Assembly (NCBI RefSeq): GCF_000172555.1
Contig: NZ_ABOX02000019.1
Span: 1 to 64,000 of the forward strand
From: Pedosphaera parvula Ellin514
GTDB lineage: Bacteria; Verrucomicrobiota; Verrucomicrobiia; Limisphaerales; Pedosphaeraceae
Direction: 5' to 3'
DNA: 64,000 nt
Shown: positions 1 to 64,000 of the stretch, piece by piece
Numbering within the stretch: the stretch's first letter is position 1
How the letters are laid out: every line of letters starts with the position of its first letter
Notes under the pieces: generated by a model
What the model was told of the DNA's origin: nothing
The model's input: the letters and a program-made list of their open reading frames with translations, nothing else
The model's database searches: none
Made by a program: the position numbers and the translations under genes

Positions 1-2454
1 GTTTGGACGCGCGTGTTTGCTTTTGGCGATCAAAATGGCGGAGGAGGGCAGCACACAGGCTTGGACTACTGTCATTATGCCGGCGGCAACTGGCAAAATC
101 TTAATTTGTCGACCACCAGTGGAGGCGTGTATGCGAACAACCCTGGTGGCATTAACGGACAAACAAATGTTCACGTGACGATTGTGGTCGATCCACTTGG
201 AAATCGAATGTTTTATTACAATGGGACGGCGGTGGCCTCGAATCCTGGTGTCAATGGAGGCAGTGTTCCGGCATTGAGTGGCCTAATCGACAGCACCTGC
301 CTGATTGGAAAATCTTTGTATGATGTGGACGCGTTATTGGAAGGAGCCATTTCGGAATTCCGCATCTACCAGGGAGTTATCAGCCCATCCACGCTGGCGT
401 TGAATGATGCCGCGGGACCGGACAATTATGTCACCACTCCGGGCGCTTTACAGGCAGTTCATCTGTCGAGCCCCGCCAATCCGCTGGTTGTAAATCAGAA
501 CTCGCAGGAAAATTTTCTGGGCGATTTTGCCAATGTCACCGGGGTGAATCTGAACTTGTACGGCGGTGCCAGTTACGTATCTGGAAATACAAATATTTTA
601 ACCGTCAATTCGACGAATGGAACCGTCCACGCCGTGGCATCTGGAACGACCACGGTTATTGCCAGTTACGGAGCCATGAGCGCCACCAACTCACTGACCG
701 TGGTAACCATTCCTGCCGTGTTGACGCATCGTTACAGCTTCAACGCAGATGCCAGTGACTCAGTAGGCAGCGCGAATGGCACACTCATGGGCGCGGCGAC
801 AATTGCCGGAGGGAAGGTTGTGCTGGATGGCTCAGGCGGAACCTATATCGACCTGCCAGGCAATATCATCAACATCCAGACCAACAAAGCTGTAACGCTC
901 GAAGCGTGGGTTGATTTTGGCAGCACTCCTAATTGGTGCCGGTTGTTTAACTTTGGCAATGACGGCGGATCCAGCGAAATTTATCTGGCTCCGAACGGAC
1001 CAGGCAACGGTAATCAACATCGTATCAGCGAAAATATTTCCGGCGGTCGCAATACGGATTGGCGAGGCGCATGGGCCAATCTGAGTGCGCACATTACTGT
1101 GGTCATTGATCCGCCTACCGGCACCATGAGTCTCTATCGGGACGGTGTCCTGGAATACGCACGGTATGATGCGATTGCACCGCTTTCACTCATTTCGACA
1201 AATCTAGCCGTGATTGGCCGCTCCCTGGTGGGGGTGGATCCTTACATGCCGGGTTCGATTGATGAGTTCCGTATTTATAGCGGTGCCTTGACGCCGGCTG
1301 AAATTGCTTTAGCTCATCAGAACGGTCCTAATTCTATTAATCATGACCCGGGTGCACTCGTCTCGATTCAGGTCGCACCCACCGTGTACCCGGCTTTTTC
1401 CGGTGTAGTTCCGCCGGTTGTGCTGGCAAATTATGCCAATCTTACAAACTTCCACCTTCAGCCCAACAACAGCGCGGTCATCAATGGCCTGACTGTGACG
1501 TCCAGTGATCCCTCGATCATCAAAGTCGGTGCAAACAACATGCTTCAGACTTTCCGACCAGGCACGGTGACGCTGACTGCAAATTATCTGGGCAAGGTTT
1601 CGAGTGCGACGGTTACAGTCGAAAACACTGGCACGCTCACCCATCGATACAGCTTTACAAGCGATGCGAACGATTCGGTTGGAACTGCGAATGGAGCTTT
1701 GCAAGGCGCAGCCACTATTTCCGGGGGCAGTCTGGTGTTGGATGGAAGCGACGGAACGTATCTGGATTTGTCACCGGGATTGATCGAGGGCTATGATGCA
1801 GTGACAGTAGATAGTTGGGTCACTTTCAATGCCGGGGCGCAATGGGCGCGCTTGTGGTTCTTCGGTGACAGTCAGGCGAATGAATTGTATTTGGCGCCGC
1901 AATTCGGGCTCCCGAATCCAACTCACAGTCTTATCACCGGTTTCCCGATCGGTGGCGGAGGCGTGAACAGCAGCCCGTCCTGGCAAAATCAAACACTCCA
2001 CATTACCAGTGTTTACGGAAATGGGGTGATGGCAGTTTATACCAACGGTGTCCTTGAGAGTGGTACAAGCTCCTCAATTGGCCTGGTCAGTGAGGTCGGG
2101 AATTCGTTGTGCTGGATTGGCCGGTCCCCATACGCTGATCCCTATATGAACTGCTCGGTTGACGAATTCCGCATTTACCGCGGGCAACTTAGCCCCGAAG
2201 AAATATTGGCTACGCAGGTGGTGGGAGCGAACCAATTGCTTACTACGAGCGCCGCGCTTAACGCGACCAGCGCCTCCGGCAACACGGTGCTCAAATGGCC
2301 GGTGGCGGCGGCCGGTTTTTCAGTACAGGCGCGGCCCGCAGTCGGCAGTGGCAACTGGACAACGCTCACCAATGCCCCGACCTTGGTAGGCGGCAACTGG
2401 CAAGTAACGGTGCCCGCATCCGGCGCGGCCCAGTTTTATCGCCTCTGGAAATAA
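1..2454 (+). CDS. secreted multi-LamG / Ig-like protein (5' partial)
   Basis: The reading frame is open from base 1 (V-W-T-R before the first GTG at 13), so the gene begins outside the window. The first visible residues already lie inside a LamG/concanavalin-type jelly-roll (R-V-F-x-F-G). Layout: LamG at about 1-125, a Big-type bacterial Ig-like domain at 140-232, LamG at 236-430, a second Ig-like stretch at 440-540, LamG at 545-735, and a C-terminal module of about 65 residues ending in F-Y-R-L-W-K. The LamG units share the phrases L-x-H-R-Y-S-F and D-E-F-R-I-Y. LamG domains usually bind glycans or adhere to surfaces, and no catalytic domain is visible in this part. The missing N-terminus may hold a signal peptide or an enzyme. 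A pseudopilin and a GH43 enzyme follow on the same strand. An extracellular location is inferred. Confidence 0.8.
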
Positions 2455-2500
2455 CCAGACAAGTTGTCTTGCCAGCCCGCCCGCGAGGGAGACAAGCCAG

Positions 2501-3226
2501 ATGAAAACGTCTCGCACCGTTAAGGCAGGCATTGCCTTTACGCTGATTGAATTGCTGGTGGTGATTGCCATTATTGCGATTCTGGCCGCGTTGCTTTTAC
2601 CGGCGCTGGCCAAGGCCAAGGAACGTGCCAAGCGCGCCAATTGTCAAAGCAACCTGCATCAACTGGGCCTCGCAACCCAGATGTATGCGAGTGACAATCA
2701 GGACAATTTGCCTGACCTGCAAAACAATGGTGTTTGGTTTTGGGATATGTCACGGTCTGCCGCCAGCAACCTGCTGGAGAACGTCAAACGCACCGATAGC
2801 TTCTATTGTCCCAACGAATTTTATCTTTACCAGGACAACGGTCCACCTGATGCCTGGAATGCTTTTCCAAACTATGTGGTGACGGGTTACATCTGGTTAT
2901 TCCCCAATGCGCCGGGAATAACTGCCAGCCCAGCCTTGAGCGGCACGAACATGGTGACGAAAATAACGAAAGGACGCGCGGATTTGTCCGTCTCTGACAC
3001 TGAGATGATCGTGGATGCCACCATCTCAGTCCTTGGTGCCAGTGGTGCCCGCAATTACTCTGGCTTTGCTGGTGCAGGCGGCAGCAAGGTGAAAACCGCG
3101 CATCTCGAAGGCAAGCTTCCCACGGGCGGCAATATATGTTTTCTGGATAATCACGTGCAGTGGCGCAAATACGTAGCCATGACGAACAAGATTTCGCCTC
3201 GTGGTTTGCCGCAGTTTGAATTCTAA
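2501..3226 (+). CDS. type II secretion-like pseudopilin (prepilin N-terminal methylation, H-X9-DG-like)
   Basis: A 241-residue protein with a class III prepilin signal: a short basic leader ([12 protein letters not shown]), then F-T-L-I-E-L-L with the conserved Glu at +5 and a long hydrophobic helix. After the helix comes A-K-x-R-A-x-x-x-N-C-x-x-N-L-x-Q-L-G-L-A, the signature of the pseudopilin-like family expanded in Planctomycetes and Verrucomicrobia. Near the C-terminus [12 protein letters not shown] resembles the usual F-A-D-G-H-V motif, but D-G-H is replaced by D-N-H. Such proteins are processed by prepilin peptidase and sit in the inner membrane. Their substrates are unknown, but they are commonly found beside large secreted proteins, as here between a LamG protein and GH43. 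The start is set by the leader. Confidence 0.85.
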
Positions 3227-3377
3227 CCTCCCCGATAGTAACAATTCTCCGCTTTCATATAATCTCCGAGAACCGCAGTGCTCATGTTGATAATCGTACG
3301 GCTTTGCTCCAGGTCATTGTCACGGTTTTGTATTGTTCAGGATCTTGTGAAAGCTCGCCTTTCCCGGATGACAAATT

Positions 3378-6300
3378 ATGCCGAAGGAAGTATTCTCCAC
3401 CCATAATCTGATGTCTCCTCGATTGTTTCTGCCGATGATCGTGCTCGTGTCGTTTTTCTTTAACGCGGCGGCGGCAGTGCCAACCCGGGCAATCTCGCCA
3501 CGCGGCTATCTTTCGGCGCACGATCCTTCGACCATGATTCAGTGCAAGGATCGCTATTACATTTTCTCCACCGGGCAAGGCATCTTATCGCGGTCTTCCT
3601 CCGACCAGGTTTTCTGGTCTTCCGGTCCGGCAATATTTACCAATCCACCGGCCTGGACAACTGCTGCGGTGCCAGGTTTTGCCGGGATATTTTGGGCCCC
3701 GGACATACTATTCTTCAACAATAAATATTATCTGTACTACGCCGTATCGACCTTCGGCAGCCAGGTATCGGCCATTGGATTGGCAACAAACACCACGCTG
3801 GATCCGATCGACCCGGCGTATCAATGGATCGATCAGGGGCCGGTAATTCAATCGACGAATGGTTCAGCCTACAACACCATCGACCCCAGCTTTACGTGGG
3901 ATAATGCAGGCAACCTCTGGATGGCTTTTGGGTCTTATTGGAACGGCATTTACCTGGTCCAATTAAGCACGACCAACGGTATGCGCGTGGCAACCAACTC
4001 GCCGACATATCACCTTGCTTACAACGGTTCGATAGAGGCTTCGTGCATTTACCGGCGCGGTGGATATTATTATTTGTTCGTGAACTGGGGTTCGTGCTGC
4101 TCCGGCGTGAACAGCACCTATAATATTCGTGTCGGCCGCAGCACCAATATTACGGGCCCCTATCTGGATCGCAATGGAGTGGACATGGTGAACGGGGGAG
4201 GCACTTTGTTCATGCAGGGGAACGGGAAATACGACGGACCGGGCCACGTTGGAATTATTTCTGATGGCCCGAACCAGTGGTTCACCTACCACTATTACGA
4301 TGCAAATGCCTGGGCACCGCAATATGGGGCTTATGGGAATGCCGATTTTGATTTCGTGCGGCTCGCCTGGACCGCCGACGATTGGCCGACGTTCACCAAC
4401 GACTGGTCGGCAACTTATCGCTTTCAGGCCGACGCTGCAGATGACCAGGGCCAATATTCCGGATTGCTCCAGAACGGAGCGACGATTCAGAAAGATTCAG
4501 TTCACGATCACGTTCTTAATTTGAATGGAACGAACCAGTATGTCTGGCTGCCGCCGGGAGTAGGCAACGCCAAGACTTTTGTAGCGGTCGTGAAATGGCG
4601 CGGCGGCGGGGCGTGGCAACGCATCTTCGACTTTGGCGTTGATACCAGCAAAACCATCATGCTGACGCCGGCGTCCGGGGATAACGTGCTGCGTTGTGAC
4701 CTCAATCCTGGAGGGAATCTCCAAACTGTGCAGTGGAATCAGCCATTGCCCAGCAATGTTTGGACGCATGTGGCGTTGACTCTGGACGGGACAAAAGGGG
4801 TTTTGTACGTCAACGGCGCGGCCGTGGCGACGAATAACGGAATGAACCTGTTGCCGGTGAACGTCGCTTCGCAAACCAACCATCTAGGACGGAGCAAATT
4901 TACCGCCGACCCTTATTTCAACGGCCAGTATGCCAGCTTTCGCGTGTATGGACGCGCGCTTTCAGCACAGGAAATTGCTGCGCCGCTGCCGCTCATTTCG
5001 GAACCGCACGCTGGTGATGTGTGGTGGCCGGGTGAGTCCATTAACTTTAATGGAGAGGCTACTGATTTTGCTGACGTGCCACTCAGCAGCAGCAATCTGA
5101 GTTGGCAGATCAGTTACGTGCAGGACAGTGTGACAAACCTCGTGTTTGGACCGGCCTCAGGCATCTCCAGCGGAATTTACCTGATCCCGACGAGCGCGAC
5201 GGGTAATGGGAATTATGTGATTACTTTGACCGCCACCGATAATTTTGGCCGTCAGAGTTCCAAATCCATTACGCTTTCCCCGGCGAACCGGGATGCCGGC
5301 TGGTCCTCCTATTTTCCGTTGCGTAATAACGCCGCCGATGCGCTGGGGCATTTTAATGGAACACTGAACGGCGCCGCTTCCTTTGTGAATGACAGTGAGC
5401 GTGGCCAGGTGTTGAACCTTTCAGGAGCCAATCAATTTGCAACCCTGGCTGGAGGGGCGGGTGCATTTCAAACTTTCATGGGCTGGATCAAGTGGAATGG
5501 AGGAGCAGCGTGGCAAAAGATTTTTGACTGTGGAAATGACACCAGTCGATACACCAGCCTGACGCCATCGGCTGCCAATGGCAAACTGCGGTTCAACATC
5601 AGTCTCAACAGCATTCCCGGAGAACAGATAGCAGATGCTTCTGCTGCGTTGCCGGTGGGAGTTTGGACCCATGTTGCAGTGGTGCTGAACGGAACGAGCG
5701 TGATGTTATACACCAACGGGGCTTTGGTGGCATCAAACCTGTATGCAAACCTGGTTCCGGCAAATCTAAATGCGACGAACTTTTATTTGGGCAAGAGCCA
5801 ATGGCCAGATCCTTACTTTAATGGGCGATTGAGTTCGATACGGCTCTTTTCCAGACCGCTCGCATCGTGGGAGATTGCCGCGCCTCAGGTCAGCATTGCA
5901 CAGCCGGCACAAGGCTCAATGTACCAGCCCGGAGATACCATCTCCTTTTCGGGAACTGCCAATGATTTTTATGATACTTCCATCAGTCCCACCGGACTTG
6001 TTTGGACGGTGTCTTTCATCAACGGGAGCACGACCAACACTGTCCTTGGACCACTGTCAGGCTCAAGTGGCGGCAGTTTCAATATCCCAACTTCGGGCGC
6101 TGGGGCAACCAACGGGTATTATCGCATTGCGCTTTCGGGCACGGATAGTTCCGGTCTTTTGGCCAGCAATTCGGTTTCGATCTTTCCGTTGCCGAACGCA
6201 TCCGGGACTGAATGGAATGCCTTTTATCCCTTTGACTCAGGAGCGCGGGATGCGGGCAATCGTTACAACGGCAGCCTTTTCGGCGGAGCCGGTGTAACCA

Positions 6301-7013
6301 CTGATCCGACCGAAGGAAGCGTTTTGAACCTGACGGGTGGAAATCAATACATGAACTTGCCGGCTACAGTTGGCATTGCCCGCACCTTCAGTGCCTGGGT
6401 GAAATGGCGCGGCGGAAATGCGTGGCAACGAATCTTTGATTTCGGTCGCGATACCCAGCATTGGTTCTTTCTCACACCGAAAGACTCCAGTGGAATGATT
6501 CAATGTGGCATCAGTCCGGAGGCCTCAACGTACGTGCAGGTGATTGAATCGCAAATTCCCTTTCCGCTCAACCAATGGTGTCATGTGACTGTGACCATGG
6601 ACGGTCGTCAGGGAATTCTATTTCTAAACGGCAATGCCATCGCGGTAAACAACAGCGTGAATGTCTGGCCATCGGATGTGGTTCCAGTCAGGGCTTTCAT
6701 TGGCCGGAGCGAGTACTCCGGTGATCCTTATCTGAATGCGCAACTCGACTCAGTGTATCTCGATTCCGAGCCGCTTTCCTCCCTGCAGGTGATGCAGAAC
6801 TTTTTGCAACCCACTTTGCGCATGGCTTCGGGTTCGGGTCAGATCGGCCTTTCATGGCCTGCCTGGGCTGGCAGTATGCAGCTCTATACAGCCCCCAGCC
6901 TCTCAGGCGCCTGGACTGTCGTCACTAATACGCCGCTGAACTCCGGGACGAATTTCAGCGTTACACTTTCTCTCGCTGACACAAACAGCTACTTCCGCCT
7001 GCAGTGGCCTTGA
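3378..7013 (+). CDS. secreted GH43 (arabinan endo-1,5-alpha-L-arabinosidase-like) enzyme with three LamG domains
   Basis: A 1211-residue multidomain enzyme. Residues 40-345 are a GH43 five-bladed propeller. The expected catalytic triad is visible: Asp49 in H-D-P-S (base), Asp169 in I-D-P-S-F (pKa modulator) and Glu220 in S-I-E-A-S (acid). W-A-P-D-I at 106-110 is also typical. This arrangement best fits arabinanases, so cleavage of alpha-1,5-arabinan is likely, though GH43 specificities vary. Three LamG domains follow (about 350-535, 645-855, 960-1145), each separated by an Ig-like linker, then a C-terminal module ending in F-R-L-Q-W-P. A signal peptide begins at internal Met12 (3411) and ends at A-A-A-A-V, so 3411 may be the true start. 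The three LamG copies are similar to each other, suggesting internal duplication. The protein is secreted or surface-bound. Confidence 0.85.
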   Translation: MPKEVFSTHNLMSPRLFLPMIVLVSFFFNAAAAVPTRAISPRGYLSAHDPSTMIQCKDRYYIFSTGQGILSRSSSDQVFWSSGPAIFTNPPAWTTAAVPGFAGIFWAPDILFFNNKYYLYYAVSTFGSQVSAIGLATNTTLDPIDPAYQWIDQGPVIQSTNGSAYNTIDPSFTWDNAGNLWMAFGSYWNGIYLVQLSTTNGMRVATNSPTYHLAYNGSIEASCIYRRGGYYYLFVNWGSCCSGVNSTYNIRVGRSTNITGPYLDRNGVDMVNGGGTLFMQGNGKYDGPGHVGIISDGPNQWFTYHYYDANAWAPQYGAYGNADFDFVRLAWTADDWPTFTNDWSATYRFQADAADDQGQYSGLLQNGATIQKDSVHDHVLNLNGTNQYVWLPPGVGNAKTFVAVVKWRGGGAWQRIFDFGVDTSKTIMLTPASGDNVLRCDLNPGGNLQTVQWNQPLPSNVWTHVALTLDGTKGVLYVNGAAVATNNGMNLLPVNVASQTNHLGRSKFTADPYFNGQYASFRVYGRALSAQEIAAPLPLISEPHAGDVWWPGESINFNGEATDFADVPLSSSNLSWQISYVQDSVTNLVFGPASGISSGIYLIPTSATGNGNYVITLTATDNFGRQSSKSITLSPANRDAGWSSYFPLRNNAADALGHFNGTLNGAASFVNDSERGQVLNLSGANQFATLAGGAGAFQTFMGWIKWNGGAAWQKIFDCGNDTSRYTSLTPSAANGKLRFNISLNSIPGEQIADASAALPVGVWTHVAVVLNGTSVMLYTNGALVASNLYANLVPANLNATNFYLGKSQWPDPYFNGRLSSIRLFSRPLASWEIAAPQVSIAQPAQGSMYQPGDTISFSGTANDFYDTSISPTGLVWTVSFINGSTTNTVLGPLSGSSGGSFNIPTSGAGATNGYYRIALSGTDSSGLLASNSVSIFPLPNASGTEWNAFYPFDSGARDAGNRYNGSLFGGAGVTTDPTEGSVLNLTGGNQYMNLPATVGIARTFSAWVKWRGGNAWQRIFDFGRDTQHWFFLTPKDSSGMIQCGISPEASTYVQVIESQIPFPLNQWCHVTVTMDGRQGILFLNGNAIAVNNSVNVWPSDVVPVRAFIGRSEYSGDPYLNAQLDSVYLDSEPLSSLQVMQNFLQPTLRMASGSGQIGLSWPAWAGSMQLYTAPSLSGAWTVVTNTPLNSGTNFSVTLSLADTNSYFRLQWP

Positions 7014-7132
7014 GCCTGCACGAGACGTCCAGTTGTGGAGCGTAAAGGAGGGCTTTGGCAAGGCGTCCAGCTTCAGAAACATCCCCACTTGAAGTCGTTT
7101 CAACTGCGTACGAGTTTTATTTGGAGCGTTAT

Positions 7133-8050
7133 ATGAATGCAAACATTTTGGTGGGAACGGCAAGCTGGTCAGATCCCGGTTTCATTGCAGACTGGTATCC
7201 CCATTCAGTTTCGGCGGCAGACAGGTTGCGCTGGTATGCAGAACACTTCAACCTGGTGGAAGTTAACTCGACTTTTTATCACATTCCCGCCGCGCGCGTG
7301 GTGGAGCGATGGTGTGAGCAGACGCCGGAGGGATTTGTGTTTGACGTAAAGTTGCATCGATTGCTTTCACGCCACAGCACCAAACCGGAATTTTTGCCCG
7401 CGCGACTGCGGCCGAGCGGGGCCGCGAAGGATAAGAAAGTGCCACTCACACCCGCACTGGAAAAGGCGGTGCTCAAAAGTTTTCTCAGTGGGATTCGTCC
7501 CTTGGAAGATGCGGGTAAAGTGGGTGCGCTTTTGTTGCAGCTTTCACCCAGCTTCAGTCCCAAGAAAAACAACCTGACTGAGCTGGATACCATCTATGAG
7601 GCGTTGGAGGGCAGGACGCTGGCGGTGGAATTGCGGAATCGGGACTGGGTGACGGGTAAGCAATTGGAGGACACAGAAAAGTATTTTGCAGAACGGGAAA
7701 TCACTTTTGTGAACGTGGATGGACCAAAGGATACGCATTTCATGGTAATGCCGGGGATTGACCTGGTGACCAATCCGAAGCTTTCCTATCTCAGGGCGCA
7801 TGGACGCAATGCGAAAGGATTTGTGCGCGGACGGGATGTGGCGACACGATTCAATCACGATTATAAGAAGCCGGAATTGAAACAGATTGCGGAGCGTTCC
7901 ATTAGGTTAGCCGATCAAGCCAGACAGGTTCACGTGGTCTGCAACAACAATTTCTCCAACTATGCTCCGAAGGCGGCGGCGGCGCTGCAGAAGATGTTTC
8001 AGGAGAGAGGTGTTGAAGTGGGAGATGCAGATAAGGCGTTCGCGTTTTGA
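7133..8050 (+). CDS. DUF72 (YecE-like) family protein
   Basis: The protein of about 305 residues opens with I-L-V-G-T-A-S-W-S-D-P and continues with Y-A-x-x-F-N-x-V-E-V-N-S-T-F-Y, the defining N-terminal blocks of the DUF72/YecE family, a TIM-barrel-like fold of unknown biochemical role. Also typical are V-E-L-R-N-R-D-W near the middle and H-V-V-C-N-N-N-F-S-N-Y-A near the C-terminus. The ATG at 7133 is preceded by GGAG at 7122 and places the family start at residue 3. A longer frame begins with a TTG at 7055 behind an unusually good AAAGGAGG, but its extra 26 residues have no family counterpart. It sits between secreted-protein genes on no obvious operon. Confidence 0.85.
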   Translation: MNANILVGTASWSDPGFIADWYPHSVSAADRLRWYAEHFNLVEVNSTFYHIPAARVVERWCEQTPEGFVFDVKLHRLLSRHSTKPEFLPARLRPSGAAKDKKVPLTPALEKAVLKSFLSGIRPLEDAGKVGALLLQLSPSFSPKKNNLTELDTIYEALEGRTLAVELRNRDWVTGKQLEDTEKYFAEREITFVNVDGPKDTHFMVMPGIDLVTNPKLSYLRAHGRNAKGFVRGRDVATRFNHDYKKPELKQIAERSIRLADQARQVHVVCNNNFSNYAPKAAAALQKMFQERGVEVGDADKAFAF

Positions 8051-8054
8051 AGAA

Positions 8055-8072
8055 GCCGGTTGAGAAACCGGC
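8055..8072. repeat. short perfect hairpin downstream of the DUF72 gene
   Basis: GCCGGTT and AACCGGC are separated by a GAGA tetraloop, starting five bases after the stop codon. There is no T-run, so it is a weak terminator candidate. It could instead be a REP-like palindrome dispersed in the genome. I see no second copy in this window. Confidence 0.45.
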
Positions 8073-8183
8073 GCTCCGGGGGGCTGTGTTTCCAGGCTCG
8101 ACTGAGCGGGTTCAATGGTTGCGAGTGTTCATTTAGCTTTTCATTGGTACTTCCATGCGCAGATAGGAGGATGCATTGGGATT

Positions 8184-11100
8184 TTACCAGCGGCGCACAC
8201 GGTAAAACTGCTGGGCGTTGGTGGCGGTGGGGTCGGTGAGAAAGAGCGTGCTGCCATTGCCGGGAACGAGTGGCAGGCTGGTCCAGTTGGTGTCGGAAAG
8301 GGAAGCCTTATATTCCAACACGTAAACTTTTCCGCTTTGGGTGGGCAATGAAAGTTTGAAAGTATTGGAACTGGCGGACGGATTACTCAAGGTGGAGTGG
8401 GTGACTGGTGGACAGTTTCCGATCAATGCCAGGCTTTGAAACCGGCCAGCGGCAATGGCAACGACGTTAGTGAGTCGTGGCGGAACGTTGGTCTGACCGT
8501 AGATGTGCATTCCCCACGCAATGACCGTGCCGTCGGATTTCAGCGCCAGGTTGTGATAATCACCGGCAGCAATGGCCACGACGTTGCTCAAACCGCTGGG
8601 GACATTGGTTTGGCCGTTGCTGTTCTCGCCCCAGGCAACGATGGTGCCGTTGTCCCCAAGCGCCAGGCTGTGAGAATAGCCGGCGGCGATCGCCACCACA
8701 TTGCTCAACCCTGGGGGGACACTGGTCTGGCCAGAATAGTTATTACCCCAAGCGACGACGGTGCCATCGAATTTCAGCGCCAAATTGTGTCCATTGCCTC
8801 TGGCGATCGCCACGATATTTGTCAGCCCGGGCTTGCTGGCATTTCCGACAACCGTCCCATTGGTCATTAACGCGAGATAACCGTCATAATTCGGGGTAAT
8901 CGCCGCGACATTTGTCAGTCCCGGAACGGAACTCTGATACGAATAGACCACGGTGCCGTTTGTTCTCAATCCGAGGGTAGCAGGTCCAGCCCCGGCGATA
9001 GCCATAAGATTGGTGTACGTAAATAATGTGGAAGAACCCGGCCAGCTCACCGCCTTGCCGCTTGAATTCAAGGCCAAACAATCAGACGGGCCGCTCCCAC
9101 CGCTTGATATGGCGATGATATTGGTCAAACCGAGGGAGAGATTGGTTTCGCCAGATACTCCACCCCAGACTGCAACTTCTGAAGGTGTGAGCGTGACCAC
9201 CTGGCTGATGAGGTTGGTGTAAGCATTGGTAAGAACGACATTGTAGGAACCGAATTGAGCCGGTTGCACATTTGTGAGAACCAGAAAATAGTTGGTTGCG
9301 CCGGGGATGTCAGCGCCATTGAACTGCCATTGGTATCCAATGGGGTTCACTCCGATCGCGGCAACATTCAATCTGGCTGGACCACCGATCCACGCTGCCT
9401 GGCTTGTTGGCTGGCTGGTGATGGTCAATGGATTGATCGTCAAGGTGACGTTCGAACTTGTCAGGGTGGTGGTGGCATCGCTCGCGGTGACGTTGTAGAC
9501 CCCGGCCCAACTCATTGACGGATCGATGATTTGCATCGACCCGCCCTGGACAGGTCCAGCCCATGGATTGCCATCGTGAGTCCACTGGTAGGCAACGGGT
9601 GAAAGGCCTCCCACGTTGAAGGCAACTGAAACAAGTGTTCCAGCCCCCGCATTGATGGTCGTGGGGGAGATTGAGCACGAAATCCAAGGAACTACAGCCA
9701 GCGAGGCATTCGTAGATGTGGACAATCCAAATGAGTTGCTGGCAATGAGGCTGTAGTTGCCCGACTGGATCACCAACGCGTTGGTCAGCGTGAGCTGGCT
9801 GTTCGTGGCTCCAGTCAAGTTTGTTCCGTTGAACAACCACTGATATGTGAACGGTCCCTGTCCCACCAGCGCCGAGGTGAATGTCACTTGCGATCCGCCA
9901 TTCGTAGTGAGGTTGCCCGGCTGAACCGTGACGAGCGAAGGCAACACGGTCAAATAAGCATTGGAACTCAGCGTCGTGCCAAACGCGTTGCTGACGACCA
10001 CGGCGAAAGCAAGTCCTGAATCACCAAGCTGCGCCGCTGGCCAGATCAAGCTGGTATTTGTCTGGGCAGGGAGATTCGTGCCGTTGCAGAGCCATTGGTA
10101 GCTCAGAGGCAGCGAACCAATGGCGCTGACGGAAAATACGGTGTTGGAGGTGGCGGGCACGAGCTGGTTGACGGGTTGTTGAATCACCACCGGCGCTGAA
10201 GTGCTGACCGTCAACACAAATGGCACGTGATAGGATCCGTATGTATTGGTTAATGCCAATTCGTACGGGCCGCTGTCAGTCAGCTGGGCATTCGTAAAAT
10301 TTAACGCTGTGCTGGTCGCCCCTGGGAGGTTCGTTCCACTGAACTGCCATTGAAACGTGGAACCAGAAACGGTAGGCGCAGTCGTCGCGGAAAAACCTGG
10401 TGCCATGCCGGTGTAAACGGATTGATTCGTCGGCCATTGCAGGAGGCTGGGCGCGCCGTCGTGGATCACCAGAACATGTTCGCCGCCACCGGAAATGGCG
10501 GTCACGTTGGTCAAACCCAACGGTGCGATATTGAGGCCATAGGTGCTTGTGCCCCAGGCCAAGACCGTGCCATCCGATTTCAATGCAACGCTGTAAGCCC
10601 CACCCGCGGCGACTGCCACCACATTACTTAAGCCAGTAGGAACATTGGTTTGCCCGGAACTGTTGTCACCCCAGGCCAGGACCGTGCCATCGCCCCGCAA
10701 AGCCAGATAATGCGCTCCGCCCACCGCGATGCTGATGACGTTGGTCAAACCAGGCGGCATTGCCGGTTGGTAAAGACCCCATTCGACCACCGTGCCGTCG
10801 GTTTTCAGTCCCAACGCGTAGCCAGTGTTGGCAGAGTTTGCAGCGATGGCCTTGATGCCGGTGGCCGAACCTGCCTCTGAAACCTGGCTGTTGGCGTTAT
10901 CTCCCCACGCGGCTACCGAGCCGTCGTTCCGGAGCGCCAGATTAAAATAATTGCCTGAGGCAATGGCCACCACATTGGTCAATCCTGCGGGCACGTTGGC
11001 CTGGCCATAGCCGTTGTAACCCCAGGCCACGACCGTGCTGTTGTTCAACAAGGCCAGACTGTCATTATCACCCGCCGCGACGGCGACGACATTGCTCAAT

Positions 11101-11393
11101 CCCGTCGGCACACTTGTGGCACCGAGAGAAGAGAGGCCCCAGGCGGAAACCGTGCCGTCCGCACGCAATGCAAGACTGTGATTCCATCCGCCGGCGATGG
11201 CCACCGCGTTCGTCAAATCTCCCGGCACGTAGGTCTGACCGGAATCACAATAACTGCAGAAAATCGCACCGCGCCCCCATGCCGTCACCGGTCCGCTGGC
11301 CCGGGCCGAAAGCGAAAAACAAATGCACCCCAGAATTGTCAGGATGATGGGCAAGAAATGGACTTGGCGTTGTATGTGAATCTGAGATTTCAT
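8184..11393 (-). CDS. secreted RCC1-repeat / Ig-like domain protein
   Basis: About 1069 residues from the ATG at 11393, which has AGGGG eight bases upstream and opens a signal peptide (hydrophobic stretch, then S-A-R-A-S). A 26-residue upstream extension in the same frame has no such support. Two blocks of RCC1-type beta-propeller repeats (V-V-A-W-G-x-N and L-A-L-x-x-D-G-T-V, about 48 residues each) lie at about 30-315 and 750-985. They flank several Ig-like domains with the recurring phrase Y-Q-W-x-F-N-G-T-N-L-P-G-A-T-N. The last 75 residues form the C-terminal module also seen in the LamG, GH43 and GH3 proteins here, ending F-Y-R-V-R-R-W. No catalytic residues are evident. A role in surface binding or protein interaction is inferred. 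The long repeats make this gene prone to recombination and assembly collapse. Confidence 0.8.
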   Translation of the reverse strand: MKSQIHIQRQVHFLPIILTILGCICFSLSARASGPVTAWGRGAIFCSYCDSGQTYVPGDLTNAVAIAGGWNHSLALRADGTVSAWGLSSLGATSVPTGLSNVVAVAAGDNDSLALLNNSTVVAWGYNGYGQANVPAGLTNVVAIASGNYFNLALRNDGSVAAWGDNANSQVSEAGSATGIKAIAANSANTGYALGLKTDGTVVEWGLYQPAMPPGLTNVISIAVGGAHYLALRGDGTVLAWGDNSSGQTNVPTGLSNVVAVAAGGAYSVALKSDGTVLAWGTSTYGLNIAPLGLTNVTAISGGGEHVLVIHDGAPSLLQWPTNQSVYTGMAPGFSATTAPTVSGSTFQWQFSGTNLPGATSTALNFTNAQLTDSGPYELALTNTYGSYHVPFVLTVSTSAPVVIQQPVNQLVPATSNTVFSVSAIGSLPLSYQWLCNGTNLPAQTNTSLIWPAAQLGDSGLAFAVVVSNAFGTTLSSNAYLTVLPSLVTVQPGNLTTNGGSQVTFTSALVGQGPFTYQWLFNGTNLTGATNSQLTLTNALVIQSGNYSLIASNSFGLSTSTNASLAVVPWISCSISPTTINAGAGTLVSVAFNVGGLSPVAYQWTHDGNPWAGPVQGGSMQIIDPSMSWAGVYNVTASDATTTLTSSNVTLTINPLTITSQPTSQAAWIGGPARLNVAAIGVNPIGYQWQFNGADIPGATNYFLVLTNVQPAQFGSYNVVLTNAYTNLISQVVTLTPSEVAVWGGVSGETNLSLGLTNIIAISSGGSGPSDCLALNSSGKAVSWPGSSTLFTYTNLMAIAGAGPATLGLRTNGTVVYSYQSSVPGLTNVAAITPNYDGYLALMTNGTVVGNASKPGLTNIVAIARGNGHNLALKFDGTVVAWGNNYSGQTSVPPGLSNVVAIAAGYSHSLALGDNGTIVAWGENSNGQTNVPSGLSNVVAIAAGDYHNLALKSDGTVIAWGMHIYGQTNVPPRLTNVVAIAAGRFQSLALIGNCPPVTHSTLSNPSASSNTFKLSLPTQSGKVYVLEYKASLSDTNWTSLPLVPGNGSTLFLTDPTATNAQQFYRVRRW

Positions 11394-11710
11394 ATGTTGG
11401 TCCCCTAATACAACCGGAGATGCTGATTTCGTGAGTTTCTTCATGCTCCCAGGTTTTGCAAGTCTTTTCACGCCAACGCCTGCTCACTGCGCTGATACAG
11501 TTCAAACACCTGCGCGCTGAAACATTTGCCAGCAGCGGCAGCAATTTGGAGCGGTTGGATTATGTGAAGTGCGTTTGTGTGTTTCGGGCTCGAGTGATCC
11601 AGGTTTGCAGATGCAGCGGTGGTTCAAGGCTGGGAGCAGGGCACCCTGGAGGGCGGACAACTTGCAATCGCGGGTTGTTCGAAATGATGAGGCGCGCAGG
11701 CTGACGGGCA

Positions 11711-11750
11711 AAAATGTCCGTGATAGATACAAAATGTCCGTACCGGGTAC
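11711..11750. repeat. tandem 20-bp repeat (AAAATGTCCG), two copies
   Basis: AAAATGTCCG occurs at 11711-11720 and 11731-11740. The intervening decamers at 11721-11730 and 11741-11750 both begin with T and end in TAC, giving a 20-bp unit present twice. The second copy ends in a GTACC-G-GGTAC palindrome (11740-11750). It could be a pair of transposase-binding sites left by a lost insertion sequence, or one more decamer array of this region. Confidence 0.6.
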
Positions 11751-11885
11751 ATCATTGGCTTTGACCTTGAGTCGGGTGGGGGAGAGAATGGTGTTTGATG
11801 AAACAGGAGTCTGCATATGAACGTGTGTCGACGGGCAGGAGGAATGGGAACTCCCAGATGGATGGGGCGGGCAGTGGTCTGTCAG

Positions 11886-11945
11886 CTCGGGTTAAGTCTG
11901 CTTATCTCGGGCTAACTCGCGCTAACTCGGGTTATCTCGTGTTAA
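11886..11945. repeat. decamer array 1 (CTCGGGTTAA-like), six units
   Basis: Six contiguous in-phase 10-bp units start at 11886. Five read CTCG-N-G-Y-T-A-W (CTCGGGTTAA, CTCGGGCTAA, CTCGCGCTAA, CTCGGGTTAT, CTCGTGTTAA). The second unit is degenerate (GTCTGCTTAT). No indels interrupt the phase. Confidence 0.75.
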
Positions 11946-12010
11946 AAATTCTTGCAGGCGTATGGACCTGGATTTTGGGTGTTAGAATTCGTGTTTCGAA
12001 TGGGAAAGGT

Positions 12011-12060
12011 CTAACGGTATATAACGGTAAATAACGCCTTATAACGCCAAATAACGGTAG
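12011..12060. repeat. decamer array 2 (ATAACGGTAA-like), five units
   Basis: Five contiguous units run from 12011 to 12060: CTAACGGTAT, ATAACGGTAA, ATAACGCCTT, ATAACGCCAA, ATAACGGTAG. The core TAACG is invariant and falls exactly every 10 bases. A T8 tract follows at once. Confidence 0.8.
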
Positions 12061-12150
12061 AAATTTTTTTTATGGGAGCAAGAGTGAACAGAGGGGGATG
12101 GACGAAGGTAATGGCCAGAGGCATGAGGGCGGTATTCAGACCAATCGAGA

Positions 12151-12210
12151 ATCGGAAAGCATTGGTAGGTATCGGAAGCCAACGGAAGGTATCGGAAGGT
12201 TCAGGAAATT
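12151..12210. repeat. decamer array 3 (ATCGGAAGGT-like), six units
   Basis: Six contiguous units: ATCGGAAAGC, ATTGGTAGGT, ATCGGAAGCC, AACGGAAGGT, ATCGGAAGGT, TCAGGAAATT. The GGAA core repeats with exact 10-base spacing, apart from the second unit. Confidence 0.7.
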
Positions 12211-12240
12211 TCGAATGGCCAGTTTCAACTTCAAAATGGG

Positions 12241-12290
12241 AGATTCGGACGGTGGATGGCGGTAATAGACGGTGGATGGCGCTGGATGAC
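12241..12290. repeat. decamer array 4 (GGTGGATGGC-like), five units
   Basis: Units: AGATTCGGAC, GGTGGATGGC, GGTAATAGAC, GGTGGATGGC, GCTGGATGAC. Two units are identical and the rest share the G-G-x-x-x-A-x-G/R-x-C skeleton. A T-rich tract follows. Confidence 0.65.
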
Positions 12291-12495
12291 GCCAATTTTT
12301 TTTTGATGCTGAATTTTGGGTGCTTTTTTAATGGAGGAATTGTGAAAAAATGGCCAAAACGGGGAGGGGGAGGATGAATTTCCGGGACGCAAATCAAGAC
12401 CTTTGGAAAACGCGGAATTTGTCATATCTGCCCTTTGCTTCCTGGGAAAGTTCGTCTAAGTTAAGCGATTGTATTGATCGACAAATTCGCGACAC

Positions 12496-15426
12496 ATGGC
12501 AAAAGGTTTCATAAAGATTGGCGGGGCTCGTGAGCATAACCTCAAGAACCTCACCTTGAGCATTCCCCGCGACCAACTGGTGGTCATCACCGGTTTGAGC
12601 GGTTCGGGGAAGTCGTCGCTTGCCTTTGACACCATCTATGCCGAAGGACAGCGGAAATATGTGGAATCGCTTTCTGCCTATGCGCGGCAATTTCTCGACC
12701 AAATGCAAAAGCCGGAGGTGGATTTTATCGAGGGACTTTCGCCGGCAATTGCGATTGAACAGAGAAGTTCCGGGACCAGCCCACGGTCGATCATTGCCAC
12801 CACCACCGAGATATACGATTACCTGAGGTTGTTATTTGCGCATGTGGGGCAGGCGCATTGTCCAGAGAGTGGGGTGCCGATTGTGGCTCAGACAACGAGC
12901 GACATCGTGGACAAGATTCATGCGCTGCCTGTCAAGACGCGGGTGATGATTTTGGCTCCGGTTGTGCGCGATCAAAAAGGAGAGTTTCGCGATGTCGTGG
13001 AGCGCCTTGGTCGCGAGGGATTTGTTCGCGCACGCATCGATGGCGAGATGGTGGAGTTGGCCAGTAATGTCAGAGTAAAGCTGGATGCGAAGCAGAAGCA
13101 CACGATCGAAGCGGTCGTTGATCGGTTGGTGATGGATGAGAAGATTCGCGTGCGGTTAAGTGATTCGGTGGAGACGGCGTTGAGGTGGGGAGAAGGACAG
13201 TTGTTGACTTTGCACCAGTTGCCGGGAACGGAATCGACCACCAGCTGGATTGAGACCCTGCATTCCAACCGCAATTACAGTCCTGCGACTGGAATGAGTT
13301 TTGAACCGCTCACTCCCAAGCATTTTTCCTTCAATTCACCTGCAGGCGCGTGTCCGGTCTGTCATGGGTTGGGACAGAAGATGGTTTTCGATGAAGGGCT
13401 CATTGTCCCTGATCCTGAGAAATCTTTGGAACAAGGTGCGATTTTGCCATGGCGCAGAGGTGGCAAGCGGATGGTTGTCTATTACAAGAGCATGCTGCGC
13501 GGTGTGACCGCCCAGTACCAACAGAATCTCGAGGCTCCGTATAAAACCTTGCCGGAAGATTTTAAAAAAATTCTGCTGTGGGGTTCGGGCTCCACCGAGA
13601 TTGAGTTCAACTTTTGGCGTGCCGGCAAGATGAGCAAGGTGAGCCGCGCGTTCGAGGGAGTTGTTCCGAATCTCGAAAGACTCTATCAGGAGAGCGAAAG
13701 TGAGTTCACGAGGAACCGGTTGAAGAGTTTCATGAGCCCTCAATTTTGCGATGCCTGTGGAGGGCGGCGGCTCAAACCGGAAATTCTTGCCGTTACCATT
13801 GGCAATGCGGAGCTGAAGGAGAAATTTGGAACCAGGAGTTCCAAGGAACCAAACATTCCCGGGCTTTCCATCATGGATGTCTGCTCCCTCTCAATCGAGG
13901 CTGCGGATGATTTTTTTACCAAGCTCAAACTCTCCGAATTTCAACAGAAGATTGCCGCTGAAATTATTCGGGAGGTGCGTTCCCGGTTGGGTTTCCTTAA
14001 GAATGTTGGCCTCGGCTATTTAACTCTAAACCGTGAGAGTGGCACCTTGAGCGGTGGCGAAGCGCAACGCATCCGCCTGGCCACCCAGATTGGTGCGGGA
14101 CTGGTCGGGGTGCTTTATATCCTGGATGAGCCTAGCATCGGTCTGCATCAACGTGACAACGAACGGTTGTTGAAGACCCTCGAAGGGCTGAGAAATCTGG
14201 GTAATTCTGTCCTAGTCGTGGAACATGATGAAGACACCATTCGTCGCGCCGATTACATTCTCGATTTGGGGCCGGGCGCCGGAGTGCGCGGCGGAGAAAT
14301 TGTTGCGGCTGGAACGTTGCCTGAAATATTAGCCTCATCGCGCTCTCTTACCGCCCAATATTTAACTCGCGAGCTCTCGATTGCCGTTCCCAAAAAGCGG
14401 ATAAAACCGACTCAGGACCGTGGCTGGCTGGAAGTGTTGGGCGCCACCGAAAACAATCTCAAAAACGTTGATCTGCGAATTCCCCTGGGAACACTCACCT
14501 GTGTAACGGGAGTGAGCGGTTCGGGGAAAAGTACCGCTGTGGACGACATTTTGCGGCGGGCTCTCTTTCGGAAGTTTCATGGTTCAAAGGAACGGCCAGG
14601 GGCACATCGTGAACTGAAGGGATTCGAGAATCTGGATAAGGTCATTGTTATTGATCAGACTCCCATTGGACGGACACCGCGAAGCAACCCAGCGACTTAT
14701 ACCGGGATGTTTAATCACATTCGTGATCTCTTTGCCAAGCTGCCGTCAGCCAAGATTCGCGGCTACGAAGCGGGCCGGTTTAGTTTCAATGTAAAAGGCG
14801 GTCGGTGCGAAAAATGCCAGGGCGATGGACTCATCAAAATCGAAATGCATTTCCTGCCACCGGTGTATGTGACCTGCGAAGCGTGCAATGGCCGGCGATA
14901 TAACCGCGAGACCCTGGAGATTAGCTATAAGGGGATGAATATTGCCGACGTTCTGAACATGACCGTGGACGAGGCGGTGACATTTTTCAGAGCAGTTCCG
15001 CAGATTTACGAACCATGCCTGACACTGGCGGATGTGGGATTGGGCTACATCGGTTTAGGCCAGTCGGCCACGACGTTGAGCGGCGGTGAAGCGCAAAGAA
15101 TCAAGCTAGCGTCCGAGCTCAGTCGCAAGGCGACCGGACGAACGCTTTACATCCTTGACGAACCCACCACTGGCCTGCATTTCCACGATGTCGCAAAATT
15201 GCTCGAAGTCCTTTTCAAGCTCCGGGCCTCGGGAAACACACTTCTGATTATTGAACATAATCTCGATGTGATTAAAACTGCTGATTGGATCGTCGATCTT
15301 GGACCGGAAGGTGGATCGGGCGGAGGCAGGATCGTGGCTCAAGGAACGCCTGAGGAAGTGGCTGAGTGCCCGGGCAGTTATACCGGCCAATATTTGAGTC
15401 GCATCTTGAATGAAACTGTTGGATAA
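12496..15426 (+). CDS. uvrA: excinuclease ABC subunit UvrA
   Basis: A full-length 976-residue UvrA, the damage-recognition ATPase of nucleotide excision repair, which dimerises and loads UvrB on damaged DNA. Visible in order: Walker A of ATPase I (G-L-S-G-S-G-K-S-S at 33-41), the zinc site C-P-V-C-H-G paired with C-D-A-C-G-G, the first signature [12 protein letters not shown] and Walker B with L-D-E-P-S-I-G-L-H. ATPase II follows with G-V-S-G-S-G-K-S-T, the second zinc module C-E-K-C-Q-G / [18 protein letters not shown] and L-D-E-P-T-T-G-L-H. All key residues are intact. The ATG at 12496 gives the canonical start (I[12 protein letters not shown]). A TPR-protein gene begins 12 bases downstream, so the two may be co-transcribed. 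Confidence 0.98.
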
Positions 15427-15437
15427 AGAACATCTGA

Positions 15438-18140
15438 ATGAAGTGGAATTTTAAAAGAATCGCTGGCTGCTGGGGTTTTCTGGCCCTGATTCAATTCCTT
15501 TTTGCCACGGTCAATTGTAGTGCTGCCGCGACACCAGAAAGCCACGCCTTTGAAGTGGCGGCGGACTTTTTCAAGTCCCACAACTGGGAAAAGGCTGAGG
15601 AAAAACTTGCGGACTTTGCAAAGAAATATCCGACATCAGAATTTTTTGCTGATGCGGTTCTGCTACAGGGCGAATCACGTTATGCGTTGGGGCGCGATTC
15701 GGGCGTCGTTGAGTTGCTCTCCACGGAGATGCCACATGCAGGAAAACTGGCTGACCAATATCTCTATTGGACAGCTGTGGCCTCCTACCGCAGTGCCAAC
15801 TATAAAAATGCGGCTGACTCCTTTTCTCGAATCGTCACCGTGTATACCAATTCGGCAAAAAGAGCGGAGGCAATTTTCAGCCAAAGTCAGACCTTGGGAA
15901 AAATGGGAGCGTGGCCCGAAGCAATCAAGGAACTACGACAACCTGACGGAGCCTTCCAGCAATTGCTCAAATCCAACCCGACGAATGAATTTGCCATTAA
16001 AGGGGTGCTTCTGCTCGCCGAAGCCGATCTGATCCAGAAAGATTACCAGGCCGTATCGGAAGACCTGCGAATTATTTCCCAGCAAAAACTGACCCCGGAG
16101 TTTAAGTGGCGAAGTCAGTTGTTGTTTTGTCGTAGCTTGTTTGAAGCCGGGAAAACGGACGAAGCATTACAGGCCGGTACAAATTTGAACACCCTGGCTG
16201 TCGAGACCGGCAACCTGGAATTCATTGGTGAAAGCGTGGCGTTTCAGGCAAATGTGTTGGAAAAGTTGGGACGTCTGGCTGACGCCGTGGAGGTCTATGA
16301 GAATTTTGAGAAAAAACTTTCTGCAGAGACTCCCAAGGCTCTCCGACGACAGGCGATTTACAAAATCGTTGATCTGAACCTAAAGCAAAACAAACTCGAC
16401 ATCGCAACCCAGAAATTAGATTCATTCTTAAGTAAATTTCCTGAGGACAGAACAGCGGATGTGGCGTTGTTGACATTGGGTGAACTGCAATTGAGGCAGG
16501 CTACAACCACCGGACTCACGCCCGCCACCGCGGCAGTGACGTTGCCAGGCACAAATCTGCTTTCACTGGCCAAGGCAAATTTTCAGAAACTTATTAATAG
16601 TTTTACGAACAGTGATTTTGTGGGCGCTGCTCAGCTCAATCTGGGATGGTGTTTGTGGCTGGAAAATAAACCTGCCGAGAGCCGGACTGCCTTCAGTAAC
16701 GCTCTGCAGAGATTGCCCCAATCGGAGTCCCAGGCTGTGGCACGTTTTAAACTGGCGGACATCCAATTCACGGAAAGAGATTTCCACGGTGCACTCACCA
16801 ATTACATACCGGTGGTTGAGGAATATAAAAACTTTCCACTCGTGCGCAGTAATCTCTTTGAGCGTTCACTTTATCAGATCACCCGGGCTGCGTTGGCCGA
16901 AACGAACATCACTCAGGCATCGCAAGCCATGGCAAAGATTCTGGATCTCTATCCGAACACTCTTTTATCAGACAGTTCTGCACTGCTCGTTGGGCAGGGG
17001 ATGACGGAATATGCTAACCCAGCCGGCGCGCGTGATCTCTTACAGATGTTTATAGAGAAGAGTCCGACCTCGCCGCTTTCGTCAGAGGTTAGACTTGCGA
17101 TCGCGCATACGTATGAGAAGGAAGGGAACTGGCAGGCGGCAATTACGAATTACGATCGCTTAATTGTCGACTCCACGAATTCGGCCGTGCTGCCAAGAGT
17201 TGAGTTCTCACGGGCCATGGCAAACTTCCGGGCCGGCTATGAAACGAACGCTTATTCGATTTTAACCAATTTCGTGGTCAAATTTTCCACCAATCAACTC
17301 GCTGCCAAGGCCAAATATTGGATTGGCGATTACTTTTGGCGGCAGGAGGATTTTCCGAGGGCCGAGCGCAGCTATAAGGAAGTCTACCAAAATTGGCCTG
17401 CCGCCACCAATGAGGGATTACAGGCCCAGATGATGGCTGGTCGTGCGGCGATGGCTCGTGAGAATTATTACGATGCCACTACTTACTTCACCAATCTGAC
17501 CATCCTGCCGCAATGCCCGGCTCCCTTGCGCCTGGAAGCGCTTTTTGCCTACGGCTCCGCGATGATGGGACTCGCACCTCTGGACACCACCAATAGCGTC
17601 GCCCATTACAACACAGCCATCGGGATCTTCCTTGATATTCAGAAGAATTATTCCACCAACAGTGTCGCTCCCATGGCTGCGGGAGAGGTGGGCAACTGCT
17701 ATCTGCAAATGGCGGTTCAGGACGCTTCGCAATACGATCGTGCCGCCACCTATTATAAGCAGGCAATCGATTCCCCGGTGGCAGACGTCCATACACGAGG
17801 CCTCGCCCAGCTTGGTTTGGCAAAAACGCTGGAAGGGTTGGCTCATACGAACAAGACCGCAGCCGAGCAGGGCCCGTTGTTAAAACAGGCGATGAACCTC
17901 TGTGAAGAAGTGGTTTTCACCGCGAATCTTCGCGCGGGAGAGGAAGCCGATCTCTATTGCATCTCGCAAAACGGTTTGGAGGCGGGAAAACTGGCTGAAG
18001 AACTTGGATTATGGGAGCATGCCCTTAAACTGTACAGCACGCTCTGTGAAAAATTACCTCCCTTGAAGCCCACGCTGCAGGAAAGAATCACCAAAACCGG
18101 CGAGAAACTGGCTCGTCAAAAAGCGGAGCACGGCGTTTGA
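15438..18140 (+). CDS. large periplasmic tetratricopeptide-repeat protein
   Basis: A 900-residue protein with an N-terminal signal peptide (basic M-K-W-N-F-K-R, a hydrophobic core, A-A-A cleavage region near residue 32), followed almost entirely by TPR-like helical pairs. The repeats resemble the Tol-Pal/BamD-type Y-x-x-A-x-x-x-F-x-x-x-x-x-x-Y-P-x-S with length about 35-40, for example near residues 40-75, 360-400, 530-570 and 610-660. Such proteins scaffold envelope or secretion complexes, but no specific partner can be named. The gene starts 12 bases after the uvrA stop, suggesting one transcript, yet no functional link to DNA repair is evident. Coding is clean throughout. Confidence 0.8.
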   Translation: MKWNFKRIAGCWGFLALIQFLFATVNCSAAATPESHAFEVAADFFKSHNWEKAEEKLADFAKKYPTSEFFADAVLLQGESRYALGRDSGVVELLSTEMPHAGKLADQYLYWTAVASYRSANYKNAADSFSRIVTVYTNSAKRAEAIFSQSQTLGKMGAWPEAIKELRQPDGAFQQLLKSNPTNEFAIKGVLLLAEADLIQKDYQAVSEDLRIISQQKLTPEFKWRSQLLFCRSLFEAGKTDEALQAGTNLNTLAVETGNLEFIGESVAFQANVLEKLGRLADAVEVYENFEKKLSAETPKALRRQAIYKIVDLNLKQNKLDIATQKLDSFLSKFPEDRTADVALLTLGELQLRQATTTGLTPATAAVTLPGTNLLSLAKANFQKLINSFTNSDFVGAAQLNLGWCLWLENKPAESRTAFSNALQRLPQSESQAVARFKLADIQFTERDFHGALTNYIPVVEEYKNFPLVRSNLFERSLYQITRAALAETNITQASQAMAKILDLYPNTLLSDSSALLVGQGMTEYANPAGARDLLQMFIEKSPTSPLSSEVRLAIAHTYEKEGNWQAAITNYDRLIVDSTNSAVLPRVEFSRAMANFRAGYETNAYSILTNFVVKFSTNQLAAKAKYWIGDYFWRQEDFPRAERSYKEVYQNWPAATNEGLQAQMMAGRAAMARENYYDATTYFTNLTILPQCPAPLRLEALFAYGSAMMGLAPLDTTNSVAHYNTAIGIFLDIQKNYSTNSVAPMAAGEVGNCYLQMAVQDASQYDRAATYYKQAIDSPVADVHTRGLAQLGLAKTLEGLAHTNKTAAEQGPLLKQAMNLCEEVVFTANLRAGEEADLYCISQNGLEAGKLAEELGLWEHALKLYSTLCEKLPPLKPTLQERITKTGEKLARQKAEHGV

Positions 18141-18177
18141 CATCACGATAATCGACGGTTAAATTTCAGTAGTCCGA

Positions 18178-18528
18178 ATGAACACATCCACACCAGCTGA
18201 TTCCGTAATAACCGTCACCGAAAATGCTGCCAGCCAGATCCGTCACCTGGTGGCGCAGGATCCACAAAATGCAGGCAAACATTTGCGCGTATATGTGGAG
18301 CAAGGTGGCTGTTCCGGAATGCAGTATTCCATGGTCTTTGATGAAAAGCGTCCCGATGATTTGATCACCGATATGCATGGAGTCTCCGTCCTCGTGGATC
18401 CCTTCAGTGCCAAATATATTACCGGATCGGTGGTTGATTTTAGTGACAGTCTTAACAGTGGGGGATTTAAGATCTCCAATCCAAACGCCAAGCAGAGTTG
18501 CGGCTGTGGAAAATCTTTCGACGCCTAG
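18178..18528 (+). CDS. A-type iron-sulfur carrier (IscA/ErpA/HesB family)
   Basis: A 116-residue protein with the complete A-type carrier signature: Cys45 in G-G-C-S-G-M-Q-Y and Cys108/Cys110 in S-C-G-C-G-K-S-F at the C-terminus, which together bind an Fe-S cluster or iron for delivery to apo-proteins. F-S-D-S-L-N-S-G-G-F-K-I-S-N-P-N-A matches the family's second half. Among ErpA, IscA and SufA it most resembles ErpA-type sequences, but that cannot be settled without a tree, so no symbol is given. It lies 37 bases after the TPR gene and is followed by a hairpin terminator. Clients could include ThiC (4Fe-4S), encoded about 8 kb away; this is an inference only. Confidence 0.92.
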   Translation: MNTSTPADSVITVTENAASQIRHLVAQDPQNAGKHLRVYVEQGGCSGMQYSMVFDEKRPDDLITDMHGVSVLVDPFSAKYITGSVVDFSDSLNSGGFKISNPNAKQSCGCGKSFDA

Positions 18529-18550
18529 CAGCCCTGTCTGCCAGGTGAAA

Positions 18551-18582
18551 AAGGCCGTTCCGTGCGATGCGGAACGGCATTA
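18551..18582. terminator. bidirectional intrinsic terminator between convergent genes
   Basis: A perfect 9-bp stem, GCCGTTCCG (18554-18562) and CGGAACGGC (18570-18578), with a 7-base loop. On the plus strand it is followed by ATTATT; on the minus strand by CTTTTTC. It can therefore serve both the Fe-S carrier gene and the archease operon. Confidence 0.8.
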
Positions 18583-18626
18583 TTGTCAGGAGAACCTTTT
18601 GGATCACGTTTCGCAAACCAAAAGAA

Positions 18627-19058
18627 TCAAATATCCAGAATCACACTCGCGCTCCAGCCGTTGTCTGTCTTTTCCAGTGCGAAATGATGCAAGGTCACGG
18701 CTTTGACGTCTGCGCGCTGGCGATGCCGAACCGGATCGAGCTTTTCTCCATGCGCCTCGCCGGCAAGCTTCCAGTTGTTGCCTTCCCGCGTAATTTGAAT
18801 CGGCCTCACACGCAAAAGCAATTGCTCGCTATCCTTTAGGTAAATCAACTCCTGCAGCAGATCGAACAATAACATGTCCAACGCACTGTTTGCCAGGCGA
18901 AGCTCTCGTCGCTCCTTGAAATCAATGCTGTCCAGATTGTCGATCATCACCTCCATCGTGGCATCCGCGGCCGAAACGAAGACTTCTTCCAGGCTCCTTC
19001 CCATGGCCCGAAACGCGATATCAGCCATCGCAACTCCTTCCAGAAATTCGTATGACAT
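18627..19058 (-). CDS. archease family protein (RtcB activator)
   Basis: The 143-residue protein matches archease over its whole length. It has A-D-I-A-F-R-A-x-G-x-S-L-E-E-V-F near the N-terminus, a central L-x-x-L-L-F-D-L-L-Q-E-L-I-Y-L-K-D, and the C-terminal block V-K-A-V-T-x-H-x-F-x-L-E-K-T-D-N-G-W followed by a terminal D-I. Archease speeds guanylylation and multiple turnover of the RNA ligase RtcB. The gene is last in the rtcB-GTPase-archease operon, starting 3 bases after the preceding stop. Canonical members read E-H-T-A-D near the start, whereas this one reads V-A-M-A-D: the Asp is kept and the His is absent. That could mark a bacterial subfamily with altered metal ligands. Confidence 0.85.
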   Translation of the reverse strand: MSYEFLEGVAMADIAFRAMGRSLEEVFVSAADATMEVMIDNLDSIDFKERRELRLANSALDMLLFDLLQELIYLKDSEQLLLRVRPIQITREGNNWKLAGEAHGEKLDPVRHRQRADVKAVTLHHFALEKTDNGWSASVILDI

Positions 19059-19061
19059 AAG

Positions 19062-19982
19062 TTATGATGCGTCCACTTTGTGTAAAGTGGCAGCTTCCTC
19101 ACAGGCTCTCAGGCGATTAAGCATCAACTCCTTTGCGTTCGCTAATTGCCTTCCGATGAAAACCAGCACCGTATCTTTGTGGGCGAACGGCTCGAAGTTC
19201 CAACGCCCGGCAACGAAGTTGAATAGATAAATTCCGTCGGTGAACCGGATGAAACCTTTCGCGCGATAAACGTCCGGCGCAAGGTTTGCGGCAAATTGCT
19301 CGAACTTCTCCCGGTCGAAGATCACGGCGGAGGAATAGCTGAATGAGTCGAACTCGAGTTGATGCACGTGGTGTGGTGGCTCTACTGTTCGTTCCCGCGC
19401 GATACCGAAGAGCAAATCCATATCCACATGACAAAATTGCGTGCGGACAATGGGAGCGGTTTGATTGAGTTGTTGCAGTTTCTCCTCCAATGGATGCAAC
19501 TCGCGTTCCGGGACCAAATCAACTTTGTTCAGGAGCAGCAGATCCGCCGATTCTATTTGCATGCGCGTCGTATGACCTAACGATGGAAAGTTGAGCAAGC
19601 CATCCGCATCCATGATTGAAACGATGCCATCCAATCGCACGCGAGAGAGCCTCTCTTCAATGTCGAAAACCAACGCTTCTGGTTCAGCGACTCCGGTTGT
19701 TTCCAGCACAATCTTCTCTGGATCCACCGTATCAATCATCTCATTCATCGCGGCCTCAAACTCGCCGATCAACGAACAACAAACACAGCCGCCGGCCAAT
19801 TCCTTGAGGAGGACGTTTTTTCCTGCGATGACTGTGCCGTCAATCGGAATCTCACCGAATTCGTTCATGACCACTGCCATCGGCTTGGAGACAGAGTTCA
19901 AGAGATGGCGGAGCAGGGTAGTCTTTCCGCTCCCCAGCGGTCCGGTGATGATGGTAATGGGCGTGCGCACCTGCATTTTCAT
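19062..19982 (-). CDS. CobW/COG0523-family GTPase (putative metallochaperone)
   Basis: A 306-residue G3E-family GTPase. Numbering from the ATG at 19982, it shows Walker A G-P-L-G-S-G-K-T-T at 14-22, the family hallmark metal-binding motif C-V-C-C at 66-69 after G-G, E-T-T-G-V-A-E-P-E, and the guanine-specificity motif N-K-V-D. The C-terminal CobW_C-like domain contains the typical R-A-K-G-F-I-R-F. Relatives (CobW, ZNG1/ZigA, YjiA, YeiR) use GTP to deliver Zn2+, Co2+ or other metals to a client enzyme. The start codon overlaps the rtcB stop as ATGA, implying translational coupling, and archease follows 3 bases later. A longer in-frame start exists inside rtcB but lacks family similarity. RtcB as the client is inferred from context. 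Confidence 0.9.
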   Translation of the reverse strand: MKMQVRTPITIITGPLGSGKTTLLRHLLNSVSKPMAVVMNEFGEIPIDGTVIAGKNVLLKELAGGCVCCSLIGEFEAAMNEMIDTVDPEKIVLETTGVAEPEALVFDIEERLSRVRLDGIVSIMDADGLLNFPSLGHTTRMQIESADLLLLNKVDLVPERELHPLEEKLQQLNQTAPIVRTQFCHVDMDLLFGIARERTVEPPHHVHQLEFDSFSYSSAVIFDREKFEQFAANLAPDVYRAKGFIRFTDGIYLFNFVAGRWNFEPFAHKDTVLVFIGRQLANAKELMLNRLRACEEAATLHKVDAS

Positions 19983-21430
19983 CCTTTGATGTTTCCGATG
20001 GGGCTGAACCGGGCGACACGTTTGCACAGTCCAGCAGTTTCGGCGGCGTGGATAACCTCATCGATGTCCTTGTAAGCGCTGCCAGCCTCCTCCGCCAGTC
20101 CAGCCCATGACGTACTGCGAACATAGATGCCTCGCTGCTCCAGATCGTGTTGAAGCTTTTGTCCACGCCATAGTTTGCGCGCCTTGGTCCGGCTCATGGT
20201 ACGGCCACTGCCATGCGCGGTGCTGAAGAAGGACTGCGCGCCGCTCGGCACTCCGACCAGCAAATAGGAACCAGTCTCCATGCTGCCGCCGATAATGACA
20301 GGCTGGCCGAGTTGCTTGTACTGTTCTGGAACTCCCGCCATTCCCGGTGCGAACGCGCGCGTTGCGCCTTTACGGTGGACCAACAGCATTCGCTCCTGAT
20401 TGCCCACACGATGACGTTCCAGCTTTGCGGTATTGTGCGCGACGTCATATACCATGCGCAAACCCAGGTCCTCAGCTGAACGCTGGAAAATCGTCGAAAA
20501 CACTTTGCGGATATGGTGAAGAATAACCTGACGATTGGCGAAGGACATGTTGATGCCGCACTTCATGGCGGCGAAATAGTTTTGCCCTTCGGGAGAGTTG
20601 AACGGGGCGCAGGCCAGTTCCCGGTCCAGGATTTTGATCCTGTATTTGTTCTCCATGACTCTCAAAAAGATTTGCAAATAGTCGGTTGCCACCTGATGAC
20701 CAAAGCCCCGGCTGCCACAGTGAAACATCACCACTACCTGGTCCGGGGCCGTGATGCCAAAAGCGTGTGCTAATTCCTGATCAAAGACGTTTTCCTTTCG
20801 GGCCACCTGGACTTCCAGGTAGTGATTTCCCGAGCCCAGGGTGCCGATCTGGTTGAGGCCGCGATCGATGGCGCGCTCGCTGACTTTCAGAGCATCGGCT
20901 CCGTCGATGCATCCCTGTTCCTCCGTCAGAGCCAGATCCTCCTCGCAGCCGTAGCCGTTGGCCACGCACCAACGCGCGCCTTCCTCAATCACCCTGCGGA
21001 ATTCTTCGCGCGTGAGTTTAAGAATCCCGGCGCTGCCCACACCTGCCGGCACTTCTTTGAAGAGCGAGTTTGTTAATTCCTTGATGCGCGGCTTAACCTC
21101 GCGCTCAACCAGATTAGTGATCACCAGGCGCATCCCACAGTTGATGTCGAAACCGATCCCACCCGGAGAAATCACGCCGCCTTGCTCCACATCCATGGCG
21201 GCGACGCCACCAATCGGAAAACCATAGCCCGAATGTCCATCCGGCATGCAGAGTGCATATTGGGAAATTCCAGGAAGAGTGGCCACGTTGGTGATCTGTT
21301 CGTAGACAGTTTCGTCCATCTCCTGGATCAATTTCTCTGTAGCATAAATCCGGGCTGGCACGCGCATGCCCTTTTCGCAATCTCTTGGGATCTCCCAAAG
21401 TGTGTCTGAAATCCGCTCAACTTGTAACAT
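19979..21430 (-). CDS. rtcB: RNA-splicing/repair ligase RtcB
   Basis: A 483-residue RtcB, which joins RNA 2',3'-cyclic-phosphate or 3'-phosphate ends to 5'-OH ends using GTP and Mn2+. Conserved blocks are all present: M-P-D-G-H-x-G-Y-G-F-P-I-G-G-V-A, the metal-binding Cys in G-F-D-I-N-C-G-M-R-L, L-G-S-G-N-H-Y-L-E-V, H-C-G-S-R-G-F-G-H, V-A-H-N, G-S-M-x-T-G-S-Y-L, and S-T-A-H-G-S-G-R with the His that becomes guanylylated. Length is near the E. coli and archaeal norm. The start is fixed by GGAGG seven bases before the ATG at 21430. It is the first gene of a three-gene operon with a COG0523 GTPase and archease. In bacteria RtcB acts in RNA repair rather than obligate tRNA splicing. Confidence 0.97.
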   Translation of the reverse strand: MLQVERISDTLWEIPRDCEKGMRVPARIYATEKLIQEMDETVYEQITNVATLPGISQYALCMPDGHSGYGFPIGGVAAMDVEQGGVISPGGIGFDINCGMRLVITNLVEREVKPRIKELTNSLFKEVPAGVGSAGILKLTREEFRRVIEEGARWCVANGYGCEEDLALTEEQGCIDGADALKVSERAIDRGLNQIGTLGSGNHYLEVQVARKENVFDQELAHAFGITAPDQVVVMFHCGSRGFGHQVATDYLQIFLRVMENKYRIKILDRELACAPFNSPEGQNYFAAMKCGINMSFANRQVILHHIRKVFSTIFQRSAEDLGLRMVYDVAHNTAKLERHRVGNQERMLLVHRKGATRAFAPGMAGVPEQYKQLGQPVIIGGSMETGSYLLVGVPSGAQSFFSTAHGSGRTMSRTKARKLWRGQKLQHDLEQRGIYVRSTSWAGLAEEAGSAYKDIDEVIHAAETAGLCKRVARFSPIGNIKG

Positions 21431-21648
21431 GAGTAGTCCTCCGATCCCCGGTCGTTGGCTCGCGGCTTCCGATTTGCCAGTCTGCTAAAAACCTCAACTC
21501 TGTTCCCCGCTGGTGCAAGATCCTTCTTCAGCCAAATATTCGAATATGCCTTAGAAGTTGACAGTTTGCTTCTCCATCGCCGTTCAGCATGAAGCAAAAT
21601 GGCATTTTTGCTTTGCCTTTTATTGAATAAAGGTTTTATTGGCTTCAG

Positions 21649-23031
21649 ATGATCGGCAACCTGCTACAACCTGAACTCGTAGAGCTAATTAAGCAGAGAA
21701 ATTTTGCGCAATTGAGGGAAATCCTATGCGGGTTTTCACCGATGGAAATTGCGGAGATTTTTACCGACCTGCAATCGGACGATGAGGCGGTGCTTATGCG
21801 GATCCTGCCGCACGAGACCGCTGCCGAGGTTTTTGAATATCTTTCGTTGGAGGAGCAGGAGCAGTTGTTACATTCCCTCGGCAGTGAACAGGTGGCGCAG
21901 ATACTTAATGATATTTCCCCTGACGATCGCACGGCTTTGCTTGAGGAGCTACCTGCTGCCGCCACCCAGAAATTGCTGAATCTGCTATCCCCGAATGAGC
22001 GTAAAATTGCTTCCGACCTGCTGGGCTATCCAAAGGATTCCATTGGTCGGCGAATGACTCCGGAGTATGTCGCCATCAAGCAGAGTTGGAATGCGCAGGA
22101 AGTCCTAAACTACTTGCGCGTTGAAGGCAGGAAACGCGAGTCCTTAAATCAACTCTACGTGGTCGATGAAAAGGGCAAGTTGGTGGATTGGGTGCGGCTG
22201 CGAAATGTCGTGGTTGCCGATCCTCAAACTCCGGTCGTGGAACTCCTTGAGAACCGTAATCTGGCTTTGCGCGCCACGGACGATCAGGAAAGTGCCGTGG
22301 CCGCTTTTAGGAAATATGATGTGACGATTCTTCCGGTGGTGGATTCCAAGGATGTTCTCGTAGGCGTGGTCACGGTGGATGATATTTTGGATGTGGCTGA
22401 AAAGGAAGCCACGGAAGACATTCAAAAGCTGGGCGGTATGGAGGCCTTGGACGCACCTTACCTGAAGATCACGCTGCTGCAGATGGTCAAAAAGCGCGCG
22501 GGCTGGCTTTCGATCCTGTTCGTCAGTGAAATGTTTACGTCCACGGCGATGGGCTACTTTGAAGGTGAAATTGAGAAAGCTGCCATCCTTTCCATATTTC
22601 TTCCGCTGATTCTTTCGAGTGGCGGTAACTCCGGATCGCAGGCCACCACGCTTATTATCCGAGCCATGGCGGTCCGTGATGTGGCTCTGCGTGATTGGGC
22701 GCGTGTCTTTCGCCGGGAACTCATGGCTGGGCTTTCGCTCGGATTCGTCCTCGCAACGCTCGGATTCGCCCGCATTTTCATCTGGCAACACCTCAAGTTC
22801 AAGGATTACGGCCCGCATTATATGAAGGTGGCTCTCACCATCAGCGGCAGTTTGATCGGGGTGGTGCTCTGGGGAAGTCTCGTCGGTGCCATGTTGCCGA
22901 TGGTTCTGCGCCGCTTGAAATTCGATCCTGCCGTCTGCTCCGCACCGTTTGTGGCAACTCTGGTGGATGTGACCGGCATCGTGATCTATTTCAATGTCGC
23001 TTACCAGTTGCTGCACGGAACACTCCTATAA
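21649..23031 (+). CDS. mgtE: magnesium transporter MgtE
   Basis: A 460-residue MgtE. The N-terminal superhelical domain (about 1-130) carries the repeated L-P-x-x-x-x-A-E-V-F and L-L-x-x-L-P motifs. A pair of CBS domains (about 135-255) follows, with V-V-D-S-K-D-V-L-V-G-V-V-T-V-D-D-I. Five transmembrane helices (about 280-455) include S-S-G-G-N-S-G-S-Q-A-T-T. Asp440 in V-D-V-T-G in the last helix corresponds to the pore Asp that selects Mg2+. Cytosolic Mg2+ binding to the N and CBS domains gates the channel in characterised homologues. The gene is divergent from rtcB with about 220 bases between them. No M-box riboswitch is visible in that interval. Confidence 0.96.
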   Translation: MIGNLLQPELVELIKQRNFAQLREILCGFSPMEIAEIFTDLQSDDEAVLMRILPHETAAEVFEYLSLEEQEQLLHSLGSEQVAQILNDISPDDRTALLEELPAAATQKLLNLLSPNERKIASDLLGYPKDSIGRRMTPEYVAIKQSWNAQEVLNYLRVEGRKRESLNQLYVVDEKGKLVDWVRLRNVVVADPQTPVVELLENRNLALRATDDQESAVAAFRKYDVTILPVVDSKDVLVGVVTVDDILDVAEKEATEDIQKLGGMEALDAPYLKITLLQMVKKRAGWLSILFVSEMFTSTAMGYFEGEIEKAAILSIFLPLILSSGGNSGSQATTLIIRAMAVRDVALRDWARVFRRELMAGLSLGFVLATLGFARIFIWQHLKFKDYGPHYMKVALTISGSLIGVVLWGSLVGAMLPMVLRRLKFDPAVCSAPFVATLVDVTGIVIYFNVAYQLLHGTLL

Positions 23032-23131
23032 TTTTAAGAAAAAACTCGCTCTTTAAAGAAATTCCACGAAACTAATTTTCTGAAGGCATTGTGCTGCGAG
23101 GAGTCACGGCATTGCACTCAAAACTGGAATC

Positions 23132-24850
23132 ATGGCATTTGAGATATCAGCACCTCGCCCGCAGCGCAATTTTAGCTGGGTTGATCTGGCAGTTTTGGTC
23201 GGACTGGTGGCAGTGATCTATGGAATCACTGCCGTGGCCAGGGAATGGTCCGGACAACTGCAACCGGTCGCAGAGATTCACCTGGATTTAAGGTATCTTC
23301 CACTTTATACCCTGTTTAGCCTCACCCGGGGAGTCATTGCTTATGTCATCTCCTTTTTCTTCACGATGACTTACGGTTATGTGGCCGCCCGGGTGAAAGG
23401 GTCTGAACGGGTGATGCTTCCCATGCTGGACATTCTTCAGAGCATTCCAGTGCTTGGATTTCTTCCGGGATTCGTCCTGGGTTTGATTCATCTTTTTCCG
23501 CATCGCAACCTGGGACTGGAAATCGCTTCCGTATTGATGATTTTTACCGGACAGGTTTGGAACATGACTTTCTCCTTTTACTATTCTTTAAAGTCGGTTC
23601 CAGAAGAGCTGAACGCTGTTGCCCGACTTTCGAAACTAACATGGTGGCAGCGCTTTCTGCGGCTGGATTTGTCTTATGCCGCCTCCGGGTTGGTTTGGAA
23701 CAGCATGCTCTCCATGGCAGGAGGTTGGTTCTTTTTGACGGTCAGCGAAGCGTTCGTGCTGGGTTCGCATGATTTTCGATTGCCCGGTCTGGGCTCGTAT
23801 ATGAGCCTCGCGATCGAGCAGGGGAATGTCACCGCGCAGGTAATGGGGGTGGTGGCCATGGGGTCAATGATAGTGTTTTTGGACCAATTGGTTTGGCGAC
23901 CGGTTGTTGCCTGGTCCCAAAAATTTAGCGATGAGGATGCCTCGACCCGCGGAGGAACAGAATCATGGCTTTGGGACCGCGTTCGCCGTTCCCGTCTTTG
24001 GGGACCTTTTGTCCGCTCGCTTTCCAAACTTTTGCCGCGAGCCAATAAGATGCTTTCGGCCGGCCTGCCTCAGCCGCAATCCCGTTCTCAAAAACGAGTT
24101 TTTGCTCAAATTCTGAAATGGTTTTTCGTTATTGCTGCGCTCTCGGGGGCGATATTTGCCGGAATAAAATATTTTCAATTATTGCATTCACTCAGCAAAG
24201 CTGACTGGAAGTCGATCCTGCTCAGCACGGCAATGACCTTCGGACGAGTGATTGCGGCGGTCGCTCTGGCCTCGCTTTGGACCATTCCGGTTGGCGTAAT
24301 GATTGGGCGCAACCCTCGCTGGTCCCGTGCCATGCAGCCGATTATTCAAATGGTAGCCAGCTTTCCCGCCCCGATGTTGTTTCCGATTGTGGTAGCATTA
24401 GTGCTCTCCCTGGGGGGTGGGCTGGGCATTGGGTCTGTCTTTCTCCTGCTTTTGGGAACTCAATGGTATGTTTTATTTAACGTGATTTCGGGTAGCAGCG
24501 CGATTCCTCGCGAACTCTGGGAAGTATCACGATTGAAACGGTTGTCCCTGTCCGCACGTTGGCGAAAATTGATTTTGCCGGGAATATTTCCGTCACTGCT
24601 GACAGGCTGGATCACAGCCATGGGCGGCGCCTGGAATGCCAGTATCGTCGCTGAATATATGAAATATAAAGGACAGACACTTAGCACTATCGGACTTGGG
24701 GCGCTTATCAGCCAGGCAACGGACGAGGGCAGATTCGCTTTGCTTGGGGCCGCGGTGGGAGTCATGTCATTTACTGTGGTTCTGGTCAATCGCCTTGTCT
24801 GGCGTCCCTTGACTCACCAGGCCCAGACCCGTTACAGCTTGGATAATTGA
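23132..24850 (+). CDS. ABC transporter permease, duplicated (NitT/TauT/anion type)
   Basis: A 572-residue membrane protein containing two fused permease (BPD_transp_1) halves. Each half has about six helices and an EAA-type loop: the first with S-V-P-E-E-L-N-A-V-A-R-L near 155, the second with A-I-P-R-E-L-W-E-V-S-R-L near 460. The halves are joined by a hydrophilic linker near 265-325. This duplicated architecture matches the uncharacterised anion-type permease family associated with NitT/TauT-like ATPases, so one polypeptide can supply the whole pore. The ATPase gene starts three bases after its stop. No periplasmic binding-protein gene is adjacent. Substrate unknown; a link to the TPP-controlled thiC downstream is possible but unsupported, because the riboswitch lies after both ABC genes. 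Confidence 0.88.
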   Translation: MAFEISAPRPQRNFSWVDLAVLVGLVAVIYGITAVAREWSGQLQPVAEIHLDLRYLPLYTLFSLTRGVIAYVISFFFTMTYGYVAARVKGSERVMLPMLDILQSIPVLGFLPGFVLGLIHLFPHRNLGLEIASVLMIFTGQVWNMTFSFYYSLKSVPEELNAVARLSKLTWWQRFLRLDLSYAASGLVWNSMLSMAGGWFFLTVSEAFVLGSHDFRLPGLGSYMSLAIEQGNVTAQVMGVVAMGSMIVFLDQLVWRPVVAWSQKFSDEDASTRGGTESWLWDRVRRSRLWGPFVRSLSKLLPRANKMLSAGLPQPQSRSQKRVFAQILKWFFVIAALSGAIFAGIKYFQLLHSLSKADWKSILLSTAMTFGRVIAAVALASLWTIPVGVMIGRNPRWSRAMQPIIQMVASFPAPMLFPIVVALVLSLGGGLGIGSVFLLLLGTQWYVLFNVISGSSAIPRELWEVSRLKRLSLSARWRKLILPGIFPSLLTGWITAMGGAWNASIVAEYMKYKGQTLSTIGLGALISQATDEGRFALLGAAVGVMSFTVVLVNRLVWRPLTHQAQTRYSLDN

Positions 24851-24853
24851 TTT

Positions 24854-26185
24854 ATGGCAGAACTTCTTTTGGAAGCCCAACACATTTCTCACCGTTATGA
24901 TCTGGCCGGGAGCAAGGCCATGGAGATCCTGCGCGACATCAGTTTGCAGGTGCGTGAACATGAAGTGGTGGCCATGCTTGGCCCATCCGGGTGTGGAAAA
25001 TCCACATTGCTGCGTATTCTGATTGGCCTGTTGAAGCCGACTTCGGGCGAGGTCTTGTACCGCAATAAGAGCATGCAAGGTTTGAACCCTTCGGCTGCAC
25101 TGGTATTTCAAAATTTCGCCTTATTTCCGTGGCTCAGCGTCCAGCAAAATATTTCCATGGGGCTGGAGAACCTGCCCTTGTCCGATGCTGAAAAGAGGCA
25201 ACGGGTCCGTAAAGTAATCGACAAGGTCGGACTGGAAGGGTTTGAGGAAGCTTTTCCCAGAGAACTGTCCGGCGGTATGAAACAGCGCGTTGGCATTGCG
25301 CGAGCCCTGGTAGTCGAACCGGAAATTCTTTGCATGGATGAGCCATTCAGTGCGCTGGATGTGATGACCGGCGAAACGCTCCGCAATGAGGTCGTCGATA
25401 TTTACACGGACAAGGCGTCGCCGGTGAATAGTATTCTAATGGTCACGCACAGCATTTCGGAAGCGGTATTCATGGCCACGCGCATTGTGGTTTTGGGAGC
25501 AAATCCGGGAACGCTGCGAGCCGTGCTCGATAACTTCCTGCCTTATCCCCGCGATGAGCATCATCCGGACTTTATCAGGCTAAGTCGACGGCTCCACGCG
25601 ATTATCACCCAGACTGTGATGCCGGATGAGGTGGTGACACCTGCCGCACCTCCGACGATTCCCGGCATCCCCAATGTTTCTTTACTTGCCACCATCGGCC
25701 TGCTGGAAATTCTGGAGAACGAAGGTGAAATGGAATTGTTCGCTTTGGCCAAACAAGTGGACAAAGAGTTTACCCAGATGCTTTTGTTCGTCAAAGCCGC
25801 CGAATTGCTTGGCTGGGTAACGACTCCCGGGCAGAATGTTTTGCTCACCTCCGAGGGGAGGAAGTTTCTTGCGGCCGATGTGAATGCTCGCAAGCAATTA
25901 TTAAACGCCAAGCTGCGGAGCATCTTTGTTTTTGATCTCGTGCTGCGTATGTTAAAAAATGCGGAGAATCATGAACTGGAAGAAGAGGTAGTCCTCAGCG
26001 AACTCGCCATGCTTTATCCTCACGAAAAACCGCACCGTGTTTTACGCACCATAATTGCCTGGGGACGTTATGCCGAACTATTCAAATACAACAGCACCCG
26101 CAAGGTAATCTATCCCTTTGACCAACCGTCCAGTGGCTCCGAAACGGAGGTTCCAGTGGGCGCGGATAGCGGTATGGAGCCTTGA
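24854..26185 (+). CDS. ABC transporter ATP-binding protein with C-terminal AAA-associated domain
   Basis: 443 residues. The N-terminal 255 form an ABC ATPase of the NitT/TauT type with Walker A G-P-S-G-C-G-K-S-T at 43-51, signature L-S-G-G-M-K-Q-R-V-G-I-A-R-A-L, Walker B I-L-C-M-D-E-P-F-S-A-L-D and a switch His in V-T-H-S-I-S-E-A. Residues of about 275-425 form an extra domain: predominantly helical, containing two winged-helix-like stretches (L-L-A-T-I-G-L-L-E-I-L-E and L-L-G-W-V-T-T). It resembles the AAA-associated C-terminal domain of this subfamily, of unknown role, possibly a regulatory sensor. The gene is coupled to the duplicated permease with 3 bases between them. Confidence 0.9.
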   Translation: MAELLLEAQHISHRYDLAGSKAMEILRDISLQVREHEVVAMLGPSGCGKSTLLRILIGLLKPTSGEVLYRNKSMQGLNPSAALVFQNFALFPWLSVQQNISMGLENLPLSDAEKRQRVRKVIDKVGLEGFEEAFPRELSGGMKQRVGIARALVVEPEILCMDEPFSALDVMTGETLRNEVVDIYTDKASPVNSILMVTHSISEAVFMATRIVVLGANPGTLRAVLDNFLPYPRDEHHPDFIRLSRRLHAIITQTVMPDEVVTPAAPPTIPGIPNVSLLATIGLLEILENEGEMELFALAKQVDKEFTQMLLFVKAAELLGWVTTPGQNVLLTSEGRKFLAADVNARKQLLNAKLRSIFVFDLVLRMLKNAENHELEEEVVLSELAMLYPHEKPHRVLRTIIAWGRYAELFKYNSTRKVIYPFDQPSSGSETEVPVGADSGMEP

Positions 26186-26221
26186 CGCGGCTAATTCAGC
26201 GTCCTAGTGTATTAAACGATT

Positions 26222-26332
26222 TACGGGGAGCCGACCGGTCCCACATGGGTGGGAAAAGGCTGAGAGTGTTGTGCGGGAGCGCAACAGACCCTTTGAACCT
26301 GCTCCAGGTAATGCTGGCGAAGGGAACTGAGC
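26222..26332 (+). promoter_or_regulatory. TPP riboswitch (THI element)
   Basis: The thi-box signature is complete: GGGGAGC near 26225, C-T-G-A-G-A at 26260-26265, GACCCTTTGAACCTG at 26287-26301, then C-C-A-G-G-T-A-A-T-G-C-T-G-G-C-G and A-A-G-G-G-A. The optional P3a-like arm is the GTTGTGCGGGAGCGCAAC hairpin. It lies about 82 bases before the thiC ATG. TPP binding is expected to lower thiC expression. No obvious terminator separates the aptamer from the start codon, so control may be at translation initiation. Confidence 0.95.
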
Positions 26333-26404
26333 TTCTCCAGACTTCCCCGGAGCATTAGCAGATTGAACTGACGCGTACGCGCGCGAATTTAAAACTCAAA
26401 TTAG

Positions 26405-28345
<1,941 letters not shown>

Positions 28346-28374
28346 TTTCCCTGTTTCCATTTAGCAACGTTTAA

Positions 28375-28410
28375 ATGCCGCGGTCGAAGTATTTATCTTC
28401 TCCGCGGCAT
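28375..28410 (+). terminator. hairpin terminator after thiC
   Basis: ATGCCGCGG (28375-28383) pairs perfectly with CCGCGGCAT (28402-28410). An inner GAAG/CTTC stem extends it around a TATTTAT loop. The tail ATTTGCGTTT is only moderately T-rich. Confidence 0.65.
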
Positions 28411-28528
28411 TTGCGTTTCGCCGCCGGTCAGGGGAATTTACCCGGGTTAAGGAAGGCTCCGGGTTGGTTGAAAAGGAAAACGTTGCACAGTACTTGCGCT
28501 TGGTGCGGTATGCCTTAAATTTCCAGCT

Positions 28529-28909
28529 GTGCCGATTTTTTATGAATGTGAGCGCTGCACTGCCTGTTGCCGCTGGCCGGGCCAGGTGCGATTGAGTGAT
28601 GATGAGATTACCCGCCTCGCGGCTTTTAAAGGATTGAAGGATTACGATTTTATTCAGCAATTCACCAGGTTGACGCAGGATCGCCGTGGGCTTGCCTTGA
28701 AGGATAAGGAAAATGGCGAATGTATCTTTTTAGAACAGAATGGCTGTGCTGTTCAGCCAGTGAAGCCGCAACAGTGCCGGGATTTTCCGAATCTTTGGAA
28801 CTTTCCCGGATTCGAGAAGGTTTGTCATGCGATCCCCAAACTGGTGAGTCCAGAAGAATACGAACGGCTGATAAAAAGAGCCACCAAGCCGGCCAACGAA
28901 CTGGATTAG
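28529..28909 (+). CDS. YkgJ-family cysteine cluster protein
   Basis: A 126-residue protein starting at GTG 28529. The first Cys group, Y-E-C-E-R-C-T-A-C-C-R-W, followed by C-I-F-L-E-Q-N-G-C-A-V-Q-P-V-K-P-Q-Q-C-R-D-F-P, is the UPF0153/YkgJ (CxxCxxCC) pattern, thought to bind zinc or iron. Function is unknown. The gene ends four bases inside the convergent fmt gene. Similar proteins are small and cytoplasmic. Nothing in the sequence ties it to thiC beyond proximity, and the terminator lies between them. Confidence 0.85.
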   Translation: MPIFYECERCTACCRWPGQVRLSDDEITRLAAFKGLKDYDFIQQFTRLTQDRRGLALKDKENGECIFLEQNGCAVQPVKPQQCRDFPNLWNFPGFEKVCHAIPKLVSPEEYERLIKRATKPANELD

Positions 28910-29856
28910 CCGAGTTTCTGACCTGGCTTTAAACTGTGCCCTGTCAGAAAGTCCTGTGCATTCATCCTCCGTCCGCCCTCGCGTTGCAAAGTGGTTACTT
29001 TCAAAGCCTTCTCTCCGCATGCGATGATAATGCCAGTTTTGTCTGCGGACAGGATTTCTCCAGGATTACCCGATGCTCCTTCAATCACTTCGGCCTGCCA
29101 TATTTTGAGGAGCAAAGGTTTGGGCTCGGCTGGGAGGTGGGTAAACGCGCCTGGCCAGGGGGTGAAGCCGCGAACGCGGTTCCATAACACGTGAGCTGGT
29201 TGAGTCCAATCGAGCTTGCCGTCCTCTTTCAAAATCTTCCTGGCATAACTGACTCCTTCCACAGGCTGAGGCCGGGCGATAATCTTGCCGGACACGAATT
29301 CGCGAATGGTCGGAACCAGAAGCGCCGCCCCAATCTGTGCAAGCCGGTCATGCAAAAGCTGGGAGTTATCCTCGTGCTGAATAGGAGTGGTCTCCTGAGT
29401 CAGGATGTCACCCGTATCGAGACCGGCATCCATCTTCATGATGGTAACGCCTGTCACCGGTTCGCCATCGAGAATAGCCCATTGAATAGGCGCCGCTCCG
29501 CGATATTTTGGCAGGAGCGAGGTATGAACATTCAAGCAGCCGAAGCGTGGCAATTCCAAAATCGATTTTGGCAGGATCTGTCCGTAGGCAGCAACGACGA
29601 TCAAGTCCGGTTTAAATTCTGCAAGGCTCTGTACAAATTCCGGATTGCGGGCACGTTCGGGTTGCAGGACAGGCAACGCATGCTTCAATGCGACCTGTTT
29701 AACTGGAGAGGGCTGTAATTTTAAATCCCGGCCTTTCGGTCGATCGGGTTGAGTGACCACGGCAACTACCGAAAAATCAGTTTGTTGGGTCAATGCTTCC
29801 AGACTGGCGCAGGCCAGTTCGGCGGTACCCATGAAAATGATGCGCAGGCGCTCCAT
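28906..29856 (-). CDS. fmt: methionyl-tRNA formyltransferase
   Basis: A 316-residue Fmt, which formylates Met-tRNAfMet with 10-formyl-THF for translation initiation. The N-terminal Rossmann-like domain has I-I-F-M-G-T and V-V-T-Q-P-D-R-P-K-G-R. The catalytic core L-N-V-H-T-S-L-L-P-K-Y-R-G-A-A-P includes Asn109 and His111, and the catalytic Asp lies in M-D-A-G-L-D-T-G-D-I. The C-terminal OB-like domain ends with the usual D-F-L-x-G-H-S-L-K-x-G-Q-K-L-G. It is the last gene in an adk, zinc-ribbon, fmt run, 22 bases after the zinc-ribbon gene. No def (peptide deformylase), its common neighbour, is next to it. Confidence 0.97.
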   Translation of the reverse strand: MERLRIIFMGTAELACASLEALTQQTDFSVVAVVTQPDRPKGRDLKLQPSPVKQVALKHALPVLQPERARNPEFVQSLAEFKPDLIVVAAYGQILPKSILELPRFGCLNVHTSLLPKYRGAAPIQWAILDGEPVTGVTIMKMDAGLDTGDILTQETTPIQHEDNSQLLHDRLAQIGAALLVPTIREFVSGKIIARPQPVEGVSYARKILKEDGKLDWTQPAHVLWNRVRGFTPWPGAFTHLPAEPKPLLLKIWQAEVIEGASGNPGEILSADKTGIIIACGEKALKVTTLQREGGRRMNAQDFLTGHSLKPGQKLG

Positions 29857-29878
29857 GATAAAGAAGGAAAGGCCTTTG

Positions 29879-30115
29879 CTAACGGGTTATCAATTTGCGA
29901 GGCGCCTGAGCTCGCCGTTGCGGTCGTGCCTCAGGTTTCAAAGGTGAAGCTTTAGTCTCGCGCTCTCCCAATGAAGTGGCACAGCGGGAACAAACATATT
30001 CGTGTAACTCGCCTGATGGCAGGACCAGCAGGAGCCTTTCCCTGACAGGCTGCGATCGTTTGCACTTGGGGCAATATAGTTCGCTCGCGGTAAACGCTCC
30101 AAATTGCTGTGACAT
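29879..30115 (-). CDS. small zinc-ribbon protein
   Basis: A 78-residue protein when begun at the ATG at 30115, one base after the adk stop; a longer frame inside adk has no support. Cys15-x-x-Cys18 in Y-C-P-K-C and Cys42-x-x-Cys45 in V-C-S-R-C form a classic four-Cys zinc ribbon. The tail is basic and rich in Pro/Arg (R-P-Q-R-R-A-Q-A-P-R-K), suggesting nucleic-acid or ribosome binding. I do not recognise the family. Its position between adk and fmt in a tight operon suggests a role in translation or nucleotide metabolism, but that is inference. Confidence 0.65.
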   Translation of the reverse strand: MSQQFGAFTASELYCPKCKRSQPVRERLLLVLPSGELHEYVCSRCATSLGERETKASPLKPEARPQRRAQAPRKLITR

Positions 30116-30116
30116 G

Positions 30117-30698
30117 CTAAATTTTTGTGATGTGACGCAAGATGTCGAACATGACCTTGGCAGGTGTCTGGGTCGAATCAATCTTGTGTACCATCTCCTT
30201 CCCGTAAAAATTTAGCACAGGTTTGGTTTCGCGCTCGTAAGTTTTCAAGCGATGTTTGATCACTTCCAAACTGGCATCATCCAACCGGTTTTCTCTCAGC
30301 GCCCGACGTTGGAGACGCTCCACCAATTTGTTCATGTTCGGACAGCGAAGATAGAAAATGGCACGCACATCTAGCGTATCTTTTAGCATTTCAGCCTGGG
30401 CTACGTTGCGTGGAATGCCATCGAGAATCAGCGTGTCGGTATCCGGATTAAAACGTCCCGATTTCTTATTGTTTTCGATAAACTGTTCCCAAAGTTCCAC
30501 TGTGGGTTTATCGGGAACGAGCGAACCACGATTGGCATATTCGAGAAAAATGCGACCAATGGGACTGTCCGGCTTCAGGCTGCGAAATACATCGCCACAA
30601 GCGCAATGGAAGAAATTCGGGATGGTTCCCAGAATCTTACCCTGGGTCCCTTTGCCCGCTCCAGGGGCGCCAAACAGGAGTGTCGTGCGGTACTTCAT
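30117..30698 (-). CDS. adk: adenylate kinase-family nucleoside monophosphate kinase
   Basis: A 193-residue kinase interconverting ATP+AMP and 2 ADP. Walker A G-A-P-G-A-G-K-G-T at 10-18, the NMP-binding region with C-G-D-V-F-R, and the L-D-G-I-P-R-N-x-x-Q-A-E motif are present (canonical Adk has D-G-F-P-R). R-x-x-x-R-x-D-D and the LID region R-R-A-L-R-E-N-R-L-D-D are of the short type without a zinc-binding insert. The Phe-to-Ile change near the AMP site leaves some doubt about specificity, so it could be a divergent nucleoside monophosphate kinase. It is the first gene of the run with the zinc ribbon and fmt, and no secY or rplO lies nearby, unlike in many genomes. Confidence 0.85.
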   Translation of the reverse strand: MKYRTTLLFGAPGAGKGTQGKILGTIPNFFHCACGDVFRSLKPDSPIGRIFLEYANRGSLVPDKPTVELWEQFIENNKKSGRFNPDTDTLILDGIPRNVAQAEMLKDTLDVRAIFYLRCPNMNKLVERLQRRALRENRLDDASLEVIKHRLKTYERETKPVLNFYGKEMVHKIDSTQTPAKVMFDILRHITKI

Positions 30699-30768
30699 AC
30701 GTGGTCAGTCAGTTTTTAATCTTTTATGGCAGGATGGGTTCTGCGGCAGGTCCCGATTGCTTTTAGAT

Positions 30769-31734
30769 TTATGGTGCGTCCCTATGTTTGACCTGCACTT
30801 CCTGAATCTCGATGAAAGGGATGGTTACATCATGAGAAGCGCCTTCTTTTTCCACCTGCAGGTTAACTTCGGTCATGGACACGCGGCTGATGCGCTGAGC
30901 AGTGTAGGTGCCGCGACTGGAACGAACGTTCATGACCATGTCCCTATCAGCCTCGGCGCGAACAACGGCAAAAAACCCCGGTACCTGGGTTTCAAAGAAC
31001 CTGCGGTTAAAGGTAAATTGTCCTCGCGCAAAAATCTTGGCTGGGGGATATGAAGTCGCAACCGGTTGGGCTGCCGTGTGCGCAGCAGAAGCGACTTCCG
31101 CCGCGGAAGCTTCTTCTGCGGCAGCCGGAATCGGTTCCTCGATATACTCTTCGGCAGGCGGTTGCCACTCGGTCTCCTTGTGTTTTATCTTGGTCGGCAT
31201 CGACAAAAATATAATGGGCCCGATGATGGGTAAAACAGCTGCCACTCCGCAAACCAATCCCGGAGACTGGGCACGGAAAAGCGCAATTTCATACGCCGCG
31301 TAAATGTTGGCGGCATAAATCAACACGAAAAGAAAAATTCCAATTCCCGAAGTAAAGATGCCGCCAATAAGCGACCGTGTGGCAGGCCGTTCCAGGCGCG
31401 GCACTGGTCGGATCTCGATTTCGGTTCGCTTGGCTTTATCCTGAGCGCTCAGCTCGATGAATGGCTCAACAAACTGGGCCGCCTTGGGATTGCCCTGTAG
31501 ATCCTTGAGGTTATCCTGGGAAAGTTTTGCCCAGCCGATATGGTCGCTGTACTTGCCATCCGCCTGACGCAGAACGATTCCTCGCTCGTCCATGGAGACG
31601 ACATCACCAGCCACGGTCTGACCGTCGGTAAGATGCAGAGTTTGAGTTTCAGCATTAGCCGTCCCGTTCAACAGGCCAAAGAGACCCAAAAGAATACAAA
31701 ATGAATAAAACTTATGCACAATGGAATTTTGCAT
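30769..31734 (-). CDS. membrane protein with signal peptide, unknown function
   Basis: About 321 residues from the ATG at 31734, which begins a clear signal peptide (L-L-G-L-F-G-L-L-N-G-T-A-N-A, cleavage near 28). A periplasmic segment follows (T-L-H-L-T-D-G-Q-T-V-A-G-D-V-V, repeated as hydrophobic/charged strands resembling an SH3-like or DUF-type beta domain). Two transmembrane helices lie at about 122-150 and 156-178, with a G-I-F-L-F-V-L-I-Y-A-A-N-I-Y-A-A-Y-E core. Next is a Glu/Ala-rich linker (200-235), then a C-terminal beta-rich domain (F-F-x-x-x-V-P-G-F-F-A-V-V-R). No family recognised. It stands alone between adk and nnrDE. The domain order suggests an envelope protein with a cytoplasmic or periplasmic C-terminus, but topology is uncertain. 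Confidence 0.6.
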   Translation of the reverse strand: MQNSIVHKFYSFCILLGLFGLLNGTANAETQTLHLTDGQTVAGDVVSMDERGIVLRQADGKYSDHIGWAKLSQDNLKDLQGNPKAAQFVEPFIELSAQDKAKRTEIEIRPVPRLERPATRSLIGGIFTSGIGIFLFVLIYAANIYAAYEIALFRAQSPGLVCGVAAVLPIIGPIIFLSMPTKIKHKETEWQPPAEEYIEEPIPAAAEEASAAEVASAAHTAAQPVATSYPPAKIFARGQFTFNRRFFETQVPGFFAVVRAEADRDMVMNVRSSRGTYTAQRISRVSMTEVNLQVEKEGASHDVTIPFIEIQEVQVKHRDAP

Positions 31735-31801
31735 AGGAGAGGGACGCAGGCCAAGGAAGAAAATTAACATTAAATGTCAGATTAAGAGCCAGATCGGCAG
31801 T

Positions 31802-33250
31802 TCAGGAAGGTTTGGATGGGGGAAGATCCTGCAATTCGGGAACAACGCTGCCCAGTTCTTTGAGCAAATCCTCCACGATCCAGTTGTTTCGGGTGGCGGT
31901 TAATTTATCCGCAGTGGCGCCATGTTGCCAAACAGCATAGCGAAGCGTCTTTAACGGATCAACTTGCAAGGTGGGCTGGGCGAGCAGCCCGGCCAGGTAT
32001 CCCGACAAGGCGTCACCACTGCCGCCCTGGGCGAGATAAGGGTTTCCAGATGGATTTACGTAAATTTCACCCGAACTTCGACCGATAAGTGTTTGATTTC
32101 CTTTTAAAACCACCCAACAGTTGCCAAGGCGTTTGGATACCTCACGCAAGGCATTCGGGCGGTTCGCCTCGACCTGTTTGGCTGAACAACGCAGGATGCG
32201 GCTGGCTTCGCCGGGATGCGGTGTGATGACACGGATCGCATTCTTGGGGAAAGGAGCCAGAGGCAACCAATCAAGCGCGCTGGCATCAACCACTACCGGA
32301 ACCGCGGCATCACGCCACACATGTCGCGTCATCATTTTCATGTCATCGGGAATGTCCCCGGCAGCCAGACCGGGCCCAATTAGGACGGCATTGAAATCGC
32401 CCGGCAGGCTGAGTTTCGAGTTCCAAATTGAAACCATTACCGCTTGCAACTGTGGTGCGATGGAATGATAAACCTCTTCATTGGTATATAACGTGATTAG
32501 GCCGGGTTGAGCACGCTGGGCGCCGCGTGCAGCTAATACTGCCGCGCCATGATAACCAAGGCTTCCCGCTATAATGGCAATCCTGCCAAAATTTCCCTTG
32601 TGTGCGGTTGCGGGACGCTCAGGAGGGAAATTATTAAAATCTTCGGGAAGCGTCCAATTTGTTTCGCCAGTGAATGGACATTTTGCCAGTCCAATGTCCG
32701 GCACGACCTCCAAACGACCAACATAAGGCCAAGCCGATGGAAGCAGGAGCCCTTGCTTTGGCGCACCCAGAGTCATGGTAACAGAAGCCCGGATTGCAGT
32801 GCCCATGGGCTCGCCCGTATCCGCATTGAGCCCTGAAGGCACATCAATGGAGAGAACCTTCGTTTGCAAATCATTAATGCGCTGGATGAGTGCGGCCCAG
32901 TGTTCGTCCAGAGGTCGGTTAATTCCAATGCCGAAGAGGCCGTCAATTATCAAGGCCGGGCGCTGGTCGAGAATCTGATGGAGCTCGGAAATTCCTTCCT
33001 GCGGATTCGAAACGTCTTGGAGGTAAACAGGCCAGTCAGCCAGGTGCTCACGCGCACGTCGCGCGTCATTCCCATTATTGCCTTTGCCAGCCAGAACGAG
33101 AACAAGTTGACCGGGACGAACCATTTGCGATGCCCGCCGGGCTACAAGCTGGCCAACCCGCATAATGACTTCGGATTCCGTTTTGCCGGCTTCCCAAGAG
33201 GCCTTTTCCCATTCACGCATTTGCGCGACGTTGATAACAGGTATGGGCAT
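31802..33250 (-). CDS. nnrDE: bifunctional NAD(P)H-hydrate epimerase / ADP-dependent NAD(P)H-hydrate dehydratase
   Basis: A 482-residue fusion repairing damaged NAD(P)HX. The N-terminal half (about 1-220) is the YjeF_N epimerase with G-K-G-N-N-G-N-D-A and I-D-G-L-F-G-I-G, then S-I-D-V-P-S-G-L-N-A-D-T-G. The C-terminal half (about 225-480) is the ribokinase-like dehydratase with I-A-G-S-L-G-Y-H-G-A-A, P-H-P-G-E-A-S-R, V-L-K-G-N-Q-T-L-I and A-Q-G-G-S-G-D-A-L-S-G, where the G-S-G-D Asp is catalytic. Both halves look intact. The epimerase domain carries N-G-N-D-A-R where the usual sequence is N-G-G-D-G; the effect is unknown. No neighbour shares the pathway directly, though nadC lies 2 kb away. 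Confidence 0.93.
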   Translation of the reverse strand: MPIPVINVAQMREWEKASWEAGKTESEVIMRVGQLVARRASQMVRPGQLVLVLAGKGNNGNDARRAREHLADWPVYLQDVSNPQEGISELHQILDQRPALIIDGLFGIGINRPLDEHWAALIQRINDLQTKVLSIDVPSGLNADTGEPMGTAIRASVTMTLGAPKQGLLLPSAWPYVGRLEVVPDIGLAKCPFTGETNWTLPEDFNNFPPERPATAHKGNFGRIAIIAGSLGYHGAAVLAARGAQRAQPGLITLYTNEEVYHSIAPQLQAVMVSIWNSKLSLPGDFNAVLIGPGLAAGDIPDDMKMMTRHVWRDAAVPVVVDASALDWLPLAPFPKNAIRVITPHPGEASRILRCSAKQVEANRPNALREVSKRLGNCWVVLKGNQTLIGRSSGEIYVNPSGNPYLAQGGSGDALSGYLAGLLAQPTLQVDPLKTLRYAVWQHGATADKLTATRNNWIVEDLLKELGSVVPELQDLPPSKPS

Positions 33251-33343
33251 GGCGAAAAATTTAACTATTTCTCAGCAACAGAGAATTACTGGGCTGCGGT
33301 CCAAACAAAATTGGCAACCGTGTCATGGCACCAGGTTTCTGGA

Positions 33344-34345
33344 CTAAACTTTCTTATATAGGTTCTCAACATATTTGCCGTATCCGTTGAAAGGCTCGGT
33401 TTTTACCAGGTCACCACTATCAATCATTCGCTCAGTGGCTTGTGACCAACGTGGGTGGGGAACTGCCGGATTTACGTTCGATTCAAAGGGATATTCACTG
33501 GGAGCAAGCGTTTCCCACAGTGTGGCCGGTTGGGTCTCAACTAAATCAATCTTCACAATCGATTTGATGCTTTTGTACCCATATTTCCACGGAACAATGA
33601 TCCGAATGGGAGCGCCATGCTGTTTCGGCAGCGGCTTGCCATAAATGCCAGTCACCACCATGGTCAGAGGGTTCATGGCTTCTTCCAAACGCAAACCCTC
33701 CGTGTAGGGCCAGGGATAATCGCTCAGTCTTGCAATTCCCGGCGCCTGATCAGGCCGGTTGAATGTTTCGAACCGCACAAACCTGGCCCCGGATTTTGGT
33801 GCGATTTTATCAAGCAGTTTTTTCAATGGAAACCCGGTCCAGGGAACAATCATTGCCCAGGCCTCCACGCAACGGAAACGATAGACCCGCTCCTCCAGCG
33901 TCATCATCTCGATCATTTCCTGCACATCCACCTTCATCGGTTTTTCAATCAGGCCACCGATCTGGATGGGCCAGGGTGAAGTCACAAACTTATCAGTGAG
34001 CTTGTGCACCCGATCTTTCACCGTGGAGAACTCGTAAAAATTATTGTAAGTGGCGGCAGTCTTTTCATTCGTCAGTGGCCAACCGGGATTGAACTCGGGA
34101 TTGCGCGGCGCGGGATATTTGGAAGAATCTGATTTGGCCGACTGCACCGCACCGGTGGTAACACCAGAACCTGAACCGCCGGATTCGGATACAGGCTTGG
34201 AACAACCGATCATTGTGCTGGAAAGGATTCCAGCTCCCAGAAAGCCCATCTGCTTCAAAAAACTCCGGCGATTCCAATAGAGTGACTCAGGAGTCACCAA
34301 TTTTTCAGGAATGTGCCAACCGGGTCGTTTAATGATGTTAGCCAT
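33344..34345 (-). CDS. msrP: protein-methionine-sulfoxide reductase catalytic subunit MsrP (molybdopterin, Tat)
   Basis: A 333-residue periplasmic molybdoenzyme of the YedY/MsrP family, which reduces methionine sulfoxide in envelope proteins. N-R-R-S-F-L at 25-30 is a Tat motif in front of a hydrophobic stretch, and the Cys48 lipobox-like C-S-K suggests possible lipid attachment. The molybdenum ligand Cys159 sits in F-R-C-V-E-A-W, and Q-H-G-A-P-I-R-I-I-V-P-W-K-Y-G-Y-K-S-I-K-S-I is the conserved C-terminal block. The haem partner MsrQ, usually adjacent, is not found within several kilobases here, so an electron donor must be encoded elsewhere or be different. Confidence 0.92.
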   Translation of the reverse strand: MANIIKRPGWHIPEKLVTPESLYWNRRSFLKQMGFLGAGILSSTMIGCSKPVSESGGSGSGVTTGAVQSAKSDSSKYPAPRNPEFNPGWPLTNEKTAATYNNFYEFSTVKDRVHKLTDKFVTSPWPIQIGGLIEKPMKVDVQEMIEMMTLEERVYRFRCVEAWAMIVPWTGFPLKKLLDKIAPKSGARFVRFETFNRPDQAPGIARLSDYPWPYTEGLRLEEAMNPLTMVVTGIYGKPLPKQHGAPIRIIVPWKYGYKSIKSIVKIDLVETQPATLWETLAPSEYPFESNVNPAVPHPRWSQATERMIDSGDLVKTEPFNGYGKYVENLYKKV

Positions 34346-34402
34346 AAACGTAAGATGAGTCAGAATTGCAAATATTCAAAGTTTGATTTCGATTTATCCG
34401 CC

Positions 34403-35095
34403 TCAGTCCAGATAAGGCTCAATGACCTGTTTCCAAATCTTATATCCTTGCTCATTCATGTGCAAACGGTCACTCACATATATTTCCGGGCGCGGTTTGC
34501 CTTCCGGACTAAGCATGGGATGAAATACATCTATGAAGACGAGGTTGTTTGCTTTGCAGAAGGTTTCAACCAATTGATTTGCCTGCTTTACCTTTTCGAC
34601 TTCCGACCAACGTGAAGGATTCGTGGCGATGGAGATAAAAGCAATTTTTGTTTGCGGCAGCTTCTCGTGGACTTTGGTTACAAATGTCTTGAAGTCGCTG
34701 AAAACCTGTTCAGGACTTTTCCCATAATTAATGTCATTGCCTCCGGCATAAATGACAATCATTTTGGGTTGATAGGGGATTACAATCCGATCGGCAAAGG
34801 CAATTGAGTCGCTGATATGTGAGCCGCCGAATCCACGATTGATCACCTTATGCGTGGGAAAATCCGCTGTCAGGGTGGTCCACTTCCGGATGCTGGAACT
34901 ACCAACGAACAAGATGACGTTCTTGGGAGGAGGATTAGTTTTGTCCGCAGCCTCAAACGCGGCAATTTCCTTTTCGAACAGCGTTTCACTATGCTCTGGT
35001 TTTGTTTTGGTCTGGGCATGACCTGTGACTGAGAAAAGGGAAAGTAGAAGGGCAGCGGTAACAAAAGTTCTGCGGGATAAATGGTTGATCGACAT
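34403..35095 (-). CDS. secreted SGNH/GDSL hydrolase
   Basis: A 230-residue secreted hydrolase from the ATG at 35095; an upstream frame extension is unsupported. The N-terminus L-S-R-R-T-F-V-T followed by a hydrophobic core is a Tat-like signal, with A-Q-T as cleavage region. Catalytic features: Ser66 in G-S-S-S-I-R (block I), Gly89-Gly91 in G-F-G-G-S (block II), Asn120 in G-G-N-D-I (block III), and Asp209/His212 in D-R-L-H (block V). The family includes esterases, acetylxylan esterases and lysophospholipases, so an esterase acting on carbohydrate acetyl groups is plausible near the glycosidase genes of this window. That is only inference. Confidence 0.85.
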   Translation of the reverse strand: MSINHLSRRTFVTAALLLSLFSVTGHAQTKTKPEHSETLFEKEIAAFEAADKTNPPPKNVILFVGSSSIRKWTTLTADFPTHKVINRGFGGSHISDSIAFADRIVIPYQPKMIVIYAGGNDINYGKSPEQVFSDFKTFVTKVHEKLPQTKIAFISIATNPSRWSEVEKVKQANQLVETFCKANNLVFIDVFHPMLSPEGKPRPEIYVSDRLHMNEQGYKIWKQVIEPYLD

Positions 35096-35197
35096 GATTG
35101 GATAATGGTTGGATGAAGATGGCAAATAAAGACAAAATATAGCCTGTTTGTGCACTTTTTACTTCATGCCGGAGGACGGTTGAGCCATTGTTAATCC

Positions 35198-36052
35198 ATG
35201 GGTTCGTTATCCGATGAAGAAATCAAACACGCAGTAAAGCAGGCTCTTGCCGAAGATGTCGGCACCGGAGATGTGACTACCCTTTCCACCGTGCCTGAAA
35301 CCGCCAAGCTGAAAGCGGTGATGAAAGCTCGCGAGCCTCTAGTCGTCGCAGGATTGGCCTTTGCAGAAACTGCCTTTCGCGAACTCTCCGCCGACGTAAA
35401 GCTTCAAACTGGCTCAAAAGATGGTAAGGCCCTCAAAGCAGGACAAGACCTGTTACATATTGAAGGACCAGCGCGTGCCGTCCTCACTGCAGAACGGGTC
35501 GCCCTGAATTTCGTGCAACGACTCTCCGGTGTAGCGACCATTACTGCCCGATATGTCGAAGCCATCAAGGGGACTCGCGCCAGGATTTTGGATACACGCA
35601 AAACCACTCCCGGTTGGCGGCGCTTTGAGAAATATGCGGTCGCCTGTGGTGGAGGGCAGAATCATCGCATCGGTCTTTATGACATGGTGCTAATCAAGGA
35701 CAATCATCTTGCCGCCTTGCGGGACGAGTTGCCAAATGCCATTGAAGTGGCCGTGAAACGGGCGCGGGAGAAGTACCCGGAGCTCAAGGTGGAAGTGGAA
35801 GCGGACACACTTGAGCAGGTGGAGCAGGCTGCTTCCGCCGGGGCGGACTTTATACTCCTGGATAACATGAATCCGGACCAGTTGCGTGCCGCCATCCAAT
35901 TGATCAAAGGCCGCTCCCAAACCGAAGCCAGTGGCGGAGTGAACCTATCCACAATTCGTGGGATTGCGGAAAGCGGGGTTGATTTTATTTCAGTAGGTGC
36001 GCTCACGCATTCGGCGCGGGCGGTGGATATTGGATTGGATTTTGAAGAATAA
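35198..36052 (+). CDS. nadC: nicotinate-nucleotide pyrophosphorylase (quinolinate phosphoribosyltransferase)
   Basis: A 284-residue NadC converting quinolinate and PRPP to nicotinate mononucleotide in de novo NAD synthesis. Conserved are A-L-A-E-D-V-G-T-G-D-V-T-T, the L-N-F-V-Q-R-L-S-G-V-A-T block, R-I-L-D-T-R-K-T-T-P-G-W-R with the PRPP-binding residues, G-G-G-Q-N-H-R-I-G-L-Y-D, I-K-D-N-H, and V-E-V-E near the C-terminus. It heads a tight plus-strand set with birA (7 bases), coaX (27 bases) and trpA. The GGAGG at 35171 is too far from the ATG at 35198 to be its Shine-Dalgarno, so initiation may be weak or leaderless-like. Confidence 0.96.
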   Translation: MGSLSDEEIKHAVKQALAEDVGTGDVTTLSTVPETAKLKAVMKAREPLVVAGLAFAETAFRELSADVKLQTGSKDGKALKAGQDLLHIEGPARAVLTAERVALNFVQRLSGVATITARYVEAIKGTRARILDTRKTTPGWRRFEKYAVACGGGQNHRIGLYDMVLIKDNHLAALRDELPNAIEVAVKRAREKYPELKVEVEADTLEQVEQAASAGADFILLDNMNPDQLRAAIQLIKGRSQTEASGGVNLSTIRGIAESGVDFISVGALTHSARAVDIGLDFEE

Positions 36053-36059
36053 AGTTGAA

Positions 36060-37037
36060 ATGACAATCGACACTCAGATTCTCGCCGCCTTGCGTGCCGC
36101 CGGAACCAACGGCGTGGCGGGCACGGAACTTTCTCAGAAACTGGGCATCAGCCGGGCGGCCATTTGGGCGCGGATTGAAGAGTTGCGCAAGTTGGGTTAT
36201 GAAATTGAGGCCAGCCCGCATCTTGGATATTGCCTGTTGAGCGTTCCCGATGTGTTGCATGCGGATGATTTGCTTTCCAGTCTTAAGACCGAAGTTATTG
36301 GCCGCGACATCCGTGTTTTCGAGGAGACTACTTCGACCAATGATGTGGTCGAACGTCTCGCTCGCGATGGCGTCAAGGAAGGGGTCGTGGTCTTTGCCGA
36401 ATCACAGACGAAGGGCAGGGGAAGGTTGGGACGCATATGGATGTCGCCCGCACGTCAAGGATTATGGTTTTCCATTCTGCTTCGACCGCAGTTGCGGCCC
36501 ACCTCAGTGACTCAGTTGACCATTGCGGCTGCGACTGCCTTGTTCCGGGCTATTCGCAGCCAAACTGGTGTCAGGCCTGAAATTAAGTGGCCCAATGACA
36601 TTTTGATAGATGGGAAGAAAGTTGCCGGCATCCTTACGGAGCTGAGCGCCGAACTGGACAAGGTCAAATATATCATTCTTGGCGTCGGTGTGGACGTCAA
36701 CTTGAGCGCCGCTGATTTCCCACCCGAACTGCGTAAAATTGCCACTTCGCTCAAGGTTGAATCCGGTCAGCGGATAAATCGCGCCGAACTGGCAGTCAGG
36801 ATTCTTCAGGAAATGGATCGGGATTATGAGCGGGTATGCTCTGGCCAGTTTGAATCCGTGGCTGGTGAGTGGGCGGAACACTGTTCAACCATTGGACGTA
36901 ACGTCACCATTCATGTAGGTGATAGAAAAATACAAGGCTGCGCGGAGTCCCTGGATACAGATGGGGCATTGCTTGTGCGCACCCAGCACGGCCACCTGGA
37001 AAGAATCATTGGTGGCGATGTCAAGCTGGAGAAATAG
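36060..37037 (+). CDS. birA: bifunctional biotin ligase / biotin operon repressor BirA
   Basis: A 325-residue BirA from the ATG at 36060, seven bases after nadC. An N-terminal winged helix (about 1-62; E-L-S-Q-K-L-G-I-S-R-A-A-I-W-A-R-I) resembles the DNA-binding domain that lets BirA repress biotin genes. The catalytic domain has E-E-T-T-S-T-N-D, G-R-G-R-L-G-R-I-W at the biotinyl-AMP site, K-W-P-N-D-I-L-I-D-G-K-K-V-A-G-I-L and G-V-G-V-D-V-N. The C-terminal SH3-like domain follows. The enzyme biotinylates acetyl-CoA carboxylase carrier protein. No bio genes adjoin, so its target operators are elsewhere. BirA and CoaX are often neighbours. Confidence 0.94.
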   Translation: MTIDTQILAALRAAGTNGVAGTELSQKLGISRAAIWARIEELRKLGYEIEASPHLGYCLLSVPDVLHADDLLSSLKTEVIGRDIRVFEETTSTNDVVERLARDGVKEGVVVFAESQTKGRGRLGRIWMSPARQGLWFSILLRPQLRPTSVTQLTIAAATALFRAIRSQTGVRPEIKWPNDILIDGKKVAGILTELSAELDKVKYIILGVGVDVNLSAADFPPELRKIATSLKVESGQRINRAELAVRILQEMDRDYERVCSGQFESVAGEWAEHCSTIGRNVTIHVGDRKIQGCAESLDTDGALLVRTQHGHLERIIGGDVKLEK

Positions 37038-37064
37038 AAACTACATTCATTCACTAAGAAAACC

Positions 37065-37838
37065 ATGATACTGCTTTTCGATATTGGTAATACCAATACT
37101 CATCTCGGACTGGCTGATAAGTCACGGGTGATCCGGCAGGCGAATGTTCCCACTGCCAGTTGGTTTAAGGGTGAGGCCGGTAAATTGGTGGAAAAGTTTG
37201 TCGGCAGGAATAAACTGGAGGGAGTCTCCATGTGCAGTGTGGTGCCCCGTGCCACGCCCAGAGTCAAACGGACCGCCAAGCAGACTTGGGGACTGGACTG
37301 TCTTGAATTGAGTCCTAGAACGATTTGCGGAGTGGGAATCGAATATCCAAAACCAAAAACAATTGGACCAGATCGTTTGGCAAATGCGGTAGCTGTCACT
37401 CATCATTTTGGAGCTCCGGCAGTCGTAGTCGATTTCGGCACCGCTGTGACTTTTGACGTCGTTGATGTTGCGCGGAACTATGTCGGCGGCATTATTGCCC
37501 CGGGCCTGGCTGCCATGACGGAGTATCTTCACGAAAAAACCGCGCTACTGCCCCGGATCAAGATTCGCGAGGAAAAAGCTGTTATCGGCAAGAATACCCG
37601 GCAGGCAATGTTGATCGGCGCTGTCCACGGTTATCGCGGTCTCATTCGCGAACTTATTGCCGAACTTAAGCGCGATTTGAAAGCTTCAAGGCTGCCGGTC
37701 GTGGCCACCGGTGGTTACGCCGAATTGATCGCGGCGAAATTGCCGGAAATTACTGCTGTCGACCAGTTGCTCACCCTGGAGGGGTTGCGGCTCGTTTGGA
37801 ATGGAAATAAGAATTTGAAAACCGCCGGATCACGGTGA
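37065..37838 (+). CDS. coaX: type III pantothenate kinase
   Basis: A 257-residue CoaX that phosphorylates pantothenate, the first step of coenzyme A synthesis. It shows the type III ASKHA fold: P-loop-like L-L-F-D-I-G-N-T-N-T-H-L-G at the N-terminus, G-P-D-R-L-A-N-A-V-A-V at the substrate site, D-F-G-T-A-V-T-F-D in the middle with Asp bound to Mg2+ or K+, G-G-I-I-A-P-G-L, and V-A-T-G-G-Y-A near the C-terminus. Type III enzymes are insensitive to CoA feedback. It follows birA with 27 bases between them. Confidence 0.95.
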   Translation: MILLFDIGNTNTHLGLADKSRVIRQANVPTASWFKGEAGKLVEKFVGRNKLEGVSMCSVVPRATPRVKRTAKQTWGLDCLELSPRTICGVGIEYPKPKTIGPDRLANAVAVTHHFGAPAVVVDFGTAVTFDVVDVARNYVGGIIAPGLAAMTEYLHEKTALLPRIKIREEKAVIGKNTRQAMLIGAVHGYRGLIRELIAELKRDLKASRLPVVATGGYAELIAAKLPEITAVDQLLTLEGLRLVWNGNKNLKTAGSR

Positions 37839-37902
37839 CAAGGATTTCAATCACTTTCTCAACCCTCGACACAACACGACTTTATTGGCAATCTCCGCCC
37901 GA

Positions 37903-38664
37903 ATGAATCGCATTGTCGAACGCTTCGCCGGACTGAAAAACCGCGGGCAAAAGGGATTTGTCGTGTATATTGGCGCTGGTGATCCCAATCTTGAAGCCAC
38001 GCGCCAGTTGGCGCTCGCTTTTGATAAAATCGGCGTGGATGTGTTGGAGTTGGGTGTCCCCTTCAGCGATCCGTTGGCAGACGGCCTGGTAAACCAACTG
38101 GCCGCCCAACGCGGCTTGGAGTCCGGCACCACACCCACCAAGGTTTTGGAGACGATAAAATCCATTCGCAAGGAATCCAAAATACCGCTCGTCCTTTACA
38201 TTTATTTCAACTTGCTGCATCGCCACGGGTTTCAAAAATTTATTCAGGACGCAGCTGCTGCGGGTGTGGACGGCTTGCTTGTTCTCGATCTTCCGCCGGA
38301 GGAGTCTGAGAACTATGAGGCAATGATGCGTGAGGCTGGACTTTGCGTGATTTATCTCGTGGCCCCCACCACGCCGGATGATCGCATTGGGCTGATTGTG
38401 AAACGTGGAATGGGATTCATCTACTATGTTTCGCGCGAAGGGGTAACCGGCATGCAAACCAAGGTTTCCGACACCATCTCGACCATGACGGCAAAGATTC
38501 GGGCTCATACCCAATTGCCCATCGCGGTCGGGTTTGGAATTTCGAATCCCGAGCAGGCGCGCGCGGTGGCGGCCAGCGCGGAAGCCATAGTTGTTGGCAG
38601 CGCAATCGTGAACCAGATTGCTCAGCATGGGAAGAGCCCGGATTTGGTTCCCAAAGGTCACTGA
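37903..38664 (+). CDS. trpA: tryptophan synthase alpha subunit
   Basis: About 253 residues from the ATG at 37903; a longer TTG start has no family support. TrpA cleaves indole-3-glycerol phosphate to indole and glyceraldehyde-3-phosphate, passing indole to TrpB. The catalytic pair corresponds to Glu49 in L-E-L-G-V-P-F-S-D-P and Asp60 in L-A-D-G, the same numbers as in the Salmonella enzyme. The loop with F-I-Y-Y-V-S-R-E-G-V-T-G and the phosphate-binding G-F-G-I-S are present. No trpB or other trp gene is in the window, which is unusual because trpBA are normally adjacent. It comes 65 bases after coaX. Confidence 0.94.
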   Translation: MNRIVERFAGLKNRGQKGFVVYIGAGDPNLEATRQLALAFDKIGVDVLELGVPFSDPLADGLVNQLAAQRGLESGTTPTKVLETIKSIRKESKIPLVLYIYFNLLHRHGFQKFIQDAAAAGVDGLLVLDLPPEESENYEAMMREAGLCVIYLVAPTTPDDRIGLIVKRGMGFIYYVSREGVTGMQTKVSDTISTMTAKIRAHTQLPIAVGFGISNPEQARAVAASAEAIVVGSAIVNQIAQHGKSPDLVPKGH

Positions 38665-38750
38665 ATTTGTAAAGTCACTGGCGGATGCAAATTAAGAAAT
38701 AGTTTTGGTTTAAGCTCGTTCTGAACCAGAGTTGAAGCTGAAAAAGGATT

Positions 38751-39881
38751 ATGCGAGGCAAAACTGATACGAATAATCGGTACGTGATCATCATGGCTGG
38801 CGGCAAGGGTGAACGATTCTGGCCCGTAAGCCGTCAAAAGACACCGAAACAACTCATTACACTGCTGGGGAAACGTTCCTTTCTACAGCAGGCGGTTGAT
38901 CGTGTTCTACCGCTGGTGCCTCTCAAGAACATCATCATTATCACCAATGAAGTGCAGGCGCCGACAGTGCGTAAGCAACTACCGAAGTTGCCGAAGGAAA
39001 ACATCATTGCTGAGCCATGCGGCCGCGATACCTGTGCCGCTGTCACTCTGGGTGCGGCCATTGTTGGCGCCCGTTCAACCACTGCCGTGATGGCAGTCCT
39101 GCCCGCCGACCATGTTATTCCCGAGGAGAAAAAGTTTCAGCAGGTACTTTCGGATGCATTCAATCTCGCGGCACGGGGCCAGGTTATTGTGACCATCGGC
39201 ATCAAGCCAACTGAAGCAGCCACAGGTTATGGTTATATCCATACCGGCGCAGCGCTTCCAACTCCTGAAGGTGCAAAGCCGAGCAAAACAACCTTCTACA
39301 AAGCTGAGCGATTCGTCGAGAAGCCTGACTATGACAGGGCTGTGGAATATCTAAACAGCGGGCAATACCGTTGGAATGCCGGAATGTTTATTTGGTCTTT
39401 TGTTACCGTGACCGAAGGCTTGCAGAAACATCAGCCGGAAATGTACGAAGCCTGCCAGCGCTGGTTCAAGGTCGCCAACAATCCCGCCAAACTGAAGCGG
39501 GTTTTGGAGAAGGAGTATCCGAACATCAAAAAAATCTCCATCGACTTTGCTTTGATGGAACACGCACAGAACGTGGTAGTGGCGGACGGATCATTTGAGT
39601 GGGACGATCTCGGTTCCTGGACAGCCCTGGCGCGACATTTGAAACCCGATGCTGAAGGGAATTGTGCCGTGGGCGATTTCATTCATGTCGATGCCGCACG
39701 TAATATTATCTTTGATGCCCGCACAAAAAACCGCACTCCTATTGCTGTGGTTGGACTGAGGGATTCGATTCTGGTTCAGACGGATGATGCCATTTTGCTC
39801 GCCCACAAGAGCCAGGCCCAGAAAATCAAGGAATTGGTGGTCAAACTCACCAACGATAAAGCCTACAAAAAACTTGTTTAA
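38751..39881 (+). CDS. manC: mannose-1-phosphate guanylyltransferase
   Basis: A 376-residue GDP-mannose pyrophosphorylase (GTP + mannose-1-P to GDP-mannose). The nucleotidyltransferase signature I-M-A-G-G-K-G-E-R-F-W-P-V-S-R and P-K-Q-L are at the N-terminus. E-P-C-G-R-D-T-C-A-A, P-A-D-H-V-I, and W-N-A-G-M-F-I-W complete the active site. It lacks the C-terminal phosphomannose isomerase domain of bifunctional AlgA-type enzymes. AAAGGA stands five bases before the ATG, confirming the start. It converges with the KinB-like kinase gene, 28 bases apart. GDP-mannose feeds exopolysaccharide and glycosylation. Confidence 0.95.
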   Translation: MRGKTDTNNRYVIIMAGGKGERFWPVSRQKTPKQLITLLGKRSFLQQAVDRVLPLVPLKNIIIITNEVQAPTVRKQLPKLPKENIIAEPCGRDTCAAVTLGAAIVGARSTTAVMAVLPADHVIPEEKKFQQVLSDAFNLAARGQVIVTIGIKPTEAATGYGYIHTGAALPTPEGAKPSKTTFYKAERFVEKPDYDRAVEYLNSGQYRWNAGMFIWSFVTVTEGLQKHQPEMYEACQRWFKVANNPAKLKRVLEKEYPNIKKISIDFALMEHAQNVVVADGSFEWDDLGSWTALARHLKPDAEGNCAVGDFIHVDAARNIIFDARTKNRTPIAVVGLRDSILVQTDDAILLAHKSQAQKIKELVVKLTNDKAYKKLV

Positions 39882-39909
39882 ACCGAGTTACCCTAAAAAC
39901 CATGCTTGG

Positions 39910-41760
39910 CTAAAAAACTTTCTCCAGTTGAATCTCCTCTTTCTCCATCCCCGATAGAATAAAGTAAAACTCGCTGCCTTGGCCAGGCCAGCTCCTGACG
40001 CCAATCCGTCCCCCGTGGGCGATGACAATTTCTCGTGCGATGGATAGACCCAGTCCGGCGCCGGTCTTTGTCTGGCCGGGCACACGATAGAAACGATCAA
40101 AGATGTGGTCCTGATACTCCTCCGGAATTCCAGGACCGAAGTCACGCACGATAAACTGGACATCGAAATCATCGGACCACCTCGCCGAGAAAATGACGCG
40201 GCTTCCGATGGGAGAGTATTTGATGGCGTTGTTTAACAGGTTCGTGAACACGTGGTCAATGCGCTGGCGATCGACCCAGACGAGAGGCAATTCCGGATCC
40301 ACCTCGCACACGAGATTCAGTTCACGTGCGGCGGCGGCATCATGCACAATGTCATTTATGTGCCGGACCAATTCAGCTGGCGAGGTCTTCTCTTTGTACA
40401 GGTCAGAATTGCCTTGCTCCAGCCTGGTCAAATCGAGCAGGTCATTCAAAATCCGTAATAGTCGTTCTGAATCATCGCGGGCGGTTTCGATCAATTCGGA
40501 TTGCTTGGGAGTTAACACGCCGACAGTTTTTTCCAGCAAAAGATGAAGCACCATCCGGACACTGGTCAGAGGTGTTCTGATTTCATGGCTGACGGTGGCG
40601 ACCAGATTGGTCTTGGCATCGTCCAACAGCCGAAAGCGGGTGACATCATACAAAACAATCGCCACGCCAAAGAGATCTTCATCCTCATTCCTCATCGGAA
40701 GAATGCGAGGCAAATAAAACCGTTCATCTCCCCCCAACCTGAAGTGAACCACTTCCTTAAAGCTGTTGGGCAGGAAACTCTCACCATCAGCCAGCGCCTT
40801 GCGAGCCGTTTTCTGCAGCCGCTCGGGCAGCTCATTTTTCAGGTCCAAGTCTTCGGCAAGATCCATGGCGGCCGGATTCATCAACTCAATCCTGCCTTCC
40901 TTGTTGAGTACAAAAATGGGATCAGGAAAGGTGGCCAGGGTGGACTCCATGGTTTTGTGAAGCCGAATGATTTTCTCCGCCGTGGTTTCACGATAGGCAC
41001 GCAACCGTGCGGCCATTTTGTTAAAAGATTCCGCCAGGTCGCCGAGTTCATCACGCGTGGTAACCGGCACCAGTTGGTCGAGGTTTCCTTCACCCAATTC
41101 ATGGGTCGCGCGCGTGAGGGCTTGTATGGGCTGCAGAATGGAACGGGCGAGATGGAAACAGGCATAGCTGGCTATTACCAGGGCTATCAACATTCCAATG
41201 ATCATCAACTGGGTGACGTAAGTGGAGATTTTCTTTACATTTTGCGTGGTGGCCAGGATGGCATTTTGGTTTTCGTTATGAATTTTTTCCAATTCGGAGA
41301 AAAGGCCGTCGTGTGCTGGAATCAAATTCCGCTGATATACCTGTACCTGCGTGTTGTGGTTGGTATGAGAGAGAATGTTTCTGCCGGCATCCCTGAAGGC
41401 CTCGTAGAAGACTTTTAACCGGAGATCAGCCGCCTGCGCAGCCGCCGTCTTGGGATTGCCCAGGTGAATCGCAAGACTTTCTTCAAATGCCTTCCGGTTT
41501 TGCTCGAAAATGGACTTCCCCAGGCCCTTGCTCGCGCGGTTGGCCTGCGGATCATCCAGGAGCAGGTTCTTGACCGGATCCCACATGCGATCCAATGCAT
41601 AGGTCATTTCCTTCGCCGCAATGACACTGCGGTAATTTCCAGTGACGTTTACATCGACGTTGGCGGTAATTCGTGAGAAGAGGACGATGGCATAAATCCC
41701 AATTGCCAGCAGGATTACCACGAAAGGAACCAGGCTCAAAAATAAACGTGTACGCAACAT
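39910..41760 (-). CDS. sensor histidine kinase, KinB-like
   Basis: A 616-residue membrane histidine kinase. TM1 at about 5-27 and TM2 at 183-205 enclose a 155-residue helical periplasmic sensor. HAMP lies at 205-258, PAS at 272-378 (F-P-D-P-I-F-V-L-N-K-E-G-R), and a HisKA domain with the phosphoacceptor His392 in V-S-H-E-I-R-T-P-L-T. The ATPase domain carries N-L-L-N-N-A-I-K-Y-S and D-F-G-P-G-I-P, then G-A-G-L-G-L-S-I-A. Its domain order matches KinB of Pseudomonas, and its partner gene 92 bases upstream encodes an AlgB-like regulator. The phosphatase/kinase balance and signal are unknown. Convergent with manC. Confidence 0.9.
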   Translation of the reverse strand: MLRTRLFLSLVPFVVILLAIGIYAIVLFSRITANVDVNVTGNYRSVIAAKEMTYALDRMWDPVKNLLLDDPQANRASKGLGKSIFEQNRKAFEESLAIHLGNPKTAAAQAADLRLKVFYEAFRDAGRNILSHTNHNTQVQVYQRNLIPAHDGLFSELEKIHNENQNAILATTQNVKKISTYVTQLMIIGMLIALVIASYACFHLARSILQPIQALTRATHELGEGNLDQLVPVTTRDELGDLAESFNKMAARLRAYRETTAEKIIRLHKTMESTLATFPDPIFVLNKEGRIELMNPAAMDLAEDLDLKNELPERLQKTARKALADGESFLPNSFKEVVHFRLGGDERFYLPRILPMRNEDEDLFGVAIVLYDVTRFRLLDDAKTNLVATVSHEIRTPLTSVRMVLHLLLEKTVGVLTPKQSELIETARDDSERLLRILNDLLDLTRLEQGNSDLYKEKTSPAELVRHINDIVHDAAAARELNLVCEVDPELPLVWVDRQRIDHVFTNLLNNAIKYSPIGSRVIFSARWSDDFDVQFIVRDFGPGIPEEYQDHIFDRFYRVPGQTKTGAGLGLSIAREIVIAHGGRIGVRSWPGQGSEFYFILSGMEKEEIQLEKVF

Positions 41761-41852
41761 AATGCTGGAATATTTTCTGGTAAATTAGTGCGATTTTAAT
41801 TCCCCCCACCAGAAGAATTTCTTCCACAGGGCGAGGCTGGGCAGTTGGTTTC

Positions 41853-43196
41853 TCAAAGTGATATTTTCTTGCGTTTGCGATAAAGGGTGGCGGGATCAAT
41901 GCCAAGGATTTGAGCGGCCTCTTCCATGGTGGTGGTGCGTTCGATCACCTTTCTGATGTGTTCGTTTTCAAGCTCCTCGAGCGTAATCAGGGCGCCTAAG
42001 TGAGTGGATCGGCTTTCATTCAGAAGCACTGACTGGCTCATCTTGTCGGGAAGGTCAATGACTTCCAGCTGGCTGCCACCAGCCAGGATGACTGCTCGCT
42101 CCACTATGTTCCGCAACTCGCGGAGATTACCCGGCCAATTATAATTTTGGACCGCCTGTTCTGCCGCTGGCGAAAAGCCCTTGATCTGTTTGCCACATTG
42201 TTTCGCGAAAAAACGGAGGTAACCGTTAGCGATCCGTTGAACGTCCGCTGAACGTTCCCGCAGGGGAGGCAGACTGAGGGAAATGACATTCAGACGGTAG
42301 AAAAGATCTTCCCGGAACTTGCCCTCCTGAACCGCCTGTTCAAGATTGCGATTTGTTGCCGCGATCACACGCACGTTGGCATGACGGATCTTGTTTTCAC
42401 CGACCCTTTCATATTCCTTTTCCTGTAAAAGTCGCAATAACTTCGGTTGAATCTCCAGAGGTAGATCGCCAATTTCATCCATGAACAAGGTGCCGCCATC
42501 GGCGAGCGAAACTTTGCCCCACGTTTCCGTGATTGCTCCAGTGAACGCACCTTTAACATGGCCGAATAATTCGCTCTCCAACAGCTCACGGGAAAGACTC
42601 GGGCAACTTACCGTCACAAAAGCATTTTCCCTCTGAGGACTGTTTTCATGAATGGTCCGGGCCAAAACCGTCTTGCCGGTTCCGCTTTCGCCAAGGATCA
42701 TAATGGTCGCCGGGCTCCCGGCAGCCTTGAAGGCAATCTCAAAAACCCGCTGTACTGCCGGCTCGGAAGTGGTCAGGTCAGTGGTGGGAGAGTCTGTGGA
42801 CAAACGGGTTTCCAACTCAGCTACACGGCCTTCGAGCTTGCGACGCTGAACGATTTTTGACAGCACCTGCCGAAGTTGGTCGGGGGTAAAAGGCTTTGCC
42901 AAAAAATCCACAGCGCCAGCGCGAATTGCTTCCACTGCGTTTTCGATGGTTGAAAAGGCCGTAAAGACCACAATGTCCAGACGAGGATTGATTTTCAGCA
43001 GCTTGGGAAGAACATCCAATCCATTTTCACTACCTAACTTCAGGTCCAAAAAGGCGACATCGAAGTGCGAGCCATCAAGGTTTTTAAGGGCCACGGCACT
43101 GGTTTCGGCTCCCAAGGTTTCATACCCCATGCCTTCCAGCGCTATGGCGGTGGTTTTCCGAATGTTTGCCTCGTCGTCAATTATCAGCAGGCGCAT
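41853..43196 (-). CDS. NtrC-family sigma-54 response regulator, AlgB-like
   Basis: 447 residues from the ATG at 43196, where the receiver domain begins (R-L-L-I-I-D-D-E-A). An upstream in-frame extension is non-homologous. Asp51 is the predicted phosphorylation site (F-L-D-L-K-L-G). The AAA+ domain has Walker A G-E-S-G-T-G-K-T, the sigma-54-contact motif G-A-F-T-G-A and Walker B T-L-F-M-D-E-I-G-D. A C-terminal Fis-type helix-turn-helix (M-E-E-A-A-Q-I-L-G-I-D-P-A-T-L-Y-R-K-R-K) ends the protein. Similarity to AlgB, including N-G-L-D-V-L, G-A-V-D-F-L-x-K-P and Y-N-W-P-G-N-L-R-E-L-R-N, is strong by eye. It should activate sigma-54 promoters; one lies 1.2 kb upstream on the same strand. Confidence 0.93.
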   Translation of the reverse strand: MRLLIIDDEANIRKTTAIALEGMGYETLGAETSAVALKNLDGSHFDVAFLDLKLGSENGLDVLPKLLKINPRLDIVVFTAFSTIENAVEAIRAGAVDFLAKPFTPDQLRQVLSKIVQRRKLEGRVAELETRLSTDSPTTDLTTSEPAVQRVFEIAFKAAGSPATIMILGESGTGKTVLARTIHENSPQRENAFVTVSCPSLSRELLESELFGHVKGAFTGAITETWGKVSLADGGTLFMDEIGDLPLEIQPKLLRLLQEKEYERVGENKIRHANVRVIAATNRNLEQAVQEGKFREDLFYRLNVISLSLPPLRERSADVQRIANGYLRFFAKQCGKQIKGFSPAAEQAVQNYNWPGNLRELRNIVERAVILAGGSQLEVIDLPDKMSQSVLLNESRSTHLGALITLEELENEHIRKVIERTTTMEEAAQILGIDPATLYRKRKKISL

Positions 43197-43513
43197 ACAA
43201 TTTTGAATTATTTCGGCTAATGATAGCCTATTGAAGTTGAGAAGGTAAGTGTTAAAAATATGGAAATAGGAACGACTTTTACCAATGCGGGAACGGAAAA
43301 GAAGAACCCCAAACTCTGGGATAAGGGGAAGCAGAGTTTGGGGTTGGGGGTGGGACAAGTCCGTTTATATGTAACTACACGATAAAGCTGATTTGAATAT
43401 CTCCGGTACCTGCATGCTATTTCCCTCTCGGATTCTTCGTAACCCTTTTCTTTTCACAAGTGCTTGCTGGTTAAAAGTTGGGTGGCTGATTGTCCGGAGC
43501 GGAGATATCCCAT
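43197..43513. other. intergenic segment of 317 bases, regulator side
   Basis: No ORF is supported. It holds one long hairpin (described separately) and presumably the promoter for the regulator-kinase pair. AT-rich stretches occur at 43200-43290, but I cannot assign -35/-10 boxes. Confidence 0.5.
43305..43345 (-). terminator. intrinsic terminator downstream of the lipoprotein gene
   Basis: A perfect 14-bp inverted repeat: AACCCCAAACTCTG (43305-43318) with its complement at 43332-43345 and a 13-base loop. On the minus strand it is followed by CTTCTTTTCC, so it would stop transcripts from the upstream small envelope operon before the regulator gene. Confidence 0.75.
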
Positions 43514-43954
43514 TTAGTTAAACTTTGATTTGGCGTTCTCATACGCCTGCTGCAGATTGTTAAATGCCGTCGTACAGCCGTCTTTGGCTTTGTCCCAAAC
43601 TTCCTGGCTCGAACTCTTTAACTCATCAAACTTTTTGCCAACCGTATCTCTTTGTTCCCGCAGGGAAGAGATGGTCTTGTCTGCCTGAACTTTGGCATCA
43701 TCCTTGTAACTCTCAGATTTTTTTGACAATTCACCGATCTTGGAATCCAGGTCTTTCATTTGCGTTTCAAATGCTGAGACGACCTGATCCTTGCTCTTTC
43801 CGGCGAAATCCCTGGCACTGCCCAGTGCGTCTTTTGACTTTTGCACCGCATTGTGGGCGGCCGCACTAGCCGCATCGGCGGATTGATCCTCACGAGTGCA
43901 CCCCACAACCGTTGTGGTAATAAGCAGTGCAGCAAGATAACAATTCATTTTCAT
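43514..43954 (-). CDS. coiled-coil lipoprotein
   Basis: A 146-residue protein starting at the ATG at 43954. The lipobox V-V-G-C places the acylated Cys at 19. After it comes a Ser/Ala/Asp-rich linker, then long amphipathic heptads rich in Lys, Asp, Glu and Ser (K-D-L-D-S-K-I-G-E-L-S-K-K-S-E-S-Y-K-D), giving a predicted coiled coil. It resembles Lpp/osmotically induced lipoproteins in style but is not a clear family match. It is the third gene of the small operon behind a sigma-54-type promoter, 67 bases after the DUF1328 gene. A role in envelope stress or peptidoglycan tethering is plausible, unproven. Confidence 0.75.
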   Translation of the reverse strand: MKMNCYLAALLITTTVVGCTREDQSADAASAAAHNAVQKSKDALGSARDFAGKSKDQVVSAFETQMKDLDSKIGELSKKSESYKDDAKVQADKTISSLREQRDTVGKKFDELKSSSQEVWDKAKDGCTTAFNNLQQAYENAKSKFN

Positions 43955-44020
43955 TCGTTCTTTTGTTTCCAATGGTTTCACACTCGTTGGATTTTTCGGA
44001 CCAAATCTAAAGTCAAGCAT

Positions 44021-44182
44021 TCAAGCCCGTTTGCGACCCACAATTAAAGACACTAAAAACATGATTAAAAAAATGGCGAACAATAATTGCGCGATCCCCG
44101 CTGCTGTGCCGGCAATGCCGGTAAAACCAAGTAACGCCGCGAGCAACGCAATGATTAGGAAAGTCAGAGTCCAACTTAACAT
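44021..44182 (-). CDS. DUF1328 (YtjA-like) small membrane protein
   Basis: A 53-residue protein: [28 protein letters not shown], then a second hydrophobic span ending S-L-I-V-G-R-K-R-A. These two helices and the G-F-T-G-I-A-G turn are diagnostic of DUF1328/YtjA. The ATG is preceded by AAAGGA. Family members are often stress-induced, but no biochemical role is known. It overlaps the end of the upstream 76-aa ORF by a few bases and is followed by the lipoprotein gene, consistent with one transcript. Confidence 0.85.
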
Positions 44183-44406
44183 ATCAATTCCTTTGTCAGG
44201 ACGATTTGGGATTGGGGAGGTTTTAAAGCAGTTGCCTGCTTGGACTGGCGACTTGCCACAACACTGGAGCAACGAATTTGACCACGGATTGGGTGGATCT
44301 TGCGAATGTGTATTTCCCTGGCCTCATCGACCCACCACGCAGGCTGGATAACGCGAGCTACCTGAGGCGCTGCTTTCATCCCGAGTTTTGCTGGTTTATC
44401 ATTCAT
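44176..44406 (-). CDS. small hypothetical protein, first gene of putative sigma-54 operon
   Basis: A 76-residue ORF from the ATG at 44406, with a good GGAGAAG five bases upstream. It ends overlapping the DUF1328 start. No family recognised. The protein is basic (many Lys/Arg), has a [11 protein letters not shown] segment, and lacks a signal peptide or transmembrane span. Support comes from the Shine-Dalgarno, the overlap with a real gene, and the sigma-54-like promoter whose predicted transcript start is about 22 bases upstream. It could still be a non-coding leader. Confidence 0.45.
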
Positions 44407-44438
44407 GGTTGCTTCTCCGTGTTGCAAGTTCACCACTA

Positions 44439-44455
44439 AGCGTAAGGTGTGCCAA
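44439..44455 (-). promoter_or_regulatory. sigma-54 promoter candidate
   Basis: On the minus strand the 17 bases read TTGGCACACCTTACGCT. This fits TTGGCAC-N5-TTGCT with GG and GC at the required 12-base separation; only the T-T before GC is replaced by A-C. The predicted start of transcription is near 44428, 22 bases before the ATG of the 76-aa ORF. It is 1.2 kb from a gene for a G-A-F-T-G-A regulator. Confidence 0.7.
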
Positions 44456-44543
44456 GTGGAATGGTAGAACATAAACCCTTGCGGGTCAGGAGCTAATAAA
44501 TATTAAGAAAGCTTGGCTGATTCGCGTCCAGGGTGTTGTTTCC

Positions 44544-44592
44544 ATGCAAGATGCGAACTGCTCTGTCTCAGCGAATTGCACAATGCACGAAC
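44544..44592. promoter_or_regulatory. possible upstream activator sites (direct repeats)
   Basis: TGCAAGATGCGAAC (from 44545) and TGCACAATGCACGAAC (from 44577) are near-copies 32-33 bases apart, about three helical turns. They lie about 90-140 bases upstream of the sigma-54-like promoter, where enhancer-binding proteins usually bind. Confidence 0.3.
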
Positions 44593-44612
44593 AACTCCTT
44601 CGAATTCAGAAG

Positions 44613-44652
44613 AAAAAAACCGATCTCCGGCGGGCCTGCCGAAGATCGGTTT
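44613..44652 (-). terminator. intrinsic terminator after pheT
   Basis: A 15-bp stem (44617-44631 with 44638-44652, one G-T wobble) and a 6-base loop, followed on the minus strand by a run of seven T and TCTTC. A strong rho-independent terminator. Confidence 0.9.
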
Positions 44653-44669
44653 GAAAAATGAAAGGCGGG

Positions 44670-47106
44670 CTACGATTCCCGAACTGTGGCCTGAATGGTG
44701 CGCTTCAACTGTTCCACCAGTTTTTCCTGCGCCGCGTTTACTTCGGCATCCGTCAGGGTGCGCTCTGGATTGCGGTAGGTGAAGGCATAAGCCATGCTCT
44801 TTTGTCCATCCGGGACGTTCTTCCCTCTGAAAACGTCAAACAGTTCGATCGCCTCAAGGTTTTGGGGCTTGGTTTGCCTGACCGTGTTTAGCACCGCTTC
44901 GTGCGTCGTAGCTTCTGGAACCAGCATGGCTACGTCGCGGCGAATGGCAGGATAGGCCGGAAGCGCTTTAAAGGTCTTGGATTGATTGCGACGGGCGAGC
45001 AGGAGATCGAGATTCAACTCGGCGAGCAACACCGCATCGCGCAGGTCATAATGTTTTGCCAAAGCGGGTAGTAACTGGCCCATCTCGCCAAGGGCATTCT
45101 TCCCGAGACTAATCGTGGCCGATTCAAGAAAGAGCCCGGTGCTGTCCGGGCGACGGGCATGGTTCACTCCACGCACGCCGAAGTGTTCCAGGAACTCTTC
45201 GAGAATGCCTTTTAAGTCATAGACATCAACTTTGGGCTTCGCGGTCCTCACCTGACCAGAACAGGGAATGACGCCGTCCGGTAAGGGCAATTGAAACCCG
45301 ACGCTCTTCCTTAATCTGGCCATTCGTTTGCGTGAAGACACGGCCAATTTCAAATAGCGCTACATCCCCATTCTTTCTGTTTAGGTTATGGTGAAGCGAA
45401 TCCAGCAGGCCTGGGAGCAGACTTGGCCGCAAGACGTTCATTTCACTGCTGAGCGGGTTTTCCAACGCAACCAAATCGGCACTGGTCAACCTGGCGGAAG
45501 CATCTGAAATTAATGTCTGGCCCTGGGCTTCATTAAGTCCCAATCCGGTGAGCAGGCGACGGGCTTCAGAGATTTCATCGAAGATGGGATCAAACTCATT
45601 CAATCCAATGACGCCGCGCGGAGGTGTGGCGGGAATATTATCGATTCCATACATCCGGGCGATTTCCTCGACGAGATCAATCTCACTCTTTAGGTCAACC
45701 CGAAAGGTTGGCACTTCAACCATGCAATATTCATCCGCATTTTGGATGGGAACCTGCAAACCGAGTTGGCGCAGATACTGCAGGTTCTGTGTGGGCGTAA
45801 TTTTCACTCCCATCAAGTCACTGACTTTATGGTGGCGCAGAGTGAGCTCCTTGCGATGAGCCGGGTGAGGGTAAGCATCAATTACTCCCTCGCAAAGCTG
45901 ACCGCCAGCCGTTTGAAGAATGAGTTGCGCAGCGCGCTGGCTGGCCCAATCGCAGATGCCCACATCAGCACCACGTTCGAAGCGGTAGGAGGATTCTGTG
46001 CGGAGCTCCAACTTTTTGGAGGTGGCGCGAATATTCTGCGGTTTGAAATACGCACTCTCAATCAGGACATCAACTGTCTGATCGTTAATCTCCGTGTTCT
46101 GTCCACCCATGATGCCGGCAAGCGCAATTGGCTTGGTTTCATCCGCGATGAGCAGGGCTTGATTTGTTAATGTGCGTTCCTGGCCATCAAGCGTTTTGAA
46201 TTTTTCACCTTCGAGGGCGCGGCGGACCACAATCGTAGGACGAGTGCCTTCTTTTGCCTGCAACAGGTGATAATCAAACGCGTGCAACGGTTGGCCAATT
46301 TCCAGCATCACATAATTAGTCACATCAACAACGTTGCTGATGCTGCGAATGCCAACCTTTTCGAGGCTGTTGCGCAGCCAATCGGGGCTGGGACCAACTT
46401 TTACACCACGAATGATGCGCGCCGAATACCGCGGGCAGAGTTCTGCATCTTCGACGCGAACACCCACCAGGCTGTTCACCTTGTCTTGGGATATGGAAGT
46501 CGTCGGGATTTCAATGCCTGGCATCCTCAATGGATTGCCGGTGACTGCGCTGATCTCGCGGGCAATGCCAATCACGCTGTTCAAATCGGGACGGTTGGGC
46601 GTGATCTCCAGGTCATACACCACATCTCCAGCTGAACGACCGAGATATTCCGCAAAAGGCTGGCCCACCTTGGCGTCGGGAGAGAGAATCAAAAGTCCAT
46701 CCACCTGGTCCGGCAGGCCGAGTTCTTGAGGTGAGCAGAGCATGCCTTGAGATTCCACACCGCGAATCTTGCCCACCTTGATGGTGAAAGGCTGCTCACC
46801 GGGCTTGGCGGGCAGGGAGGCTCCGGGAAGAATTAGCGGCACCTTGTCACCAGCACTGAAATTCTGTGCGCCGCAAACGATCTGGCGTTCGGTCATGCCG
46901 TCGTTGACCCGACAAAGCGAGAGACGATCGGCATTCGGGTGCTTGTCTTTGGTGATGACCTGCGCGACTACAACTCCTTCAAATTCGCCGCCGAGCTTTT
47001 CCACGCCCTCCACCTCGATGCCAATCATCGTCAGGCGATCCGCCAATTGCTCGGGCGACCAGTTGAAATCCACGTATTGCTTAAGCCAGTTGAGAGTGAC
47101 TTTCAT
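44670..47106 (-). CDS. pheT: phenylalanine-tRNA ligase beta subunit (one-base frameshift)
   Basis: Together the two overlapping frames give about 811 residues, the normal size of PheT. The first frame (47106 to 45226) carries the OB/tRNA-binding domain (I-E-V-E-G-V-E), B3/B4 and B5 domains (G-I-R-S-I-S-N-V-V-D-V-T-N-Y and F-D-Y-H). It ends prematurely after F-W-S-G-E-D-R-E-A. The second frame resumes at K-V-D-V-Y-D-L-K-G and runs to the C-terminal FDX-ACB anticodon-binding domain. The shift maps to three G on the plus strand at 45234-45236; removing one base restores D-R-E-A-K-V-D-V-Y-D. pheT is essential, so the break is either a sequencing error, a recent mutation or +1 recoding. PheS is 13 bases upstream. 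Confidence 0.9.
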
Positions 47107-47119
47107 GGGATAAATCGAA

Positions 47120-48124
47120 TCAAAATTGTTTCAGAAAACGCACATCGTTCTCATAGAAGAGACGGATGTCATTGATTTCATAACGGAGCATGGCGATGCG
47201 TTCGATGCCGAAACCAAATGCCCAGCCAGTCCAGATTTCCGGATCATAGCCGACGGTTTCGAACACCTTGGGATGCACCATCCCGCAGCCGGCAATTTCC
47301 AGCCATTCCTTCCCCATCTTTCGAACCATCGCGCTCGAAAAATCGATTTCAAAACTTGGCTCTGTATATGAAAAGTAATGTGGGCGAAACCGGACTCGCA
47401 CATCGTTTCCCAATAATTCCTGAAAAACGAATTCCACCGTGCCCTTCAAATCCCCAATGGTCACGCGCTTGTCAACGTAAAGGCCTTCAATCTGTTGGAA
47501 GGTCGGATTATGTGTGGCGTCCGCATTGTCCCGGCGATAAACGCGTCCCGGAGCAATGATGCGCACGGGCGGTGGTTGCTTCTCCATCACACGAATCTGG
47601 ACGGAGGAAGTATGTGTGCGCAGCAACTGCCGGTTTGGCGTGGCCAGATAAAAAGTATCCTGCGAATCACGGGCGGGATGATCGGCCGGGGTGTTGAGCG
47701 CGTCGAAGCAATGGTATTCATCCTCAATCTCCGGACCGTCCGCGACTGCGAATCCAATTTTGCGAAATGCGCGAACGATATCCTCGGTAACCTGGGTGAG
47801 GGGATGCAGCTTGCCCAATGTGCGACGACGTCCTGGCAGAGTGAAATCAGTCGGTTCCTTCGGCAGGGCCGCTTTGAGTTCCAATTCCGCGCGGCGAGCG
47901 ACGAGCGCTGCTTCCAATTCTGCCTTCGCCTGGTTGATAAGCTTTCCGGCGGCTGGTTTTTCCTCTTTCGAGAGAGTCCCGAGTTGCTTCATCAAGCCGG
48001 TGAACTTGCCTTGTGCGCCAAGATAGGAGCCTTTGGTTTGCTCCAATGCTCCGAGATCGGTGGCGGCGTGGAGGTCAGCAATGGCAGCCTGCTTGAGCGG
48101 TTCAATTTGATCCAGGAATGACAT
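47120..48124 (-). CDS. pheS: phenylalanine-tRNA ligase alpha subunit
   Basis: A 334-residue PheS forming the (alpha-beta)2 synthetase with PheT. The N-terminal coiled coil (Y-L-G-A-Q-G-K-F-T-G-L-M-K-Q-L-G) precedes the class II catalytic domain with P-G-R-R-R-T-L-G-K-L-H-P-L-T (motif 1 region), G-P-E-I-E-D-E-Y-H-C-F-D-A-L-N-T-P, motif 2 region R-V-Y-R-R-D-N-A-D-A-T-H-N, and motif 3 G-W-A-F-G-F-G-I-E-R-I-A-M-L. It begins 75 bases after rplT beyond a strong hairpin and continues to pheT. Confidence 0.97.
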   Translation of the reverse strand: MSFLDQIEPLKQAAIADLHAATDLGALEQTKGSYLGAQGKFTGLMKQLGTLSKEEKPAAGKLINQAKAELEAALVARRAELELKAALPKEPTDFTLPGRRRTLGKLHPLTQVTEDIVRAFRKIGFAVADGPEIEDEYHCFDALNTPADHPARDSQDTFYLATPNRQLLRTHTSSVQIRVMEKQPPPVRIIAPGRVYRRDNADATHNPTFQQIEGLYVDKRVTIGDLKGTVEFVFQELLGNDVRVRFRPHYFSYTEPSFEIDFSSAMVRKMGKEWLEIAGCGMVHPKVFETVGYDPEIWTGWAFGFGIERIAMLRYEINDIRLFYENDVRFLKQF

Positions 48125-48140
48125 AAATTCGATCGGTTCA

Positions 48141-48175
48141 ATAAAAAACGGGCGTCCAGAGACTGGTCGCCCGTT
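48141..48175 (-). terminator. intrinsic terminator between rplT and pheS
   Basis: AACGGGCG-T-CCAG-AGA-CTGG-T-CGCCCGTT forms a long stem with one T-T mismatch and a 3-base loop. On the minus strand it is followed by TTTTTTATT. Only about 25 bases separate it from the rplT stop, so there is no room for a leader peptide. It ends rpmI-rplT or partly lets transcription pass into pheST. Confidence 0.88.
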
Positions 48176-48199
48176 GGTTGAATCAAAATGGATTGTGAA

Positions 48200-48571
48200 T
48201 TAAGCCTTGGCGGCTTTGGTCTTCAACGCGTTTTGGGCAACTTTGACCAATTCGCCAAATGCTGCATTGTCGGTGGCAGCAATGTCGGCCAGGACCTTGC
48301 GATCCAGCGCGACTTTGGCGGCTTTGAGGCCTTCCATGAAGCGGCTGTAGGTGGTGCCAGCCGCGCGGGCGGAAGCATTGATGCGCGCCTGCCAGAGTTG
48401 GCGGAAGGTGCGCTTCTTGGCACGGCGGTCGCGGAAAGCGTATTGCTTGCCGTGATCCGTCGCATCTGCGGCGTAACGGTACAATTTGGAACGGCGACCG
48501 CGAAAGCCTTTGGCCGCTTTAATTGTGCGTATGCGGCGCTTGCGCGAAGCTGGGGCATTAGTAACTCGCAT
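48200..48571 (-). CDS. rplT: 50S ribosomal protein L20
   Basis: A 123-residue L20, needed for early 50S assembly by binding 23S rRNA. The start M-R-V-T-N-x-x-A-S-R-K-R-R is followed by K-G-F-R-G-R-R-S-K-L-Y-R, Y-A-F-R-D-R-R-A-K-K-R-T-F-R-Q-L-W-Q-A-R-I-N-A-S-A-R, and the C-terminal globular part L-A-D-I-A-A. In E. coli L20 represses its own operon. Follows rpmI by 30 bases. Confidence 0.97.
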   Translation of the reverse strand: MRVTNAPASRKRRIRTIKAAKGFRGRRSKLYRYAADATDHGKQYAFRDRRAKKRTFRQLWQARINASARAAGTTYSRFMEGLKAAKVALDRKVLADIAATDNAAFGELVKVAQNALKTKAAKA

Positions 48572-48601
48572 AAAAAATAATCAGTTGAGATTGAAATTCG
48601 G

Positions 48602-48811
48602 TTAACGGCTGAAGGGCAGGTTCTGCTTGATACGATAAGTGTCGGTGGAATCGACTTCCTTGGAGGTGCCGAGGTTACGACGGCGTTTTGCATTCTTCGA
48701 TGCGAGCAAGTGGCGTCTGCCGGCGCGGGAACGCATGACCTTGCCGGTGGCGGTGATCTTAAAGCGTTTAGCTACGGACTTCTTCGTTTTGATACCTTTG
48801 GGGCGTCTCAT
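48602..48811 (-). CDS. rpmI: 50S ribosomal protein L35
   Basis: A 69-residue L35, very basic: K-T-K-K-S-V-A-K-R-F-K-I-T-A-T-G-K, then R-R-H-L-L-A-S-K-N-A-K-R-R-R-N-L. It precedes rplT as expected. infC, usually just upstream, is absent: the neighbour is an aminotransferase gene 286 bases away. Confidence 0.95.
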   Translation of the reverse strand: MRRPKGIKTKKSVAKRFKITATGKVMRSRAGRRHLLASKNAKRRRNLGTSKEVDSTDTYRIKQNLPFSR

Positions 48812-49097
48812 AAATTCACATTCTTTCCAAAAGAGCGCGCAATATAGGGTGTGCCGGAAGACGAATCAAGCGGTATTTTTCGCTTTCTTCCAGCCCAAAA
48901 CCCTTATCAGTATTGCACTAAGCTCTTAAAGAGGGATTATTTAGCACGAAACTGTGGTGTTTGCACCTCAATCTTTTGGCAAACTCGCAGGCAAACCGAT
49001 CTTTGTCCAGTCAAACAACACGCCGGGATTGATCCAATTACGGATATTCGCAATCGAAGAGGTGCGTTTTTCGAGGAAAATAGTTCAGTTCAAATAG

Positions 49098-49952
49098 TTA
49101 GGCCTGCAAACCGGAGTGCTCTTCAAGCGCCTTATTGTAGGCGTCTCGTATCGGTTTGAGCAATGGGGAACGTTGGAGGTTGTTTCCATCCAAGGTGACA
49201 GCCTCAACAATTCCCCAGGAACTTAACGAAAGAAAAACTCCCTGGGATTGGAGCAATTTTCCCGGAGTGGTGGTGGTCTGCATGGCGGGGATGTTGAGCC
49301 TCTCACAAAGCTCAAGCACCATGGCGCGGGTTACCCCGGGAAGAATCGTGCCCGCCAGGGGAGGGGTGCAAACTGTGCCATGCTCGATCCAAAATAGATT
49401 GCTGCTGGATGCCTCAGCCACTTCACCGGAGGTGGCGAGCAGGAGAGCTTCATTCGCACCATGAGCATCAGCCTCGGAACGGGCGAGCACCTGCGAGAGT
49501 TTGTTGCAGGTTTTGGATTGGGTGAGCGGATCATTGGCTGGCAACCGGACCGAGGAGGTAATGAGAGTCCACTGTGGCGGGTGCCCTGGATCGATCACGG
49601 GCGCAGGATGCAACGACATAACCACAGAGGGATGATCCGCACCTTTGGGTGAATAGCCGCGTGCGCCGATGCCCCGGGAAATGATGAGGCGCAAAATGGA
49701 ATCCGGCATCTCGTTTTGCCTTATCAACTCTGCGGCATGTTCGCGGAGTTGCCCTGACGTGTAGGGCATTGGCAGCTTCAATAAATCAATGCCTTGCTGC
49801 AAACGGCGCATGTGTTGCTCCCACAAAAACGGTTTCCCTCTGCAAATGCGGAAGGCTTCGAACAAACCATCGCCGTACAAGAAGCCGCGATCGAAGACAG
49901 ATATCACTGCCTTCTCTTCGGGAACAAACTGGCCGTTTAGAAATACGATCAT
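49098..49952 (-). CDS. class IV aminotransferase, PabC-like (aminodeoxychorismate lyase)
   Basis: A 284-residue PLP enzyme from the ATG at 49952; the earlier in-frame Met is less likely. Conserved are N-G-x-F-V-P, D-R-G-F-L-Y-G-D-G-L-F-E-A, the PLP-binding Lys147 in K-T-C-N-K-L, and E-V-A-E-A-S-S-S-N-L-F. The K-T-x-N pattern and length fit PabC, which forms p-aminobenzoate. The PabB gene lies about 7 kb away on the same strand, supporting this. Branched-chain or D-amino acid aminotransferases share the fold, so the assignment is not certain. Confidence 0.75.
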   Translation of the reverse strand: MIVFLNGQFVPEEKAVISVFDRGFLYGDGLFEAFRICRGKPFLWEQHMRRLQQGIDLLKLPMPYTSGQLREHAAELIRQNEMPDSILRLIISRGIGARGYSPKGADHPSVVMSLHPAPVIDPGHPPQWTLITSSVRLPANDPLTQSKTCNKLSQVLARSEADAHGANEALLLATSGEVAEASSSNLFWIEHGTVCTPPLAGTILPGVTRAMVLELCERLNIPAMQTTTTPGKLLQSQGVFLSLSSWGIVEAVTLDGNNLQRSPLLKPIRDAYNKALEEHSGLQA

Positions 49953-50061
49953 CGGTATTCTCTGAAGCATCAAATCTTCACGCTTAGTGTGCCTTCCGGC
50001 TTTTTAAGCTAAGGGCTGTGCAGTTAGCCTGTAAAGGAGAGATTGAGCACTGCAGCTCCGT

Positions 50062-51540
50062 TTAAGCAAGAAGCGCCTTCACCACCTCGCCATGAACATC
50101 GGTGAGCCGAAAGTCGCGGCCTTGGAATCGATAGGTGAGTTTGGTGTGTTCGAGCCCAAGGCAGTGGAGAATGGTAGCTTGTAAATCGTGAACGTGGACC
50201 TTGCCCTCGACCACGTTGTAGCCAAAATCATCGGTGGCACCATGGGTATAACCTCCTTTGATTCCGCCGCCAGCCATCCAGAGACTGAATGCTTTTGGGT
50301 GATGGTCGCGACCAAGGTATTTTGAACCGTCGCGCTCTTCGTTCATGGGCGTGCGACCGAACTCACCGCCCCAAATGACGAGCGTATCTTCAAGTAATCC
50401 TCGTTGTTTTAGGTCTTTGATGAGAGCGGCCATTGGCCGATCAGTTTCACGACATTGCTTGGGAAGTCCCTCTGGATTGACGATATCTGTATTGGGAGCC
50501 GTGCCATGGTGATCCCAGCCGCGATGGTAGAGTTGTACAAATCGCGAGCCACGTTCGATCAGGCGGCGCGCCAGCAGACAATTGTTGGCGAACGCAACTT
50601 TTCCTGGCTCGGTGCCATACATTTCGTGGATGTATTGAGGTTCCTTGGAAATGTCCATCAACTCCGGTGCGCTGGTCTGCATCTTGTACGCCATCTCAAA
50701 GGAGTTGATACGTGTGGCAATTTCGGGATCGCCGGTGGCATTCAGCTCCATTTCATTCAGGTCATGCAGAGCGTCGAGTGCGCGGCGTCGGTCCTGCACG
50801 CTCATGCCTGCAGGATTGGAAAGGAAAAGCACTGGATCGCCTTGGGACCGAAATTGTACGCCTTGATAAACCGTGGGCAGGAAACCGCTACTCCAACACG
50901 CTGTGCCGCCGCTGGGTTGGCCACCGCCGGAAAGCATCACGACGAAACCGGGAAGATCCTGCGATTCACTGCCAAGACCGTAGTTTAACCACGAGCCCAT
51001 GCTCGGACGACCAATCTGCGTGGAGCCGGAATTCAGAAAAATTTGGGCGGGCGCATGATTAAAAGCGTCAGTGACCATTGACCGGACCAAAGTGATATCG
51101 TCAGCGACGGTTGCCAGATGTGGCAGCAGCTCGGAAAGCTCCATGCCGCATTTGCCATGCCTCGCAAATTTATGTGGCGTGGCAAGAATTTTGGGAACTC
51201 CCTTGATGAAGGCAAACCTTTCGCCCTTGATCATCTCCTCGGGACAAGGCTTCATGTTCAAGGGCTCCAACTTTGGTTTGTAATCGAAGAGGTCGAGTTG
51301 AGAGGGCGCTCCCTCCATGAACAAATAAATCACCCGCTTCGCTTTAGGAGTGAAATGAGGTGCTTTGGGTGACAGTGGGTTGATCAGGCTGTGGGCCGAC
51401 TTCGTGGCTGCAAAAAGTTTGTCGTCGAGCATCGAAGCAAGAGCTACGCTGCCAATGCCCCAGGCGCACTTGCTAAAGAAATGACGGCGCGTGAGGCCGT
51501 GAAGCTTTTGTTGTGAGAGCGGGGTTGATTGGCAATTCAT
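50062..51540 (-). CDS. DUF1501 (sulfatase-like, Tat-exported) protein
   Basis: A 492-residue protein beginning at the ATG at 51540, one base after the upstream stop. Residues before it in the longer frame overlap the DUF1549 gene and are not conserved. Twin-arginine signal L-T-R-R-H-F-F at 16-22. The DUF1501 hallmarks are [48 protein letters not shown] and D-D-F-G-Y-N-V. The fold is alkaline-phosphatase/sulfatase-like; substrates are unknown. It forms a fixed pair with DUF1549/DUF1553 in Planctomycetes and Verrucomicrobia. Confidence 0.92.
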
Positions 51541-51541
51541 A

Positions 51542-54500
51542 TTATCCCTTGGTAATGGTCTCGTCCAGGTTGAGAAGGACGTTCGCGACGACAGTCCATG
51601 CCGCCAGTTCGTCAACCCCCAGTCCCTCAGGAGCCTTGCCCAGTTCACTGGTCGCCATCTTTTCAGCAGCGGCGTGATCGTTCTTAAACCGGGTGAGTTC
51701 CTGTTCGTAGAGGGCAAGGATGCGTTTAAGTTCCCCGTCTTGAGGCCGGCGCGAAATGCAAAGCCGGAAAGCATAGACCGCCCGTTTCGAATTGTCCGCG
51801 CCACCTTCTTTCAGCACGCGCCGAGCCAGGGCCTGCGCTGCTTCAACATAAGCAGGATCGTTCATCGTATCCAACGCTTGAAGCGGAGTGTTGGAACGGG
51901 GACGACGGGTGCAGATGAGTTCGCGGCTGGGAGCATCAAATGACATGAAAGCCGGGTATGGCGAGGTGCGCCGCCAAAATGTGTAGAGACCCCGTCGATA
52001 TTTGTCTTCACCTTTGCTCGTTTCCCATTTGTCGCCGCTGTAAATCTGGGTCCAAATGCCGTCCGGTTGATAGGGGAAAACACTGGGGCCGCCGATCTTT
52101 GAGCTAAGCAGCCCACTTGCTTTGAGGGTGATGTCGCGAACGCCTTCGGCAGGAACGCGGAAACGGGGGCCGCGCGCCAACAATCGATTGTAAGGATCGC
52201 GTTCAAGGAGTTCCGGTGAAGCTTTGGAAACCTGGCGATAAGCGGCCGAGGTCACAATCAGACGATGCATGGCTTTCATACTCCAGCCTTGGCGAATGAA
52301 TTCCGTGGCGAGCCAGTCAAGCAGTTCGGGATGAGTGGGAGCTTCGCCCTGACTGCCGAAATCTTCAACCGTTTCCACAATTCCATGACCAAAGTATTGT
52401 TCCCAGATACGGTTGACAGTAACTCGGGCGGTCAGCGGATTCTCGGGACTGATGAGCCAGTGCGCGAGTGTCAGGCGATTCGTTGGTTGGTTTGCAGGAA
52501 GCGATGGCAATGCTGCCGGGACGTTGGCATAAACGCGATCGCCGACATTGAGAAAATTGCCGCGCATAAAAATGTGCGTTTCACGCGGGGCTTCGCGCTC
52601 CTTCATCACGAGAGTGGTGGGAATCTGCTTCTTGAGTTCAGTCTCCTCCTTGCGCAGGTCGGCCAGTTGTTGTCGAATCACCTTCAATTCGGGTGCATCC
52701 ACCCTGAAGCGGCTCAGCACCTCTGCCTTCTGCTTTTCATTTCGCTGATCAGGCGCAACCGTAAGGGCGTTCAGCACCGCAACCGGCAACTTGGAGGCTG
52801 CGGTTGGATTTACGTTGGTTGTTATGGCCAAGCGGAAACGTCCGATGTTTGCCTCAGGCCATTTCGAAGCATGCCTGAGGGTGATGGTGAGCAGTGTGCC
52901 ATTGGTAAAATTGATCGGTTTTTCGCATTCGAAATATGCCGCATGTTCAGTCTTGAAGTCTGCATGATCAGCGGAGGTTGGCCAGCCAGCATCAGCTTTG
53001 CCATCAAGTAGTGTGGTCAGCTTGCGTCCTTCCGAAGTGTAATCGGCAATGGCTGTTTTCAGAGTAATTGATTGGGCAGCTTGCGAGTTGTCCCTGGGAG
53101 CAGCAGCAACTTCGAAACGATTCAGCACAAAACTGCCGTTCGAACGACGGCCGGAAGATTGATCGGGCAGGCTCGCATCAGGAATAATTTCCAGACGCAA
53201 ACCAGTGATGTTTCGCAAAACGGTCCCGGCCGTGACCGTGTAAGTATCGTTGGAAGGATTTATGCCGCTCGCAAGCAATGACTTATCCTCGAGCTTTGTA
53301 AATTTGGCTCCTCCAGCCGAAGTAAACGAAGTCGGGTCCAGTGTGGCCCATGGAATCGCTTCGGCGAGTTGTCTCTTCTCCCAAACGATCTGCACGGCAG
53401 CTAACTCCGGAGTTTCCTTTTTGAATTCAGCATCCAGACGGGTGGTTTCAGTTTGTATTTCCTTCAACCGGGAGGTTTGCCGGGAGGTGGGAACACTTAG
53501 GTCTGGTTCGTCAGCGTTGTTGAAGAAGGCGAATAGCTGGTAGTATTCCTTCAATGTGAAGGGATCGTATTTATGCGTGTGACATTGAGCGCAAGCCAGT
53601 GTCGATCCAAGCCAGACAGTTGATGTGGTGTTCACGCGATCCACGATGGTTTCAACCCGGGCTTGTTCCTTGTCCACGCCTCCTTCGGTGTTCAACATCG
53701 TGTTGCGATGAAAACCGCTGGCGATCTGTTGCTCAATTGTTGGGTTCGGCAGCATGTCCCCGGCGAGTTGCTCAATGGTGAATTGATCAAACGGAACATC
53801 GCGGTTGAAAGCATTGATGACCCAATCGCGATACAGCCACATGCTGCGGGCCGGGTCTCTTTCGTAACCGGTGGTGTCGGCATAACGGGCGAGGTCCAGC
53901 CAGTGTCGCGCCCACTTCTCTCCATAATGCGGTGTTGCAAGGAGACGTTCCACCAACTTTTCGTAGGCATCCTTGCTCTTGTCAGCCACGAAGGCGTCCA
54001 CCTCTTCGATGTCCGGTGGCAACCCGGTCAAATCCAAACTGAGTCGGCGAATCAAAGTCGCTCGATCTGCTTCGGCGGATGGCTTTAAGTTTTCCTTCTG
54101 CAACCGGGCGAGGATAAAATTATCGATTGGGTTTCGCACCCAGCGGGAGTTTTTGACCTTGGGCGGCTCGGGACGTTTAGGTTTTACGTAAGCCCAATGT
54201 TTCTTCGGACCGGTGCTGTTCGCTGGAAAAGAAGCCCCCTGATCAATCCACGCTTCGAGCAACCCGATCTGTGTCGGAGTGAGCCGCTCACCTTTTGGGG
54301 GCATGATTTCATCTTGGGCAACCAAACCAGCCACACGCAGGATCAATTGACTGTCACGACTTTTACCAGCAACAAGCGCGGGCTTGCCGGAATCCCCGCC
54401 GCGCAGAACGCTATCCTTGTCGTCCAATCGCAAACCGCTCTTTTGCTTCTTCGCACTGTGACAATCAAAACAATGTTTTTCCAGGATGGGTTGAATATCG

Positions 54501-54619
54501 TGAGCGAAATCTACCTTGATGCTGGCGGCAGGTGGCAAGTCACTGGCTCCCCTGGCCGAATCAACGGCAAGGCAGATTCCTAACATGTAAAAGATGACAG
54601 CTAACGCGCGTCGCCGCAT
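51542..54619 (-). CDS. PSCyt1/DUF1549/DUF1553 cytochrome c-like protein
   Basis: About 1025 residues from Met at 54619, where a signal peptide ([17 protein letters not shown]) starts. A haem site C50-F-D-C-H (PSCyt1) is followed by I-M-P-P-K-G-E. DUF1549 comes next ([20 protein letters not shown]), with a second C-A-Q-C-H near the centre. A probable carbohydrate-binding insertion at about 430-650 precedes DUF1553 ([30 protein letters not shown]). The role is uncharacterised; association with sulfatases suggests oxidative carbohydrate or sulfated-glycan breakdown in the periplasm. Coupled to DUF1501. Confidence 0.92.
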
Positions 54620-54740
54620 AAACTCAGGAGTCCGAGTGAAGATAGGACGCCTCGCAACGTTTGTGAATTCGACAGGGCTGAGCACATGACTATTCTTTTT
54701 GCCAGAAGAGCTTTAGCAAGCTTTGTTTTTGGACTTTGTC

Positions 54741-56324
54741 TTAAGGCTGAGGGGTTGGCAACGGCGGAGGAGATTGCTGGCCCAATGCCGGTAAAAAAAC
54801 CGTATCCGGTGTTTTGACCAAGTAACGGTGGGTGGCCAGATTTCTAAACTCAGACCGGAGCTTCTGGGATGAGTAAATAATCCAGAAAATGGGCCAGCCT
54901 ACGAAAAACACGACTCCAAAACACCAGAACATAACGGAAATCAACGGGAGCAGCAGAATGAAACCGATGGTCTTTAAAATGGCTGTGGTTTCGTTTTTGG
55001 AGGAGAGACCAAACCACATGCCGCTCCAACACAGTGCGAAGATGTCGAGAGTGAAGATGGCAAGATATGCGAGACCGAAGAACAGCGAGAAACCAAGGGA
55101 TTCCAAGCGGAAATTATTGTCAACCACGGCAATTCCGAGGAGCAGGCCTCCAATCTCAATTACCAGGATCAAAAGAATGGGGAAGAGGAAAGAGCATTTC
55201 AAGGCAAGGACCTGGCCGCGAATTATTTCATCAACCGTCAATGGGGTTGAAAGAAGCATTTCGAGGGCATTATTCTGGCGGGCTTCGGCAAGACAATGAC
55301 ACGACTGGACGGCGACCCACATCTTCAACAAAAAGTTGATGGCCACAGTGCAGCTCACGTAGGCGGTCATCCAGTTGAGACTGCCGACCCAGATGAAAAG
55401 GGCGTGTAATAGAATGATGGCAAGTGCAACGAGATAGAGGGCCAATCCCTGGCCTGTGTTGCGAGCAGCCAGCCAAAACGCAGGATTTATGTTTAACAGG
55501 CGGGTTCGAAGTTCTGCTCTTTTCGCGGGTTTGCCACGCCTTCCTTGCAGTGCACGTTTCCACCAGCTTGACAGAGAGCTGGTGGAAAAATCTTTCTGAA
55601 AACGATTAGGCAAAACCAGCGATGCCCAGATGAGCAAAGCCCAGCTTAACCCGTGCATGATCAGTATGGAATTCCAGTAACCGGAGGGAGCGTATTTAAA
55701 AACGGCATCAAAGGCGGTTCTATAGGCAAACGCGGGACTGACTGGATGGAGACTGGGTTGGCCAGTTAAAAAGGGACCTATTGTCAGGATGACTATAAAC
55801 ACCAGGGTGGTTCCAAGCGCTTGTCTTTCTACCCGGTTATATGCCGAGGCCCAGATTCCGATGCACAAGGAAAGAAACAGGATGCTCAGCAGGGCGAGAG
55901 ACATGCGCCAAAATTCCACCGGTGTCACCCCGCCCATCAGCAGTGAAAGCGCCAGGATGGGCAGGACTGCGAGGAGGGAATAGATTGCATTGAGGGAAGT
56001 CGCGGCGAGCTTTCCCAATACCACATCATAGCCACGCAGATCGGTCAAGAACAGCAGGCCGAGCGTTCCTTCACGTCGCTCGGAGCTAAGGCAATCCGCA
56101 GTTCTGCGTGCACCTTCGATAAAGCAAAGCAACATGGTCAGGTACGAAAGTGTGTGGAACATGGCTTTCCCGACCTGCGAATGAAATGAACTCAATACGC
56201 CGAATACCAACATGGCCATCGCGACGACGGTCAACGCCCCGGCTGCGATGGCGCGAATCCAATACGTGCTGCGCAGCCGCGATGCAACACGTAGTTCGCG
56301 TTCGACTAGTGGCAAAAATGTCAT
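54741..56324 (-). CDS. ABC-2 type transporter permease
   Basis: A 527-residue integral membrane protein with about twelve hydrophobic spans in two halves. The first half begins with P-L-V-E-R-E-L-R-V-A-S-R and contains S-S-E-R-R-E-G-T-L-G-L-L-F-L-T-D-L. The second repeats the pattern as E-A-R-Q-N-N-A-L-E-M-L-L-S-T-P-L. These phrases are characteristic of ABC-2 (NatB/YhaP-like) permeases. A proline-rich C-terminus ends it. No ATPase gene is adjacent, so its partner must be encoded elsewhere. Cargo unknown. Confidence 0.8.
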   Translation of the reverse strand: MTFLPLVERELRVASRLRSTYWIRAIAAGALTVVAMAMLVFGVLSSFHSQVGKAMFHTLSYLTMLLCFIEGARRTADCLSSERREGTLGLLFLTDLRGYDVVLGKLAATSLNAIYSLLAVLPILALSLLMGGVTPVEFWRMSLALLSILFLSLCIGIWASAYNRVERQALGTTLVFIVILTIGPFLTGQPSLHPVSPAFAYRTAFDAVFKYAPSGYWNSILIMHGLSWALLIWASLVLPNRFQKDFSTSSLSSWWKRALQGRRGKPAKRAELRTRLLNINPAFWLAARNTGQGLALYLVALAIILLHALFIWVGSLNWMTAYVSCTVAINFLLKMWVAVQSCHCLAEARQNNALEMLLSTPLTVDEIIRGQVLALKCSFLFPILLILVIEIGGLLLGIAVVDNNFRLESLGFSLFFGLAYLAIFTLDIFALCWSGMWFGLSSKNETTAILKTIGFILLLPLISVMFWCFGVVFFVGWPIFWIIYSSQKLRSEFRNLATHRYLVKTPDTVFLPALGQQSPPPLPTPQP

Positions 56325-56369
56325 GTTAAAGGGAACCGCTCATCAACCTGGCACGCAGAAGGTAGCAAA

Positions 56370-57806
56370 TCAGGAGGCGCTTTGGGGAGAAAATTCTGCC
56401 TGGCCCTGCAAGTCGAGCGCGGATAGGAACCCGCGAGCTTTGGCGATGGTTTCGTCATACTCGGCGGCCGGGTTGGAATCTGCGACAATGCCCGCGCCTA
56501 CATTGAACCAGGCAACATCATTTTTGCGAATGGCAGTTCGGATGGCGATATTCAATTGGCTCTCTCGATTGAAGCCCAGATAACCGATCGAACCGGTATA
56601 AGGACCGCGGGTGATTGGTTCCAGTTCATCAATGATTTCCATCGCGCGAATTTTTGGGGCGCCCGTGATGCTCCCGCCTGGAAAGCATGAGGCAAAGGCA
56701 GCGAAATGCGTCACATCCGGTCGAAGACGACCCTCCACCGTGGATACGAGATGTTGCACCTGAGGATAGCGTTCGAGGCGGACCAGTTCAGGGACGCGCA
56801 CAGATCCGTATTCACAAACGCGGCCAAGATCGTTCCGCAACAGGTCGGTAATCATGACCAACTCGGCCATCTCCTTGGGACTGGTTTGCAGTTCGTAGGT
56901 CAGACGCGCATCCTGGTCGGGATCGGCAGAGCGCGGACGCGTGCCTTTGATGGGACGTGTCAGGATGTGCGAACCACTCAGACGCAGAAACAATTCAGGT
57001 GACGAAGAGGCAATTTGGAAATCATCGCAATCCAGATAGGCAGAAAATGGAGCCGGTGAAACCGCGGCCAGTCGCTGGAACAATTTCCAACCGGAATACG
57101 GGCAGGGGGCGGATAAACGGTGCGAGAGGTTCACCTGGTAGATATCACCAGCGTGAATGTATTCCCGGACGCGCTGGACGCGGGAAATGAAATCTGCACG
57201 GGATAGATTGGAAGAAATGGTCTGGTCCGCTGATTCTTGTGCAGTGCTGCCAATTTGCTCGGAAGGCGTGCTGGTGAGCAGTTGTCGCCAGAACTCCAGT
57301 TGGTTGCGAGCTTGAGTTTCGTGGCGGGAGCCGTCGAGCTTCAGACCGGTGGAAACAATCCATGTCTTGGACAATCGATGATCAAAAACGACGAGACTAT
57401 CGTAGAAACCCACGTGGCAATCCGGCAGTTCCTGTTCATTCACTGCACGACGGGGAAGCTTTGGTTCAACAAAGTTTTTCAGGTCATAACCCCAATAGCC
57501 AAAGCAGCCGCCGAGCGGAAATGGCAAGTCTACTTCATCCAGAAGTTCATAGCGGGCCATGAGACCATCGAGAACATGCCACGGATTGCCGAATTGCACG
57601 TGGGTTGCTCCAGCGAAGATCAATTCACAACGAGAGCCGAACGAGCGAACAGTCAGAAAAGGTCTTGCTGCAATGAACGAGTAACGCGCTTGAGTCGAAT
57701 CAAACAATGCGCTCCGCAGCAGCACAATCCCGGGCTCGCCCTGGAGTTGCTCAACAAGCGACTCCGGCGTATGCGCGGTGGTTATTTCATGGATGAGTGG
57801 ACGCAT
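56370..57806 (-). CDS. pabB: aminodeoxychorismate synthase component I
   Basis: A 478-residue chorismate-binding enzyme that converts chorismate and ammonia to aminodeoxychorismate for folate. It is PabB rather than anthranilate synthase TrpE because it carries P-I-K-G-T-R-P-R at 285-292, with Lys287 as the ADC synthase lysine where TrpE has Ala. Other marks: N-terminal L-L-R-S-A (tryptophan-pocket relic), G-G-C-F-G-Y-W-G-Y-D-L, A-G-D-I-Y-Q-V-N-L-S-H-R, L-R-N-D-L-G-R-V, G-S-I-T-G-A-P-K and D-S-N-P-A-A-E-Y-D-E-T. Gene starts 11 bases before the M16 peptidase gene's stop. No pabA nearby. Confidence 0.95.
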   Translation of the reverse strand: MRPLIHEITTAHTPESLVEQLQGEPGIVLLRSALFDSTQARYSFIAARPFLTVRSFGSRCELIFAGATHVQFGNPWHVLDGLMARYELLDEVDLPFPLGGCFGYWGYDLKNFVEPKLPRRAVNEQELPDCHVGFYDSLVVFDHRLSKTWIVSTGLKLDGSRHETQARNQLEFWRQLLTSTPSEQIGSTAQESADQTISSNLSRADFISRVQRVREYIHAGDIYQVNLSHRLSAPCPYSGWKLFQRLAAVSPAPFSAYLDCDDFQIASSSPELFLRLSGSHILTRPIKGTRPRSADPDQDARLTYELQTSPKEMAELVMITDLLRNDLGRVCEYGSVRVPELVRLERYPQVQHLVSTVEGRLRPDVTHFAAFASCFPGGSITGAPKIRAMEIIDELEPITRGPYTGSIGYLGFNRESQLNIAIRTAIRKNDVAWFNVGAGIVADSNPAAEYDETIAKARGFLSALDLQGQAEFSPQSAS

Positions 57807-57817
57807 TTAACTGGAAA

Positions 57818-59080
57818 TTACATGCTCAGCAATTTGTGAAGCGCCTTGTCATTCTTCAACGGACTTACCAAGGCCAGGTTCAGGTGCTCCGGACGTAAGA
57901 ACTCGCGGGCAACGGCACGGACTTCCGCTGGTGTGACCTGGCTGACACGACGTTTCATTTCCTGAGGTGACATGATTTTGCCATAACCCAGGAATTGTTC
58001 TCCCAGCCACATCATCCGATTATCGGTGCTTTCGAGACCGAGGTCAATTTGGCCAATGATGTAGTCGCGGGCGCGGCGGAACTCGGCCTGACCGGGAGCA
58101 GTGTCAGTCAATCGCTTCAGCTCGTGGATAATGAGTTTAAGAGCTTTATTCAGGTTTTTAAGATCCAGTCCCGCAGAGATGGTGATGGTGCCGGTATCCT
58201 CGAAATAGCTGGGGGAACTGTAAACGGAGTAGGCAAGGCCGAGATCCTCGCGCAAAACCTGGAAAAGGCGCGAACTCATGTTTTCTCCAAGAATAGTGTT
58301 GAGGAGGCGCAAAGCATGGCGTCGAGGGTCATGACGGGAGCAGGTGCTGATGCCGAGCGCAATCTGTGTCTGCTCGGTTTCCTTGGTGTGCAGCCGGATG
58401 CGCGGGGCCTGCTGGTCTTCGATGACCGGAACAAATTTGGGATGCGGGCCTTGGGGAAAGCGTGGAGCGATTCGTGAGACGGCTTTAACGATCTGCTTGT
58501 GCTTAAGCCGCCCCGCTGCAGCTATAACGGTGCGATTCGCGACGTAATTGCGTTTTAAATAATCAATAACGAGTGGGCGCGAAAGTCCGTCGAGAGTTTT
58601 TTCGGTGCCGGTAAGCGGGCGTCCCAACGGTTGACCCGGCCAATGAGTTTCGTTGAGCAATTCCTGGACGAGATGCTGCGGTTGGTCCAAATACATGGCC
58701 AACTCCTCCTTGATCACGCCTCGTTCCTTGTTGATATCCTCAGGGTCAAACCTGGAATTGAGGAACATATCGACGAGGACATCCAGCAAATCGTCAAAAT
58801 GATCGTAACGCGCCCTGGAATGATAGCAGGTGACTTCTTCACTCGTAAACGCGTTCATGTAACCGCCAATTCCCTCGACATCCTCTGAAATATCCCGGGC
58901 GGTGCGTTTTTTGGTGCCTTTGAAGAGCAGATGCTCGATGAAATGACAAACACCGTTTAGTTCTGCCGGTTCATAACGCCCACCGACGCCTACCCACAGG
59001 CCCAGGCTGACACTGGTCATATAGGGCATTTCGGCGGTGACTACTGTAAGACCATTCTTTAGCTGTGTGACTTGATACAT
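57818..59080 (-). CDS. M16-family zinc peptidase (insulinase/pitrilysin-like)
   Basis: About 420 residues from the internal Met at 59080 or four residues earlier. The inverted zinc motif H-F-I-E-H (H50-F-I-E53-H54) and the downstream Glu in K-E-R-G-V-I-K-E-E are complete. The C-terminal half is the degenerate M16 domain (R-A-R-D-Y-I-I-G-Q, L-G-E-Q-F-L-G-Y-G). It resembles bacterial processing peptidase-like proteases (YmxG/PqqL-related). Likely cytoplasmic or periplasmic; no signal peptide visible. Substrate unknown. Same strand as pabB. Confidence 0.9.
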   Translation of the reverse strand: MYQVTQLKNGLTVVTAEMPYMTSVSLGLWVGVGGRYEPAELNGVCHFIEHLLFKGTKKRTARDISEDVEGIGGYMNAFTSEEVTCYHSRARYDHFDDLLDVLVDMFLNSRFDPEDINKERGVIKEELAMYLDQPQHLVQELLNETHWPGQPLGRPLTGTEKTLDGLSRPLVIDYLKRNYVANRTVIAAAGRLKHKQIVKAVSRIAPRFPQGPHPKFVPVIEDQQAPRIRLHTKETEQTQIALGISTCSRHDPRRHALRLLNTILGENMSSRLFQVLREDLGLAYSVYSSPSYFEDTGTITISAGLDLKNLNKALKLIIHELKRLTDTAPGQAEFRRARDYIIGQIDLGLESTDNRMMWLGEQFLGYGKIMSPQEMKRRVSQVTPAEVRAVAREFLRPEHLNLALVSPLKNDKALHKLLSM

Positions 59081-59186
59081 TTTTAAAGCCAATTCTCAAA
59101 TTTCCAATTTCAAATTATCAGGCCATCACATTCAATGGTGCGGCCAGGATTTGCAAGTGATTGAAATAATAAACACCTCGACCAAA

Positions 59187-59870
59187 CTATGAAAATGCCC
59201 TGGGAACGACTTCGGGTGGGCCGACTTGATTTTTGTAATCAAGAATGACATCGATGGCCTCCTGGGGATCGTCGGTGACCCGGAAGAGCTCCATATCGCC
59301 TTCGCTGATGAATTTGCCGGCATCCAAAGTGGCTCGCATCCACTTGATGAGCCCGGTCCAATAGGTCTTGCCAAAGAGTATTAGAGGAAAGCGCGGAATG
59401 CGCCGGGTTTGTACGAGTGTCAGCACTTCAAAGAATTCGTCGAGGGTGCCAAAGCCTCCGGGCATGAAAACGAAGCCGAGGGAGTACTTCACGAAACAAA
59501 CTTTGCGTGCGAAGAAGTAATGGAAATTGATGGGAATATTAGTGTAGAGATTACCTTTTTGTTCGAGGGGCAGTTCGATGTTGAGGCCAATGGATTTGCC
59601 ATGAGCCCTGGATGCGCCTCGGTTGGCGGCTGCCATGATGCCAGGGCCTCCACCGGTGATTACAGCAAGGTTGTGTTTGGCCAATCCCCGAGCCAGGGTG
59701 ACCGTGGCTTGATAATAAGGATTCCTGGCTGGCGTTCGGGCAGAGCCAAATATGGTTACCCCCGGCCCCACCTGAGAAAGGGTTTCAAATGAATCCACGA
59801 ACTCCGCCATGATGCGAAAGATGCGCCACGGATCTTCCTTAATAAAGGTAAGGGTCGTACTGTTTTCCAT
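59187..59870 (-). CDS. LOG-family (TIGR00730) nucleoside 5'-monophosphate phosphoribohydrolase-like protein
   Basis: A 227-residue Rossmann-fold protein with V-T-I-F-G-S-A-R, the motif G-G-G-P-G-I-M-A-A-A-N-R-G-A, N-I-E-L-P and P-G-G-F-G-T-L-D-E-F-F-E. These are the LOG motifs, with the Arg and Glu of P-G-G-x-G-T-x-x-E as catalytic. Plant LOGs release cytokinins from their ribotides; bacterial members generally hydrolyse AMP or other NMPs. The biological role in this organism is unknown. Its orientation matches the M16 peptidase, with 106 bases between them. Confidence 0.9.
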   Translation of the reverse strand: MENSTTLTFIKEDPWRIFRIMAEFVDSFETLSQVGPGVTIFGSARTPARNPYYQATVTLARGLAKHNLAVITGGGPGIMAAANRGASRAHGKSIGLNIELPLEQKGNLYTNIPINFHYFFARKVCFVKYSLGFVFMPGGFGTLDEFFEVLTLVQTRRIPRFPLILFGKTYWTGLIKWMRATLDAGKFISEGDMELFRVTDDPQEAIDVILDYKNQVGPPEVVPRAFS

Positions 59871-60003
59871 AAGACTACTACATTAGGGATGATGGCGAGT
59901 CGTCGCAGCTAAAATGTTGCATGCGAAGCAAATGAACTTCATCTTCACCAAAAAACTGTAACACAGGAACGGCCTTTGAAAGGCGGTCAACCCAGGAATT
60001 CCA

Positions 60004-60951
60004 ATGAGCAAACCAGGTGCAAAGGTGGTAGTGGTTGGATCACTTAATGTGGATTATATCGCGTTGGTCGAACAGCTTCCATCTGCTGGCGAAACGGTTC
60101 CGGCAACTGAATTGATCAAGCGATTTGGTGGAAAAGGTGCGAACCAGGCCGTGGCGGCTGCGCGACAGGGCGCGAGTGTAAGCCTGATCGGTTGTGTCGG
60201 AGAGGACGACGAGGGCAGGGTGTATTGCGAATCTCTGGCAGCAGAAGGAATCGAGGTAACGGGAATTTCAACAACGCTTAAGTCTTTGACTGGCACGGCG
60301 CTCATCGCAGTTGATTCAGCTGCAGAGAATACGATCATTGTCGCAGCAGGAGCCAACGGAGAGTTGAAGCGCGCGGCTATAAAAGCACAACAGCAGCGGA
60401 TTCAATCCGCGAATGCTTTGCTTTTGCAGCAGGAAATTCCGCTGGAGTCAGTCGTTGAAGCCGTACGCATTGCCAATCGTGCCCGTGTTCCCGTGGTGTT
60501 CAATCCATCACCTCTGCGCGAAGGTTTTCCCTGGGGCAAATATCACATTGAGACTTTGATTGTGAATGCCGGAGAAGCGGAGTCGATATTCCGGCTAAAC
60601 ATTAAAAATATTGCCAGGAACATTCCTACATGGCGACGTGCGCTGTTGAAACGTGCAGTCGGGCAACTGATCATTACACGCGGGGCGAAAGCCACCCTCT
60701 ATGTAAACGCGAACGAACTTGAAGAAATTCCAACGCTGCAAGTCAGACCGGTTGATACCGTTGGAGCGGGAGATGCCTTTGCTGGCGCATTTACGGCTCA
60801 TTCGGCAGGCGGAGCGGAAATAATCAGTGCGATTCAGCGTGCAAATTGTGTCGGTGCTCTCGCAACTTTAAAGCAAGGAGCACAGGAAGCCATTCCAAGC
60901 CTGAGAGCAACAGAAATGGCTTTTCGCACAGTGAGGCGGCTCTGCAAGTAG
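60004..60951 (+). CDS. rbsK: ribokinase
   Basis: A 315-residue PfkB-family kinase that phosphorylates ribose at O5. N-terminal V-V-V-V-G-S-L-N-V-D-Y, G-G-K-G-A-N-Q-A-V-A-A-A-R at the sugar site, V-F-N-P-S-P, and D-T-V-G-A-G-D-A-F-A-G-A-F near residue 250 with the catalytic Asp fit ribokinase better than other PfkB enzymes. No rbs transporter or regulator is next to it. It converges with the GH3 gene 27 bases away. Confidence 0.85.
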   Translation: MSKPGAKVVVVGSLNVDYIALVEQLPSAGETVPATELIKRFGGKGANQAVAAARQGASVSLIGCVGEDDEGRVYCESLAAEGIEVTGISTTLKSLTGTALIAVDSAAENTIIVAAGANGELKRAAIKAQQQRIQSANALLLQQEIPLESVVEAVRIANRARVPVVFNPSPLREGFPWGKYHIETLIVNAGEAESIFRLNIKNIARNIPTWRRALLKRAVGQLIITRGAKATLYVNANELEEIPTLQVRPVDTVGAGDAFAGAFTAHSAGGAEIISAIQRANCVGALATLKQGAQEAIPSLRATEMAFRTVRRLCK

Positions 60952-60978
60952 CGGATTAATCAGACTGAAGTGCGAGGA

Positions 60979-63672
60979 TTATTTAAGTCGATAGAATTTA
61001 CTACTATTTTGAGACACAGGCATGACGACCTCGTTCATCCCGACAATTACGGTTGGGGTCTGAGTGATCGATGTCCAACTCAGTGAATTTAGATCGGAAT
61101 TTTGCTGCAACCCGAATCCAGTTAAGTAAAGAGGCCACCTTATGAGGACAGTGTTTGTACCAGAAGTGGCGATGGAAAGTGCCGGCTCAGGCGAATATAC
61201 TTCCAACTCCTGCAATGAGTAGCCCTGGGAGTTGAAACCTTGTGTCGCTGAGATTTGGACGAAACGCCCGGACTCGTTTACGAGGATATCCTCCAAGCCT
61301 CCGGGTCCAGTGGTGGTGCTGTAGAGGTTGGTCCAATGGGTGGCATCGATGGAAGAAAGAATCTGATAGCTGGAAGCATAGTTCGATCCCCAACCTAACC
61401 GAACACGGGCAAGAGCCCTTACGGCTCCCAGATCCACGGCCATCGATTGTTGGCCGCCTGACAGGGACGACCATTGAGTTGTTGGATCGCCGTCAACGGC
61501 AGCAGAGCCGGGGGAATTTGCGCCCAGTATGGATGACACAGTAATCGGCTGGTGGAGAGCAATGTTGGCCACCCCGCTCGGAGGCGGCGGAGACGAAATG
61601 GCAAATGAACCCGCCAACCGGATGTCACGGGACGAGGCACCAACCATGACCTGGAAAGTGCCAGGAGGCACCACCCATTGATGCGCGATCGGATCCCAGC
61701 AGGCCAGATCCTCCCAAATCAGGGTGAAGCTTACGTGAGTGGATCCGCCGGATGATACAGGCACTTTCCTGAATGCCTTGAGTTGACGTGGCGGTTCGCC
61801 AGCACCTGGTGGGAATCCCAGATAGAGCTGAACCACTTCAGCCCCGTTGCGATTGCCGAAGTTCTGTACGTCCAATCCGATCGTTACTTGTCCCGAGGGA
61901 TTCACCGCACTGATGGCTAAATTGCTGTACGTAAACGTAGTATAGGATAGACCGTGTCCAAATGGAAATTGAGGTGACGCATTGGATGCATCATACCAAC
62001 GATAGCCGACCTGAAGTTTTTCTGAATAGCTTACATGACCATTGGTGCCGGGAAACTGCGCGATTGTGTTGGCAGGCACCTGGGTGGCATTTGCGGGAAA
62101 GGTCACCGGTAATTTGCCGGACGGGTTCACGTCTCCAAAAAGCACCGATGCGAGCGCGTTGCCGTTTTCCTGACCGGGATACCATGCGGCCAGTGCGGCG
62201 GGAACTTGACTGGCCCATGGCATGAGCGTCCCAGCGCCAACATACATTACTACGATGGTGCGCGGGTTGGCTGCTGCCACGGCGCTGATCAGGGCATCCT
62301 GATCGCCGGGGAGGGAGAGACTGGATCGGTCGGTGCCCTCGCCAGTCTGTTCGCCAACACAAACAATCGCGATATCAGATTGTTGGGCAAGTTGGACGGC
62401 TTCAGCTATGTGGCCGCCATCACCCACGCTGTAACTGGTGGTAATGGAGGGACCGGCGCGGTTGGTAATTGCATCGTACGGAAGATTGTAATAAGGCAGA
62501 TACACTTGCGCTGAGCCACCTCCGACTGAGAGAACGTTGACGCTCGCCGCCGATCCAATTATTGCGATGGAGTGGATTGATGCTGTATTTAGCGGCAGCA
62601 GAGATCCAGTATTCTTTAGCAGCACGATTGCCTGGGCAGCCGCATCGTGCGCAAATTGTGTATGCGCGGCGCTGGTCACATCGGAAGCCAGATTGCCGCT
62701 CGTTGGATTATCAAAGATACCAAAGCGGAACATGGCGGCGAGAATGCGATGAACCATGTTGTCCAGCTGTGAAAGGGGGACAATGCCGGTTTGTATGGCG
62801 GTCTTCAGTGGAGTGCCAAACCGCGTGCCTAATGCCATTTCCATATCCAATCCGTTGATCGCCGCCGCATTCGGACTAAAGCTCGCTCCCCAGTCGGACA
62901 TAACGAAACCGTCGAAACCCCACTGCTGTTTGAGCACGCCTTTTAGCAACGGGGATTGACAGACGTAATTGCCGTTAATTTGGTTAAACGATCCCATTAC
63001 GGCACCCAGTCCCGAATGTATGGAGGCGCGAAATGGCGCGCAATAAATCTCCTGCAGGGTGCGCTCATCCACGTCCGAACTTTCTGTGCTGCGATCGGTT
63101 TCCTGCTCATTACCCACGAAATGTTTTGCCGTGGCGATTACGCCCTCACTTTGAATGCCTCGGACATCCGCGCCCGCAATGGCTGCAGAAAGGAATGGAT
63201 CTTCACCGAAGCACTCAAAACTTCGTCCTCCTTGTGGTACACGTGCAAGGTTCATCATTGGCCCGAGCAACACATGTACGCCCTTGCCATGCGCCTCTGC
63301 GCCCATAACTGCTCCATATTGCCGGGCGAGGCCTGTATCCCAGCTCGCCGCCAAGGCAATCGGTGCCGGAAGGGCGGTTACGTTCATTGCCCCGTCGCCA
63401 ACACCGGCTGGACCGTTCTGTAGATGGAGCGCAGGGATGCCAAGCCGGGTGTTGCCGGACACGTTACCGATGTAAGGACCATCCACACCGTGGACCATGC
63501 CAATTTTCTCATCCAGCGTCATCTGGGCGACGAGCAAGCTGGCTCTTTGGTCTGGAGATAGGGAAGTATCCATCCACGGAGTTGTTTGTGCTGACAGCGC
63601 TTGTGTCAATGCCCAGGTGCTCCCAAGCCAGCAGGCGATCCTTACAAAACGGCGAATACAAGGTACGTGCAT
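60979..63672 (-). CDS. secreted GH3 beta-glucosidase-like enzyme with discoidin-like domain
   Basis: An 897-residue secreted glycosidase. A signal peptide ends near A-L-S-A-Q. The GH3 N-domain has K-H-F-V-G-N-E at 183-189 and the predicted nucleophile Asp260 in F-V-M-S-D-W-G-A. The C-domain has G-G-G-S-A-Q-V and S-L-P-G-D-Q. A fibronectin type III-like domain (G-A-E-V-V-Q-L-Y-L-G) follows near 600, then an F5/8 type C (discoidin/CBM32) domain at about 695-835 and the roughly 62-residue C-terminal module ending F-Y-R-L-K. Family members release glucose or xylose from beta-linked oligosaccharides. It would finish the work of endo-acting enzymes such as the GH43 protein, but the loci are 54 kb apart. 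Confidence 0.9.
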   Translation of the reverse strand: MHVPCIRRFVRIACWLGSTWALTQALSAQTTPWMDTSLSPDQRASLLVAQMTLDEKIGMVHGVDGPYIGNVSGNTRLGIPALHLQNGPAGVGDGAMNVTALPAPIALAASWDTGLARQYGAVMGAEAHGKGVHVLLGPMMNLARVPQGGRSFECFGEDPFLSAAIAGADVRGIQSEGVIATAKHFVGNEQETDRSTESSDVDERTLQEIYCAPFRASIHSGLGAVMGSFNQINGNYVCQSPLLKGVLKQQWGFDGFVMSDWGASFSPNAAAINGLDMEMALGTRFGTPLKTAIQTGIVPLSQLDNMVHRILAAMFRFGIFDNPTSGNLASDVTSAAHTQFAHDAAAQAIVLLKNTGSLLPLNTASIHSIAIIGSAASVNVLSVGGGSAQVYLPYYNLPYDAITNRAGPSITTSYSVGDGGHIAEAVQLAQQSDIAIVCVGEQTGEGTDRSSLSLPGDQDALISAVAAANPRTIVVMYVGAGTLMPWASQVPAALAAWYPGQENGNALASVLFGDVNPSGKLPVTFPANATQVPANTIAQFPGTNGHVSYSEKLQVGYRWYDASNASPQFPFGHGLSYTTFTYSNLAISAVNPSGQVTIGLDVQNFGNRNGAEVVQLYLGFPPGAGEPPRQLKAFRKVPVSSGGSTHVSFTLIWEDLACWDPIAHQWVVPPGTFQVMVGASSRDIRLAGSFAISSPPPPSGVANIALHQPITVSSILGANSPGSAAVDGDPTTQWSSLSGGQQSMAVDLGAVRALARVRLGWGSNYASSYQILSSIDATHWTNLYSTTTGPGGLEDILVNESGRFVQISATQGFNSQGYSLQELEVYSPEPALSIATSGTNTVLIRWPLYLTGFGLQQNSDLNSLSWTSITQTPTVIVGMNEVVMPVSQNSSKFYRLK

Positions 63673-63927
63673 TAGTTTCTCCCTCTGATAGTTGCTTGCC
63701 AGTTAGGGATGAACTTCTCCGATTCTCACGGAACAGATTGCGAGCGGAGCGGCACATTACGACGCCGCAGTATCTCTGTCAAATTCTCTGCCGGAAATGC
63801 AAACCGAGTTTAGAACTCTGAGAGAAGCGTTTGAGTTGGGCGAGTGCAAACTAAACTTATTCAGGATTGCGAACTCACTCGCAGTAATTAAGTTCTTCGC
63901 TTGCGAATGAAGAGGGATGAAAAGAAC

Positions 63928-63958
63928 AAAAAAGGCGCGACCAGTTGGTCGCGCCTTT
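63928..63958 (-). terminator. intrinsic terminator for the gene entering from the right
   Basis: AAAGGCGCGACC (63931-63942) and its exact complement (63947-63958) enclose an AGTT loop. On the minus strand the stem is followed by TTTGTTCTTTTC, a good T-rich tail. It ends the gene whose stop codon is at 63976-63978. Confidence 0.85.
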
Positions 63959-63975
63959 GCGGTTTAAATTAAGGA

Positions 63976-64000
63976 CTAGGAGCAGCCGAGGCTTTCGCCG
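63976..64000 (-). CDS. C-terminal codons of an unidentified gene (partial)
   Basis: The minus-strand frame reads G-E-S-L-G-C-S then TAG at 63978-63976. A strong terminator follows 18 bases later. The gene itself lies beyond the window and cannot be named. Confidence 0.35.

Follow-up and report, generated by a model that had tools for sequence, protein, structure and literature searches.

Four proteins encoded in the first 64,000 nucleotides of contig NZ_ABOX02000019.1 of Pedosphaera parvula Ellin514 (this whole stretch of analysed DNA is called the window) end in a similar way. This raises the question of whether their C-termini are copies of one module and, if so, what such a module does at the end of proteins that otherwise differ. 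A sequence-only reading had proposed a strictly C-terminal module that travels independently of the domains upstream, that resembles type IX C-terminal domains (CTDs) or PEP-CTERM tags, and that might serve sorting or surface anchoring. In this study, the module was followed by profile searches through the window, the remaining genome, relatives and the phylum Verrucomicrobiota, and its fold, cargo and candidate machinery were compared with known systems.

Translation places the four segments at the ends of a LamG protein, a GH43/LamG enzyme, an RCC1/Ig protein and a GH3/F5-8 enzyme, in each case up to the stop codon (Table 1). The ORF of the LamG protein has no 5′ end because the window starts at the contig start. 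Pairwise identity to the first sequence is low (23-36%), which is the one observation that speaks for a chance resemblance of four C-termini and nothing else. Leave-one-out profiles of the four segments gave 23.8 to 59.6 bits for the real segments versus 14.7 bits for the highest shuffle, with none of the 991 to 999 scored shuffles per segment reaching the real score. A profile of 95 copies from the same genome, none of them from the window, found the four modules among 894 window frames and matched no other C-terminus there; the sole additional hit below E 1 (E 0.36) lies within the GH3 protein. Both tests agree on one common pattern and refute coincidence, to which we attach next to no probability. 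The strand with 'W-P' named in the sequence-only reading holds as a pattern element, but not in the RCC1 copy, which has L-P.

Table 1. Positions of the module copies and neighboring features in the window, and of internal module copies elsewhere in the genome of P. parvula.
Feature	Position	Strand	Details
LamG protein ORF	1-2454	+	5′ end cut by contig start
LamG protein, C-terminal module	2254..2451	+	profile match E 5.6e-25; leave-window-out E 7.6e-19; 0 residues to stop
LamG copy, terminal strand F and motif FYRLWK-COOH	2434..2451	+	from translation
Prepilin-type (DUF1559-like) pseudopilin gene	2501..3226	+	directly 3′ of the LamG-module gene; translated terminus, Pfam PF07596 E 7e-6; candidate partner
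GH43/LamG enzyme, C-terminal module	6810..7010	+	ORF 3378-7013; E 4.4e-22; leave-window-out E 8.9e-14
GH43 copy, terminal strand F and motif YFRLQWP-COOH	6990..7010	+	from translation
RCC1/Ig protein, C-terminal module, 'Y-x-L-E-Y' variant	8187..8393	-	ORF 8184-11471; E 1.1e-15; leave-window-out E 1.6e-14
RCC1 copy, terminal strand F and motif FYRVRRW-COOH	8187..8207	-	from translation
GH3/F5-8 enzyme, C-terminal module	60982..61185	-	ORF 60979-63672; E 6.4e-23; leave-window-out E 4.2e-14
GH3 copy, terminal strand F and motif FYRLK-COOH	60982..60996	-	from translation
Internal copy, own genome	C56:10625-10816		E<0.01; another domain follows
Internal copy, own genome	C57:31473-31667		E<0.01
Internal copy, own genome	C3:300373-300579		E<0.01; second, terminal copy follows

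From 99 copies, the consensus [LI]-S-[WF]-P ... [YFW]-x-x-[LV]-[QE] ... N-L ... W-T-x-[VL] ... F-[YF]-R-[LV]-x-x-P-COOH was obtained. Within the terminal motif, F is conserved in 86%, Y/F in 99% and R in 97% of these copies, and the second Trp of the module in 95%; the mean column identity is 26%, with a divergent surface and conserved residues belonging mostly to the core. A terminal Pro, which is a feature that a β-sandwich would not need, was found in 55 of 117 copies of the own genome and in 34 of 54 copies of other genomes, compared with 19 of 153 control ORFs, a control count that includes at least four module-like ends. Among relatives, the corresponding numbers were 17/34 for module copies and 14/125 for controls. 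About half of the copies do without this Pro, and the four window copies end with K (two), W (one) and P (one). In 64 of the 117 own copies, exactly three residues lie between the F-Y-R-L motif and the stop codon.

The LamG copy, modeled from six sequences with a mean pLDDT of 81, forms six strands, and the model stops at the sixth; the RCC1 copy gave a poorer model (pLDDT 71), in which the strands follow a similar order. The structural neighbors, whose scores are modest (best Foldseek E 0.042, VIA Z up to 7.3), are fibronectin III (FnIII) and Ig-like domains, and the CBM56 fold is also found among them. Foldseek against the PDB gave no match at E≤0.001, and a profile search of the PDB gave weak matches, the best being titin with E 0.018. 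Scans of the whole window proteins against Pfam and NCBIfam revealed no family common to the module region. When 30 modules were scanned singly, no family matched more than one of them, the best single-member matches having E 0.007 and 0.02. Since nothing was shared in either kind of scan, assignment to a known family was rejected.

The only kinship detected is a remote one, to the fn3 family. PF00041 matched none of the 30 single modules at E≤10; hhalign aligned the module with the fn3 copies of the same genome over 61 columns (probability 77%, E 2e-5), with a score of 28.3; the best of 60 column shuffles scored 12.7. This alignment stops at fn3 column 74 of 86, before strand G, and the structure model likewise ends with the sixth strand. 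Based on the models, the structural neighbors and the profile comparison, we read the module as an FnIII-like β-sandwich of about 65 residues which would end after strand F and lack strand G. With fn3 it shares the predicted fold, the core W on strand B and Y on strand F as well as the remote profile similarity, but it is predicted to have no strand G and is located C-terminally, whereas fn3 is internal. In the open PMC literature, covered by titles and abstract openings, with subscription papers outside this scope, no description of the tail was found. The module looks like an undescribed family, absent as such from the Pfam and NCBIfam versions searched.

In the genome of P. parvula (7.41 Mb, 95.9% complete), the four segments alone gave at least 101 matches at E≤1, and a 30-row profile gave at least 133 at E≤0.1, with 150 of 275 candidates scored. 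At E<0.01, there are at least 120 copies, of which 111 end 0-5 residues and six end 6-15 residues before the stop codon, so that the position proposed as strict is near-strict (117/120). The three internal copies (Table 1) comprise one near the N-terminus, one before another domain and one in tandem with a terminal copy. Among 14 weaker matches, 11 are C-terminal and three internal, two of the latter resembling ordinary fn3. Besides these, six C-terminal copies and two internal matches, with E 2.7e-8 and 0.003 as calculated for a small set, came to light incidentally. An ordinary fn3 domain placed at the terminus by accident was rejected as an explanation, since canonical fn3 gave 45 matches in this genome and, of the 30 that were read, none lies within 60 residues of the stop codon. 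The module is one large family, real and bigger than first observed. It is probably larger still than counted, because the profile misses C-termini that look like a third variant. Such ends, with the sequence …LSSTNL/D… and a terminal F-x-R/Q-L/V-x-x-P or similar, were seen in three ORFs of the same genome (L058:10640-14707, L069:5437-9399 and L099:1433-4807).

Such a family could be a lineage-specific FnIII-like domain that closes exported multidomain proteins as an end cap and confers stability or protease resistance without any receptor. The conserved positions fit a cap, being mainly those of a hydrophobic core (W, Y/F, L, W, F-Y), as do the FnIII-like fold with its remote profile similarity to fn3 and the occasional internal copies; a C-terminal Pro would also slow down carboxypeptidases. 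On the other hand, canonical fn3 of the same genome has no C-terminal preference, and the almost invariant Arg in the last strand together with the common terminal spacing suggests more than bulk stability. We consider the cap a serious but somewhat unlikely explanation. Even as a mere cap, the module would be a very large domain family missing from the Pfam and NCBIfam versions searched.

The proteins that carry the module contain GH43, GH3, LamG, RCC1, Ig, propeller, NHL and many other domains. For the 77 shortest of the 113 C-terminal module proteins outside the window, 70 Pfam families were detected at E≤1e-5 and 99 NCBIfam families at 1e-3, which bears out the proposal that the module travels independently on unrelated proteins. 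Signal peptides were assigned by a home-made rule, according to which 95 of 111 complete module ORFs carry one, compared with 62 of 111 control ORFs drawn from the same stretches; a first version of the rule was met by 96 of 117 module ORFs. Six of the 95 signals are lipoprotein-like. In the window, signal peptides are visible by eye in the GH43, RCC1 and GH3 proteins, of which the rule missed the GH3 protein and flagged the RCC1 protein as lipoprotein-like. By this rule, signal peptides are enriched among the module proteins. The module-bearing proteins, more than a hundred and otherwise unrelated, are mostly Sec-exported.

Alternatively, a surface-binding or carbohydrate/cell-wall-binding module, comparable to β-sandwich carbohydrate-binding modules (CBMs), could hold enzymes on the cell or the substrate. 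The FnIII and CBM56 folds among the structural neighbors and cargo such as glycoside hydrolases, LamG or propeller proteins would suit this function. The cargo, however, reaches far beyond CAZymes, as the Pfam diversity shows, CBMs are not usually confined to a protein terminus, and the alignment has no evident conserved patch of putatively exposed aromatic residues outside the terminal motif. Binding as the main role thus appears unlikely, and less probable than the end cap.

Of 288 genomes drawn evenly from the phylum, 107 had a module match at E≤1e-3. The module is present in the own genome and in every one of the relatives searched (57/57); eight genomes of the same family have between at least 91 and at least 105 scored copies each, and in the wider order the copy number falls as low as 1. 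A genome of Verrucomicrobia subdivision 3 (L131) gave 147 matches. To compare positions, 60 copies from 46 further genomes within the phylum were read, mostly best-scoring first among the non-own matches listed; 54 were C-terminal and six internal, so that internal copies are rare outside the own genome as well. In 20 stretches of 19 relatives chosen around strong matches, 34 of 36 copies were C-terminal; one of the two internal matches (L291, E 1.8e-4) resembles an F5/8-type domain. Outside the phylum, marginal matches occurred in 11 of 148 Bacteroidota genomes (best E 1.8e-5), and at the six loci read none was C-terminal. A record titled as a Klebsiella pneumoniae MAG (L123) has 28 module matches; its label looks wrong, and the genome would be verrucomicrobial.

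Type IX secretion offers the closest precedent for a folded tail. A type IX CTD (TIGR04183; for RgpB, see PMC4804311) is a folded β-sandwich that spans roughly 70 residues and occupies the extreme C-terminus of unrelated Sec-exported proteins. According to PMC11285876, type IX CTDs depend on their last residues and have a conserved lysine in the last strand, strand β7. Both domains are folded β-sandwiches (predicted in the case of the module) at the extreme end of exported, unrelated proteins, and the 97% conserved Arg in the terminal strand of the module parallels the strand β7 lysine. The CTD, however, is a seven-strand Ig-like domain, whereas the module is predicted to be FnIII-like without strand G and ends with F-Y-R-L-x-x-P.

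If the module were a diverged type IX CTD handled by a type IX system, the same position, the similar length and the β-sandwich fold would be explained, and the CTD of mirolase (8qb1) is indeed listed among the structural rows, for the second model alone (Z 4.8, rmsd 3.2 over 65) and tied with many FnIII rows. The genome data oppose this origin. No match to TIGR04183, the type A tail, passed the cut-off in the own genome, and five weak matches (best E 0.024) lie at none of the module places. SprA (TIGR04189) gave 0 matches at E≤1 in this 95.9% complete genome, in a search without a positive control because none of 14 control genomes passed the cut-off. Furthermore, two genomes whose relatives of the RCC1/Ig protein bear true type IX tails have 0 (Marinoscillum) and 1 marginal (a Flavobacterium) module match. 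As far as tested, namely with the TIGR04183 tail and SprA alone, the own genome appears to be without a type IX system, and descent from a type IX CTD is in our view very improbable. Sorting-domain-like tails can exist in the absence of a known system: Poribacteria are reported to have TIGR04183-like domains and no Por genes (PMC3909097).

A PEP-CTERM tag consists of a short PEP motif, a transmembrane helix and a basic tail and was first met in Verrucomicrobium spinosum (PMC1569441). It resembles the module in being present in multiple copies per genome at the C-terminus of diverse signal-peptide proteins, but the module appears to be a soluble β-sandwich. Identity with PEP-CTERM was rejected, since the module ends on its last strand without Pro-Glu-Pro, transmembrane or basic tail. 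The own genome has nine PEP-CTERM proteins (L224-L232) which differ from the module proteins, none of them matching the module profile. The PEP-CTERM tail model TIGR02595 was absent among the 25 of 99 NCBIfam families listed for the 77 module proteins. Four module proteins match ScyF, a family of propeller proteins that takes its name from a PEP-CTERM of its own. The likeness proposed for the two systems is not borne out as identity with either.

Relatives of the cargo were used to see what occupies the same slot in other species. For the RCC1/Ig protein, 12 relatives were compared, of which two end with a type IX tail (TIGR04183 over cut-off; Marinoscillum and Flavobacterium), two with the module (a subdivision-3 protein and the L123 protein) and eight with neither. 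Two Opitutaceae genomes had 0 and 0 module matches. Opitutales relatives (L122:2285-6898 and L129:2309-5332) have a different shared tail, …PGxYxAxVSG…GVALVEIYxxP-like, which is possibly another C-terminal module, and two Verrucomicrobia proteins (L124:1346-8245 and L125:1592-8449) have a nearly identical C-terminus, …GQTLLTSPILSGSVxLEEKP. The NCBIfam 'choice-of-anchor' family GloVer was matched by five of the 77 module proteins scanned. All five own GloVer ORFs among the matches listed (22 of 124 candidates scored) carry the module, a set that differs from the former five. In other genomes, 29 GloVer ORFs have a visible end; six of them match the module, of which L249, L268 and L270 do so clearly (with E at most 2.3e-8) and L245, L276 and L284 weakly. 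The slot and GloVer data fit an anchor or export tail, with numbers that are small and mixed.

Because of its position, the diversity of its cargo, the signal peptides, the slot comparison and the terminal motif, we judge targeting to be the best single explanation: the module may be a folded C-terminal targeting domain for export or surface display, to which, judging from sequence data, we give an even chance. The cargo would first cross into the periplasm by signal-peptide (Sec) export, where a common receptor would recognize the folded module and either move the protein across the outer membrane or fix it there. This would be the role played by the C-terminal β-sandwich in type IX secretion, performed through different machinery.

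As machinery, a type II-like (GspD) system is our leading guess, since the Fn3 domain of the pectate lyases PelI and Pel3 carries type II secretion determinants (PMC7949064). Like the module as modeled, this domain is an FnIII-fold accessory domain, required for the export of a folded enzyme; it differs in being N-terminal and restricted to a single enzyme family, whereas the module is C-terminal with broad cargo. PelI and Pel3 are among the structural rows of the module (Z 5.4 and 5.3), tied with many unrelated FnIII and Ig rows. Recognition, export or anchoring and the link to type II secretion are what we infer from these comparisons.

With E≤1e-60 as the threshold, which was our own choice (the curated cut-off was passed by 76 of 288 genomes), GspD was matched in 231 of the 288 genomes of the phylum. 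The module occurs in 106 of these and in one of the other 57, and every genome with at least 10 module matches has such a GspD match; 125 of the 231 GspD-positive genomes are without the module. The link between GspD and the module is confounded by phylogeny and genome size. At E 5e-77, the best GspD match of the own genome scores below some listed matches that already fail the curated cut-off; the genome is thus very probably below this cut-off, and its match may be another secretin.

Extending the targeting reading to the phylum, Verrucomicrobiota might possess an undescribed secretion or surface-display pathway with a C-terminal FnIII-like domain as address label, a counterpart of type IX secretion that either evolved separately or was built on a type II chassis. 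With strand G missing, the F edge of the sandwich would be open, and a dedicated receptor, a pseudopilin or an outer-membrane factor could complete the sandwich by a strand of its own; strand completion at this edge would allow a receptor to recognize more than a hundred folded cargos. This is a tentative proposal, about as doubtful as the end cap. In soil and water, Verrucomicrobiota are abundant degraders of polysaccharides. If the proposal is true, one label on more than 100 exported proteins per genome would provide a handle on the secretome, its profile could be used to predict exoproteins, and the module could be used as bait for the receptor. It could further be tested whether folded β-sandwich signals at the C-terminus have more than one origin.

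As another candidate for a partner, we considered the pseudopilin gene that follows the LamG-module gene (Table 1). In the own genome, a prepilin-type (DUF1559-like) gene is located at most 360 nt downstream on the same strand in 13 of 117 module genes, compared with 0 of 132 control ORFs. This linkage was seen in 0 of 54 cases in other genomes, and in relatives in 1 of 34 versus 2 of 122 controls. The pseudopilin was not adopted as a partner because the linkage was not repeated outside the own genome. Elsewhere in the window, positions 51545-54685 of the minus strand encode a PSCyt1/PSCyt2/PSD1 (DUF1549/DUF1553) protein of 1047 aa.
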